Assembly (NCBI GenBank): GCA_013297655.1
Contig: JAAFHV010000064.1
Coordinates: forward strand, 1-37,530
Source of the DNA: Myxococcales bacterium
GTDB lineage: Bacteria > Myxococcota_A > Polyangia > Polyangiales > Polyangiaceae
Direction: 5' to 3'
DNA length: 37,530 bases
Of this stretch, positions 1 through 37,530 are shown in pieces (within the stretch, counting starts at the first letter, position 1; every line of letters starts with the position of its first letter). Made by a program: the position numbers and the translations under genes. Under the pieces are notes generated by a model. That model searched no databases and was not told where the DNA came from. It worked only from the letters and a program-made list of their open reading frames with translations.

Positions 1-42
1 GCCGCGTTGGTTGGCGAGGGGCGGTTGGGCTACGTTAGCTCG

Positions 43-2106
43 ATGCGGCTTCTTCGTGGTTTGGGCGTATTTGTCCTCGGTGCGTTGCTCGCTTCGGTGA
101 GCGGAAGCGTGGCGTGCTCGTCCGACCCCGGTGACGGACGCGTAGAGCCACAGGTCACGAAGGGCGCGACCTCGGTGTTCGATCCGAGCGCGGACTTCGC
201 GAAGGAGGGCGCGTTCTTCGATTTGCCGTACCCGTCCGACCTCCGCCTCGACGCGAAGGGGGGCCCGGACATCGCGGCCTATCCGAACCCCGCGCTCCCG
301 CTCATGGACGAGTTCAAGAAGATCGCGGGCCAGCGCAAAGGCTTCCCCGTGATGTCGATTGGCTATTTCCGATTCGACGCACCACTCGAGACGAGGACCG
401 AATCCGGAGTCCTCCCGGGCGACAAGGCGCAGCCGATCCTGCTCATGGACGTGGACGACAAATCGCCCGAAAAGGGCCGCCTCTTCCCGGTGGTCGCGAG
501 CACCCCCAACCCCGACGGCTACGTGCCCGAGTACCTCCTCACGGTGTCGCCGCGACCGGGCGTGCTGCTCTCTCCGTCACGCAAGTATGCGTTCGTCGTC
601 CGCGCCGGCGCGAAGGACGCCGCGGGCAACCCCCTCGTCGCTTCGGCGGCGATGCAAAAGCTCGCAAAGGGCGAGTCCCCAGGTGGGACGCGCGGCGACG
701 CGCTCGTTCCGCTCTATGCCCCGCTGTTCGCCGCCCTCGACGCGGCGGGAGTGCCGCGCACCGACGTGGTCGCCGCCACCGTGTTCACCACCGGTGACAT
801 GGTGGCCGATACGGCCGAGCTCACGAAGAAGCTCTCCGAGGCCGCGCCCGCGACCCTCAAGGACTTCGCGCTCGAGGCGATCCCCTCGTTGCAGAGTGCA
901 CCTTTCTGCCACGTGACGGCCAAAATCACGCTCCCTCAGTTCCAGAAGGGCAAACCGCCGTTCGACACCGAGGGGCTCTTCGAGTTCGGCGCCGACGGCA
1001 TGCCGGTGAAGCAGCGCGACGAGGACGTCTCGGTGTCGATCACGATCCCGAAGCGCGAGATGCCGGACGCAGGCTTCCCGCTCGTGGTGTTTTACCACGG
1101 GTCCGGCGGGCTCGCGCGCGAGCTGGTCGACGGCGGCACCAAGGGTGACCCTTTCGAGGTGTGGCCCGGCGCGACGATGGCGAACTTGGGATTCGCGATG
1201 GCGGGCGCTTCGCTCCCGATTAGCCCCGAGCGCGTGCCCGGCGCGAAGGACTACGACTACCTCAACCTCAACAACACGCCCGCGATGAGGGACACGTTCC
1301 GCCAGGGAATCGTGGAGTCGCGAATCTTGATTACCGCGCTGGAGAAGGCGCGAATTCCGAAGACGGTGCTCGACGCCTGCACCGGGGTTACGCTCCCCGC
1401 GACCCAAACCGAGTACAAGCTCGATCTCAAGCGCCTCAGCGTGCAGGGGCAGAGCATGGGCGGCATGTACACCAACATGGTGAGCGCGGTGGAGCCTCGC
1501 ATCGAGGCGGCGGTCCCCACTGGGGCGGGCGGCTACTGGACGTTCTTCGCCCTTCGCACGAACGTGCTCCCGAATGCCTACAATCTCCTTCGTTTGCTCA
1601 TCGGCACGCGCGAGGAGATCACCTTCATGCACCCCGCGCTCCACCTCATCGAGACGGCGTGGGAGGCGATCGATCCGATCACGTCGACCCCCCGCCTCTC
1701 GCGTGAGCCGCTCCCCGGGCACCCGGTGCGAAGCGTGTACGAGCCGGTCGGAAAGGGGGACTCGTACTTCAACACCGACATCTACGACGCGATGGCGCTC
1801 GCTTATGGCCACCCGCGCGCGGGCGACGACATTTGGCCGAGCATGAAGCCGAGCCTCGAGCTCGTTGGCCTCGGCGAGAAGGCCAGCTACCCCGTAAAAT
1901 CCAACCTGAAGACGCGCGACGGAAAGCCGTACACCGGCATCGTCGTGCAGTACGACAACGACAACGGCGCGTTCGACGGGCACGGGATTTACCGCCGCGT
2001 CGAAGCCGTGCGATACCAGTACGGATGTTTCCACGCGACCTATCGAAAGAACGGAGTAGCGGTGGTGCCCCCGCCCGCGAAGCTCGGCACGCCCTGTCCG
2101 GAGTGA
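43..2106 (+). CDS. Secreted alpha/beta-hydrolase lipoprotein
   Basis: 687 aa, probably an outer or periplasmic lipoprotein with an alpha/beta-hydrolase (lipase/esterase-like) domain. The ATG at 43 is preferred over an in-frame TTG at 7 because it begins directly with a signal peptide and a lipobox ending at Cys25 (SVAC). Residues about 60-340 form an N-terminal region with the motif FDLPYPSDLR, typical of myxobacterial lipases of this kind. The oxyanion region is FYHGSGG (His352), the nucleophile elbow is GQSMGG (Ser471), and a late FDGHG (His647) could supply the catalytic histidine; the acid residue is not obvious. The substrate is unknown. Its stop overlaps the GTG start of the next gene, so the two are probably co-transcribed. 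The hydrolase fold is well supported; the exact activity is inference. Confidence 0.85.
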   Translation: MRLLRGLGVFVLGALLASVSGSVACSSDPGDGRVEPQVTKGATSVFDPSADFAKEGAFFDLPYPSDLRLDAKGGPDIAAYPNPALPLMDEFKKIAGQRKGFPVMSIGYFRFDAPLETRTESGVLPGDKAQPILLMDVDDKSPEKGRLFPVVASTPNPDGYVPEYLLTVSPRPGVLLSPSRKYAFVVRAGAKDAAGNPLVASAAMQKLAKGESPGGTRGDALVPLYAPLFAALDAAGVPRTDVVAATVFTTGDMVADTAELTKKLSEAAPATLKDFALEAIPSLQSAPFCHVTAKITLPQFQKGKPPFDTEGLFEFGADGMPVKQRDEDVSVSITIPKREMPDAGFPLVVFYHGSGGLARELVDGGTKGDPFEVWPGATMANLGFAMAGASLPISPERVPGAKDYDYLNLNNTPAMRDTFRQGIVESRILITALEKARIPKTVLDACTGVTLPATQTEYKLDLKRLSVQGQSMGGMYTNMVSAVEPRIEAAVPTGAGGYWTFFALRTNVLPNAYNLLRLLIGTREEITFMHPALHLIETAWEAIDPITSTPRLSREPLPGHPVRSVYEPVGKGDSYFNTDIYDAMALAYGHPRAGDDIWPSMKPSLELVGLGEKASYPVKSNLKTRDGKPYTGIVVQYDNDNGAFDGHGIYRRVEAVRYQYGCFHATYRKNGVAVVPPPAKLGTPCPE

Positions 2107-2648
2107 AGCTCGGCGCCGCGTCGCTGCTCGCGCTCCTCGTTTTTGCTTGCGGGAAGGCTGCGACCCCGTCCACGCCCGATGTTCCTATGCCGGAGCCCCG
2201 CACGGTGGACGCGTCCGACGAGCCGCAGGCGCCGCCTGTGGCTCCCGTTTCACCACCAGCCGATGCGGGCGTCGCGCAGGGCAACGTGGACGCGGGCTCC
2301 TCGACCGGCCCTGGGAGCGGGGGCGGGAGCGAGGCCGCGACTTCCCCCGTCGAACGAACGGGCCCCGTGCTCGACGACGCCGACGCGGTCGCCCGTGCGT
2401 CGCGTGTCGCGAACGTCGCGCTCCAAAAGGCCTATGCGGACTTCGTGAAGAAGAACCAAATCGCGCCGTCCCACACCGGCCCCTGGGTAAAGGCCGCGAG
2501 CGAGGTAAAGGGCAATACCAAGTCGGGTTGGGACGTGACCTTTCGTCATACCCCCCCGGCCGGGTTCTCGCACGAGGCCATCGTTCACGTGACCCCGCGC
2601 GGCGAGCTCACCGTGAAGAAGGCGCACGCCGACTTCTCCTCGGACTAG
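2103..2648 (+). CDS. Small lipoprotein, function unknown
   Basis: 181 aa. The GTG start at 2103 overlaps the stop of the hydrolase gene (GTGA), implying translational coupling. The signal peptide ends in a lipobox VFAC (Cys about 16). Residues about 20-85 are a low-complexity Pro/Ala/Ser/Gly linker, common in myxobacterial surface lipoproteins. The C-terminal ~95 residues form a small folded domain with alternating hydrophobic strands (GWDVTFRHTPPAGFSHEAIVHVTPRG), which I do not recognise. It converges on the minus-strand gene ending at 2654, with only 5 bp between stops. The coupling suggests a role with the upstream hydrolase, but nothing in the sequence states one. Confidence 0.75.
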   Translation: MKLGAASLLALLVFACGKAATPSTPDVPMPEPRTVDASDEPQAPPVAPVSPPADAGVAQGNVDAGSSTGPGSGGGSEAATSPVERTGPVLDDADAVARASRVANVALQKAYADFVKKNQIAPSHTGPWVKAASEVKGNTKSGWDVTFRHTPPAGFSHEAIVHVTPRGELTVKKAHADFSSD

Positions 2649-2653
2649 CGTTT

Positions 2654-3340
2654 TCAGTACTCCACGCAATAAAGCATGAGCGTGTTTACGGCCTCGCAGG
2701 TCTTTCCCTCGGCAAAGACGGTCCGCCGTCCGGTCTCGTTGTAAATACCCGCGGTGCCGTTGCCGTTCGTGCTCGCCCAGTTGCCGCATGTCTCGCCGAC
2801 GGCGCTCGATGACGCGCCGAGACCGGTCCATACGTGAGTGCCTGACGAGGGCGTTCCCCCGTCTTTCAGGAGGATCGTCGTCATCGCGCCGTTGGTCTCG
2901 AGCCCGCTGAGGGAAGGCGCGACGATTGCGCTCGAGTTGCTGAACAGCACGATCCTTCGATTGTCGGGGGCGTATTGCGCGCTCGGAAGCTTTCCGTCAC
3001 GAGCGACGAACGGAACGAAATTCGGGCCGACCTCGTTTTTGCATTTAGCGATCATCGCGGCGGCCGAAGGCGCGACGAGCGTCACGAGAGCGATGCGGCG
3101 ATCCCCCGCGCCGGCCTCTGGACGCGGGCCGGAATCGAGGGGAGTCGGAGGGCCACCGTCGATCGGTAGCGGCGCCGCGCCGTCGGGGCGTGGAATGGGC
3201 GGGGGCGGAGGGCGCGTCGACTCCGAAGTAGACGGTGAAGGCACGACGCCTCCGTCTTCGCCCGTGTCGGCGACCCCGAACGTGGTGCATGCGGCGACGA
3301 GCGACAACAAGAGTGCGAAGCCTGCGAGCCCACGGACCAT
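2654..3340 (-). CDS. Lipoprotein with endostatin/DUF1554-like C-type lectin-fold domain
   Basis: 228 aa. The ATG at 3340 starts a signal peptide with lipobox LVAAC (Cys18). A Pro/Gly/Asp-rich spacer (about 25-80) follows. The C-terminal domain (about 85-228) carries the hallmarks of the endostatin-like/DUF1554 family of C-type lectin-like folds: an opening RIALVTLVAPS strand, an internal HVWTG, then CGNWASTNGNGTAGI, and a terminal Cys pair ending LYCVEY. Such domains are common in Leptospira and myxobacterial lipoproteins, with no defined activity. It is the last of three same-strand lipoprotein genes (5141 to 2654) and may be in an operon with them. A surface-binding role is inference. Confidence 0.75.
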   Translation of the reverse strand: MVRGLAGFALLLSLVAACTTFGVADTGEDGGVVPSPSTSESTRPPPPPIPRPDGAAPLPIDGGPPTPLDSGPRPEAGAGDRRIALVTLVAPSAAAMIAKCKNEVGPNFVPFVARDGKLPSAQYAPDNRRIVLFSNSSAIVAPSLSGLETNGAMTTILLKDGGTPSSGTHVWTGLGASSSAVGETCGNWASTNGNGTAGIYNETGRRTVFAEGKTCEAVNTLMLYCVEY

Positions 3341-3387
3341 CACAACAGAGTACGCGCAAGATGCGCGGTGTCGCTCGTGCTCTCGAG

Positions 3388-3894
3388 TCAGATTTTCGGC
3401 TTTTGTGGGCGAACGACATACACGCGGCCCGTGCGTTCGAGCGCGAGTCCTTTCGACGCGACAACGGCATCCAGCGCTTCGTCCCATGGAACGTGGCGCA
3501 GCTTCACCGTGACGCGGCTCGACGCGACGCTCTCGTCGACCACGACGTTGACGTTGCCTACGTCGGCCAACAGGCGAATCACCTCCGAAAGCGGCGCCTG
3601 CACCACGTCGATCGTGACCGCGCGTCCGTGGCCAGCGCGCGTCGAAGCGCCGTCACGAAGGACGACGCGAGAGCCCGGCGTCGCGCCCGGATCGGAGGCC
3701 GAATCCGCGGTTGTGGTGCTGCTCGCCGAGTCCTGAAATGCGGTCGCGAACAGACGATCGCGAGCACCGGTATCCGGGTGGGCCGGACGACTCGACGCGG
3801 GTAAGGGAGACTGCGGCGCGGGCTCTGCGCAGGCAAACACCACGAACGCGCCGAAGGCGACCATGCATGTCTGCTTGGTCGCCTTCGTGAGCAC
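3388..3894 (-). CDS. Lipoprotein carrying a lone secretin/PilQ-type STN domain
   Basis: 168 aa from GTG 3894, chosen because it gives a Lys-containing n-region before the hydrophobic core and lipobox VFAC; ATG 3864 is the alternative (158 aa, same lipobox). After a linker, the C-terminal ~75 residues read as a secretin/TonB short N-terminal (STN) domain: VTIDVVQAPLSEVIRLLADV, then NVNVVVDESV, then VTVKLRHVPWDEALDAVV. This closely resembles the repeated N domain of type IV pilus secretin PilQ. Family members normally continue into a secretin pore or TonB receptor barrel; here the protein ends right after the domain. It sits 12 bp after the stop of the upstream gene, so probably in the same transcript. 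It may act as a periplasmic adaptor or decoy; this is inference. Confidence 0.8.
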   Translation of the reverse strand: MLTKATKQTCMVAFGAFVVFACAEPAPQSPLPASSRPAHPDTGARDRLFATAFQDSASSTTTADSASDPGATPGSRVVLRDGASTRAGHGRAVTIDVVQAPLSEVIRLLADVGNVNVVVDESVASSRVTVKLRHVPWDEALDAVVASKGLALERTGRVYVVRPQKPKI

Positions 3895-3905
3895 GCGGGA
3901 GGAGC

Positions 3906-5141
3906 TCAGCGCGGGATGACGGGGTCGACGACGCACGTCGAAGCGACCTCGAAGAGGATATAAAACAGCGCCTTTTCCTGCGGATCGAGGGGGGCGGTCG
4001 CGCTCGTCTCGGTGTGGTACGTGCTGTAGAGCACGCGCCCGCAGCCGTATTCGAACGAGAGCGTCTGCGGCTTCTCGCCAGACTCGTTGCCGGCCATCCA
4101 CACCTTCGGCTGGTAGAGCTTCGTCGCGCCCGCACCACCGTCGGCGTCGGCGACGAATATGCCCTTCACGCGGTTGATGCGCTGGTAGTTTGCTTTGAGC
4201 TCGAAGTTCGTGTGGCCTTGTCCACGAAGCCAATCGTCGAGGCCTTGGTCCTTCACGATCGCGTTCACGGTGTAACCGCCACCGCTGCACCCGCGAGCTT
4301 GCGCGAACTCGACGTATTCGGGGAAAGTCTCGGAGACGAACCCCTGCTTCCAGTCGGTGACGTAAACCTTTCCGCCCTTGGTGACGTAGTCGCGGAGCGC
4401 GCCTTTGATGCGCGTGTCGTCGGCGACGTCTTGCGTTCCGTCGGCGACACACGAGCCGCAGGGCAAGAAGACTACGTGGTACCTGGATAGGTTGTTCGCG
4501 TCACCGAGGGTTGCTATCTCGGTGGAGTCCGACACCACCGTCGTCGGCGTAATTCCGAGCTTCCTGAGCGTCGCGCCGATGTCGTCGTGGATGCCGTCCG
4601 AAATCAAGATCGAGGGGACTTGGTCGCCTTTCGCCGCGTCGGCCGCGCGCGGGAGGGTGCTGTCGGCCTTGTCGACCCGGATGTCGCCTGCTTTGACGTC
4701 GACCTCGACGATGCGTCGAAACTGGCCCTTTTGGAAGATCAGGAACTGCTTGCCGATGCGGTTCGCGACGAGCTCGAAGCTGCCGTCGGCCTTGGTGACC
4801 GTTTGTGGGAACGACTTTTCGAGCTGAAGGCACGTGTCGCAGTAGTTGCCCGTCGGGATAGGATCCGGCTTTTTGGTCGCGAGATAAACGAGCGCGCCCG
4901 AGACGGGAATGTCGCCCGCGGGGGTAAAGACTTTGCCGGTCCACGTGCCCTTCGGGGAGAGATCTTCCGGGGGCGCAGCGTCGCCGAAGAGCGAGCCTCC
5001 GTCGTCGGTTTGGTCGACGGGGGGGGGCACCAAGATGCCGGCGTCGACCGGGTCCTCGAACACGGGACGGACAACGGTGGACGAGCACGCCGCGAGGGCG
5101 AGGATGCCGAACGTGACGGCAAGGGCGGTTCGAGTTTGCAT
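3906..5141 (-). CDS. Lipoprotein with carboxypeptidase-regulatory-like and ThuA/GATase-like domains
   Basis: 411 aa. A Shine-Dalgarno-like AAGGA precedes ATG 5141. The signal peptide ends in lipobox LAAC (Cys19). Residues about 65-150 look like a carboxypeptidase regulatory-like beta-sandwich (GTWTGKVFTPAGDIPVSGA, later ADGSFELVA), with CDTC between strands. Residues about 175-400 resemble a ThuA/class I amidotransferase-like fold: ILISDGIHDDIG, HVVFLPCGSC, a helix then GGKVYVTDW, and a final GCGRVLYSTYHTE before a helix. This arrangement is frequent in myxobacterial lipoproteins of unknown function. It heads the 5141-2654 run. The CGSC pair could be a disulfide. No catalytic role can be assigned with confidence. 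Confidence 0.78.
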   Translation of the reverse strand: MQTRTALAVTFGILALAACSSTVVRPVFEDPVDAGILVPPPVDQTDDGGSLFGDAAPPEDLSPKGTWTGKVFTPAGDIPVSGALVYLATKKPDPIPTGNYCDTCLQLEKSFPQTVTKADGSFELVANRIGKQFLIFQKGQFRRIVEVDVKAGDIRVDKADSTLPRAADAAKGDQVPSILISDGIHDDIGATLRKLGITPTTVVSDSTEIATLGDANNLSRYHVVFLPCGSCVADGTQDVADDTRIKGALRDYVTKGGKVYVTDWKQGFVSETFPEYVEFAQARGCSGGGYTVNAIVKDQGLDDWLRGQGHTNFELKANYQRINRVKGIFVADADGGAGATKLYQPKVWMAGNESGEKPQTLSFEYGCGRVLYSTYHTETSATAPLDPQEKALFYILFEVASTCVVDPVIPR

Positions 5142-5430
5142 GCGTTCCTTCGTCAGATCCGAGCCATTCCCGCGAAGCTGCGAGCCTCACTGGTCTACCC
5201 CGCGGCCGAGACGCGTGCCACACCTTAACGGCGCGACACCTTCACTTTTTGACGCAGTTGGCACCTCTCGGTGCGCAGATGTACACCTATGCACGTAGGC
5301 ACGAAGGCACGGAGGGGACGCCGCGGGCCGCCCTCTCGTGCTCCGCGACCCATCGTGAACAGCGAGCTCTACGGGGGATGATCGGCCGGACGAGGACCAC
5401 GCTTGGCTCGACGCTTGCTCGAATGGCCCC
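5142..5430. promoter_or_regulatory. Divergent intergenic region between lipoprotein run and sulfatase-fold gene
   Basis: 289 bp between divergent starts, so it must hold promoters for both directions. Visible items are a TTGACG at about 5249, a small hairpin GCACC-TCTC-GGTGC at 5261-5274, and three 8-bp imperfect direct repeats (GCACGTAG, GCACGAAG, GCACGGAG) at 5291-5314 that could bind a regulator. No promoter can be assigned firmly. Confidence 0.3.
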
Positions 5431-6783
5431 ATGTCGCTTCGCCTCGTGATGGCGGTCTCGCTCGCTCTGCTCGGATGTGGCGCGCAACGCCGCGACCCCG
5501 CACGTGCGAGCGCGATTCGTGCGGTCGAGGACCGCGGCGATCCTGCCGTGGCGCCGCGTTTCGCACCGGATCCGAAGCTCGTGGCGGGCGTGTCGGCGAC
5601 GAGCGACACCGAAGAGGCCCCGCTGTCCGTGCTCCTCGTCACGATCGATTCGCTCCGCGCCGACATGCCGTGGGCGGGGTACCCGCGCGAGATCGCCCCC
5701 CGCCTCACCGAGCTCGAGCGGCGTTGCGTGACCTACGAGCGCGCCTACGCCACCGCTTCGCATACCGCGCCGAGTGTGGCGTCGATCCTCTATGGCAAGT
5801 ATCCCTCGGAGCTCCCGCGCGACGGGGCCTTCTCTGCGGTGTATCCAAAGTCGCTCGAGGGGTTTCCGCACGCCCTCCGATCGGCGGGATACACCGTGGT
5901 CGCCGGCCACGCACACGACTACCTACGCCGCGCCGGGTTCGCCTCCGGCTTCGACTCGTATGCCCTCGTCCCTGGTCTCCGCCCGGCGCCGAACGTCGAC
6001 CCGAATCAAACGTCGAAGGCACTCGAGGCGCTCGCCGAGACACAACTGGACGCCCTCGATTCAGGGGAAAAGAAGCCGTTCTTCGCCTGGTACCATTTCG
6101 TCGACCCCCACGCGGAGTGGCTCGCCCCGGCCAAAGACGAGGAGGTGCCGGACTTCGGTCCGAAGCCGCGCGATCGTTACGATGCCGAGGTTTATGTCAC
6201 GGACAAGTACGTCGGGAAGCTGCTCGACTACATGGAAGACAAGGGCATGCTCGCGCGCACGGCGATCGTGGTCACGAGCGACCATGGCGAAGGCATAGGG
6301 GATCACGGCCAGCTCTTTCACGGATACGAAACATGGGAGAGCCTGGTGCACGTCCCGCTCTTCGTGTGCATTCCCGGGGTCGCGCCTCGGCGTGTCACCA
6401 CCCCGCGGAGCCTCGTCGATCTCGCCCCCACCATCCTCGAGCTCGCGCACGTGGAGAAGAGCTCCGATTTCCGTGGGACCTCCCTTGTCGCGGAGGTGCG
6501 AGGAGCCAACGCCCCCGCGCGCCCCGTGCTCGTCGATCTCCCTGCAAACGAGCTGTCGTTCGCGCGGCGCGCGCTCGTGGGGGAGAAGCTGAAGGTCGTT
6601 TACATCGGGGAATCTCGCCGTCGCCTCGTATACGACCTCGAGAACGATCCGGCCGAGCTTCACCCGATTCGCTCCGGGCCGCTCTGGGAAGAAGAGACAC
6701 GCAAGCTCCGCGAGGTGGAGAGCACGCTCCGTGAGGTGGTGCCTTCACGCTGCGCCCGAGGCTGCGCCCGAGGTTGGGACTGA
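5431..6783 (+). CDS. Sulfatase / alkaline-phosphatase-superfamily lipoprotein with Thr at the nucleophile position
   Basis: 450 aa. ATG 5431 opens a short signal peptide with lipobox LLGC (Cys16). The rest is an alkaline phosphatase-superfamily (sulfatase/phosphoglycerol transferase-like) domain: metal ligand Asp73 in LLVTIDSLRAD, the active-site turn SHTAPSVASILYGKYPSE at 110-127, metal ligands TSDHGEGIGDHG (Asp284, His285) and His297. In true sulfatases the turn is C/S-x-P-S-R, with the Cys or Ser converted to formylglycine; here it is T112-A-P-S-V, so formylglycine cannot form. Thr nucleophiles occur in phosphoethanolamine/phosphoglycerol transferase relatives, making a phospho-transferase or phosphatase possible. 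The C-terminus (RCARGCARGWD) is unusual and lies in a 123-bp tandem duplication. Confidence 0.82.
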   Translation: MSLRLVMAVSLALLGCGAQRRDPARASAIRAVEDRGDPAVAPRFAPDPKLVAGVSATSDTEEAPLSVLLVTIDSLRADMPWAGYPREIAPRLTELERRCVTYERAYATASHTAPSVASILYGKYPSELPRDGAFSAVYPKSLEGFPHALRSAGYTVVAGHAHDYLRRAGFASGFDSYALVPGLRPAPNVDPNQTSKALEALAETQLDALDSGEKKPFFAWYHFVDPHAEWLAPAKDEEVPDFGPKPRDRYDAEVYVTDKYVGKLLDYMEDKGMLARTAIVVTSDHGEGIGDHGQLFHGYETWESLVHVPLFVCIPGVAPRRVTTPRSLVDLAPTILELAHVEKSSDFRGTSLVAEVRGANAPARPVLVDLPANELSFARRALVGEKLKVVYIGESRRRLVYDLENDPAELHPIRSGPLWEEETRKLREVESTLREVVPSRCARGCARGWD

Positions 6784-6907
6784 AACCCGATTCGCTCCGG
6801 GCCGCTCTGGGAAGAAGAGACACGCAAGCTCCGCGAGGTGGAGAGCACGCTCCGTGAGGTGGTGCCTTCACGCTGCGCCCGAGGCTGCGCCCGAGGTTGG
6901 GACTGAA
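6662..6907. repeat. Perfect 123-bp tandem duplication at the end of the sulfatase-fold gene
   Basis: Copy 1 is 6662-6784 and copy 2 is 6785-6907; reading base by base they are identical. The unit is 41 codons, so frame is kept. Each copy ends in the same TGA, so copy 1 codes for the last ~41 residues and copy 2 lies after the stop (6781-6783). Copy 2 fills almost exactly the space before the convergent gene's stop codon (complement of 6908-6910). A 12-bp internal repeat (GCTGCGCCCGAG twice) sits near the end of each unit. Confidence 0.95.
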
Positions 6908-8776
6908 TCAGGGGACGACGAGCTCACCCTTGAACAGCTCGAGGAGCGGCACGAGCTCTCGGCGGTGCTCGTCGACGAAGTTCGGGACCCACGGCTCGCT
7001 CTTGCCGATGGTGCGCGGATCTCCTTCTTCGAGCCCCGCGAGCCCGTAGTGCTTGGCCACGTCGTCGAGCGTCGCGAGGTTGCCGCCGTGGCCATACGGA
7101 GCCGTCGCCGTCATGCCGCGGAGCTGCGGCGTGCGGAACGCGCCTTCGAGCTCCTTCATGTCCTTCGGCAAGAAGACGCTCTGGAACGCGCCGTCGGCGT
7201 ATTCGGGCTTGCGGAACTCGTGAGTGAAGAGCTGTGCCAGGCCCACCGAAGCTCCGAGATCCGGCTTTCCGTCGCGGCGGCCAGTGGGAAATCGAATGTT
7301 GTGGAACGCGTCGTCCGTGAGGCGCGGCCCGTAGTGGCATTGCGCGCACCCGGCCGTAAAGAAGATATGAAGACCCTGTTTTTGGTCCTCGGTGAGCGCG
7401 GAGAAGTCGCCGCCTACGTACCGATCGAGCTGGTTGCCCTTCGCCGACAACGTGCGCTCGAACGCCTCGAGGACCTTCGCCACGCGCACGAACACTTGGT
7501 TGACCGCCGCCTGATCGGCCGGCGCCATCGCGTCCCACGCCGCGTCCCCCGGCTTGCCGTTGGCGGGGAAACGCGCCCCATCGTTCAACGGAGGGAGCGG
7601 GCTCGTAGGGAAGATTGCCTCGTAGCGATCTTTGTAAAGTGCATATATTTTATGGGCGACGAAGAGGCGATTCGAGCCGACCTCGATCGGGTTCTCGAAG
7701 GGGCCCGTCGCTTGGAGCCAAAGGGTGTCGGCGCGCCCGTCCCAAAACTGGAATCGCGAGTGGGACGCATAAAGAATGCTCGGGCTGTTGCGATCGCCCT
7801 CTGCGACACCTACCGCGCGCGCCTTGGCGTCGGCAAAACCCTTGTCTTGCGCGTGGCATGTCGCACACGCGACTGCCCCGTTGGGCGCTAGGCGGGTATC
7901 CGAGAAGATGTCTTTGCCGAGCGCGGCGGCGAGGGGCGAGTCGGCGACGGCGTTCGTCGGATCCTTCGGAGGGGCGCCCGGGAGCGTCATCTCCTTCAGC
8001 ATGTCGAAGTGGTTCGTCGGGAAAAACTCGTCGACGTACTTCACGTCGGCGAAGGGGGGCGGCACGTTGCCGTCGAGCATCGCGACCTCGCGCCGCACCA
8101 TGCTGTCGAGCGTCTCCGGCTCCGGATCGGGCACGAAGCGACGTACGAGCATGGTCCGCGAGTCCACCAAGACGAAGAACGGAAGTCGCCTGTCGCCGAG
8201 GCCCACGCTTTGGAATCGGTAGGCCGGATCGGCGGCGACGGTCGCCGCGTGGGGCCCGAGCTCGGCCTCCACCCGCGCGAGATCGTCGCTCGTCTGCACG
8301 AGCACGTTGTTCTTGTCGGACACCACCAGATCGACCAGCTCGACCCGATCTTCGAGGCCCTTCGGGATCACGTCGGCGGTGTGATTTTGCGACCAAAGGC
8401 ACGTACCGCAGAACGCGGCGGTGGTGCGAAAGAGCAGGATCTTGGAGCGAGGCGCGCAGGGCTCGAACTTGCTCGCGAGCGCGTACGTGCCGCCCCCGAG
8501 CTTCGGAAACTCGAGCGGCGGCATCGTCGCGAAGAGGTCGATCTTCGTGTCGGTGGGGTAGGGCGACGGTTTGCCATCGATGCAGAGAGACGTCTTCGTC
8601 GCGTCTTTCCCTGCGTCGCTCGCGGCCGCGTCGACGCTCGCGTCTGGCGTTTGGCCGACGGGGTCGGACGAGCACGCCCCGTAGAGGGCAGCTCCCAAAA
8701 ACATGAGGCCCGAGGTGATCGAGCTCGCGACCTTGCCGCCGCGCCGCCGAACTACCCTCGGGCCTTCGATTTTCAT
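6908..8776 (-). CDS. Thioredoxin-like domain fused to di-haem MauG/cytochrome c peroxidase, lipoprotein
   Basis: 622 aa from ATG 8776. Signal peptide with lipobox LYGAC (Cys35), then an Ala/Asp spacer. Residues about 75-230 look like a thioredoxin/peroxiredoxin-type domain: FRTTAAFCGTCLW places a CGTC redox pair at 123-126, and RLPFFVLVDSRT carries the usual cis-proline strand. Residues about 250-620 are a di-haem cytochrome c peroxidase/MauG domain with two haem c sites, CATCH (304-308) and CAQCH (477-481), plus FQFWDGRAD, typical of this family. Such enzymes reduce H2O2 or oxidise proteins in the periplasm. The fusion is uncommon and suggests thiol and haem redox chemistry in one polypeptide. 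It follows the NHL-repeat gene by 11 bp, so the two are probably co-transcribed. Confidence 0.85.
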   Translation of the reverse strand: MKIEGPRVVRRRGGKVASSITSGLMFLGAALYGACSSDPVGQTPDASVDAAASDAGKDATKTSLCIDGKPSPYPTDTKIDLFATMPPLEFPKLGGGTYALASKFEPCAPRSKILLFRTTAAFCGTCLWSQNHTADVIPKGLEDRVELVDLVVSDKNNVLVQTSDDLARVEAELGPHAATVAADPAYRFQSVGLGDRRLPFFVLVDSRTMLVRRFVPDPEPETLDSMVRREVAMLDGNVPPPFADVKYVDEFFPTNHFDMLKEMTLPGAPPKDPTNAVADSPLAAALGKDIFSDTRLAPNGAVACATCHAQDKGFADAKARAVGVAEGDRNSPSILYASHSRFQFWDGRADTLWLQATGPFENPIEVGSNRLFVAHKIYALYKDRYEAIFPTSPLPPLNDGARFPANGKPGDAAWDAMAPADQAAVNQVFVRVAKVLEAFERTLSAKGNQLDRYVGGDFSALTEDQKQGLHIFFTAGCAQCHYGPRLTDDAFHNIRFPTGRRDGKPDLGASVGLAQLFTHEFRKPEYADGAFQSVFLPKDMKELEGAFRTPQLRGMTATAPYGHGGNLATLDDVAKHYGLAGLEEGDPRTIGKSEPWVPNFVDEHRRELVPLLELFKGELVVP

Positions 8777-8787
8777 AGGTACGAAGC

Positions 8788-9954
8788 TTACTTCGGATCG
8801 ATGCGGAGGACGCGGCCCTCGACCATGTCGACGATGTAGATCTTCTTGTCCGGGCCGACCGAAATGCCGGCGAGCGAGCCCGCCGCGAGGCCGGTGTCGA
8901 GGCGCTGGAGCTCTTTTCCGTCGAGCGAAAACGCGTAGATCTTCGAGGTCGCGTGATCCGTCACGTAGAGGATCTCGCCGTCGAGGGTGATGCCCGAGGG
9001 CTGATCGAGGCCGAACGTGGCGGGGACGAGGTCGGCCAGGGTGGCGCCGTCCATCTCGACCGCGATCGCCATTTTCTCTTTTGCGCGAACGGTGCCGGCT
9101 TTGGTGCCCGTCTTCGCGTCGAGCGAGAGGATGCGCTTGTTGCCCGTGTCGGCGACGTACACCATCTTGGTGTCGGCCTTGTAGGCGAGGTGGCTCGGCA
9201 CGCCCTTGACGTAACCGAGCTCGCCGCGCGCGTACTGGTACGACTCGCCGTCGGAGTGGTCGTCCTGGCCGACGTTGTGGTCGCGCTTGAAGTCGTAAAG
9301 GTCGATGCTCTTGTTGAAGCCGCCGGTGACCCAGTAGCGGTTCGCGGACTCGTGGGCGATGCCCATACAGAGCGGCGTGTTGTGGAGCATGTCGAGGTGC
9401 GAGCCGAGCCCGATCGGGTCTTTCTGCGCAAAAATCGTGGGGTCCGACGACCAGAGCGCGGGGCCCATGAAGTCGTTCGCGGAGCCGTTCGCGCGCTCGT
9501 TTCGAGACTCGCCGCACGCCGCGAAGGTGCCCTCGACCCCGAACGTGGTCTCGTTCGCGCCGAACGCGATGCCGGTGGGGTTGGGCATGAAGTGGGTGGC
9601 GGCGCGATCGCGACGGCGGAGGGTGGCGCGCGCGTCCGTGGGCGCGTCGCTCACGGTGACGATGCTGTCGTCCGCGAAGTTCACGACCCACAGCTCGGTG
9701 GGCTTCATCGGGTTCCAATCGAGGTCCGTCGGGGCCTTGAGGCCCGCGCCGGCGGTCACGATCTCGGTCAGGGTGACGGAGCCCGCCGAGCCGTCGCCCT
9801 TGCCGAGCATCGGTGCTTTCGGGGCGCCCGGCACCGTGCTCCCGGAAGGGGCCGGCGTAGGATCGCCCGAGACGACCTCCGTGCTGCACGCGAAGCCGAA
9901 GAGGGGAAGCGCGAGGGTCGCGCCGAACAGGAGAACCGTTCCGAACCTTGCCAT
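8788..9954 (-). CDS. NHL-repeat beta-propeller lipoprotein
   Basis: 388 aa. ATG 9954; signal peptide with lipobox GFAC (Cys23). From about residue 60 to the end there are repeated beta-propeller blades of the NHL/SMP-30 type: LKAPTDLDWNP, HFMPNPTGIAFG, VPSHLAYKADTKMVYVADTG, LDQPSGITLDGEILYVTDHA, SLAGISVGPDKKIYIVDMVEG. Two Cys residues (in AACGES and PLCMG) could be structural. NHL propellers bind ligands or act as scaffolds. Placement just upstream of the thioredoxin-MauG fusion suggests the propeller binds that enzyme or its substrate; this is inference. Confidence 0.82.
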   Translation of the reverse strand: MARFGTVLLFGATLALPLFGFACSTEVVSGDPTPAPSGSTVPGAPKAPMLGKGDGSAGSVTLTEIVTAGAGLKAPTDLDWNPMKPTELWVVNFADDSIVTVSDAPTDARATLRRRDRAATHFMPNPTGIAFGANETTFGVEGTFAACGESRNERANGSANDFMGPALWSSDPTIFAQKDPIGLGSHLDMLHNTPLCMGIAHESANRYWVTGGFNKSIDLYDFKRDHNVGQDDHSDGESYQYARGELGYVKGVPSHLAYKADTKMVYVADTGNKRILSLDAKTGTKAGTVRAKEKMAIAVEMDGATLADLVPATFGLDQPSGITLDGEILYVTDHATSKIYAFSLDGKELQRLDTGLAAGSLAGISVGPDKKIYIVDMVEGRVLRIDPK

Positions 9955-10092
9955 TCCGTCAGGCTTAGTACTTTCCGACGGGTTTTCAACGTTAATTGCT
10001 TGACGGTGCGCTTCTTCCTGGTTCGGCGCGCTTCTGGCGCCACCTGCGCGTCACGATTGACCTTTCGAGTGACGGATCGCATACCCGGGCGC
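9955..10092. promoter_or_regulatory. Divergent promoter region, NHL/MauG operon and ATP-grasp gene
   Basis: 138 bp between divergent starts. For the minus strand, TTGAAA followed about 16 bp later by TAAGCC lies just before ATG 9954. For the plus strand, TTGACC (10057-10062) with 17 bp to CATACC (10080-10085) precedes ATG 10093. Both -10 matches are poor and neither promoter is secure. Confidence 0.25.
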
Positions 10093-11040
10093 ATGGCGAC
10101 CGACCTCTGCGTCCTCTACGAGCACCCCGAATGGCAAAAGCCTCTCTTCGCCGCGCTCGAGCGCAGACGGGTGAGCTTCACGGCCTTCGATCTGAAGTCG
10201 GCCACGTTCGACGTGGATCTCTTTCCGTCGGCGAGGCTCTACTTCAACCAAGCGAGCCCGAGTGCCTACGTTCGGGGGAACACGCGCGCGGTGCCGTTCG
10301 CGCTCTCGTTCATGCGCGCGCTGGAAATCGCTGGCGCGCGGGTTTTGAACGGGGCGCGTGCGTTCTCCCTCGAGCTCAGCAAGAGCGCGCAGGGGGCTCT
10401 CTTGAAGAAGCTCGGCGTTGCGCACCCGCGCTCGCTCGCGTTCAACGACGTGAAGGCGGTCGCCAAGGCGTGGAGCCTCTTCCCGTCGCTCCTCAAGCCC
10501 GAACAAGGCGGCAGCGGCGCGCGCATGTTCCTCTTGGAGAGCCAGGCCGAGCTCGAGAAGACGCTGGAGCTCACCCCCGGTTTGTGGGAGCCCGATCACC
10601 TGCTCATGATGCAGGAGCACTTCGACGTCGATCCGGCGCGGGGCATCGTTCGCATGGAATTTCTCGGCGGCGAGCTGCTCTACGCGATGCGTGTAGTTTC
10701 CCACGGTGCGTTCAACTTGTGCCCCTCGGAGGTGTGCAACCCGAGCGACGGCAGCGACGCCGCGTGCCACATCCCGGAGACCAAGCCGGCCAAGCCGGTG
10801 GAGTTTTTCCCCTTCCCGGAGGTGCCCGCCGCCGCGGTCGAAGAGGGCCGCGCGATCGTGCAAGCGGGCGGGCTCGACGTCGCGGGGATCGAGTATCTGG
10901 AGGCCAAGGACGGTCGTCGCATCTTCTACGACATCAACGCGAACTCGAACCTGAGGCCCGCGATCGCGCAGGCTTTCGGCTTCGACCCGTTCGAGCGGGT
11001 CGTCGATTACCTCGTCGGCGAGCTCGCGAAGACGAAGTAG
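10093..11040 (+). CDS. RimK-type ATP-grasp domain protein
   Basis: 315 aa. ATG 10093 is chosen because the fold begins at once (DLCVLYEHPEWQKPLFAAL) and the long in-frame extension upstream is antisense to the NHL gene. The N-terminal ~95 residues form the pre-ATP-grasp domain; ARVLNGARAFSLELSKSAQ is followed by a typical ATP-grasp nucleotide-binding segment (SLLKPEQGGSGARMFLLES), the hinge (LLMMQEHFDV), and the metal-binding end GIEYLEAKDGRRIFYDINANSN, where the Asp and Asn residues coordinate Mg2+. This matches the RimK/glutathione synthetase-like group that ligates a carboxylate to an amine. The substrate is not evident; ribosomal or peptide modification is possible. No peptide precursor gene is visible beside it. 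Confidence 0.85.
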   Translation: MATDLCVLYEHPEWQKPLFAALERRRVSFTAFDLKSATFDVDLFPSARLYFNQASPSAYVRGNTRAVPFALSFMRALEIAGARVLNGARAFSLELSKSAQGALLKKLGVAHPRSLAFNDVKAVAKAWSLFPSLLKPEQGGSGARMFLLESQAELEKTLELTPGLWEPDHLLMMQEHFDVDPARGIVRMEFLGGELLYAMRVVSHGAFNLCPSEVCNPSDGSDAACHIPETKPAKPVEFFPFPEVPAAAVEEGRAIVQAGGLDVAGIEYLEAKDGRRIFYDINANSNLRPAIAQAFGFDPFERVVDYLVGELAKTK

Positions 11041-11179
11041 CGCTCTACACGCTTCGGCTGGAGCAAACGTCGAATTCGCGGCACACTACGGGCATGCCCT
11101 CACGCCCCATCTTGCGTCTCGAGGCGTGGCCGAGCACCAACGTTCGGGGGCCGCGCGTGCGGTCGGCCGCGGGGCGACG

Positions 11180-11767
11180 ATGAGCTCGCGGTCCGGCAGC
11201 TCGGCGAACCTCTCCGAACAAGAGCTCAACGACCTTCATTCGATCGAGCTCGATCTCGGGCCAGGGCCCGCCGCGCCACCGCCACCTGCCGGCGCTGCGC
11301 CGGGGTTCGGGCCATCACCGTTCGTTTCACCCGCGCCGGCGCCGTTTGCGCCGTCCGCTCCTGCGCCATCGCATGCTGCGAGCACGCCCGAGCCGGACCC
11401 CAACCTTCCCGATCCGTTCGCGCTCCCACCCGAGCCCTATGCCGTTCCCGAGGCGCGTCAGGCCAAACCCTCGGTCCGCGATCTCGCGAATCGGGTCGCC
11501 GAGGGCGGCGTGCGCGCGGCAGCCCACCTCTCGCCGATGCTGGAAGACGCCCGCGCGAAGACCGCAGCGACCACCGCGCGCGCCGTCGACGAAGCCAAAT
11601 CACGCGGGCTCGTGCCCCTCGCCGCGATCCTCGTCGCCGTCGGAGTGCTCGTCGCGATCATCTTCGTGGTGGTGCGCTTCGTGATGCCGGAGAGCGGCAC
11701 GACCCCCGCGTCGAGCGAGCCGCGAACCAAGCACGTCGCGGAGTCGGCCGGCGCGTCGCAGGAGTGA
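11180..11767 (+). CDS. Pro/Ala-rich single-pass membrane protein, function unknown
   Basis: 195 aa. ATG 11180, with purine-rich GGGG just upstream; an in-frame GTG at 11126 would add 18 residues lacking coding character. Residues 1-20 are polar, 25-100 are Pro/Ala-rich low complexity, 100-145 are probably helical (VRDLANRVAEGGVRAAAHL, then AKTAATTARAVDEAKSRG), followed by one strong transmembrane segment (LVPLAAILVAVGVLVAIIFVVVRFVM) and a short polar tail. The expected topology is a large cytoplasmic N-terminal part anchored in the inner membrane near its C-terminus. I do not recognise the family. It lies 139 bp after the ATP-grasp gene on the same strand. Confidence 0.65.
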   Translation: MSSRSGSSANLSEQELNDLHSIELDLGPGPAAPPPPAGAAPGFGPSPFVSPAPAPFAPSAPAPSHAASTPEPDPNLPDPFALPPEPYAVPEARQAKPSVRDLANRVAEGGVRAAAHLSPMLEDARAKTAATTARAVDEAKSRGLVPLAAILVAVGVLVAIIFVVVRFVMPESGTTPASSEPRTKHVAESAGASQE

Positions 11768-12013
11768 TCTGGGTGCGAGGCGCTCAAGGCGCGATCGACG
11801 CGCCAAGTTGTGGACCACCGGAAGAGGCAACGACGTCCCAGCGCATGCGAGTGTCATACCTGCGGCGTGTGGCGGGCGCGAGGAGCGCCGAGGGCGACCT
11901 CGAGCGCCGGTCGCGCGGTTTCAGTGAGCCGGCGGAGGAGCAACTTGCCGCCCGCAGCCGCCGCGTGGTCAACAAATGCTCGCTCGCTCGCATCGGTCGC
12001 GGCAAGATGCTGC

Positions 12014-13252
12014 ATGTTTGTCGAACCGCTTCCCCCGCACATTCGCCTACGGAAGCTCGTGATCCGTAAGTGCCGCAACGTCAGGCCCACGACGCTTGAG
12101 TTCGACGACGACTGGAACATCCTGCTGGGTAAGAACGGTGCAGGCAAGACGACGCTGCTTCGGCTCCTTCAGACACTGTTCGCCACCACTCCGGTCCGAC
12201 GAGAGATTCCGGACCACGATGTTGAAGTGACCCTCTCGCGGCCCGACATCGATATAGATGTTGTAGCCCATTCTTTTCGCGGTCCGGAGTCGGCGAGCAC
12301 CGAACAAGCGCCGATCTTCGGCTCGCTCCCAGATTCAATGCGCTCTCGCGTCGACCTGACGGTCAATAGGCGGGGAACCGAGCTCGGTCGTGCTTCAAAG
12401 ATTGAAAACAAGATACGATTCGAGACGAGGGGCAAATTCTTCGAAGGTCTAGCGGGGGACGGACTCAATATCGAATCGTTCGCAGAAATCGCGATCCAGC
12501 ATTGCACTGGAGCGCGAATGGATCCCCGACGTTTCTTCCGTGGCCTTGACCGATTCGATGAAGCCCTGGAATCATTTGCGGTGCTTAGCGAGCAGGCTGA
12601 GGTTACAGCAATAGCGTTCACGATCGCGAACGGCGAGCGCTGGGGGCCGGCTGGGTTCGGCGACCGACCTGAAACCGGCGCGGCGGCGATAGCCAACCGA
12701 ACTATTGAAACAATCGGAGATCGAATCGAGCTTACTCACTTGACCTCGGCGCCCCTCCAGAGAGCATGCTCCTTGATGGGGTTCCAGGGGGCGAGATTTG
12801 AGTATACTTTACACTCGCGAGAAGAGAGGAATATCGTTTACAGAGTGTCTCGCCTCGAATTTCATGGGCCCCATGACTCAGTGACGCCGCACGAGCACCT
12901 CAGCTTCGGGCAGAAGCGGCTGGTCGCGTTCCTGTTTTATCTCGATGCGCATCCTGAAATCGTTCTCGCGGACGAGCTGACCAACGGACTGCACTACGAC
13001 TGGATCAAACAGCTCATTGAATGGATGGACGGCCGGCAGAAATTTGTCGCGGCTCAAAACCCTCTGATGATCGATCGCGTGGGATTCAGTTCTTCCGAGA
13101 GCGTTCGGCGCCGCTTTATCCGTTGCGAGCGCCAAGGAAGCGACGCGGTGCTTCGCCAATTCACCGAAGCGGAGTCAGCGGAGTTTTTCGAGACCTACCA
13201 GGCGGGTGCGCAGCTCGTGAGCGAGCTGCTCCGACAACAGGGGCTCTGGTAA
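12014..13252 (+). CDS. ABC-type AAA ATPase of a two-gene putative defence cassette
   Basis: 412 aa. ATG 12014 directly precedes the fold. The protein is an ABC/SMC-like ATPase of the OLD/AAA_15/AAA_21 type: Walker A GKNGAGKTT (39-47), an insert with no coiled-coil zinc hook, signature LSFGQKR (296-302), Walker B IVLADE (316-321) with catalytic Glu321, and AAQNP (346-350) where related proteins usually have a THSP histidine switch. It has no TOPRIM domain of its own; the next gene supplies a candidate, overlapping by one base (TAATG). Base composition drops sharply: hand counts give 29/60 GC at 12361-12420 and 34/60 at 12241-12300, against 46/60 at 11461-11520. Two-gene ATPase plus TOPRIM pairs are known in phage defence (PARIS, AbiL/RloAB, Gabija-like). 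Assignment to defence is inference. Confidence 0.85.
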   Translation: MFVEPLPPHIRLRKLVIRKCRNVRPTTLEFDDDWNILLGKNGAGKTTLLRLLQTLFATTPVRREIPDHDVEVTLSRPDIDIDVVAHSFRGPESASTEQAPIFGSLPDSMRSRVDLTVNRRGTELGRASKIENKIRFETRGKFFEGLAGDGLNIESFAEIAIQHCTGARMDPRRFFRGLDRFDEALESFAVLSEQAEVTAIAFTIANGERWGPAGFGDRPETGAAAIANRTIETIGDRIELTHLTSAPLQRACSLMGFQGARFEYTLHSREERNIVYRVSRLEFHGPHDSVTPHEHLSFGQKRLVAFLFYLDAHPEIVLADELTNGLHYDWIKQLIEWMDGRQKFVAAQNPLMIDRVGFSSSESVRRRFIRCERQGSDAVLRQFTEAESAEFFETYQAGAQLVSELLRQQGLW

Positions 13253-13989
13253 TGCTCGCCAAGTTCACCGTACTCATACTGACGGAGGACAAAGCGGGAT
13301 GGGAAGTGGTCAGGACGATAGTCGGCAAGTCTTTTCAGGAAATCGATCCCGAGGCCAATGTGTGGCCTGATGACTTATGGTCCCGGCCGACGGAGAAGGC
13401 CGCGCGCGCGGCGCGCGGCTCTTATTGGAAAAGCACCGCCGAGCGCGACGAGCCTGACCGGCGTGAGCTGATTCGCGAAATTACGACTCATTTGCTGCGA
13501 CCGCGGGGCTTCGTGGTTTTCCACTTCGATGGTGACGAGCCTTGGTCACGTCGCGGCCATTCTGAGAACGTGGCGAAATGGTCGCGATTCTGCGTGCACG
13601 TTGCGCAGAACATCCAGCAGCATCGGAAGGATCCGGAACTCGTCTCTGACACGCTCTCTCGCTTGCTTCGAGTGACACCGTTCTACTGCATGGAGTCTTG
13701 GCTGTATCTTGCGACGAATTCCGTTCTGGCCGAGTGCACTTCGAGCCACGGGGCCGCGCACCATGACGTGATCCGCGCCCTGGCAAGTGTAACAAGTCAA
13801 ATCGCGGAGGTCGTTCAGCCATGGAAGGCGTGGTGCCTTGGGAAGACAGCCAACGACCGTCTCGTGCATAGCTTTCCGACAATGGAAGCGTACGAACTTC
13901 AGCAGTCTTTTCATGAAACAATGGAACGGATGATGGCGTGTGCCGATCTTGTCGAGGCGTTGAAGTCGACGCGTCGCGAGCGTACTTGA
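13252..13989 (+). CDS. TOPRIM-like (DUF4276/RloB-like) protein, partner of the ATPase
   Basis: 245 aa. Its ATG shares a base with the ATPase stop (TAATG), so the two are translationally coupled. The order of motifs resembles compact TOPRIM domains of the DUF4276/RloB group: a first strand with acidic residue (FTVLILTED, Glu12), a second strand with DxD (VVFHFDGDEPW, Asp93 and Asp95), then FYCMESWLYLA (Glu148), matching the E-x-W-L helix common in that group. TOPRIM residues bind Mg2+ for nucleic acid cleavage. By analogy, the ATPase would sense phage and license this effector. Composition is atypical, as in its partner. The family assignment is from motif order only. Confidence 0.7.
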   Translation: MLAKFTVLILTEDKAGWEVVRTIVGKSFQEIDPEANVWPDDLWSRPTEKAARAARGSYWKSTAERDEPDRRELIREITTHLLRPRGFVVFHFDGDEPWSRRGHSENVAKWSRFCVHVAQNIQQHRKDPELVSDTLSRLLRVTPFYCMESWLYLATNSVLAECTSSHGAAHHDVIRALASVTSQIAEVVQPWKAWCLGKTANDRLVHSFPTMEAYELQQSFHETMERMMACADLVEALKSTRRERT

Positions 13990-14228
13990 GCGAATGTCGC
14001 GGCTATCGGGTAGACTGAACACCAGAACGCTTTCTGTGGGCGCGACGCGTCATAGGTGTGAATGTTCTGCACGTCGTGAATAACTGGCGCCGCTTCTAGC
14101 TCTCTGGTCCCTGAGTGGGGAATTTACGTCAGACTCAAATCCGGAGAAACCGCGGCAATGTGCACCTGACATGCCATTAGGGCAGGAGAGGCTCGCGCGC
14201 GGCGCGCCTCGCGACAGCCAGTGTTACG
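13990..14228. other. Intergenic flank of the ATPase/TOPRIM cassette
   Basis: 239 bp between convergent genes. Composition stays low (34/60 GC at 14041-14100) until about 14160, then returns to the high-GC background, so the foreign segment probably ends here. An imperfect GC-rich inverted repeat at 14188-14210 could serve as a terminator for the minus-strand gene. I see no gene, tRNA or clear attachment repeat. Confidence 0.4.
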
Positions 14229-15095
14229 TCACTTCTTCCAGCGCGCGGCGTTCTCCTTCGCGAACGCAGGGAACGTGGTCGGCGCGCGGCCGGTGAGCTT
14301 CTGCACCACGTCCGTCACCGCGGAGGCGTAGCCCGCTTTGTCGATCGCGTGGAGCTCCATCATCGCGTCGACCATCCAGTCCGGCATGCCCGCTCCCGCC
14401 ATCCCCTGTTGCGCCGCCTGCTCTGGCACGTCGACGTACGTGATCGTGCGCCCGGTCACCTCGCCGATCGCCTTCGCCGCGTCCGCGACCCCGAAAGCCT
14501 CGCTGCCGGTGATGTCGTACGCCTTCCCTTCGTGGCCAGTCTGGGTGAGCGCGACTTTGGCGACCGCGGCGATGTCGGCGCCCGCCACGTAGCTCACTTT
14601 GGCGTCCCCGAGCGGGAGGTAAATGTTCCCGTCTGCGCCCGGCGGGTAGTACCCGATGAAGTTCTCGAAGAAGTTGTTCGGGCGGAGGAACGTGTACGAA
14701 ATGCCGGAGGCCTCGATCGCCTTTTCGGAGGCGCGGTGCCATCGCCCGAGCTGAATGCCGGGCTCCGACTCGACGCCGATCGCGCTGAGCTTCACGATCC
14801 GTGCGACACCTGCCTTCTTCGCCGCCGCCACGAAGCGGGCAGCAATTTCGGCTTGATTCGGGACGAACGGCGTCACGAGGAACACCGCGTCGACACCTTC
14901 GAGGGACTTCGCGACGGCGCCCTCGTTCGCGTAGTCGAAGTCGACCGCCACGACGCCGTCGCCCGCGAGCGCCTTGGCCTTCTCGGCGCTCCGCACCGCG
15001 GCGCGCACCGTCACGCCCGGCGCTCCGCGGAGGGCCTTCACCACCTGCGAGCCGATCGTCCCCGTCGCGCCCGTCACCAAGATGTTCGTCGTCAT
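14229..15095 (-). CDS. NmrA-like NAD(P)-binding reductase (atypical SDR)
   Basis: 288 aa. ATG 15095 has a good Shine-Dalgarno (GAGGAG) about 7 bases upstream. The N-terminus is a Rossmann fold with ILVTGATGTIGSQVV, followed by AAVRSAEKAKAL, the VDAVFLVTPF strand, VARIVKLSAIGVES and SYTFLRPNNFFENF. These are signatures of the NmrA/quinone-oxidoreductase-like atypical short-chain dehydrogenase group, which lack the Tyr-x3-Lys active site and act as NAD(P)H-dependent reductases or redox sensors. It is divergent from a LysR regulator with 97 bp between starts, the classical arrangement for a LysR target gene. Confidence 0.88.
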   Translation of the reverse strand: MTTNILVTGATGTIGSQVVKALRGAPGVTVRAAVRSAEKAKALAGDGVVAVDFDYANEGAVAKSLEGVDAVFLVTPFVPNQAEIAARFVAAAKKAGVARIVKLSAIGVESEPGIQLGRWHRASEKAIEASGISYTFLRPNNFFENFIGYYPPGADGNIYLPLGDAKVSYVAGADIAAVAKVALTQTGHEGKAYDITGSEAFGVADAAKAIGEVTGRTITYVDVPEQAAQQGMAGAGMPDWMVDAMMELHAIDKAGYASAVTDVVQKLTGRAPTTFPAFAKENAARWKK

Positions 15096-15171
15096 GTGAA
15101 TCTCCTCGTCGTCGCGTTTCGTTCGTCGCCGTTCGAGGAAGAGCCTAGGCACCGGCGGCGGGGAGAGCTAA

Positions 15172-15197
15172 TTCATAAGTGGCATAGAATCTATGAA
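15172..15197. promoter_or_regulatory. Palindromic operator candidate overlapping the lysR-type start
   Basis: TTCATA (15172-15177) and TATGAA (15192-15197) are inverted with 14 bp between, and nested in this is CATAG-AAT-CTATG (15183-15195). The right arm contains the start codon of the LysR gene (15193), so binding there would block its own translation start or promoter. LysR proteins usually bind interrupted palindromes between divergent genes; autoregulation is inferred. Confidence 0.5.
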
Positions 15198-16140
15198 CCA
15201 TCCTCATCTAGCATCCGTCGACCTGAACTTGCTCGTGGTCTTCGGTGAGCTCGTCCGCTCGCGGAGCACCACCAAAGCGGCAAAGCGCCTCGGGCGCACC
15301 CAGTCGGCCGTCAGCCACGCCCTCGCGCGACTCCGAGCCCACCTCGCCGACCCGCTCTTCGTGCGGGTCGGGCTCTCCCTCCGTCCCACGGCGCTCACCG
15401 AGCGGCTCGCTCCCGAGCTCGAAGATTTGCTCTCCCGCGCGGAGGCGATCTTCGACGGTCGGAAGACCACGTTCTCCCCGAAGACGCTCGCACGCACGTT
15501 CGTCGTCGGCGGCACCGACCACCTCGACCTCCTGATTTTGCCGCCCCTGCTCGCGCGCATCCGAACCGAAGCGCCGCGGGTCGACCTCGTGACGGCCTTC
15601 CTCGGCGACGACGTCGAGCGATCGCTCCAAGCGCGCGACGTCGATCTCTCGATCGGGACGCGGTTTCGAAGCACGTCCGGGATCGCCCACGAGACGGTGT
15701 GCGATCAAGACATGGTCGTGCTCGTGCGAAAGGGCCACCCCGCCACCCGCGGCAAGCTCGATCCGGCGCGCTTCGCGTCGTTCGATCACGTGCTCGTCGC
15801 TCCGCGCAACGTCGCGGGAGGGGTCGTCGACACCGCGCTCGAGAAGCTCGGGCTCCGGCGCCGCGTCGTCCTTCGTCTTCCCCACTTCATCGTCGCGGCG
15901 TTCGTCGTCGCGAAGAGCGATCTCGTGATCACGTTGCCGCGCTCGTTCGCGGAGCACGTGGCGAAGCTCGCCGGCCTCGTGATCCTGCCCGTCCCGGTGT
16001 CGCTCGTGCCGTTCAGGTTCTCGATCGCCTACGACGCCACGCGGGAGGGAGATCCCGCACACGCGTGGTTTCGTTCGGTATTTCTAGATGTCGCGCGTGG
16101 GCTCCTCAACCCTCCCGTGTCGCGCACGCGGAGGACGTGA
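15193..16140 (+). CDS. LysR-family transcriptional regulator
   Basis: 315 aa. ATG 15193 begins 9 residues before the winged HTH (LNLLVVFGELVRSRSTTKAA, then RTQSAVSHALARLRAHLADP), the canonical LysR N-terminus. The remainder is a two-lobed periplasmic-binding-like effector domain, with the dimer helix (LTERLAPELEDLLSRAEAIF) between. There is no obvious Shine-Dalgarno, and an inverted repeat spans the start. It probably controls the divergent NmrA-like reductase and itself. The downstream hydroxylase gene starts 34 bp after its stop and could share its transcript. The effector is not deducible. Confidence 0.92.
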   Translation: MNHPHLASVDLNLLVVFGELVRSRSTTKAAKRLGRTQSAVSHALARLRAHLADPLFVRVGLSLRPTALTERLAPELEDLLSRAEAIFDGRKTTFSPKTLARTFVVGGTDHLDLLILPPLLARIRTEAPRVDLVTAFLGDDVERSLQARDVDLSIGTRFRSTSGIAHETVCDQDMVVLVRKGHPATRGKLDPARFASFDHVLVAPRNVAGGVVDTALEKLGLRRRVVLRLPHFIVAAFVVAKSDLVITLPRSFAEHVAKLAGLVILPVPVSLVPFRFSIAYDATREGDPAHAWFRSVFLDVARGLLNPPVSRTRRT

Positions 16141-16174
16141 CGAAGGCGCGGTCTTCTGAAAACGTAGCGTGAGG

Positions 16175-17011
16175 ATGAAGGCCGTCGACCCCGCAGCCTA
16201 CGCTGTACCCGCTTACATCGTGTTCCTCGCGGTGGAGATCGCGGTTCTCCGCGGCAAGAGCGAGGTCTGGTCGCGGAAGGTGGCCGGCTACGAGAAGCGC
16301 GACACCCTCGCGTCTCTCGGCATGGGGGTGGGGAGCCTGCTCTTCGCCGGCGCGATTCAGCTCGCGACGTACTCGGTCTCGGATTTGCTCTGGCCGCATC
16401 GGTTTTACGACCTCGGCGAGGGTGTGCACGTGTGGATCGCGGCGGCGCTGATATGGGACTTTTGTTTCTATTGGCACCACCGCATCAGCCACGAGGTTCG
16501 CCTGTTCTGGGCGTCGCACGTGAATCATCACTCCAGCAAGCACTACAACTTTTCTACCGCGCTCCGCCAAGAGTGGACTCCGTTCACGAACCTGCTCTTT
16601 TACCCGCCGTGGGTGCTCCTCGGCTTCCGCCCTCACATCATGGCGATCGTCGGCGGCGCGAACTTGGTTTACCAGTTTTTCCTCCACACCGAGGTGGTCG
16701 GCAAGCTCCCGCGGCCGCTCGAATTCGTGATGAACACGCCTTCTCACCATCGCGTGCATCATGCATCGAACGAGCGCTACCTCGACAAGAACTACGGCGG
16801 CATCTTGATCGTGTGGGACCGGCTCTTCGGCACGTTCATGGAGGAGAAAGAGCCTGTCGTGTACGGCCTCGTGAAAAACGTAGAGAGCTTCAATCTCTGG
16901 ACGATCGCGTGGCACGAGTACGGCGCGATGTTCCGCGAGATGGGCGCGCGGAAGGGGCTCGGCGCCAAGCTCCGTGTGCTCCGTCGCATGCCGCCCGATG
17001 CGATGCCGTGA
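16175..17011 (+). CDS. Sterol desaturase / fatty acid hydroxylase family membrane enzyme
   Basis: 278 aa. Start is either GTG 16169 or ATG 16175; the latter is used. The protein has N-terminal, central and later hydrophobic segments and the full histidine cluster of the family: HHRISH (101-106), HVNHH (115-119) with His123, and HHRVHH (191-196), which bind a di-iron centre for O2-dependent hydroxylation or desaturation of lipids. Residues 75-100 contain a membrane segment leading into the first box. It follows the LysR gene closely. A decayed second copy of its 3' part lies at about 17908-18196, showing past duplication. The lipid substrate is unknown. Confidence 0.9.
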   Translation: MKAVDPAAYAVPAYIVFLAVEIAVLRGKSEVWSRKVAGYEKRDTLASLGMGVGSLLFAGAIQLATYSVSDLLWPHRFYDLGEGVHVWIAAALIWDFCFYWHHRISHEVRLFWASHVNHHSSKHYNFSTALRQEWTPFTNLLFYPPWVLLGFRPHIMAIVGGANLVYQFFLHTEVVGKLPRPLEFVMNTPSHHRVHHASNERYLDKNYGGILIVWDRLFGTFMEEKEPVVYGLVKNVESFNLWTIAWHEYGAMFREMGARKGLGAKLRVLRRMPPDAMP

Positions 17012-17087
17012 TCGTCGGTCCTGGTTGCACGCGCTCTGAGCGTCGCGAAGCCGCGCTCCGTAGCCGCCCACCATCCTGTCGAGGCGT

Positions 17088-17180
17088 CGTCTCGTCTCGT
17101 CTCGTCTCGTCTCGTCTCGTCTCGTCTCGTCTCGTCTCGTCTCGTCTCGTCTCGTCTCGTCTCGTCTCGTCTCGTCTCGT
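17088..17180. repeat. CTCGT pentanucleotide microsatellite, about 18.6 copies
   Basis: Eighteen uninterrupted CTCGT units run from 17091 to 17180, with a partial unit (CGT) at 17088-17090. It lies 76 bp after the hydroxylase stop and 88 bp before the SUKH-family start. Such perfect 5-bp arrays are prone to slippage, so copy number may vary between isolates. It codes for nothing convincing. Confidence 0.97.
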
Positions 17181-17268
17181 GGCGCGGCGCGGTGCGGCGC
17201 GCGGAAGCGGCTCGATGCCCGCTCCGAGCCTGGTTGACACAGACGCAGGGACGGGCGACAAATCCCGA

Positions 17269-17811
17269 ATGTCGACCATCCCCACACTCATCGCCCAGTT
17301 CGAGTCGCTCGGTGGACGTCAGGGCTTCGACTTTGGCGCGAAGGCTCCGCCCGTACCCGAGGCTCGCGTCGCCGAGCTCGAGGCTCGCATCGAACGCGTG
17401 CTCCACGGGCCTCTCCCTGACGGATTCAAGGAGTTCCATCGGTTGACGAACGGCTGGAGCTCGATCGACGGACGCTACATGGACCTCTTCCCCCTGGAGC
17501 AGATCGCCACCGACTTAGAGGACGCGAAGGAGCCAGCATCGCTTCTCGTCGGATCGAGCGGGCAAAACGATTTTTACGTCTTCTTCTACCCGGCGAGGAC
17601 GACGGGCGCCGACGCCTGCTTTTTGATCGAGGACTGGTTCGAGGAAGCCTCGTTCTCGGAGACGGATCTCGCTGGCTTCAGCGCGGCGTTCCAGCAGCGA
17701 GTCAAGGACAACGCCGCTTCGGCAGCCGAGGAAGGCAAGTACATCTCCGGACCTCTCACGTTCGTTGGTGTGCTCGAGCACCTCCTCCGATTCAACGCGA
17801 CCGAGGTGTGA
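17269..17811 (+). CDS. SMI1/KNR4 (SUKH) family protein
   Basis: 180 aa. ATG 17269. The core has the SUKH pattern: a first helix (ARVAELEARIERV), LPDGFKEFHRLTNGWSSIDG, then DLFPLEQIATDL, and strands DFYVFFYPA and ACFLIEDWF. In bacteria SUKH proteins often act as immunity proteins against polymorphic toxins, but stand-alone members of unknown role also exist; no toxin gene is visible next to it. It sits between the intact hydroxylase and its decayed copy, and 88 bp after the CTCGT array, so its expression could be affected by array length. That is inference. Confidence 0.8.
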   Translation: MSTIPTLIAQFESLGGRQGFDFGAKAPPVPEARVAELEARIERVLHGPLPDGFKEFHRLTNGWSSIDGRYMDLFPLEQIATDLEDAKEPASLLVGSSGQNDFYVFFYPARTTGADACFLIEDWFEEASFSETDLAGFSAAFQQRVKDNAASAAEEGKYISGPLTFVGVLEHLLRFNATEV

Positions 17812-17907
17812 GCGGGATCGCGTGTGCCGCTCACGGTCGCGTAGTTGCCAGTAGGCCATCACGTTTCCGGTGCGAAGGCGGCGACGTTCGCATCTTCGTG
17901 TGAGGCT

Positions 17908-18196
17908 TTTACCAACGGGTTCCGCCCCCACGTCATGGCGATCATCGGCAACGCGAACTTGGTTTAGGTGCGTCCCACCATCGCGTGCATCATGCATCGA
18001 ACGAGTGGGGCCGGCTCTTCGGCACTTCATGGAAGAGAAAGAGCCCGTCGTGTACGGCCTCGTGAAAAACGTAGAGAGCTTCAATCTCTGGACGATCGCG
18101 TGGGACGAATACGGCGCGATGTTCCGCGAGGTGGGCGCGCGAAAGGGCCTCGGCGCCAAGCTTCTCCGTCGCGTGCCATCCGATCCGACGCCGTGA
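17908..18196 (+). pseudogene. Decayed 3' copy of the sterol desaturase-type gene
   Basis: The segment aligns by eye to about 16606-17011 of the intact gene. It lacks the 5' two-thirds and has three lesions. About 73 bp (parent 16672-16744) are replaced by about 8 bp. 39 bp (parent 16775-16813) are lost. A 1-bp deletion turns GGCACGTTCATGG into GGCACTTCATGG. The last ~170 bp remain very similar, including the terminal TGA at 18194-18196. The HRVHH histidine box is still readable, but no functional enzyme can be made. Confidence 0.88.
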
Positions 18197-18199
18197 GCG

Positions 18200-19195
18200 T
18201 CACTCCACGCGTGTATTCGTGACGAAGGCGAGCGCGGAGATGGTGACCACGAAGAACAAGAGCACACCCGCCGCGATGACGATCGCGAAGCCGATGTTGC
18301 CTTTGCGGAGCGGCTCGCCGAACTGAGCGCGGTTCAATCCGACGAACACGATGGCGCCGCCGATGTTGAGCGGGATCGTGAGGGCATATCCTGCATCGCC
18401 CGCGAGCATGGACGCGAAGCTCGCCACTATGAACGTGAGCATGGTCCCTCCCGCGATGGTGAGACCGATGCGCGTGCGACGTGTCTTGTGGAAGTTCCAG
18501 CCGAGGAGCGCGGCGCCGGCGATCGGGGAGCATACGAACGAGAGCGCCCCCACCGTGCGCGACGTGAAGAGCGCGACAGGATCGGTCGAGGGGCCGTCGA
18601 GCCTCGGCGCTCCATAGGCTTTTCGTGCGATGTCGGCGATGTCGTCGGCGTGCACGAGACCGGTGGAATAGGGGCTCCCTCCGTCGTTCGTGTGCACGGC
18701 GGGCGCGTTCGCGTTCGCGTTCACGTAGGCCGCGCCGAGGAGCACGTTCCCACCGGCGGGGGTGGTGTACGTGTCGAGGCGATCGAGGTCCTCGCGGCTC
18801 GGGGGCACGTCGGAGATCTCGAGGATCATGACCCTCGCGAGCGGCGCGACGGCGGTGCAGGGGAGGCTCTTGGCGAGCGCGACGAGCTCGTCGTGGGGCA
18901 TCGAGAAAGGGCCTGCGCGGCGGCTCGTGCGGTGGGGCGCAGCGGCCGATCCGAGGAGCCCGTCTGCTTGCGTGCGATCCACGACGAGCACGAGATCGTG
19001 GGGAGTCGAGAACGAGCCGCTTCGCGACACGGCGGTGGTGACGTGCTTCGCGAGCTCGGCGGTGAGCGGGAAGGGCACGTAGCCTCGGACCTCGAGATCG
19101 AAGAGGAATGGATCGGTCGACAAGATGAGCTCCCGCCCTCGAGTGTCGCACGTTTTGGGGACGGCGCAGCGCCGGTGGCGGGTCGCCTTCGTCAC
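18200..19195 (-). CDS. Membrane protein with soluble N-terminal region, function unknown
   Basis: 331 aa from GTG 19195; the start is uncertain (a TTG at 19123 is an alternative) and no Shine-Dalgarno is clear. Residues about 20-210 form a soluble region with ordered strands (LVLVVDRT, VMILEISDVPPSREDLDRLD, GNVLLGAAYVN). The last 110 residues hold about four hydrophobic segments (VGALSFVCSPIAGAALLGW, IGLTIAGGTMLTFIVASFAS, YALTIPLNIGGAIVFVGL, IGFAIVIAAGVLLFFVV). I do not recognise the family. It lies 62 bp after the TonB-dependent receptor gene on the same strand and may be the last gene of that operon. Confidence 0.65.
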   Translation of the reverse strand: MTKATRHRRCAVPKTCDTRGRELILSTDPFLFDLEVRGYVPFPLTAELAKHVTTAVSRSGSFSTPHDLVLVVDRTQADGLLGSAAAPHRTSRRAGPFSMPHDELVALAKSLPCTAVAPLARVMILEISDVPPSREDLDRLDTYTTPAGGNVLLGAAYVNANANAPAVHTNDGGSPYSTGLVHADDIADIARKAYGAPRLDGPSTDPVALFTSRTVGALSFVCSPIAGAALLGWNFHKTRRTRIGLTIAGGTMLTFIVASFASMLAGDAGYALTIPLNIGGAIVFVGLNRAQFGEPLRKGNIGFAIVIAAGVLLFFVVTISALAFVTNTRVE

Positions 19196-19257
19196 GCCGG
19201 TGTACCGGGCGCGAGAGACGTTCGTGGTCCGGTTCTTTCCGCGCGCTCGGCCAAACC

Positions 19258-21912
19258 TCAGAACGCAGCTTCGATACCAATGCTCGGCACCGCGATGGGC
19301 CCGATCTCGTCCGCCACGCACCCATCGCCGAGGTCCACGTCGTCTGCGGTCGCGACGGTGCCGCACGTGACGCCGTTGGCCTCTTTTCGCAGCGTCACGT
19401 TCAAGCCCTCGAGCACCGCCGACACGTAACGCCCCTGCGAGAACGTCCACTTCTTCTCGAGGCGCAAATCCAAGCGATAAAACCCTGGCATTCGCCTCGA
19501 GTTCGGCGCGGCGAGGAACGCGCCGTTGAACGAGGTCGGCGTGTAGGGGCGCCCGGAATAATAGAGAAACCGGACTCCCGCGCGGTAGCCGCGACCGATC
19601 TCGTAGGCGACGGCCGCGTTGAAGACGTGGGTGCGATCGTAGTCCGACGGGATCTCGACCGGCGCGCCAGCCTCGCGATCGATGTCAGCGGCGAAACGCC
19701 GGAACCCCGAGCCGAAGACGTGGACTGGCACTTTGCGGAACGAGCGCGACAGCGTGTACGAGAGGAAACCGGTGAGTCGCTCGGTGAAGGGCCGCTTTAT
19801 GTAAACCTCTAGCCCGAACGCGCCGCCGGTCGATCGCTCGGTGCATGCGTTGCCGTCGGTGAACGCGTTTCGAGCGCCGGGACAGGCCGCGAACACGTCG
19901 GCGAGGCCCACCGTGCGCGACGCGAAGAACGTGGTCGTGAGCGAAAAGGCATACGGAAGTGCCCACTCGATTCCGTGGCTCGTCTGCGCCGAGCGCTCGA
20001 GCCCCTCCGCGAGCCTACCGACGGTGAGACCGGGGAGTGGCAATACGAACCGAGGGGGCTGCCCCGCGATTCCGGCGGTGGAAACGAACACCACGCGCGG
20101 CATCACCTTGACACGCGCCGAGACACGAGGCTCGATCGAGAACCGAGTCGCAGAGAGCGGATCGGGGTGGAGCGTGTAGAGTACATGCTCGATCCGGTAC
20201 GCAGAATACCTATCGATCCGGAGCCCGGCGGTGACCTTCAAACGCTCGGAGTCGGTGTAGGTTACGTCGCCACGAATGCCCATCGCGAGCTCGTCGCGGG
20301 TGGGGAAGAGCTTCTCGAACTCGGGATTCGGGAGGGTGAGGTCCGAGGCCTTCACCGCGTACCTTTGATAGATTGCGTCCATGCCCCCGCGGAGGAGCAG
20401 GTGCTCGCCGAGCGGGCGCTCCGCCTCGATCCGCGCGCCCATCATCTCGGCCTCGACGCGGTCCTTCAGGCCGAGGGCGCTCGCGTCTTTGCCGACGATG
20501 AATGCTTCGCGCGTTCGTACCCCTTTTTCCACATGATCGTGGCGCGCCTCGATGCGGGAGAACTCGGTCTCGAAGATGGTGCGCGTCTCGAGGCCGGTGC
20601 GCTCGGTCTCGCCGAGACCGATGGGATCGCTGACGGTAGGTTGCCCCCGGATCGAGCCCGAACGACGCCCGAGGTAGTCGTAGCTGCCGAGCACGAGCAC
20701 GGACACCGAGTCTTCTTTTCCGACCGGCATCACCCAGCGTAATTGGTAGTCCCAATACGATAGTCGTGTGTTGGGCGCGAAGATGGGGAGGAGCAACCCG
20801 GGATACCCGAAACGACCGGCGGCGAGCACGGTGCCGAGGCCCTGCGGGAGGGGTGTCTCCACGAGGGCGCCCGCGTCGAGGAGGCGCACGTTTCCTTCGC
20901 CGTGCAGCTTGTCGCCCGGCGCGCGTGTCTCGGCGGTGACGATGCCACCCGAAGCGCGCCCGTACGCGGCAGGGGCGGAGCCAGGATAAAAATCGATGTG
21001 ATCGACGAGCGCAGGATGAATCACGCTCGGGCCTGCCCCGAGGTGAAAGAGCACCGGCAAGCGAATGCCATCGATGAAATAACCCGTGCTCCCGGGGGGG
21101 GCGCCGCGCACGAAGAAAAAGGGCAATCCGCTCGCCATCGGGGTCACCCCCGGGAGGGCCTCGAGGGCACGAAACGCGTCGCCGAACGCGCCCGGCATGT
21201 CGCGCACCTCCGCCCTCCCGAGTGACAATTTGCCTGCCGCGCGCCGCTGGCCGGTCACCTCGACGTGCTCGATCGGCGTCGCGACCACGGGGGTGTCGTC
21301 GCCATAGGGGTTCTTCGGCAGCACCGGCAGCGGCGCCTCGTAGGGATCCTCGGGCAGGTCGACCGCGGGTACGAAGCGGATCGGGATTCGGATCTTGGCG
21401 GCCACCGTCGCGCCGTCCTTCGTGGCCGGGTCGAAGGTCATCGCGAGCACGGCCTTCTCCGCGGCCTCGACGAACGGAGCCCGCCCCGCGACCGCGTGGA
21501 CCTCCGACGGGGTGCCCTCGCGAGAGACCAAGAGCTCGACGACCACCTCCGCGAACCCCTCGCCTCCGAGCGGGTACGGCGCCTCCACGTCGCCTCGCGC
21601 GCGTGGTGGCACGATCGTGGGCGCGCCCGATGAGTACGGCGAGGGCGGCAGCGCGGTCGGCGGAGTCGGAGCTGCGGTTGGCGGAGTCGGAGCTGCGGTC
21701 GGCGGAGTCGGAGCTGCGGTTGGCGGAGTCGGAGCTGCGGTCGGCGGAGTCGGAGCTGCGGTCGGCGGAGTCGGAGCTGCGGTCGGCGGAGTCGGCGTCG
21801 TCGCTGGTGGTTCGGGTGGCGCCTGCGCGAGCGCGACGCGGCTACCCGAGACGAGCGAGACGAGGACGAGCGCCACCGCGAGCGCCGAGGGGCGGCGCCA
21901 CACCGTGCTCAC
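19258..21912 (-). CDS. TonB-dependent receptor with fused TonB C-terminal-like domain
   Basis: 884 aa. GTG 21912 overlaps the stop of the GH1 gene (GTGA). A signal peptide (VSLVSGSRVALAQA) is followed by a Pro/Thr spacer of six PTPPTAA heptads, then a TonB C-terminal-like domain (about 100-180; EAPYPLGGEGFAEVVVELLV, VEAAEKAVLAMTFDPA). A plug domain follows (VEVTGQRRA; ALEALPGVTPMASGLPFFFV; GYFIDGIRLP; AYGRASGGIVTAETRA), then a 22-strand-type outer membrane barrel ending in an aromatic residue (GIEAAF). TonB_C and receptor fused in one chain is seen in Myxococcota. Coupling to a GH1 glycosidase suggests uptake of a carbohydrate or glycoside; this is inference. Confidence 0.88.
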   Translation of the reverse strand: MSTVWRRPSALAVALVLVSLVSGSRVALAQAPPEPPATTPTPPTAAPTPPTAAPTPPTAAPTPPTAAPTPPTAAPTPPTAAPTPPTALPPSPYSSGAPTIVPPRARGDVEAPYPLGGEGFAEVVVELLVSREGTPSEVHAVAGRAPFVEAAEKAVLAMTFDPATKDGATVAAKIRIPIRFVPAVDLPEDPYEAPLPVLPKNPYGDDTPVVATPIEHVEVTGQRRAAGKLSLGRAEVRDMPGAFGDAFRALEALPGVTPMASGLPFFFVRGAPPGSTGYFIDGIRLPVLFHLGAGPSVIHPALVDHIDFYPGSAPAAYGRASGGIVTAETRAPGDKLHGEGNVRLLDAGALVETPLPQGLGTVLAAGRFGYPGLLLPIFAPNTRLSYWDYQLRWVMPVGKEDSVSVLVLGSYDYLGRRSGSIRGQPTVSDPIGLGETERTGLETRTIFETEFSRIEARHDHVEKGVRTREAFIVGKDASALGLKDRVEAEMMGARIEAERPLGEHLLLRGGMDAIYQRYAVKASDLTLPNPEFEKLFPTRDELAMGIRGDVTYTDSERLKVTAGLRIDRYSAYRIEHVLYTLHPDPLSATRFSIEPRVSARVKVMPRVVFVSTAGIAGQPPRFVLPLPGLTVGRLAEGLERSAQTSHGIEWALPYAFSLTTTFFASRTVGLADVFAACPGARNAFTDGNACTERSTGGAFGLEVYIKRPFTERLTGFLSYTLSRSFRKVPVHVFGSGFRRFAADIDREAGAPVEIPSDYDRTHVFNAAVAYEIGRGYRAGVRFLYYSGRPYTPTSFNGAFLAAPNSRRMPGFYRLDLRLEKKWTFSQGRYVSAVLEGLNVTLRKEANGVTCGTVATADDVDLGDGCVADEIGPIAVPSIGIEAAF
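21659..21793. repeat. 21-bp tandem repeat coding for PTPPTAA heptads
   Basis: Six complete 21-bp units (GGCGGAGTCGGAGCTGCGGTT or ...GTC, read on the plus strand) plus a 9-bp partial run from 21659 to 21793 inside the receptor gene. They differ only at the last base, alternating between T and C. In the protein they make the flexible linker between signal peptide and TonB-like domain. Because the unit is 7 codons, copy number can vary without frameshift. Confidence 0.95.
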
Positions 21913-23489
21913 TCGCAGGGCGTGGGAGCGGCGTAGGGAGGCAAGGCGTCGATGTCCGCTTGGGTCACCTTGCCGGCCTCGATGATGCGCGTGAACGTGT
22001 CGGTGCTCTTCCGACGCGTGCGCGTCTTGGTCTTCGTGTCGTACGCGACGAGCCCGAAACGAGGGCAAAATCCGCTGTTCCACTCGAAATTGTCGATGAG
22101 GGACCAGTGGAAGTAGCCGCGCACGTCGAGCCCGCGCTTCATCGCGAAGCCGACCTCGAACACGTGCTCGGCGATGAAGCGCGCGCGGTTCTTGTCGGCC
22201 GAGTCGGCGATGCCGTTCTCGGTGATGTAAACAGGAAGCTTGTATTGTGCAACTTCGTCCAGGATCGTCGCGAACCCCTGCGGGTGGATGTCCCAGTAGA
22301 AGTCGGTCTTCGGGCGATCGGACGTGAGGCGATCGGCCTTGATGACCGCGTTGAGGCGCGGGAGCACGATGCCGGACGAAGCGGCCGCTTCCATCGCGGT
22401 GTAGTAGTTCACGCCGAGGAAGTCGGCGCGGCCGGCGAGCTCGGGGTCGGCTTTTTTGTCGTTCGGTCCGTCGAGCTTGCCGTCGAAGTCGTCGTCGAAG
22501 TCGCCGCGCGTGCTCGTGTTCGCGAACCAGAGGTTGTTCACGTAGCGCACACGATCGGCGGCGGCGCGGTCGTCGGCGTCGTTCGGATCGCGCGGATACA
22601 CGTCGCGTTGGTGCAGCACCGGGCCTACGAGGGCGGCCTTTCCGTCACCGTCGGCGTCGATCGTGTCGGCCTTCTTGATCGCGTCGTAACAGCGCGCGTG
22701 GCCCCTCGCCTCGGCTTTTGCCACCGCGAAGGCGCGATCGACCTCGAGGGTGAGCCCGGGAGGGAACCCGCCCTGGATGTAGCCCGCGAGCGGCGCGACG
22801 ACCGGCTCGTTGATGGTCGCCCACAGGTCCACGTCGGCGCCGAAGCGCTTCGCGATGCGGTCGCAGTAGGTCGCGAACGCGTTTACCGTATCGGGGATTT
22901 CCCAGCCGAACGGGCCCGCCACGCGCGGGTCGGCGACGTAGGCCGGGAGCGAGAAGTGGCTCAGCGTGAGCATGAGCGTGATCTTCGCCGCGCGGAGCTT
23001 GGTGACGAGCTCCTTGTACTTTGCAAGCGTCGGCTCGTCCGGGGTGTCGGCGTCGAGCGATGCCCGTGTAGGATACAGCTTTCCCCACTCGAGCGAGAAG
23101 CGGTACGCGTTCTGCTTCGTGGCGACGAGGGAGGCCACGTCCTCGTCGATGTGGGCGAGCGCGTCGGGGCCGTCGTCGGGTTTGTCCCCGCCCTTGATTT
23201 TCCCGGGAGTAGCGGCCCAGATGCCCCAATCGGTGTTCGCGTTGCCGCTCTCGATTTGGAACGACGCGGTCGCCGAGCCCATGAGGAAGCCCTTCGGAAA
23301 CTCGACCTCGCTCGGGCGCGGCGGGCCTGCGTCGGTCGATGCGTCGGCCCCGGCCGCAGGGGTGGACGAGCTGCACGACGACGCGAGCGCGACCCCGAGC
23401 ACGAGGAGCCCCCCGGCGGCGAGCGTGCGCGGCGCGCGAGCGAGCGGAGCGAGGAGAGAGTCGGTGCGTGATTTCGTCTCGTGGCTCAT
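21909..23489 (-). CDS. Glycoside hydrolase family 1 lipoprotein (beta-glycosidase)
   Basis: 526 aa. ATG 23489 has a strong Shine-Dalgarno (GGAGGG), and its ATGA overlaps the upstream gene's stop. Long n-region, then lipobox LASSC (Cys39), so the enzyme is probably membrane-anchored outside the cytoplasm, which is unusual for GH1. The (beta/alpha)8 hallmarks are present: FPKGFLMGSATASFQIE, LTLSHFSLP (His178), the acid/base in TINEP (Glu228), NYYTAM, the nucleophile in ITENG (Glu424), and FHWSLIDNFEW. A calcium-loop-like DADGDGKAALVG (279-290) and a DFDDDFDGKLDG insert suggest metal binding. It probably hydrolyses beta-glucosides or beta-galactosides whose products enter by the adjacent TonB-dependent receptor. 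Confidence 0.9.
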   Translation of the reverse strand: MSHETKSRTDSLLAPLARAPRTLAAGGLLVLGVALASSCSSSTPAAGADASTDAGPPRPSEVEFPKGFLMGSATASFQIESGNANTDWGIWAATPGKIKGGDKPDDGPDALAHIDEDVASLVATKQNAYRFSLEWGKLYPTRASLDADTPDEPTLAKYKELVTKLRAAKITLMLTLSHFSLPAYVADPRVAGPFGWEIPDTVNAFATYCDRIAKRFGADVDLWATINEPVVAPLAGYIQGGFPPGLTLEVDRAFAVAKAEARGHARCYDAIKKADTIDADGDGKAALVGPVLHQRDVYPRDPNDADDRAAADRVRYVNNLWFANTSTRGDFDDDFDGKLDGPNDKKADPELAGRADFLGVNYYTAMEAAASSGIVLPRLNAVIKADRLTSDRPKTDFYWDIHPQGFATILDEVAQYKLPVYITENGIADSADKNRARFIAEHVFEVGFAMKRGLDVRGYFHWSLIDNFEWNSGFCPRFGLVAYDTKTKTRTRRKSTDTFTRIIEAGKVTQADIDALPPYAAPTPCE

Positions 23490-24475
23490 GCGCCCTCCAT
23501 TCCGGTGACGACGCGGTTTCTGCCGCTGTCTTTTGCGACGAGCAGGCGATCGTCGGCCATCGCGACGAGCGCCCCCTCTTCGGTGCCGAGGGCGAGCTCG
23601 CTGAGGCACGCGACGCCGAGGCTCACGGTGACCCGCACTCCGGGCGGCGGGCCCCCGTTGACGCGAAGCTCCGCGATCGAGGCGCGAATCCGCTCCGCCA
23701 GGCGCGCCCCCGCGTCGCGGCTCGTGGCGCGCGCGAGAACGGCGATCTCTTCCCCGCCGTAGCGGGCGACGACGTCTTCCGTGCGCACGACGCGCAGGAT
23801 TTCGTCCGCGACGGCGCAGAGCACTTCGTCTCCAGCGAGGTGGCCGAGCCTGTCGTTTACGAGCTTGAAGTGATCGATGTCGAGGAGGATGAGCGAGAGC
23901 GGGCTCTGGTGCCGGCGCGCATAGGCCACTTCGGCGACGAGGCGCTCGGCGAAGTACCGGCGGTTGTAGAGTCGCGTGAGCGCGTCGCGGGTGGAGGAGT
24001 CGAACAGCTTGCGCTGGAGGTCGGCCTCGGTCTCGTCCGTGACGGCAAAACGGAGGACCACGTTCGGGCCGAGTTGGATGCGGTCGCCGGGCACGAGCTC
24101 GACGCAGTCGGACACCTTCTTACCGCTGACGAAGCTGCCATTCGTGGACCCGAGATCCTCGAATGTCCACGCGGTGCCGGACCACGCGACGCGCGCGTGC
24201 GAACGGCTCACTCCCGAGTCGTCGACGATGCAGTCGCAATCGGAGCTTCGACCCACGACGTGGGTGCCCTCGTCTGCGAGACAGAACACCTGACCGGCGT
24301 TGATCCCGGTGAGCATCACGAGGGTCGGTCGATCGCGGACCTCGGGGGCGGCTTTCACCTTGCCCGGCTCGGTCTCGCGGTCGTCGTCGGCGCGAAACCC
24401 GGGCGAGGTCTCGTTGTCCGGATCGCGGACGTCGAGCAGGGAGGTGGAGATCCGCTGTGTCGTGCGATTCTTCAA
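23486..24475 (-). CDS. FHA-GGDEF diguanylate cyclase
   Basis: 329 aa. TTG 24475 is the start, supported by GGAGGG six bases upstream. Residues about 50-145 are an FHA phosphothreonine-binding domain (VVGRSSDCDCIVDDSGVSR, SHARV, LGSTNGSFVSG). Residues about 155-325 are a GGDEF domain: DALTRLYNRRYF, LLDIDHFKLVND with metal-binding Asp199, the active site RYGGEEI (240-243) and an RTED inhibitory site (231-234) five residues before it, so c-di-GMP synthesis with product inhibition is expected. The N-terminal ~45 residues are disordered. It is the first gene of the operon with GH1 and the TonB receptor (4-bp overlaps). That links c-di-GMP or Ser/Thr-kinase signalling to glycan uptake only by position. 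Confidence 0.92.
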   Translation of the reverse strand: MKNRTTQRISTSLLDVRDPDNETSPGFRADDDRETEPGKVKAAPEVRDRPTLVMLTGINAGQVFCLADEGTHVVGRSSDCDCIVDDSGVSRSHARVAWSGTAWTFEDLGSTNGSFVSGKKVSDCVELVPGDRIQLGPNVVLRFAVTDETEADLQRKLFDSSTRDALTRLYNRRYFAERLVAEVAYARRHQSPLSLILLDIDHFKLVNDRLGHLAGDEVLCAVADEILRVVRTEDVVARYGGEEIAVLARATSRDAGARLAERIRASIAELRVNGGPPPGVRVTVSLGVACLSELALGTEEGALVAMADDRLLVAKDSGRNRVVTGMEGA

Positions 24476-24592
24476 AACAATCCCTCCGCCACGGCTGCCG
24501 CACCCTTACCGCGCAACTCTCTACCGCGGTTTCGGCGTTTCGCAGGCAGAAAAGGTCTCCGTCCCGTTCGGGATGGTCGTAAAGGATTCCCG

Positions 24593-25462
24593 ATGGGACT
24601 TCTCGACGGCAAAGTGGCGATCGTCACCGGGGCAGGCAACGGCATCGGCCGCGAGCACGCTCTTCTGTTTGCGCGTGAAGGCGCGAAAGTACTCGTAAAT
24701 GACGCTGGCGGCGGGCGCGACGGCGCGGTCGCTGACCTTCGTGACAGCGGAGATGGCGCGGGCAGCTCCGCTGAATCGGTCGTTGCAGAAATTCGGAAGG
24801 CCGGCGGCGAAGCGATCGCGAGCTTCGACTCGGTCGCCGTCGCGGAGGGGGCAGAGCGCATCGTCGCGGACGCCGAGAAGGCGTTCGGTCACGTCGACAT
24901 CCTCGTGAACAACGCGGGCATCCTCGTAGACAAGAGCCTCTTGAAGATGGAGGAGTCCATGTGGGACTCCGTGATTGCCGTTCATCTGAAGGGCACGTTC
25001 CTCTGTTCTCGCGCGTTCGCGAAGCGTGCGGTCGCGCGCGGCGAGGGGGGGCGCATCGTGAACACCACCAGCGTGTCCGGTCTCCTCGGCAACTTCGGCC
25101 AATCGAACTACGCGGCGGCGAAGGCTGGCATCTACGGGCTCACCCGCACGATGAGCATCGAGCTCCAAAAGCATCGCATCACGGTGAACGCGCTCGCGCC
25201 GATCGCGAAGACGCGAATGACGAACGATCTCCCAATGTTCCAGAACATGGAGACGATGGGGCCCGAGCACGTGGCGCCTGCCGCGCTCTTCCTCGCGAGC
25301 GACTTGTGCGGCGGGCGGACGGGCTACGTGCTCGCGGTCGCTGGCGCGCGCATGTACGCGTTCAAGGTCGTCGAGACGGCCGGCAAGTTCAAAGAGGGCG
25401 AGTCCACGGTGTGGACCGCGAACGAGATCGCCGACAACTGGGACGCGATCGTTCGCGCGTAG
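24593..25462 (+). CDS. Short-chain dehydrogenase, (3R)-hydroxyacyl-CoA dehydrogenase-like
   Basis: 289 aa. ATG 24593 with AAGGA about 6 bases upstream; the longer in-frame extension is antisense to the FHA-GGDEF gene. The Rossmann motif is AIVTGAGNGIGREHALLFA; NNAG appears in VDILVNNAG; the catalytic Ser is in NTTSVSGLLGNFG, and the Tyr/Lys pair in SNYAAAKAG. An insert with VNDAGGGRDGA and AESVVAEIRKAGGEAIA matches the subgroup including peroxisomal multifunctional enzyme type 2, suggesting (3R)-hydroxyacyl-CoA or hydroxysteroid oxidation with NAD+. Divergent from the FHA-GGDEF gene. The C-terminal 50 residues are longer than in minimal SDRs, fitting that subgroup. Confidence 0.9.
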   Translation: MGLLDGKVAIVTGAGNGIGREHALLFAREGAKVLVNDAGGGRDGAVADLRDSGDGAGSSAESVVAEIRKAGGEAIASFDSVAVAEGAERIVADAEKAFGHVDILVNNAGILVDKSLLKMEESMWDSVIAVHLKGTFLCSRAFAKRAVARGEGGRIVNTTSVSGLLGNFGQSNYAAAKAGIYGLTRTMSIELQKHRITVNALAPIAKTRMTNDLPMFQNMETMGPEHVAPAALFLASDLCGGRTGYVLAVAGARMYAFKVVETAGKFKEGESTVWTANEIADNWDAIVRA

Positions 25463-25625
25463 TCGAGCTCGTGATCGGCGCCCCGGGAGATGCAAACCTG
25501 GTCGACGAATCTCGGACCGGGAGCCTCCACGGCGACCCGCGCTGGAGCGTGTCGTCTGGAAATTGACGCGACACGCCGGAAAAATGGGCCTTTCCAAGGC
25601 ATGGCGACCCGGTACCCTGGGTTGG

Positions 25626-26267
25626 ATGCTGAACCCGAAGGCGATCCTCAAAGCGGCGGTGGGCTACCTACGGAAGAACCCCGACGAGGTGGTGAAGGCA
25701 GCGTCGAACGCGACCGCGCTCAAGTTCGGCGTCCCGCTCGCGAGCCTTCGCTGGCTCGCCGGCCAAATTCAGGGAAAAAGAGCCCCGAAGGAGGTCGAGA
25801 TCGACGCGACCCCACCCGCCCTGCGGTTCAGCGCCGTCATCGACGCGATGGGCACGCCCCTCCGCGCCGCGGCCTCGATCAAGATCGACGATGTGAACAT
25901 CTCGCCAGACAGCATTCGTGTCGGCGTGCGGCTCCGCGACGTGAAGCTCGCCGTGCTCTCGGACGTCGAGTCGCCGGTCTCGATGCTCGTGCGCTCCGGC
26001 GCGCTCGACCTCTCGAAGCCGGGCAACGTCGTCAAGTTTCTCCCCAAGCGACCCGCCGCGATCGTCGAGGCGGAGGGCGATCGCATCGTGGTCGATTTCA
26101 TGCAGGTGCCGAAGATCGCGGCAAATAAGGCCTTGCGGAAGGCGCTCGCGATCCTCTCGCCGGTGCTCGGCATCGGCTCCATCGAGACCGACGCGGACCA
26201 CATCTACATGAAGCTCAAGGCCACGCCGGCCGGTCTCGGCGAGGCGATCGACGCGCTTCGACGGTAG
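25626..26267 (+). CDS. Hypothetical protein, function unknown
   Basis: 213 aa from ATG 25626; ATG 25584 (14 residues longer) is also possible, with a weak GGA before each. No signal peptide or membrane segment is evident. The N-terminus is helical and basic (PKAILKAAVGYLRKNPDEVV), residues about 60-145 are beta-rich (ALRFSAVIDAMGTPLRAAASIKIDDVNI, IRVGVRLRDVKLAVL), and the end alternates helix and strand (NKALRKALAILSPVLGIGSIET). Codon use matches real genes in the window. I do not recognise the family; a lipid- or membrane-associated beta domain is conceivable but unproven. It precedes tRNA-Pro by 43 bp. Confidence 0.65.
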   Translation: MLNPKAILKAAVGYLRKNPDEVVKAASNATALKFGVPLASLRWLAGQIQGKRAPKEVEIDATPPALRFSAVIDAMGTPLRAAASIKIDDVNISPDSIRVGVRLRDVKLAVLSDVESPVSMLVRSGALDLSKPGNVVKFLPKRPAAIVEAEGDRIVVDFMQVPKIAANKALRKALAILSPVLGIGSIETDADHIYMKLKATPAGLGEAIDALRR

Positions 26268-26293
26268 GGGTTTCGCAGCGCGAGCCTGTTTGC

Positions 26294-26299
26294 TATGAG
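26294..26299 (+). promoter_or_regulatory. Probable -10 element of the tRNA-Pro promoter
   Basis: TATGAG preceded by TGC makes an extended -10 (TGC-TATGAG) ending 11 bp before the mature tRNA 5' end. That suits a start just upstream of the tRNA. No convincing -35 is seen. Confidence 0.35.
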
Positions 26300-26310
26300 T
26301 GGAGCTCCTC

Positions 26311-26384
26311 CGGGGAGTCGCACAGCCTGGTAGTGCACGAGCTTTGGGTGCTCGTTGTCGTCGGTTCGAATCCGGCCTCCCCGA
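26311..26384 (+). tRNA. tRNA-Pro (UGG anticodon)
   Basis: A 74-nt cloverleaf. The acceptor stem CGGGGAG (26311-26317) pairs with CTCCCCG (26377-26383) and the discriminator is A (26384). The D arm is GCAC-AGCCTGGTA-GTGC. The anticodon arm is CGAGC-TTTGGGT-GCTCG with anticodon TGG, reading proline codons. The T arm is GTCGG-TTCGAAT-CCGGC. CCA is not encoded. Confidence 0.95.
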
Positions 26385-27201
26385 CTTCTTTCCCTGCCTC
26401 CGCGTGTGATCGTCTCGCGCAGCCTCGGCGACGCAGATGCCGCTCACGAGCGGGCCCGGCTCGGCGGTCGTGGTTGCCGACTCGGGGTCGTGGCGTCGTT
26501 CGCAGCGCGGTAGCTCCGTGAGACCTCGCTCGCTTCGTTTGCCGCTGGATCGTCATCGGCGCGCGGCGAGTCCCTCGACAGTCTTTCGCCGGCTGGGCGT
26601 CCTCGTCCTGTCCTCGTCCTGTTCTCGTGCGAGATGCGCCGCGGGCAGTGCTGCTCGCGACCGACATCACACGACCGAGGGCATGGCGCGTGGGCGCTCG
26701 TGGGGGCGAACGCGGTCACGCTACGCTGCGCGAGTTGCCGCGAGCGTCGCGAGAGCACACAGCGTGCGTGAGCGAGCCGTGTCGTCGCTGCATCGCGGGC
26801 GTTTGCCTGTGTGATGCATGAGATCAACGATGTGCGCGCCGAGGTGGGAGCGTGTCGCACTTCGGTCGTTCGAGGGGACGCACAGCGTCCGACGCTCCGG
26901 ACGGTTTCGAGTCGCGTCGTCCGGCTCGCCGGACACGTCTCGTCCGGGCTCTCGGACAGCGGTGTGCGGACCGCCGATCGATTGGCGCGAACATCGAGCC
27001 AAAAGTGGCGTTGCCGCGGCGGGCGGACGTCTCGTAAGTGTTTAGAAATAGGAGGATTCATCGAGAAATCGCGGTGGATCGCCGCGCTCGGGTGGCACGA
27101 AATGGGGCACTCGCGCCGGCAAGAACGCCAAATCAAAATAGGATACGAATTATCTCTAAAAGCGCTTCCGGCTCCTGGTCTTGCCCTCTAACGTGTGACG
27201 G
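26385..27201. other. Gene-poor interval after tRNA-Pro
   Basis: 817 bp between the tRNA and the NtrC-type gene. Several frames are open because of high GC, but their translations are Arg/Ser/Pro-rich without domain-like pattern, so I call no gene. A short T-rich stretch directly after the tRNA (TTCTTTCCCT) could end its transcript. From about 27040 the composition becomes AT-richer, as expected for a promoter region of the NtrC-type gene. A sequence TGGCACGAAATGGGGCA near 27095 resembles a sigma-54 site, but its GG-to-GC spacing is one base too long. The stretch after a tRNA could be a remnant of an integrated element, but no attachment repeat is visible. Confidence 0.4.
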
Positions 27202-28623
27202 ATGGGTGAAGCCGCGGTCGTTCGCAGGCGTGGGAGAGTGGTCCTCGTGGAAGACGATCCGCACGTGCGGTTCGGCGTCGCGATGGCGTTGAAGAGCGCG
27301 GGATACGAGGTCTTCGAGGCCGAGACGTGCGCCGACGCGTTGAAGCGCGTCCGCGAGACGAGCCCCGACGTGATCGTGGCCGATCTGCGGCTCCCCGACG
27401 GGAACGCGCTCGATCTGCTGCCCCGTTTGCGCGGCGTCGATCCGAGCGTGCAAATGCTGCTCATGACCGGCTACGGCACCATCGACATGGCCGTCGCGGC
27501 GGTGAAACAAGGGGCGGAGGATTTCCTCACGAAGCCCGTCGATCTCGGGCGCCTCGTCGGTCTCGTCCGCGCGGCGACCGAGAAGCGCGGGCTCATGCGC
27601 ACGTCGTCCAAGCTGCGCGCGTACACCGAGCTCGAGTCGCTCTCGCCCGCGATGCAGCGCCTGGAGGACCAGGTGGAGCGCCTGCGTCAGTCCGACCACA
27701 CGGTGCTCATCCTCGGCGAGACCGGCACCGGGAAGAGCGTGCTCGCGCGTCGGATTCACGAGATCGGGCTTCGCGCGCGGAACCCCTTCGTCGACATCAA
27801 CTGCGCCGGCCTCACCCGCGATCTCGTCGAGAGCGAGCTGTTCGGCCACGAGCGGGGCGCCTTCACGGGAGCACACGCGCAGAAGGCGGGCCTCTTCGAC
27901 GCGGCGAACACCGGCACGCTCTTCCTCGACGAAATCGGCGACATCGACATGCTCGTGCAGCCGAAGATCTTGAAGGTCTTGGAGGACCGTCGCTTCCGCC
28001 GTGTCGGCGACGTGCGCGAGCGCGAGGTCGACGTGAGGCTCGTCTGCGCGACCCACCACGACCTGCTCGCGGCCGTGGCGGAGCGTTCGTTCCGGGCCGA
28101 TCTTTACTACCGCATCAGCACCGTGACGCTCTACATGCCGGCCCTCCGCGAGCGCCCGGAAGACATCGTCCCGCTCTCGCGCCATCTCCTCGCGCAGCAG
28201 TCCGGGGTCGAGGTCGATCTATCTCCGGGGGCGCAGCAGCGCCTGCTCTCGTACGCGTTCCCGGGAAACATCCGCGAGCTCAAGAACGTGCTCGATCGCG
28301 CGCTCCTGCTCCGCCGCGGCTCCGAGATTCGCGAGGAAGACATCGTGCTCGACGGGAGCGCCATGGCCGTGTCGTCGACCCGCCTGGTCGCGCAAGCGCC
28401 GGTCTCTTCGGTGCGCTTCCTCGGCTCGGACGCGAGCACCGCCACCCGCGAGGAGGTCGAGCGCCAGCACATCGAGATGGCCCTCGAAGCCGAGAACGGA
28501 AAGGTCGAAGCGGCGGCCAAGCGCCTCGGCATGCCCCGCAGCACGCTCTATCAAAAAATCAAAGAGTATCGAATGGTTGCGGGGCGTGCGCACGGCACAC
28601 GACGCGCCGACTCGGACATCTAG
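27202..28623 (+). CDS. NtrC-family sigma-54-dependent response regulator
   Basis: 473 aa. ATG 27202. Receiver domain 12-125 with acidic pocket (VEDD), phosphoacceptor Asp61 (VADLRLPDG), and Lys111. AAA+ domain about 145-375: Walker A GETGTGKS (172-179), the sigma-54 contact loop GAFTGA (219-224), Walker B TLFLDEIGD (239-247), and arginine-finger region (SFRADLYYRIS). The C-terminal Fis-type HTH is KVEAAAKRLGMPRSTLYQKI. All features needed to open sigma-54 promoters are intact. It is convergent with, and likely the partner of, the LOV-like histidine kinase at 28677-30560. The sigma-54-type promoters and palindromic enhancer at 34802-34991 are the best candidate targets in this window. Confidence 0.95.
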   Translation: MGEAAVVRRRGRVVLVEDDPHVRFGVAMALKSAGYEVFEAETCADALKRVRETSPDVIVADLRLPDGNALDLLPRLRGVDPSVQMLLMTGYGTIDMAVAAVKQGAEDFLTKPVDLGRLVGLVRAATEKRGLMRTSSKLRAYTELESLSPAMQRLEDQVERLRQSDHTVLILGETGTGKSVLARRIHEIGLRARNPFVDINCAGLTRDLVESELFGHERGAFTGAHAQKAGLFDAANTGTLFLDEIGDIDMLVQPKILKVLEDRRFRRVGDVREREVDVRLVCATHHDLLAAVAERSFRADLYYRISTVTLYMPALRERPEDIVPLSRHLLAQQSGVEVDLSPGAQQRLLSYAFPGNIRELKNVLDRALLLRRGSEIREEDIVLDGSAMAVSSTRLVAQAPVSSVRFLGSDASTATREEVERQHIEMALEAENGKVEAAAKRLGMPRSTLYQKIKEYRMVAGRAHGTRRADSDI

Positions 28624-28679
28624 AGCGCCGGACGCTCAACGAGCGAAAAGCCGACCGAATCAAGCGGTTCGGTGCTCTA
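28621..28679. terminator. Shared bidirectional terminator candidate
   Basis: The 53-bp gap between the convergent regulator and kinase genes has inverted sequence on several scales: TAGAGC/GCTCTA at its ends, including both stop codons; GAGCG-CCGGA-CGCTC at the left; and ACCGAA (28654-28659) with TTCGGT (28668-28673). No T-run follows, so factor-independent termination is uncertain. Confidence 0.4.
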
Positions 28680-30560
28680 GGGTTTCACCCGATCGAACGC
28701 GGGCACGAGCGAGCGCGTGTCTTGGATGGGGACGAGCATTGTGAACGTGGTCACGCCGCGGCCGGAGGACACCTCGATCCGGCCTCCGTTTTCGCTGACG
28801 AGCTGCTGAGCGATCGAGAGCCCGAGGCCGGTGCCCGAAGCCTTCGTCGTGAAGAACGGGTCGAAGATGCGCGGCAGGTCGGTCGCCGAGATTCCCAGGC
28901 CCGAGTCGCTGACCTCGAAGCGTACCATCGGGACCGTGACCGGGACCGACGCGCGGGGGCGCTCCGAGTCCGGCGCGCGCGGAGCGTGGACCTTCAGCCA
29001 CACGCCGGCCGTCGATCCGACCGCGTCGAGCGCGTTGTCGAGGAGCACCACGAGCGCCTGCACGATTTGGCCATCGTCGACGAACACGCTCGGGAGGTCG
29101 GGATCCATCTCGACGCGCAGTTGCTCGCCGCCGATGAGCCTCGGGGAGAGCGTCGTGAGCGCAGCCGAGCACACGATCCAGGGGCGGTGCGACGCGCGCT
29201 TGGGGACGTCGGGGCGCCCGAAGCGCAGCGAAGACCTGACGAGCCTCTCCATCCGCTCGAGCACGCGCAGCATACGGCCCGCGTGCGGCAACATGAGCCC
29301 AGCCTGGGTGAGCTCCTCGCCGAGCTCCTCCGCGATCGAGCGCAGCGCAGCGACGGGGTTCCTCACCTCGTGCGCGAAGCCCGCGACCATCGTCCCGAGC
29401 GCGGCGAGCCTCTCGAAGCGCCGGTGCTCTTCGGCGCGTTGGCGTTCCTCGCGCGAGTCGCGAAAAATGAAGAAGAAGCCGATGTTCATCTCGACCCGGC
29501 CGTCGGCGCGGCTGAGCGCGATGTCGAGCTCCACCTCCGGTCCGTCCGGAGTCACGACCGTGTGGCGCGCGGTCCATCGCGACTCGCCGCAGAGGAGCGC
29601 GTCGGGGAGGCAAGGTAGATGCAGCACGTCGGACACGTGCGCGCCGGGAGCGATCGCGGGGTTCGCGAGCAAGCTCGTCGCGCAGCGGTTCGCGAAGAGG
29701 ATCTGGCCCTCGCGATCGGTCGTGATGATGCCCACGTCGATCCCGTCCAAGATCGCCTGGTCGAAGGTGCGCTGGTCGGCGAGCCTCTGGTAAAGGGAGG
29801 CGACCTCGGCCTGCGCGTCGGCGAGGTTCGTGACGTCGTGGTGCACGCCGCCCATCCACCCCGTGGGCGACCCGTTTACGGTGATCGGGAACACCGTGAC
29901 CTCGTTCCAGAACGCCGAGCCGTCCTTGCGGTAATTGCGGACGACGGCGGTCGCGTGCGCATGGCGCCGGAGCGCGTCGCCGAGTGCGAGGGCTCCCGCT
30001 TGGCCTACGTCGTCGCGCTGGAGGAGGCGGCACGTCTGCCCCAGTATCTCGCGCTCGTCGTACTGAGTGAGGCGCTCCAAACCACGAGAAACGCTCACGA
30101 TTGGGACGTTGGGGAGCGAAGCGTCGGCGATCGCGAGGCCAGTGACGGACTGCTGGAGGGCCTGCTCGGCGACCAAGAGAGAGAGGCGCGCGCGGCCTAG
30201 CTCGATGCACTGGCGGAGGCGCCGTTCGGCGGTTCGGAGGGCATCGCGAGGGAGCACGAGCACCTCGTCGGCGCGCACCCCGTCGATCGCGTCTTCCCCG
30301 AGCGCCCGATCCGAGACGAGGACGAGGGGAGCGGGGGGCGGCTCCATCGACGTGCGCCACGACACGACGTCGTCGAACGGCACGCCACGAAGATCGATGA
30401 CGACCGTCGTCGTCGTCGGCGTGATGGCGTCGAGTGAGCGCGCTCCGAGCCGCTCGATCGTCACAGATCCGAGAGACATCTCCGCGAGCTCCGGCAACGG
30501 ACCGACCACCACCACGGCGGACGAGAGAAAGTCCCCGAACGGTGCGTTCGCGCGGGTCAT
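28677..30560 (-). CDS. Histidine kinase with LOV-like PAS sensor domain
   Basis: 627 aa. ATG 30560 overlaps the stop of the upstream GTPase gene (ATGA). Residues 1-125 resemble a degenerate receiver fold. Residues about 138-250 are strikingly LOV-like: IADASLPNVPIV, LTQYDEREILGQTCRLLQ with the photoadduct-type Cys177, NYRKDGSAFWNEV with flavin-contacting Asn209 and Asn219, and WMGGVHHDVT where the usual Gln is His240. A second PAS covers about 265-365. The kinase core has H-box FAHEVRNPVAALRS (His397), N-box VVLLDNALDAVGS, G1 SDSGLGIS and G2 GTGLGLSIAQQL, all intact and of the NtrB type. No membrane segment is seen, so it is cytoplasmic. Its likely partner is the convergent NtrC-type regulator. 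Light or redox sensing is inference. Confidence 0.92.
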   Translation of the reverse strand: MTRANAPFGDFLSSAVVVVGPLPELAEMSLGSVTIERLGARSLDAITPTTTTVVIDLRGVPFDDVVSWRTSMEPPPAPLVLVSDRALGEDAIDGVRADEVLVLPRDALRTAERRLRQCIELGRARLSLLVAEQALQQSVTGLAIADASLPNVPIVSVSRGLERLTQYDEREILGQTCRLLQRDDVGQAGALALGDALRRHAHATAVVRNYRKDGSAFWNEVTVFPITVNGSPTGWMGGVHHDVTNLADAQAEVASLYQRLADQRTFDQAILDGIDVGIITTDREGQILFANRCATSLLANPAIAPGAHVSDVLHLPCLPDALLCGESRWTARHTVVTPDGPEVELDIALSRADGRVEMNIGFFFIFRDSREERQRAEEHRRFERLAALGTMVAGFAHEVRNPVAALRSIAEELGEELTQAGLMLPHAGRMLRVLERMERLVRSSLRFGRPDVPKRASHRPWIVCSAALTTLSPRLIGGEQLRVEMDPDLPSVFVDDGQIVQALVVLLDNALDAVGSTAGVWLKVHAPRAPDSERPRASVPVTVPMVRFEVSDSGLGISATDLPRIFDPFFTTKASGTGLGLSIAQQLVSENGGRIEVSSGRGVTTFTMLVPIQDTRSLVPAFDRVKP

Positions 30561-31993
30561 CGCGTGCCGGCTTCGTTCGTGAACGACGCATGGTCGCGCG
30601 CCGCACGCTCCGCGCGGTCGTCCTCCCGTGCGCGCGCGCGCTTGCCTTCACGCTCGAACGCGGAGAGCACGACGCTGGTGTCGTCTTCGTCGAGCTCGCC
30701 GAGCGCCACGCTCAGACCGACCGTCGTCGCGGAGGCCGAGAGCAATGGCCCGAAGTATCGAACGGAGCCGTTTTGAAGCCCGAAAGAGGCGAGGCGAAGG
30801 TCGAAGCCGATGCCGTGTTGGGTCGCGACTCGCATCGCGGTCGCGAGCGCCGTCCCGTACGCCTCGAGGTGCGTTCGCCGCTCCGTGACCGCCGGATCGA
30901 GCGCCGCGGCGAGGTGCGGAATCTCGGGACGCGCCGTCCAGATCCAGACCGCTCCGTCGCGGGACTCCTTCGCGGCGAGCACCGTCCCGTCCACCAAGAG
31001 GCTCTCGATTTGAGTGCACGCGCGCGCCTCCGCGACGAGCGCGGCCTTCGCGGACTCGGCCGTCTCGTACCGGCGCTCAGGGCGCGTCTCGAGCACGAAA
31101 TCGTGTGCGGTATGCACGAATGTGCGACCCGCCGTCGCGCGCGGGCGGGCCTCTCCGAGCCCTCGTTCGGTGAGCCTCCGCAGCACGGCGCGGGCGGTGT
31201 CTGCTGGCCATACGAGGCCGGTCGCGACCGTGTCGTCCGGGAACACGGGGAGGGCGGGGGCCCGCTTCTCGTCGCCTGCGGGCATCTCCTGCGCGGCCGT
31301 GGGCATCTCCTGCGCGGCCGCTCGAAGGTAGAGCTCTGCGACCCCGTCGCGCTCGGCCGGGATCCGCGCGACGACCGCGGTCGTGGCGCCACGCGAAAGC
31401 GGACGGCCTATTTTTACGCGGCGAGAGCCTTCGTGGCGCTCGGAGAGCTCTCGCGAGAGAACACGAACGGCGGCGACGAACGTGTCGACGACCCCGACCC
31501 CGGTGCTCGCGATGGCATCGACCACGTTCGACGGCTCGAGCCCGAGCGCGCGTGCGACCTCGATCGCGGAGACGGCGTCCGGGAGATCTTGGTGGTTCGC
31601 CTGAACGACGACGGGCACGTTCGCCTTGGCGCGCACGCGTGAAAGGTCGGCGCGGAGGGCGTCGAGCTCCGCCGCACGGCTCTGGCAGACGTGCACGACG
31701 ACGTCGGCGTCGCGGAGGATTGCGAGGCGTCGTTCGCGGAACGCGGCGAGCCCCGGCACCGCGACGATTTGACAGAGGAGAGGCATGCCGGCGACGACGC
31801 CCGCGTGGATCTCGAGCCAGTCGAGGCTGAGCGTGCGACCTGCCACCTCGTCCGGCGAGTAGACCTCGGTGTCCTGTGGGCCGGCGAAGAGCCTCGCGAG
31901 GCTCAGCAGGTTCGCCGTCTTGCCGCTGCCCGTCGCGCCGTCGTAGACGACGCGCGCATAGAGGCGATTTTCACGCAGATCGAAGTAGGACAT
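30557..31993 (-). CDS. MglA-like GTPase domain with C-terminal extension
   Basis: 478 aa. ATG 31993. Residues 1-190 resemble the MglA/Ras-like small GTPase family: SYFDLRENRLYARVVYDGAT leads into Walker A GATGSGKT (19-26), then CQIVAVPGLAAFRERRL in the switch II/DTPG region and VVVHVCQS. The guanine-specificity motif is VVVQANHQD where NKxD is expected, so nucleotide preference may be altered. The remaining ~290 residues include an Arg-rich strand region, a WPADTARAVLRRL helix, and a C-terminal domain; its family is not recognised. A 21-bp duplication inside gives AAQEMPTAAQEMP. It overlaps the kinase gene and is 37 bp after the PATAN-like gene. A polarity or motility signalling role is inferred from MglA. 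Confidence 0.82.
   Translation of the reverse strand: MSYFDLRENRLYARVVYDGATGSGKTANLLSLARLFAGPQDTEVYSPDEVAGRTLSLDWLEIHAGVVAGMPLLCQIVAVPGLAAFRERRLAILRDADVVVHVCQSRAAELDALRADLSRVRAKANVPVVVQANHQDLPDAVSAIEVARALGLEPSNVVDAIASTGVGVVDTFVAAVRVLSRELSERHEGSRRVKIGRPLSRGATTAVVARIPAERDGVAELYLRAAAQEMPTAAQEMPAGDEKRAPALPVFPDDTVATGLVWPADTARAVLRRLTERGLGEARPRATAGRTFVHTAHDFVLETRPERRYETAESAKAALVAEARACTQIESLLVDGTVLAAKESRDGAVWIWTARPEIPHLAAALDPAVTERRTHLEAYGTALATAMRVATQHGIGFDLRLASFGLQNGSVRYFGPLLSASATTVGLSVALGELDEDDTSVVLSAFEREGKRARAREDDRAERAARDHASFTNEAGTR
31280..31321. repeat. 21-bp in-frame tandem duplication inside the GTPase gene
   Basis: Two adjacent 21-bp units (31280-31300 and 31301-31321) differ only in their last base. 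They encode the doubled AAQEMP segment in the linker after the GTPase domain. Confidence 0.9.
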
Positions 31994-32030
31994 GGGGGGT
32001 TCGCGCTGCGCTCCTGCGACGTTCGTCGCG

Positions 32031-32882
32031 TTAGGGGCGCGCGACTCCTCTCGCCGCCGCGTGGGCGGTGTCCTCGAGCCATCCCTCGCGCGCCTCGCCG
32101 ACGCACACGAGCCCACCGCGGCTCCACGCGACCAGGAAATCGCGCCCTCGCACGCGCACGCACTCTGGCCGGAGCACCCCCAAGATCGCGTCCTTCGCCC
32201 CGAAGACGGACACGACGTCGAGCGCGGAGGCGGCCCATTTTGCGAGCCCGAGCAGGTCGCGTGCGGTCTGCGGGCCGCGCCCTCGGATCGCGATCGGATC
32301 CGGCGTCGCGCGCGATGGTCGCCTCACGAACGCCGCGCCCCACGCCTCTCGAGACAGCCATCGTTCGAGCTCTGCCTCTGCGCCATCCGCGGCGGCGGGA
32401 TCTTCGGTCGCGGACGCGCGGGTGAGCAGCTCGGACGTTCCGAACGTGAACTGAGGGCTGTAGCCGCCGCGCGGACGAGGACGAAACACGGCGCGTCGTC
32501 CACGTCCCGTGAGCGCGAGGAGCGACTCGACGGTGTGCCGCTCGAGCGCCGATCGAAGGTCGCGCGGCTGTACGATCCCCTCGGCGACGAGGAACTCGCC
32601 GAGCGGGCGTCGCTCGGCCTTGCAGCGAAGAAAGATCGCTTCCATCGACTCGCGCGCGACCCCCGTGTGGGCGACGAGCAGCTCGCTCAAGCGACGCGAG
32701 AGACCCGTCGCTGCGGCCCAGCAGATGCGCCCGTCCTCCACGAAGACAGCGCCTCGCGCGTCGTCGCAGTCCACGACGATTTCGCCCGCCGGTCCGTCGA
32801 GGTCGTCCACGAACGTGCACACGTCCGTGACCGACTCGGCAGAGAGGCGCCGCTCGCTGTGCTGCGACGACGGCTCGATCAA
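32031..32882 (-). CDS. PATAN/DUF4388-like protein
   Basis: 283 aa from TTG 32882, chosen because its TTGA overlaps the Roadblock stop, matching the operon's pattern, and a longer start would run into that gene. Residues about 15-130 resemble the DUF4388 (PATAN) domain found with receivers and MglA/Roadblock proteins: VCTFVDDLDGPAGEIVVDCD, GAVFVEDGRICWAAATGLS, LGEFLVAEGIVQPRDLRSAL, HTVESLLALTGRGRRAVFRP. The C-terminal ~110 residues (DLLGLAKWAASALDVVSVFG, FLVAWSRGGLVCVGEAREG) look like a Roadblock/longin-type beta-alpha fold. It probably mediates protein contacts in the GTPase system. The weak start makes the N-terminus approximate. Confidence 0.72.
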   Translation of the reverse strand: MIEPSSQHSERRLSAESVTDVCTFVDDLDGPAGEIVVDCDDARGAVFVEDGRICWAAATGLSRRLSELLVAHTGVARESMEAIFLRCKAERRPLGEFLVAEGIVQPRDLRSALERHTVESLLALTGRGRRAVFRPRPRGGYSPQFTFGTSELLTRASATEDPAAADGAEAELERWLSREAWGAAFVRRPSRATPDPIAIRGRGPQTARDLLGLAKWAASALDVVSVFGAKDAILGVLRPECVRVRGRDFLVAWSRGGLVCVGEAREGWLEDTAHAAARGVARP

Positions 32883-33244
32883 CGGGCTCGCCCGACCTGG
32901 CCGGCGACCTCTCCCAACCACACGCGCAAGGTCGCGATGTTCTCGTTCGAGCGCGCGAGGCCCATGATGATCAGCTCCGGTCGCTCGGGCACGCGCGCAA
33001 ACGCATGTACCCAAGTGTCCGAAATGACGAGAGCTTCTGGCGCGGGGTCGTCGGGTTCGCCGTCGTCACGCGGCGTCTTGGCGAGCTCGGGCGCCGAGAG
33101 CGCGGCGAGCTCCACCTCGTCCGCGTTGGTGTCCCCCTGGATGCACATGCCGAGCACGAGGCCCGCCTCACCGTCCATGCACGCGAGCGCGGCGACCTCT
33201 GGCCGCGCTGCGAGCGCCTCTTTCATCGTCGATTCCAGGCTCAT
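32879..33244 (-). CDS. Roadblock/LC7 domain protein (MglB-like)
   Basis: 121 aa. ATG 33244 with a strong Shine-Dalgarno (GGAGGAG) about 5 bases upstream. It is a single small alpha/beta domain with the Roadblock order: helix (LESTMKEALAARPEV), strands AALACMDGEAGLVLGMCI, a helix with ELAALSAPELA, a second strand set (ALVISDTWVHAFARV, LIIMGLAR) and a final helix NENIATLRVWLGEV. In Myxococcus, MglB is a Roadblock GAP for MglA; here two MglA-like GTPases are encoded next to it, so a similar role is likely. It overlaps the PATAN-like start (TTGA). Confidence 0.85.
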   Translation of the reverse strand: MSLESTMKEALAARPEVAALACMDGEAGLVLGMCIQGDTNADEVELAALSAPELAKTPRDDGEPDDPAPEALVISDTWVHAFARVPERPELIIMGLARSNENIATLRVWLGEVAGQVGRAR

Positions 33245-33320
33245 GATTGCTCCTCCGAGGCTTTCGGAATTCCCCCCGCGCTTGGGACGCGGCGTTCGGT
33301 TTCGTCGTCACGTCGTTTCG

Positions 33321-34766
33321 TCAGGTAAACCAGCTCTTCTTCGCCTTCATCGCGACGCCGATCTCCTTCACGCGCTCGCCGATCTCGGTCGCGCGCACTT
33401 CGCTCTTCGTGTCGGCTTCGCTCGTCGCTTCGGCGAGGGAGCGCACGAGGTCCTCCACCTTCGCTACGCGCGCGACGATCGCGGTCCCCACCTCGTCGCG
33501 GAGCGCTCGCTGCACGTCTTTGACCGCCGCGAGCACGGGGACCATCGCGTCCACCTTCGTTCGCATCTCGCCGACGAGTCGGTTCAAATCGGTCACACCG
33601 AGCCGAACGTCGTGCGCCTTCACGTCGATCGAGAGGCCCTCGATCGCCCCCTTGAGCCCCGCGATCGACGAGAGCACGAGCTCGCGATCGGTCCTCGCGC
33701 GGCTCTCGATCGCGCGTCCGAGCTCGGTGCGGAGCTCTTCGTTTTGCCGGTCGAGCTTCGCGGACAGCTCGTCGTGTTGGCGCAGGCTCGCGACGCGGAC
33801 GGCTTCGATCGCGCGCTCCAGGACGCGCGCGTCGCCCACCTTCTCCTCGAGCGCGGAGAGCGCGCCGGCGTGTGCGGCGAGGGCGGTCGCGTGGGTCGCG
33901 AGGCCGCGTAGCGTGTCGTCGGTCCCGTTCGCGACGCGGGCGGAGAGCTCGCGCGCGACGGCTTCCATGGCCTCGGTGCGCTCGCGGAGCTTCGTGATAG
34001 CGGCGTGGGTCTTCGTGGACTCGTCCGCGACTACCTTGCCGAGCGTCGCGAGGGCCTCGGCGTGCGCTCGCGCGAGGCGCTCGTCGAGTCGCGCGGTGAA
34101 GCCCCCTTCGACGCTCGCGGCGTGGCGTGAGATGGCGTCGGCGAGCACGTCTTTCAGCGCGGCGAGGAGGGGGGTCTTCGCTCCGACCTCGGCGCTCTCT
34201 CGTGGGCCGTCGACGGGGAGCTCCTCGAGGCTGACGAGGAGGCCCTCGATGGTGCGCGCGAGGGTCTCGACCACGCCTTCGCCGCGGGTCGCCGAGGCCG
34301 CGAGGTGGGGCCAGCCGATCCCGAGCTCCTCGACGATGGTCGCGGGCATCCGAGACTGGGCGACGTCGGTCTTGTTCACTTGCACGACGACGGGCACCTT
34401 GTCCGACACCAGCGCTTCGCGGACGAGATCGACGAGCGCCCGGTTGCGCGGGCCGGCGTCGGGGCTCGCGTCGAGAACGAGCACGATCGCGTCGGCGTCG
34501 CGCACGAGGGCCGTGGTTCGCTCCGGCGTACCGTCGCAGGGGGCGACCACCTCGACGGAAATAGGGAAGTCGCGGAAGCTCGTCTCCGACTCCCACGCGA
34601 GGGAGAGCACCTCGCCGTCGCCGTGTTTTTGCCGGGAAGTCGCGCGAGCCTTCGGGGTGGCGCGGAGGCCGAGCTGCTCGAGGTTCTTCGCTTTGCCAAC
34701 GCCGAACGGGCCAACGTACGCGATGCGCGTCTCCATCTTCCGCTCGCGCACGTTGAGGTAGGCCAT
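33321..34766 (-). CDS. MglA-like GTPase fused to a long helical (coiled-coil) C-terminus
   Basis: 481 aa. ATG 34766 with AAAGGAGAG about 5 bases upstream. Residues 1-200 resemble an MglA-type GTPase: YLNVRERKMETRIAYVGPFG, P-loop GPFGVGKA (19-26) in which the usual Ser/Thr after Lys is Ala, VVAPCDGTPE near switch II, and guanine motif VVVQVNKTD. The P-loop change would weaken Mg2+ binding and may make it a weak or inactive GTPase. From about 215 to 480 the protein is almost entirely helical, with heptad-like patterns suggesting a long coiled coil, ending in a basic tail. First gene of the minus-strand operon and directly behind the sigma-54-type promoter. It could be a scaffold or localisation factor. 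Confidence 0.85.
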   Translation of the reverse strand: MAYLNVRERKMETRIAYVGPFGVGKAKNLEQLGLRATPKARATSRQKHGDGEVLSLAWESETSFRDFPISVEVVAPCDGTPERTTALVRDADAIVLVLDASPDAGPRNRALVDLVREALVSDKVPVVVQVNKTDVAQSRMPATIVEELGIGWPHLAASATRGEGVVETLARTIEGLLVSLEELPVDGPRESAEVGAKTPLLAALKDVLADAISRHAASVEGGFTARLDERLARAHAEALATLGKVVADESTKTHAAITKLRERTEAMEAVARELSARVANGTDDTLRGLATHATALAAHAGALSALEEKVGDARVLERAIEAVRVASLRQHDELSAKLDRQNEELRTELGRAIESRARTDRELVLSSIAGLKGAIEGLSIDVKAHDVRLGVTDLNRLVGEMRTKVDAMVPVLAAVKDVQRALRDEVGTAIVARVAKVEDLVRSLAEATSEADTKSEVRATEIGERVKEIGVAMKAKKSWFT

Positions 34767-34801
34767 CGTCTCTCCTTTTGCCGCCGAACCCACCGGCTAT
34801 C

Positions 34802-34816
34802 GCAACGCGCGTGCCA
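34802..34816 (-). promoter_or_regulatory. Sigma-54 (-24/-12) promoter for the GTPase/Roadblock/kinase operon
   Basis: On the minus strand the sequence reads TGGCAC-GCGCG-TTGC, a full match to the sigma-54 core (GG and GC separated by 10). With -24 at 34814, the start would be near 34790, leaving a 24-nt leader that contains the Shine-Dalgarno before ATG 34766. The geometry is right, and an activator with an intact GAFTGA loop is encoded in the same island. This is one of the best-supported regulatory calls here, though not experimentally tested. Confidence 0.72.
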
Positions 34817-34856
34817 TCGGCGATTCGCGAACGCTGCGGGGAATCGTGGAGAGGAA

Positions 34857-34925
34857 GTCTGGAAGCTGGACGAACCGCCGTTCGAGATTCGGACGTTCCA
34901 GGTCGCGTCCAGAATCTGGACGAAC
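34857..34925. promoter_or_regulatory. Enhancer-like cluster with 17-bp perfect palindrome
   Basis: CGTCCAGA-A-TCTGGACG at 34906-34922 is a perfect palindrome. CTGGA or TCCAG half sites occur at 34859, 34866, 34897, 34908 and 34916, and CTGGACGAAC is repeated at 34866-34875 and 34916-34925. The palindrome centre is about 124 bp upstream of the predicted minus-strand sigma-54 start and about 88 bp upstream of the plus-strand one, both usual distances for an NtrC-type upstream activating site. The binding protein is inferred. Confidence 0.6.
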
Positions 34926-34975
34926 GGCGCGGCGGAAAAATCGAGGTTCCGCACGCGCAGCGCCCGTTCCGTGGA

Positions 34976-34991
34976 TGGCACGCGCGCTGCA
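34976..34991 (+). promoter_or_regulatory. Divergent sigma-54-like promoter before the receiver-PATAN-Roadblock gene
   Basis: TGGCACG-CGCG-CTGCA keeps GG-N10-GC and matches the consensus except the first T of TTGC. It nearly copies the minus-strand element (TGGCACGCGCG shared). The predicted start near 35002 would leave a leader of only about 6 nt before ATG 35008, and the Shine-Dalgarno (GAGGTGA at 34994-35000) would be upstream of it, which weakens the call. Confidence 0.4.
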
Positions 34992-35007
34992 TTGAGGTGA
35001 ATCCACG

Positions 35008-36231
35008 ATGGCCAACGCACCTCACGTCCGACGCGTCCTCCTCGTCGACGACGAAGAGGCGCTCGTCTGGTCCCTCGCGAGCCGCCTCGCGAAGGTGCGG
35101 CCCCAGTATCAATTCATCACCGCCAACGACGGGACGAGCGCCCTCGCGCTCATGCAGGAAAACCAAGCCGATTTGCTCGTCGCCGACATTCGCATGCCGG
35201 GCATGAGCGGGATCGATCTCGTGCTCGCCGCGCGAAGGGCGCGCCCAGACTTGCCCGTGATCGTGATGACGGCCTTCACGTCGTCGGACGTGCAGCGCCT
35301 CTCCTCGGGGCCGTTCACGGGCTTCCTCGAGAAGCCCTTCGAGTTCGACCGTTTGCTCGAGCTCGTCGACCGCGCGCTCGTCCCTCCTCCACCGCGCGCG
35401 GTGGGGTTCTCGGGCGCGATTTCGGTCCAAACCCTCCCCGACATCGTGCAGCTCTACGTGCTCTCCAGCGCGACGGGCATGCTCTCCATCAAGCACCACG
35501 GCGGGGAGGGGCAGGTCTACTTCGACCGCGGCTCGATCCGTCACGCCGTCACGAACAGCGCGGTCGGCGACGAGGCCTTTTACGAAGTGATGCAGTGGTC
35601 CGGCGGCGAGTTCTCGATGCGTGCCGGAGCGACGACACACGAGGCCTCGATCGTGACGAACTGGCAGGAGCTCCTCATGGAGAGCTGCCGACGAATCGAC
35701 GAGACGCGGCGCGAGGAAGAGCGCCCTTCGCGGACGGGCTGGACCGAAGCCCCGCCCGCGCCCGACCCGCTCGACAACGAGCTGGACACCTTCTTCCAAG
35801 ACTTCGGCCCGAGATCCAAGAGCGATCCCGCGCCGCAAGAAACGCAACGAACGGAATCATTGGAGGCCAAAATGAACATCAAGGACAGTCTTTCTAAGCT
35901 CAACCAGATCGACGGATTCGTGGGCGCGGCGCTCGTCGATTCGGAGAGCGGCATGCTCCTCGGGCAGGAAGGCGGCGGCGGCCTCAACCTGGAGGTCGCG
36001 GCGGCGGGCAACACCGAGGTCGTCAAGGCGAAGCGCAAGACGATGGGAAACCTCGGCCTCAAGGAGACGATCGAGGACATCCTCATCACGTTGGGCAAGC
36101 AGTACCACCTCATCCGCCCGCTCCGTGGCCGTCCGACCCTCTTCTTCTACGTTGCGCTCGATCGCGCCCGTGCGAACCTCGCGATGGCGCGTATCGCGCT
36201 CGCGGACGTCGAAAAGGACCTCGTCGTCTGA
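35008..36231 (+). CDS. Receiver - PATAN/DUF4388 - Roadblock fusion protein
   Basis: 407 aa. ATG 35008 with GAGGTGA about 7 bases upstream. Receiver 8-125: VLLVDDEE, phosphoacceptor Asp60 (VADIRMPGMSG), conserved Thr88 (VIVMTAF) and Lys109 (FLEKPF). PATAN/DUF4388-like 133-235: FSGAISVQTLPDIVQLYVLS, GMLSIKHHGGEGQVYFDRG, WSGGEFSM. A disordered linker (240-288) precedes a Roadblock/LC7 domain (289-407; KLNQIDGFVGAALVDSESG, KETIEDILITLGKQYHLIRP, FFYVALDR). An internal ATG at 35872 (Met289) has its own Shine-Dalgarno, so a separate Roadblock protein may also be made. Divergent from the GTPase operon. It probably links phosphorelay input to the MglA-like GTPases. Confidence 0.9.
   Translation: MANAPHVRRVLLVDDEEALVWSLASRLAKVRPQYQFITANDGTSALALMQENQADLLVADIRMPGMSGIDLVLAARRARPDLPVIVMTAFTSSDVQRLSSGPFTGFLEKPFEFDRLLELVDRALVPPPPRAVGFSGAISVQTLPDIVQLYVLSSATGMLSIKHHGGEGQVYFDRGSIRHAVTNSAVGDEAFYEVMQWSGGEFSMRAGATTHEASIVTNWQELLMESCRRIDETRREEERPSRTGWTEAPPAPDPLDNELDTFFQDFGPRSKSDPAPQETQRTESLEAKMNIKDSLSKLNQIDGFVGAALVDSESGMLLGQEGGGGLNLEVAAAGNTEVVKAKRKTMGNLGLKETIEDILITLGKQYHLIRPLRGRPTLFFYVALDRARANLAMARIALADVEKDLVV
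35862..35874 (+). promoter_or_regulatory. Internal ribosome-binding site and start for a free Roadblock protein
   Basis: GGAGG at 35862-35866 lies five bases before ATG 35872, exactly at the beginning of the Roadblock domain (MNIKDSLSKLNQ). It is a better initiation signal than many in this window. If used, it yields a 119-aa Roadblock protein ending at 36231, from the same frame as the fusion. Confidence 0.55.
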
Positions 36232-36295
36232 ACATGGTCCCGTTCGGCTCACTCGCGCGTGCGACTCGCCCGCGCGAGGAGAGGCACGAACCGTC

Positions 36296-36637
36296 ATGAT
36301 TGCGAAGCGTTCGCTCTTCGCGCTCGCGAAGGGGCTCGAGGGCGTGCCGATCTTGGGCGCGCTCGGAGGAACCTCGGCGGCGCGGGCAGGCCTTCGTTAC
36401 GGAGACGTCCTCCTCGAAGTAAACGGGAGGAGGACGCGATCGATTGAGGAATACATCGAAGCGAAGGACCTCAGGCAGGGTGGGATGAGCGTCGTCGTGT
36501 TCCGCGCGGGCGAGCAGATCGCGCTCGACTTCACGTACTCGGGGGGCCCCGTAGAGCCGACCAGTTTCGTGAGCGAGCTCGTCTCGATGCGCGTGGGCAC
36601 GCAAGATGAGGGGCCCGACCCCACCGGGACGGCCTGA
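36296..36637 (+). CDS. Small stand-alone PDZ-domain protein
   Basis: 113 aa. ATG 36296, about 9 bases after a GAGGAGAGG ribosome site. After a short helix, residues about 20-85 form a PDZ domain of the bacterial protease type: LGGTSAARAGLRYGDVLLEVNGRRTRSIEEY, then MSVVVFRAGEQIALDFTY. There is no signal peptide, protease domain or membrane segment, so it is probably a cytoplasmic peptide-binding adaptor. It follows the receiver-PATAN-Roadblock gene by 64 bp on the same strand, and likely belongs to the same transcript and signalling group. The partner is unknown. Confidence 0.78.
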   Translation: MIAKRSLFALAKGLEGVPILGALGGTSAARAGLRYGDVLLEVNGRRTRSIEEYIEAKDLRQGGMSVVVFRAGEQIALDFTYSGGPVEPTSFVSELVSMRVGTQDEGPDPTGTA

Positions 36638-36646
36638 GCGAGCGAA

Positions 36647-37015
36647 TCAAACCTTCGTGGAGCGCAGCGCTGCGGCGAGCTTCTTCGCCGCGTCGAGCGC
36701 GTGACGAAGGGCGTCGAGCGCGTTTTGTCTTTCGTCCGGGCTCGCCTCTGGAAAGAGGGGGCGTGAGGGGTCGGCGGAGGCGAAGGCGAACTCGGCGTAG
36801 TCGAGGCTCGCGAGCACGCCTGCGAGGGCGTTGTTCACGCGGTGCTCGTTCTCGGCTCGCTCACAGAGGGCCACGCGCGTGGTCTCGAGCAGCTCACGCA
36901 TGCGCGCGATCCGCGCGTCTTCGTGGAGATCGGGGCGTCGAGCGAGGTCGTCGAGGTGCGTCCGCATCTCGTCGACCGCCGCATTTTCGAAGGCGAGAGT
37001 GTCCGGTCGGCCCAT
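36647..37015 (-). CDS. Small helical protein with a DHp-like histidine motif
   Basis: 122 aa from ATG 37015; the longer upstream extension lies in leader-like sequence. The protein is all-helical: AAVDEMRTHLDDLARR, ARIARMRELLETTRVALCERA, then ENEHRVNNALAGVLASLDYA, and a final helix DERQNALDALRHALDAAKKLAAAL. The H-R-V-N-N-A-L segment resembles the H-box of histidine kinases (H-E-x-N-N-P-L), but no ATPase domain follows. It may be an orphan dimerisation/phosphotransfer-like domain or a decoy for a receiver. It converges on the PDZ gene with 9 bp between stops. The family assignment is tentative. Confidence 0.55.
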   Translation of the reverse strand: MGRPDTLAFENAAVDEMRTHLDDLARRPDLHEDARIARMRELLETTRVALCERAENEHRVNNALAGVLASLDYAEFAFASADPSRPLFPEASPDERQNALDALRHALDAAKKLAAALRSTKV

Positions 37016-37281
37016 CGCGGAGAGCCTCGCACGTGAAATTTCGGCTGTCGAACCAGGGTTTTCCAAGAACGACCAGCCGTCGCGAAAAAGTGTTTGACGG
37101 ACGGGGCGAAAAGCCTCAAGTTCCGCCTCCCCGAACGGCAGGCACCGCCTGCAGAAGGGGCTCTCTCGAGGGCCAAAAGGCCCAAAATGCAGCGAGGCAG
37201 GCCCAGCGAAAGCAGGCAAGCCGAGTACGGGTGAAAGCCCAGCAGCGAGGGAGGCACCGAAAAGAAGAGTTAAAAAACTTC

Positions 37282-37310
37282 TTGACGATGCAGGGCGGAG
37301 AGAGCAATCT
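37282..37310 (+). promoter_or_regulatory. Upstream tandem promoter candidate of the same operon
   Basis: TTGACG (37282-37287) is preceded by GTTAAAAAACTTC and followed by GCAG, like the downstream module. The -10 candidate 17 bp later (CAATCT, 37305-37310) is weak. Similarity to the downstream module is the main support. Confidence 0.4.
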
Positions 37311-37329
37311 ACGCCGCCCTAACGGTCCA

Positions 37330-37345
37330 CGAGACGAAAGTCTCG
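37330..37345 (+). other. GNRA-tetraloop hairpin in the leader
   Basis: CGAGAC-GAAA-GTCTCG forms a perfect 6-bp stem with a GAAA loop, between the two promoter candidates. It would be present only in transcripts from the upstream promoter. Confidence 0.55.
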
Positions 37346-37423
37346 AGCGGCCGTACCGGAGTCGAGGTCCATCTTCACGATGAGCAACGATGACGGGCTC
37401 CGAAAAAGAACGAAACAAAGTTC

Positions 37424-37452
37424 TTGACGGAAGCAGAAAGCGGATGTAGAGT
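37424..37452 (+). promoter_or_regulatory. Strong sigma-70-type promoter, probable rrn P1/P2
   Basis: TTGACG (37424-37429) and TAGAGT (37447-37452) with exactly 17 bp between, matching 5/6 and 4/6 of consensus, preceded by an A-rich stretch (GAAAAAGAACGAAACAAAG) that could act as an UP element. Transcription would begin near 37459 and enter the presumed rRNA leader. Confidence 0.65.
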
Positions 37453-37530
37453 TCGCGCCCCGCGCAGCGGGTTCCGGAAACGGAAAAGCTGCCTCGGTCC
37501 TTGAAAACTGAATCGTACGCAACACTTAGG

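Follow-up and report, generated by a model that had tools for sequence, protein, structure and literature searches.

TonB-linked carbohydrate-utilisation loci are a known class of bacterial gene cluster. The three-gene locus analysed here resembles them in that a glycoside hydrolase lipoprotein adjoins a TonB-dependent receptor (TBDR), but it differs in that the genes scanned include neither a sugar transporter nor a regulator or SusD-like partner. The window is the whole stretch of DNA that was analysed, 37,530 nucleotides from a Myxococcales bacterium (contig JAAFHV010000064.1), and the remaining gene of the locus encodes an FHA-GGDEF diguanylate cyclase whose closest PDB structure is DgcB (Bd0742) of Bdellovibrio bacteriovorus (6hbz, 6e-35).

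The window cyclase and DgcB have in common a tail-FHA-GGDEF layout, an RxxD I-site, a GGEE active site and the FHA cleft residues, the phosphothreonine cleft of the DgcB-type domain (R, S-R, H, T-N) being present in the window protein by Pfam and by alignment with 6hbz. Activation of DgcB through its tail and FHA domain has been described, with tail T14 in the context S-I-V (PMC6733907). The window protein has a tail T11 followed by S-L-L, which resembles this context, but positions -3 and -2 are occupied by R and I, where the DgcB tail motif given there has a hydrophobic residue and E, respectively (PMC6733907). The I-site RTED is kept, whereas the active-site motif, unlike that of DgcB, ends in I (GGEEI, versus GGEEF in most homologues), so cyclase activity is less sure. 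In addition, the window gene, unlike that of DgcB, appears coupled to a GH1 lipoprotein gene, and it has no known role in predation.

The glycosidase shares a full-length GH1 domain and catalytic motifs with GH1 beta-glucosidases and beta-glycosidases (PDB 6z1h, 3ta9, 1od0) but, unlike these enzymes, has a lipoprotein signal, and its score against the NCBIfam GH1 beta-glucosidase model lies far below the cut-off (259.7 of 478.5 bits). The receptor recalls MxcH-like TBDRs with an N-terminal TonB_C domain, but its assignment as MxcH was rejected because the match to the NCBIfam model (NF038079) is confined to the TonB-like part, aa 103-226, and reaches 27.7 bits of the 925 required.

Architecture of the locus

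All three genes are on the minus strand, head to tail, each overlapping the next by 4 bp (Table 1), and their codon-position GC is typical for real genes of the window. Because the gene caller was crude, and in the window swallowed the FHA-GGDEF gene under a plus-strand frame, the positions of key genes come from tblastn and manual placement.

Table 1. Positions of the locus genes, their domains and junctions, and the divergent neighbour, in window coordinates
Feature	Position	Strand	Details
FHA-GGDEF diguanylate cyclase	23486..24475	-	329 aa, TTG start; Pfam GGDEF 3e-41, FHA 7e-20
FHA domain (aa 73-136)	24068..24259	-	phosphothreonine-cleft residues GR, SR, H, TN retained (Pfam; alignment with 6hbz)
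GGDEF domain (aa 162-321)	23513..23992	-	active-site motif GGEEI, I-site RTED
GH1 beta-glycosidase with lipoprotein signal (ALASSC)	21909..23489	-	Pfam Glyco_hydro_1 7e-82; PDB GH1 matches; catalytic motifs TINEP, ITENG
TBDR with N-terminal TonB_C-like domain	19258..21912	-	Pfam TonB_C 3e-7, Plug 2e-7, TonB barrel 1e-7
TBDR Pro-rich linker	21653..21795	-	6.8 copies, 21-bp unit
TBDR TonB_C-like domain (aa 122-181)	21370..21549	-	Pfam, AlphaFold model, Foldseek
TBDR Plug domain (aa 245-323)	20944..21180	-	Pfam
TBDR TonB-dependent barrel match (aa 511-832)	19417..20382	-	Pfam
ATGA, FHA-GGDEF stop/GH1 start overlap	23486..23489	-	read in sequence; like junctions in relatives
GTGA, GH1 stop/possible TBDR start overlap	21909..21912	-	read in sequence; alternative GTG at 21903
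Divergent SDR, MFE-2-type (3R)-hydroxyacyl-CoA dehydrogenase-like	24593..25462	+	Pfam adh_short 4e-43; PDB 2et6 3e-98, 3oml, 1gz6, 1zbq

The initial annotation had joined the genes through the ATGA and GTGA overlaps, and both are present at these junctions, the second depending on where the TBDR starts. GGAGGG-like sites precede the starts of FHA-GGDEF (TTG 24475) and GH1 (ATG 23489). No such site stands before GTG 21912, and another GTG located 9 nt further along (21903) offers an equally good signal peptide, so the GH1/TBDR overlap hinges on the start chosen. A scan for sigma-70 promoters found none; terminator-like sites numbered 9, versus 4.0 in shuffles.

The acid/base and nucleophile glutamates of GH1 enzymes are present in the window glycosidase, and all 45 homologue rows have the NEP motif while 44 have TENG, the sole exception being a gene split by an IS3-type insertion (G010). 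The lipobox cysteine (GVALASSC, by eye) predicts lipidation, and a simple lipobox pattern matches 42 of these 45 rows, with at least two hits (G165, G062) that are spurious by eye. This signal predicts that the enzyme is exported, and the lipoprotein may face the periplasm instead of the surface. A contig search returned 15 GH1 loci, whose best segments show 28-46% identity.

Conservation of the cyclase-glycosidase pair

The comparison of gene order covered 49 further genomes from the order, each encoding a close homologue of GH1 (E <= 1e-80); G036 and weaker GH1 homologues fall outside this set. FHA-GGDEF and GH1 are adjacent on the same strand in 15 of the 49, in either gene order, and at these junctions a 4-bp overlap is possible in nine, with ends within 1 bp in two more. 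Beyond the 15, the pair is cut by a contig end in G100 and inferred across a contig break in G036. Members of the window's TBDR family stand beside GH1 in none of the 49 relatives, the window being the only case; one relative, G163, has a TBDR ~4.6 kb from GH1, beyond the SDR. The conserved unit is therefore the FHA-GGDEF/GH1 duo, and the trio originally annotated is not kept as such: its tie between cyclase and glycosidase recurs in relatives, whereas sugar uptake through the receptor finds no counterpart there. The initial annotation had itself named a lack of conservation of the trio as grounds for refutation, and for the receptor this is what was observed. A literature search, with most subscription journals outside its coverage, showed no paper on this pairing among the results listed.

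Of the 17 other pairs of co-directional neighbours in the window (by crude gene calls), three also show a 4-bp overlap, so a single overlap is ordinary here, but its repeated occurrence where FHA-GGDEF meets GH1 in relatives is beyond chance. The link is not obligatory, because GH1 persists without an adjacent FHA-GGDEF in several relatives (G020, G156, G157, G028, G107); in all, 34 of the 49 have no adjacent FHA-GGDEF in the stretch examined, where some contigs end early. Conversely, FHA-GGDEF adjoins the SDR without GH1 in G011 and G033.

Approximately unbiased (AU) tests rejected the paired FHA-GGDEF proteins as a single clade, both within family f1 (p 5e-8) and over all (p 1e-42). One paired ancestor for all of them was thus dropped, and different paralogues have held the place beside GH1. 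The fewest changes of paired state on the FHA-GGDEF tree number six, on a tree whose non-paired rows were picked as best hits and are not a random sample; loss of GH1 beside some FHA-GGDEF copies could explain part of the scattered pairing.

These patterns bear on whether the neighbourhood has any function, since an old gene order could be held by short overlaps and drift, with the cyclase not regulating the glycosidase. The ordinary nature of 4-bp overlaps in this genome, the several FHA-GGDEF paralogues per genome and the frequency of GH1 without FHA-GGDEF are consistent with such drift. We nevertheless regard it as improbable, given the occurrence of both gene orders, the FHA-GGDEF genes that flank GH1 on both sides in G163, and the different FHA-GGDEF clades found at this place, including that of family f8, in which SDR, SCP2 and racemase genes do not adjoin the pair.

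The receptor and sugar uptake

That the receptor carries its own TonB C-terminal-like domain, as first annotated, was borne out: in an AlphaFold model of aa 90-335 pLDDT is 91-96 across this domain, its top Foldseek matches are TonB C-terminal domains, and Pfam, model and Foldseek together place the fold ahead of the Plug and barrel. Many TBDRs of the same family in relatives carry a TonB-like domain, so the domain was dropped as a special mark of this receptor or operon. A self-energising receptor anchored in the inner membrane was also discarded; by eye, the N-terminus looks like a normal signal peptide that is cleavable and has ALAQA at its end.

A sugar-uptake operon, in which GH1 would cleave an extracellular beta-glycoside, the TBDR import the product and FHA-GGDEF couple utilisation of the glycoside to kinase and c-di-GMP signalling, accords with the overlapping head-to-tail order in the window and with the lipoprotein signal and intact motifs of GH1. 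We consider it unlikely. The TBDR/glycosidase link is not conserved, in contrast to TonB-linked carbohydrate-utilisation loci, and a conserved operon of this kind was dropped on that ground; the neighbouring genes scanned encode neither a sugar transporter or sugar kinase nor another glycoside hydrolase; the TBDR start and overlap are uncertain; and the receptor belongs to a many-copy family, with four further strong matches in its own genome.

Lipid context and a proposed role for the pair

The SDR, whose best PDB matches are (3R)-hydroxyacyl-CoA dehydrogenase/MFE-2/17beta-HSD4, is placed divergently next to either GH1 or FHA-GGDEF in 22 relatives out of the 49, SCP2 lies downstream in 16, and a racemase-like gene is present in 14; PDB matches of these neighbours are to MFE-2, SCP2 and alpha-methylacyl-CoA racemase. 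Lipid-linked glycosides are thus at least as indicated as sugar uptake, and a nutrient sugar is no likelier a GH1 substrate than a lipid- or sterol-linked glycoside or glycan of the cell itself. For another conserved neighbour gene (25626-26267) the structure model has low confidence (pLDDT 44).

From these neighbours one can tentatively propose an envelope pathway in which GH1 removes the sugar from a sterol or lipid glycoside, the aglycone enters MFE-2/SCP2/racemase-type chain shortening and the cyclase acts as regulator. This proposal is possible, though we would not favour it. This lipid setting holds only in part for the window, because its genome is without orthologues of SCP2 (best E 3e-10 at 34%) and of the racemase (best E 3e-14 at 30%), and the link of the lipid module to the pair is loose because in f8, G133 and G128 the SCP2 and racemase genes are located away from it.

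A wider circuit is doubtful. In it, a Ser/Thr kinase would set a phosphothreonine for FHA-GGDEF to read, an MshEN protein would in turn sense the c-di-GMP made, and the output enzyme would be the translationally coupled, exported GH1 lipoprotein, whose lipid- or sterol-linked glycoside substrate would supply the MFE-2/SCP2/racemase module; FHA-GGDEFs of separate lineages would have been placed before or after GH1, and the TBDR would have replaced the lipid part in the window lineage. Genes for a Ser/Thr kinase and an MshEN protein (of c-di-GMP-receptor type) are among the neighbours in some relatives and absent from the window.

The explanation that we prefer, with about even confidence, is a functional unit of a DgcB-like, phosphothreonine-gated cyclase and a co-produced, exported beta-glycosidase, to which the TBDR is a lineage-specific addition. 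Phosphothreonine on the cyclase's own tail or on a partner, set by a Ser/Thr kinase, would gate the cyclase and hence c-di-GMP production, and translational coupling of FHA-GGDEF to the GH1 lipoprotein gene would cause signal and enzyme to be made together. The exported lipoprotein would then act on a beta-glycoside, cleaving it either within the envelope or on the surface. The downstream TBDR, which would have been added where relatives keep SCP2 and racemase genes, is probably co-transcribed with the pair here and may import a cleavage product in the window organism only. The domains, motifs, overlaps, pair conservation and rarity of the receptor at this place are observed directly; from them we infer co-transcription, the activities, location and substrate, and any regulatory link.

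The repeated end-to-start coupling of a c-di-GMP enzyme and an exported glycosidase in these large-genome bacteria is a hint that the two work jointly. FHA-gated cyclases are many in these genomes, and the recurrent pairing of one with a single kind of exported enzyme, in both gene orders, offers a concrete output to test. The pairing also brings to light an unusual exported GH1 family.

Unit and receptor in the window

The window, which is the entire contig C508 of an assembly with 546 contigs (9.9 Mb), encodes on one strand an FHA-GGDEF protein (a putative diguanylate cyclase), a GH1 β-glycosidase with a lipoprotein signal and a TonB-dependent receptor (TBDR), joined by ATGA and GTGA, respectively. 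Pfam matches and the sequence bear out this arrangement, so the observation in the initial annotation is real and well read. A good ribosome-binding-like site precedes the GH1 ATG; none was seen upstream of the TBDR GTG at 21912, and GTG 21903 is another possible start. Among other co-directional neighbour pairs in the window, 3 of 17 have a 4-bp overlap, as judged from crude gene calls.

Features of the window and of related loci
Feature	Position	Strand	Observation
FHA-GGDEF	23486-24475	minus	Pfam
GH1	21909-23489	minus	Pfam
TBDR	19258-21912	minus	Pfam
SDR (MFE-2-type dehydrogenase-like)	start 24593	plus	divergent from the three genes
Conserved gene (A2)	25626-26267		adjoins SDR, also in relatives
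TCGTC repeat	17087-17180		18.8 perfect copies, intergenic
123-bp repeat	6662-6907		exact tandem duplication at gene end; real or assembly artefact
137-bp direct repeat	16835-16971, 18026-18162		95% identical; fatty-acid-hydroxylase gene end, copied past the following gene
IS3-type transposase genes	L065:8266-9833		split GH1 of G010
MshEN-domain proteins	L055:985-2106, L065:3385-4560, L099:4550-5467, L058:11366-12802		near SCP2/racemase genes
SCP2-like open frame	G000:C246:2097-3176	minus	~1054 aa, three tandem SCP2-like matches

Both motifs with the catalytic glutamates are intact in the window GH1 (NEP in 45/45 homologue rows, TENG in 44/45), which also has a lipobox-like Cys. For FHA-GGDEF, the best structural-database match is the Bdellovibrio cyclase DgcB, whose FHA domain is bound by a Thr of the tail and whose cyclase activity rises when the tail is locked (PMC6733907). 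Compared with DgcB as described there, the window protein is a partial fit, its tail having T11 followed by S-L-L; its active site is GGEEI, the usual form in 37 homologue rows being GGEEF.

The TBDR is one of several TonB_C-Plug-barrel receptors in its own genome, with relatives in 14/14 genomes searched. Its TonB_C-like domain, which follows a Pro-rich linker made by a 21-bp repeat, is confidently modelled by AlphaFold (pLDDT 91-96; the plug is poorly modelled) and has TonB C-terminal domains as its top Foldseek matches; it may compete or pair with the true TonB.

Conservation and descent of the FHA-GGDEF/GH1 pair

At E <= 1e-80, 50 of the 183 genomes in the order have a GH1 homologue, counting the window's own. 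Surroundings were taken from all 49 others, often cut by contig ends, and 59 loci were mapped by tblastn at 1e-5, 10 of which are loci of weaker GH1 homologues, a second GH1 piece or FHA-GGDEF loci lacking GH1. The window's TBDR was matched in one locus (G163, ~4.6 kb from GH1, past SDR) and directly adjoined GH1 in 0/59 at this threshold, which more distant receptors could escape; no downstream gene inspected in relatives looked receptor-like. Conservation of all three genes, named as a check in the initial annotation, is not borne out, and the receptor is an addition of the window's lineage. Sugar uptake, as proposed in that annotation, is possible in the window; it is not the part conserved elsewhere.

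The firm core of the observation is the FHA-GGDEF/GH1 pair, adjoining on the same strand in 15/49 genomes. GH1 comes first in G025, G034, G030 and G010 (family f1) and in G043, G056, G050 and G101 (family f8), the window's order is found in G139, G136, G133, G137, G141 and G128, and in G163 an FHA-GGDEF gene lies on either side of GH1. The ends could overlap by 4 bp in G025, G034, G030, G056, G139, G136, G133, G137 and G141; the other junctions read are 0 (G043), -1 (G050), +15 (G101), +27 (G128) and, in G163, -8 into GH1 and +31 or +40 out of it. The G100 contig stops 96 codons into an open reading frame whose start resembles f8 FHA-GGDEF. In G036, the FHA-GGDEF gene finishes 21 bases short of the end of its contig; an ATG lies 2 bases past the stop, and the GH1 end sits at the end of a different contig. 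FHA-GGDEF adjoins SDR without GH1 in G011 and G033.

In a 38-row FHA-GGDEF tree, f1 upstream, f1 downstream and f8 genes fall in separate parts. A single clade of all paired rows is rejected (p 1e-42; within f1, p 5e-8); grouping the window protein with the upstream set is compatible (p 0.33) and with the downstream set weakly rejected (p 0.022). The simplest story for f1 is that two FHA-GGDEFs once flanked GH1 and one or the other was then lost; f8 carries a third lineage. Because rows were picked as best hits, the number of pairing origins is not firm.

Putative lipid-type and signalling neighbours

The divergent SDR lies beside the unit in 22/49 relatives; SCP2 is downstream in 16/49, and a CoA-transferase-III gene is present in 14/49. 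Best PDB matches are MFE-2/17β-HSD4 for SDR, sterol carrier protein 2 and the SCP2-like domain of MFE-2 for SCP2, and, for the CoA-transferase-III gene, α-methylacyl-CoA racemase above formyl-CoA transferase. No orthologue of SCP2 or racemase was found in the window's own genome; among seven others searched, racemase is present in six and SCP2 in all. The product of A2, whose other 10 rows are 54-67% identical to the window's, had no match in Pfam or NCBIfam and a predicted structure of low confidence.

MshEN matches occur in 11/59 loci, and in several relatives the MshEN-domain gene adjoins a zinc-ribbon Ser/Thr kinase gene. With the kinase of L065 as query, such genes with 62-82% identity lie in L055, L099, L138 and L139, with weaker kinase matches in further loci, f8 among them; neither gene was found within the window. 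The MshEN domain of Vibrio MshE is described as a c-di-GMP receptor (PMC5013675); the MshEN genes of these loci may encode proteins of that type.

What the first reader, a model, noticed from the sequence alone, without database searches (positions are those of the whole stretch)
34802..34991. Divergent sigma-54 promoters sharing a palindromic enhancer control a GTPase/Roadblock/kinase island
Seen: TGGCAC-GCGCG-TTGC on the minus strand (34816-34802), and TGGCACG-CGCG-CTGCA on the plus strand (34976-34991). Between them is a 17-bp perfect palindrome (34906-34922) inside a group of five CTGGA/TCCAG half sites. Known: sigma-54 promoters need GG-N10-GC and an NtrC-type activator bound 80-150 bp upstream; the palindrome is about 124 and 88 bp from the two predicted starts. 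The activator with GAFTGA (27202-28623) is in the same island. Inferred: it activates both directions, making a closed circuit with the kinase encoded in the minus operon. The plus-strand promoter has a very short leader, so it is less certain.
Basis: partly seen in the sequence, partly recalled or inferred. Interest (0 to 1): 0.78.

Follow-up and report, generated by a model that had tools for sequence, protein, structure and literature searches.

The report
Conserved back-to-back sigma-54 switch, GTPase island
A short stretch of DNA in a myxobacterium (order Polyangiales) carries two back-to-back switches of the sigma-54 kind with a shared activator-binding site; the same layout is kept in ten other genomes, where it sits beside the same Ras-like GTPase, Roadblock and signalling genes, and one of the two messages is predicted to begin almost exactly at its start codon, a habit that looks common for such switches in this group.

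Summary
Both elements match the -24/-12 consensus at 11 of 12 positions; no divergent pair scoring as high appeared in 20,000 shuffles. Eleven homologous divergent regions (ten from other genomes) all keep both elements, facing outward, in flanks that are otherwise not conserved (1.5 and 1.3 bits per column against 0.2). Between them lie paired inverted repeats, GTCC-N7-GGAC (N8 in one genome), 72-198 bp from the predicted starts. An NtrC-type activator lies beside the island in most. In the same genome the same repeat pair, with a weaker -24/-12 element, precedes a free Roadblock gene and a DUF4388 gene elsewhere: probably a small regulon. Across 60 family genomes this spacing is enriched (650 against 169 control), mostly 12-14 nt. 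The plus gene also has a conserved internal ribosome site that would release a free Roadblock protein. Start sites, RpoN dependence and activator binding remain untested.

The parts
34802..34816 (-). -24/-12 element TGGCACGCGCGTTGC driving the minus operon; predicted +1 at 34790, leader about 24 nt with AAGGAG
   Evidence: 11/12 consensus; conserved in 11 regions, TTGC in 11/11
34976..34991 (+). -24/-12 element TGGCACGCGCGCTGCA driving RR-DUF4388-Roadblock; predicted +1 near 35002, leader about 6 nt
   Evidence: 11/12 consensus; conserved in 11 regions
34906..34922 (.). Upstream activator site, CGTCCAGAATCTGGACG perfect palindrome (core GTCC-N7-GGAC 34907-34921)
   Evidence: same repeat type in relatives
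34880..34894 (.). Second activator site GTTCGAGATTCGGAC, centre 27 bp from the first
   Evidence: paired sites 20-27 bp apart in relatives
34857..34871 (.). Possible weak third site GTCTGGAAGCTGGAC
34993..34995 (+). In-frame TGA just upstream; makes ATG 35008 the first possible start, so the short leader is not an annotation error
35008..36231 (+). Response regulator - DUF4388 (PATAN) - Roadblock/LC7 protein, 407 aa
   Evidence: Pfam Response_reg 1e-20, DUF4388 7e-19; Roadblock fold by AlphaFold model, MglB and other Roadblock structures Z 16-17
35862..35874 (+). Internal ribosome site GGAGG (35862-35866) and ATG (35872) at the Roadblock domain; probable separate start
   Evidence: GGAG kept in 10/11 orthologues, P about 1e-4 under synonymous resampling; 12/115 control ATGs
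36296..36637 (+). PDZ-domain protein, conserved next gene
   Evidence: Pfam PDZ_6 1.5e-8; synteny
33321..34766 (-). GTP1: MglA-like GTPase with degenerate P-loop (GKA) and a long C-terminal tail
   Evidence: phmmer to MglA 3t12 E 3e-8; P-loop altered in 7 of 8 genomes compared
32879..33244 (-). Small Roadblock-like candidate (fold assignment weak)
   Evidence: conserved in synteny; only LAMTOR5 E 0.65
32031..32882 (-). DUF4388 (PATAN)-like protein; start codon uncertain
   Evidence: Pfam DUF4388 8.8e-7
30557..31993 (-). GTP2: MglA-family GTPase with intact P-loop GSGKT
   Evidence: phmmer to MglA 5ymx E 4e-17
28677..30560 (-). PAS histidine kinase, last gene of the minus operon
   Evidence: HATPase_c 6e-19, HisKA 6e-7, PAS
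27202..28623 (+). NtrC-type enhancer-binding protein, probable activator; convergent with the kinase
   Evidence: Sigma54_activat 7e-64, Response_reg, HTH_8; GAFTGA; synteny

Best explanation
The 241-bp region between 34766 and 35008 is a divergent sigma-54 control region. An NtrC-type activator, most likely the one encoded at 27202-28623 and phosphorylated by the kinase of the minus operon, binds the paired GTCC-N7-GGAC repeats and, by looping, activates RpoN polymerase at both outward-facing -24/-12 elements. The minus transcript encodes a degenerate MglA-like GTPase, a small Roadblock-like candidate, a DUF4388 protein, an intact MglA-family GTPase and the kinase. The plus transcript encodes a response regulator-DUF4388-Roadblock protein and a PDZ protein; it is nearly leaderless, and an internal ribosome site probably yields free Roadblock protein too. 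Two further genes of the same types elsewhere in the genome carry the same repeat pair and probably join the regulon. Shown: elements, conservation, synteny, domain content. Inferred: start sites, RpoN use, which activator binds, phosphotransfer, leaderless and internal initiation.
For: Exact elements. Not reached in 20,000 shuffles for the window; nine other regions at or near the same floor, the weakest (G098) p 0.002 for the promoter pair. Eleven homologous regions keep both elements; information 1.52 and 1.33 bits in element columns against 0.18 and 0.13 in flanks. Paired inverted repeats between, centres 72-136 bp from the minus start and 74-198 bp from the plus start. NtrC-type gene with GAFTGA kept beside the island, recognition helix G[MI]PRSTLYQKIK nearly constant in most. 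Trans sites in the same genome: GTCCAGGAACTGGAC + GTCCAGATTCTGGAT before a Roadblock paralogue on contig C35, and GTCCAGTATCTGGAC + GTCCGAAATTCGGAC before a DUF4388 paralogue on C65, each with a weaker (9/12) GG-N10-GC element. A more distant orthologue (G180, other family, 54% identity) keeps the plus element with a different repeat type and a different NtrC (37%), as expected if repeat and activator change together. Short leader conserved 9/9 and enriched across the family.
Against: No transcript or binding data. The genome has about 70 sigma-54 activator-domain genes, so another could bind. rpoN itself was not searched for. The trans elements score only 9 of 12. A composite repeat-plus-promoter search was not clearly above its control genome-wide. 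The window's activator gene has no strong -24/-12 element upstream. Two more remote homologues (G143, G428) have the plus gene inside gene runs without the elements. In the window a GAGGTGA string lies at 34994-35000, upstream of the predicted +1, so a longer transcript could be translated conventionally here; relatives lack it.
Confidence: 0.82

Rival explanations
1. Both elements are true sigma-54 promoters, but the repeats are bound by another of the genome's many activators; the adjacent NtrC controls something else.
For: About 70 activator-domain genes in the genome; no direct link between this NtrC and the repeats; G098 keeps the promoters without a close NtrC nearby.
Against: The NtrC gene is kept beside the island in most genomes although its position and strand change; its recognition helix is nearly constant where the repeats are constant; in G180 both differ.
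Confidence: 0.2
2. Only the minus promoter is used; the plus element is something else and the plus gene is transcribed from a farther upstream promoter with a normal leader.
For: Predicted plus leader is only 6 nt and lacks a ribosome site; a GAGGTGA string lies at 34994-35000 in the window.
Against: The plus element is the better conserved of the two (1.52 bits); 9/9 orthologues keep the 13-18 nt spacing with no conserved ribosome site; the same spacing is enriched across 60 genomes.
Confidence: 0.1
3. Chance resemblance in GC-rich DNA (GCGCG-rich spacer), with repeats due to base composition.
For: Strict pattern is not enriched genome-wide over its reversed control; both elements share GGCACGCGCG.
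Against: Shuffles; conservation in 11 regions with unconserved flanks and differing spacers.
Confidence: 0.02

Closest known systems
sigma-54 promoters with NtrC-type enhancer-binding proteins, including divergent promoters sharing an upstream activator site
   Same: -24/-12 consensus, GG-N10-GC, paired inverted repeats 70-200 bp upstream, activator with receiver/AAA+ GAFTGA/Fis HTH
   Different: Targets are Ras-like GTPase and Roadblock genes; the plus mRNA is predicted to be nearly leaderless; regulator and kinase belong to the island
MglA/MglB polarity module of Myxococcus xanthus
   Same: GTP2 is MglA-family by sequence; the Roadblock domain matches the MglB fold
   Different: One GTPase is degenerate with a long tail; DUF4388 and PAS kinase/NtrC partners; the Roadblock domain sequence is far from MglB (16-17% identity)
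Actinobacterial conservons (CvnA kinase, CvnB Roadblock, CvnC, CvnD GTPase)
   Same: Kinase, Roadblock and MglA-type GTPase in one locus (PMC4316618)
   Different: PAS kinase with an NtrC partner, DUF4388 proteins, two GTPases, no CvnC-type protein found, sigma-54 control
MglA groups 1 and 5 beside PATAN proteins (Wuichet and Sogaard-Andersen, PMC4316618)
   Same: GTPase genes near PATAN (DUF4388) genes in delta-proteobacteria
   Different: The passages read here report variable neighbourhoods and do not describe this kinase-NtrC island or its promoters

Membership tests
sigma-54 (-24/-12) promoter | GG-N10-GC and match to TGGCACG-N4-TTGCW | tested here: met
   11/12 each strand; conserved
sigma-54 (-24/-12) promoter | Start site about 12 nt downstream and dependence on RpoN | not testable with these tools
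   No transcript data; rpoN not searched
NtrC-type activator control | Inverted-repeat sites about 70-200 bp upstream, usually paired | tested here: met
NtrC-type activator control | Activator with receiver, GAFTGA AAA+ and HTH encoded nearby and co-conserved | tested here: met
NtrC-type activator control | Direct binding of that activator to the sites | not testable with these tools
   needs footprinting
MglA family GTPase (GTP2) | Sequence homology to MglA and intact P-loop | tested here: met
   5ymx E 4e-17; GSGKT
MglA family GTPase (GTP1) | Intact P-loop GxxxxGK[ST] | tested here: not met
   GPFGVGKA in the window; altered in 7 of 8 genomes
Roadblock/LC7 (C-terminal domain of plus protein) | Roadblock fold | tested here: met
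   pLDDT 90.8; MglB and other Roadblock structures, Z 16-17, rmsd 1.7-2.2 over 113-115 residues
Roadblock/LC7 (32879-33244 protein) | Roadblock fold or sequence match | tested here: inconclusive
   Pfam none; LAMTOR5 E 0.65
Conservon | Four-gene set including a CvnC-type (DUF742) protein | tested here: not met
   No DUF742 match among island proteins scanned
Leaderless mRNA | 5' end at or within a few nt of AUG | tested here: inconclusive
   Predicted from spacing only; no 5' end mapped

The most novel reading that the evidence does not exclude
[quoted passage not shown] In the island this is combined with an internal ribosome site, so one mRNA would give the fusion protein by leaderless initiation and free Roadblock protein by Shine-Dalgarno initiation.
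Probability: 0.6. Interest if true: 0.78.

Novelty: new variant of a known kind. Interest (0 to 1): 0.62.

Why it matters
It links Ras-like GTPase and Roadblock signalling in bacteria to an activator-dependent transcription switch, with a footprint strong enough to define the regulon and test it. The spacing result suggests that in a whole family of bacteria sigma-54 control is coupled to leaderless translation, which would change how start codons and promoters are annotated there and is directly testable by 5'-end mapping in a culturable member.

Tried and rejected
A composite search (repeat, 40-70 bp gap, -24/-12) in ten genomes recovered known sites and C65 but was near its control elsewhere, so no wider regulon is claimed. 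A repeat-only search gave 15 hits in this genome (control 8); apart from the window, C35 and C65 sites, those looked at had no convincing -24/-12 element or matching gene. G061 contig C39, with repeats and TGGTACATCGGTTGC, was looked at and set aside: only another NtrC-type gene there resembles an island protein. G018 C378 has four repeats in tandem but no promoter or related gene. Direct sequence search did not prove the Roadblock domain; a fold model did. One alignment of the GTPases was made from wrongly trimmed sequences and was replaced. Paper searches for leaderless sigma-54 messages in myxobacteria found none in the held library, which is not proof of absence.

Full report
What was checked. 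The window is one contig (C508) of a 9.9-Mb draft genome with 85 matches to the sigma-54 activator domain, about 70 of them strong. Named relatives that hold the island are Polyangiaceae, Labilithrix and other Myxococcales/Deltaproteobacteria assemblies. Both elements keep GG-N10-GC and match 11 of 12 positions of TGGCACG-N4-TTGCW. The strict minus pattern occurs 4 times in the genome. In 20,000 dinucleotide shuffles of the intergenic region no divergent pair scored as high.

Conservation test. Homologous divergent regions were collected from ten other genomes. All eleven, the window included, have a minus-strand element on the GTPase side and a plus-strand element on the response-regulator side, each scoring 9 of 12 or more. 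Aligned on the elements, the fixed columns carry 1.52 bits (plus) and 1.33 bits (minus) against 0.18 and 0.13 in the 20 bases before them; the N4 spacers differ. The plus elements tend to end in CTGCA and the minus elements in TTGC. The genomes differ enough (first GTPase about 30-43% identical) that shared descent alone would hardly keep these blocks in otherwise unconserved DNA; this last step is inference.

Activator sites. Between the elements lie two or three inverted repeats of form GTCC-N7-GGAC, 20-27 bp apart, centres 72-136 bp from the minus and 74-198 bp from the plus predicted start. G098 has N8 versions, read by eye from the sequence. In the window they are 34907-34921, 34880-34894 and a weaker one at 34857-34871.

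The island. Plus strand: response regulator-DUF4388-Roadblock, then a PDZ protein. The Roadblock assignment rests on an AlphaFold model (pLDDT 90.8) that matches Roadblock structures including M. xanthus MglB at Z 16-17; sequence alone was weak. Minus strand: GTP1, a small Roadblock-like candidate, a DUF4388 protein, GTP2, and a PAS histidine kinase. GTP2 is MglA-family with an intact P-loop; GTP1 is MglA-like with a P-loop altered in 7 of 8 genomes. The gene set is kept across genomes, usually with an extra Roadblock-type gene after GTP1. The NtrC-type gene is beside it in most: convergent with the kinase (window, G136, G101, G096), behind it on the same strand (G008, G099, one G001 copy) or beyond the plus genes (G061, G087, other G001 copy). 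G096 shows no GTPase match in the stretch read but keeps the promoter pair.

Regulon. Searching the perfect repeat in this genome gave 15 places. Two of them precede island-type paralogues elsewhere: a free Roadblock gene on C35 (64% identical) and a DUF4388 gene on C65 (46%), each with a second repeat 21-39 bp away and a 9-of-12 GG-N10-GC element 51-104 bp downstream. This is the best evidence, short of experiment, that the repeats are a real activator site.

The short leader. In the window an in-frame TGA at 34993-34995 makes ATG 35008 the first possible start. In 9 of 9 orthologues with an intact start the first ATG follows the -12 C by 13-18 nt, which predicts leaders of 2-7 nt, without a conserved ribosome site; G008 cannot be judged because its N-terminus is missing in the assembly, and in G001 the plus gene is a free Roadblock gene with a longer leader. 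A more distant orthologue (G180) and a paralogue in this genome show the same closeness (by reading the printed sequence). In 60 family genomes, TGGCACG-N5-TGC with ATG 11-19 nt on occurs 650 times against 169 for the reversed control; with ATG 31-39 nt on, 253 against 161. Among 69 listed sites from three genomes, 52 have 12-14 nt, and only 16 have a ribosome-site-like string in the spacer. Of 20 such sites fetched in this genome, 16 are followed by an open frame of 150 aa or more, several with lipoprotein-like signal sequences. A wider sample of the phylum shows the pattern too, more weakly outside the order. A second case lies in this window: element 5404-5419, ATG 5431, a sulfatase with a lipoprotein-like start. 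Leaderless translation is therefore a reasonable inference, not a demonstrated fact.

Internal start. In 10 of 11 orthologues GGAG stands a few nt before the ATG that opens the Roadblock domain, although the linker protein sequence is not conserved. Synonymous resampling gives P about 1e-4, and only 12 of 115 other internal ATGs have it. Free Roadblock genes on C35 and in G001 start at the same Met. The plus gene probably makes two products.

Known and new. Sigma-54 control by NtrC-type activators (general knowledge), and GTPase-Roadblock-kinase loci such as conservons, are known (PMC4316618). What looks new is the conserved combination, its regulon, and the tight promoter-to-ATG spacing. No paper describing leaderless sigma-54 messages in myxobacteria was found in the held library, which covers only part of the literature.

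Limits. No expression or binding data; most genomes are draft or metagenome assemblies; relatives are not independent samples; control patterns are simple reversals; rpoN was not searched. The choice of activator is supported by synteny only.

Noticed in passing
window 34976-35010 and 23 further sites in G000; 60 family genomes: sigma-54-like elements followed by ATG 12-14 nt after the -12 C are strongly enriched in this bacterial family, suggesting a class of leaderless sigma-54 messages.
   Followed up: partly
window 5404-5433: TGGCTCGACGCTTGCT (11/12) with ATG 12 nt after the -12 C, opening a 450-aa lipoprotein-like sulfatase: a second case in this window.
   Followed up: partly
window 35862-35874: Conserved internal GGAG(G) and ATG at the Roadblock domain, probable separate translation start.
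   Followed up: yes
window 33321-34766: MglA-like protein with a P-loop degenerate in different ways in 7 of 8 genomes, with a long C-terminal tail: a probable pseudo-GTPase.
   Followed up: partly
G000:C35:66967-66981 and G000:C65:11811-11825 (L056, L079): Same activator repeats before a free Roadblock gene and a DUF4388 gene followed by a PAS kinase: likely trans members of the regulon.
   Followed up: yes
L033 (G008:C329) 439-1596: The response-regulator part lacks its first about 23 residues in this assembly although the promoter is intact; a real truncation or an assembly error.
   Followed up: no
L090 (G018:C378), sites at 2483-2589: Four GTCCA-N5-TGGAC repeats, three of them 22 bp apart, without a sigma-54 element or island-type gene.
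   Followed up: no
window 37280-37530: Sequence that resembles an rRNA operon leader (several TTGAC boxes) at the contig end; Rfam found no rRNA inside the window.
   Followed up: no
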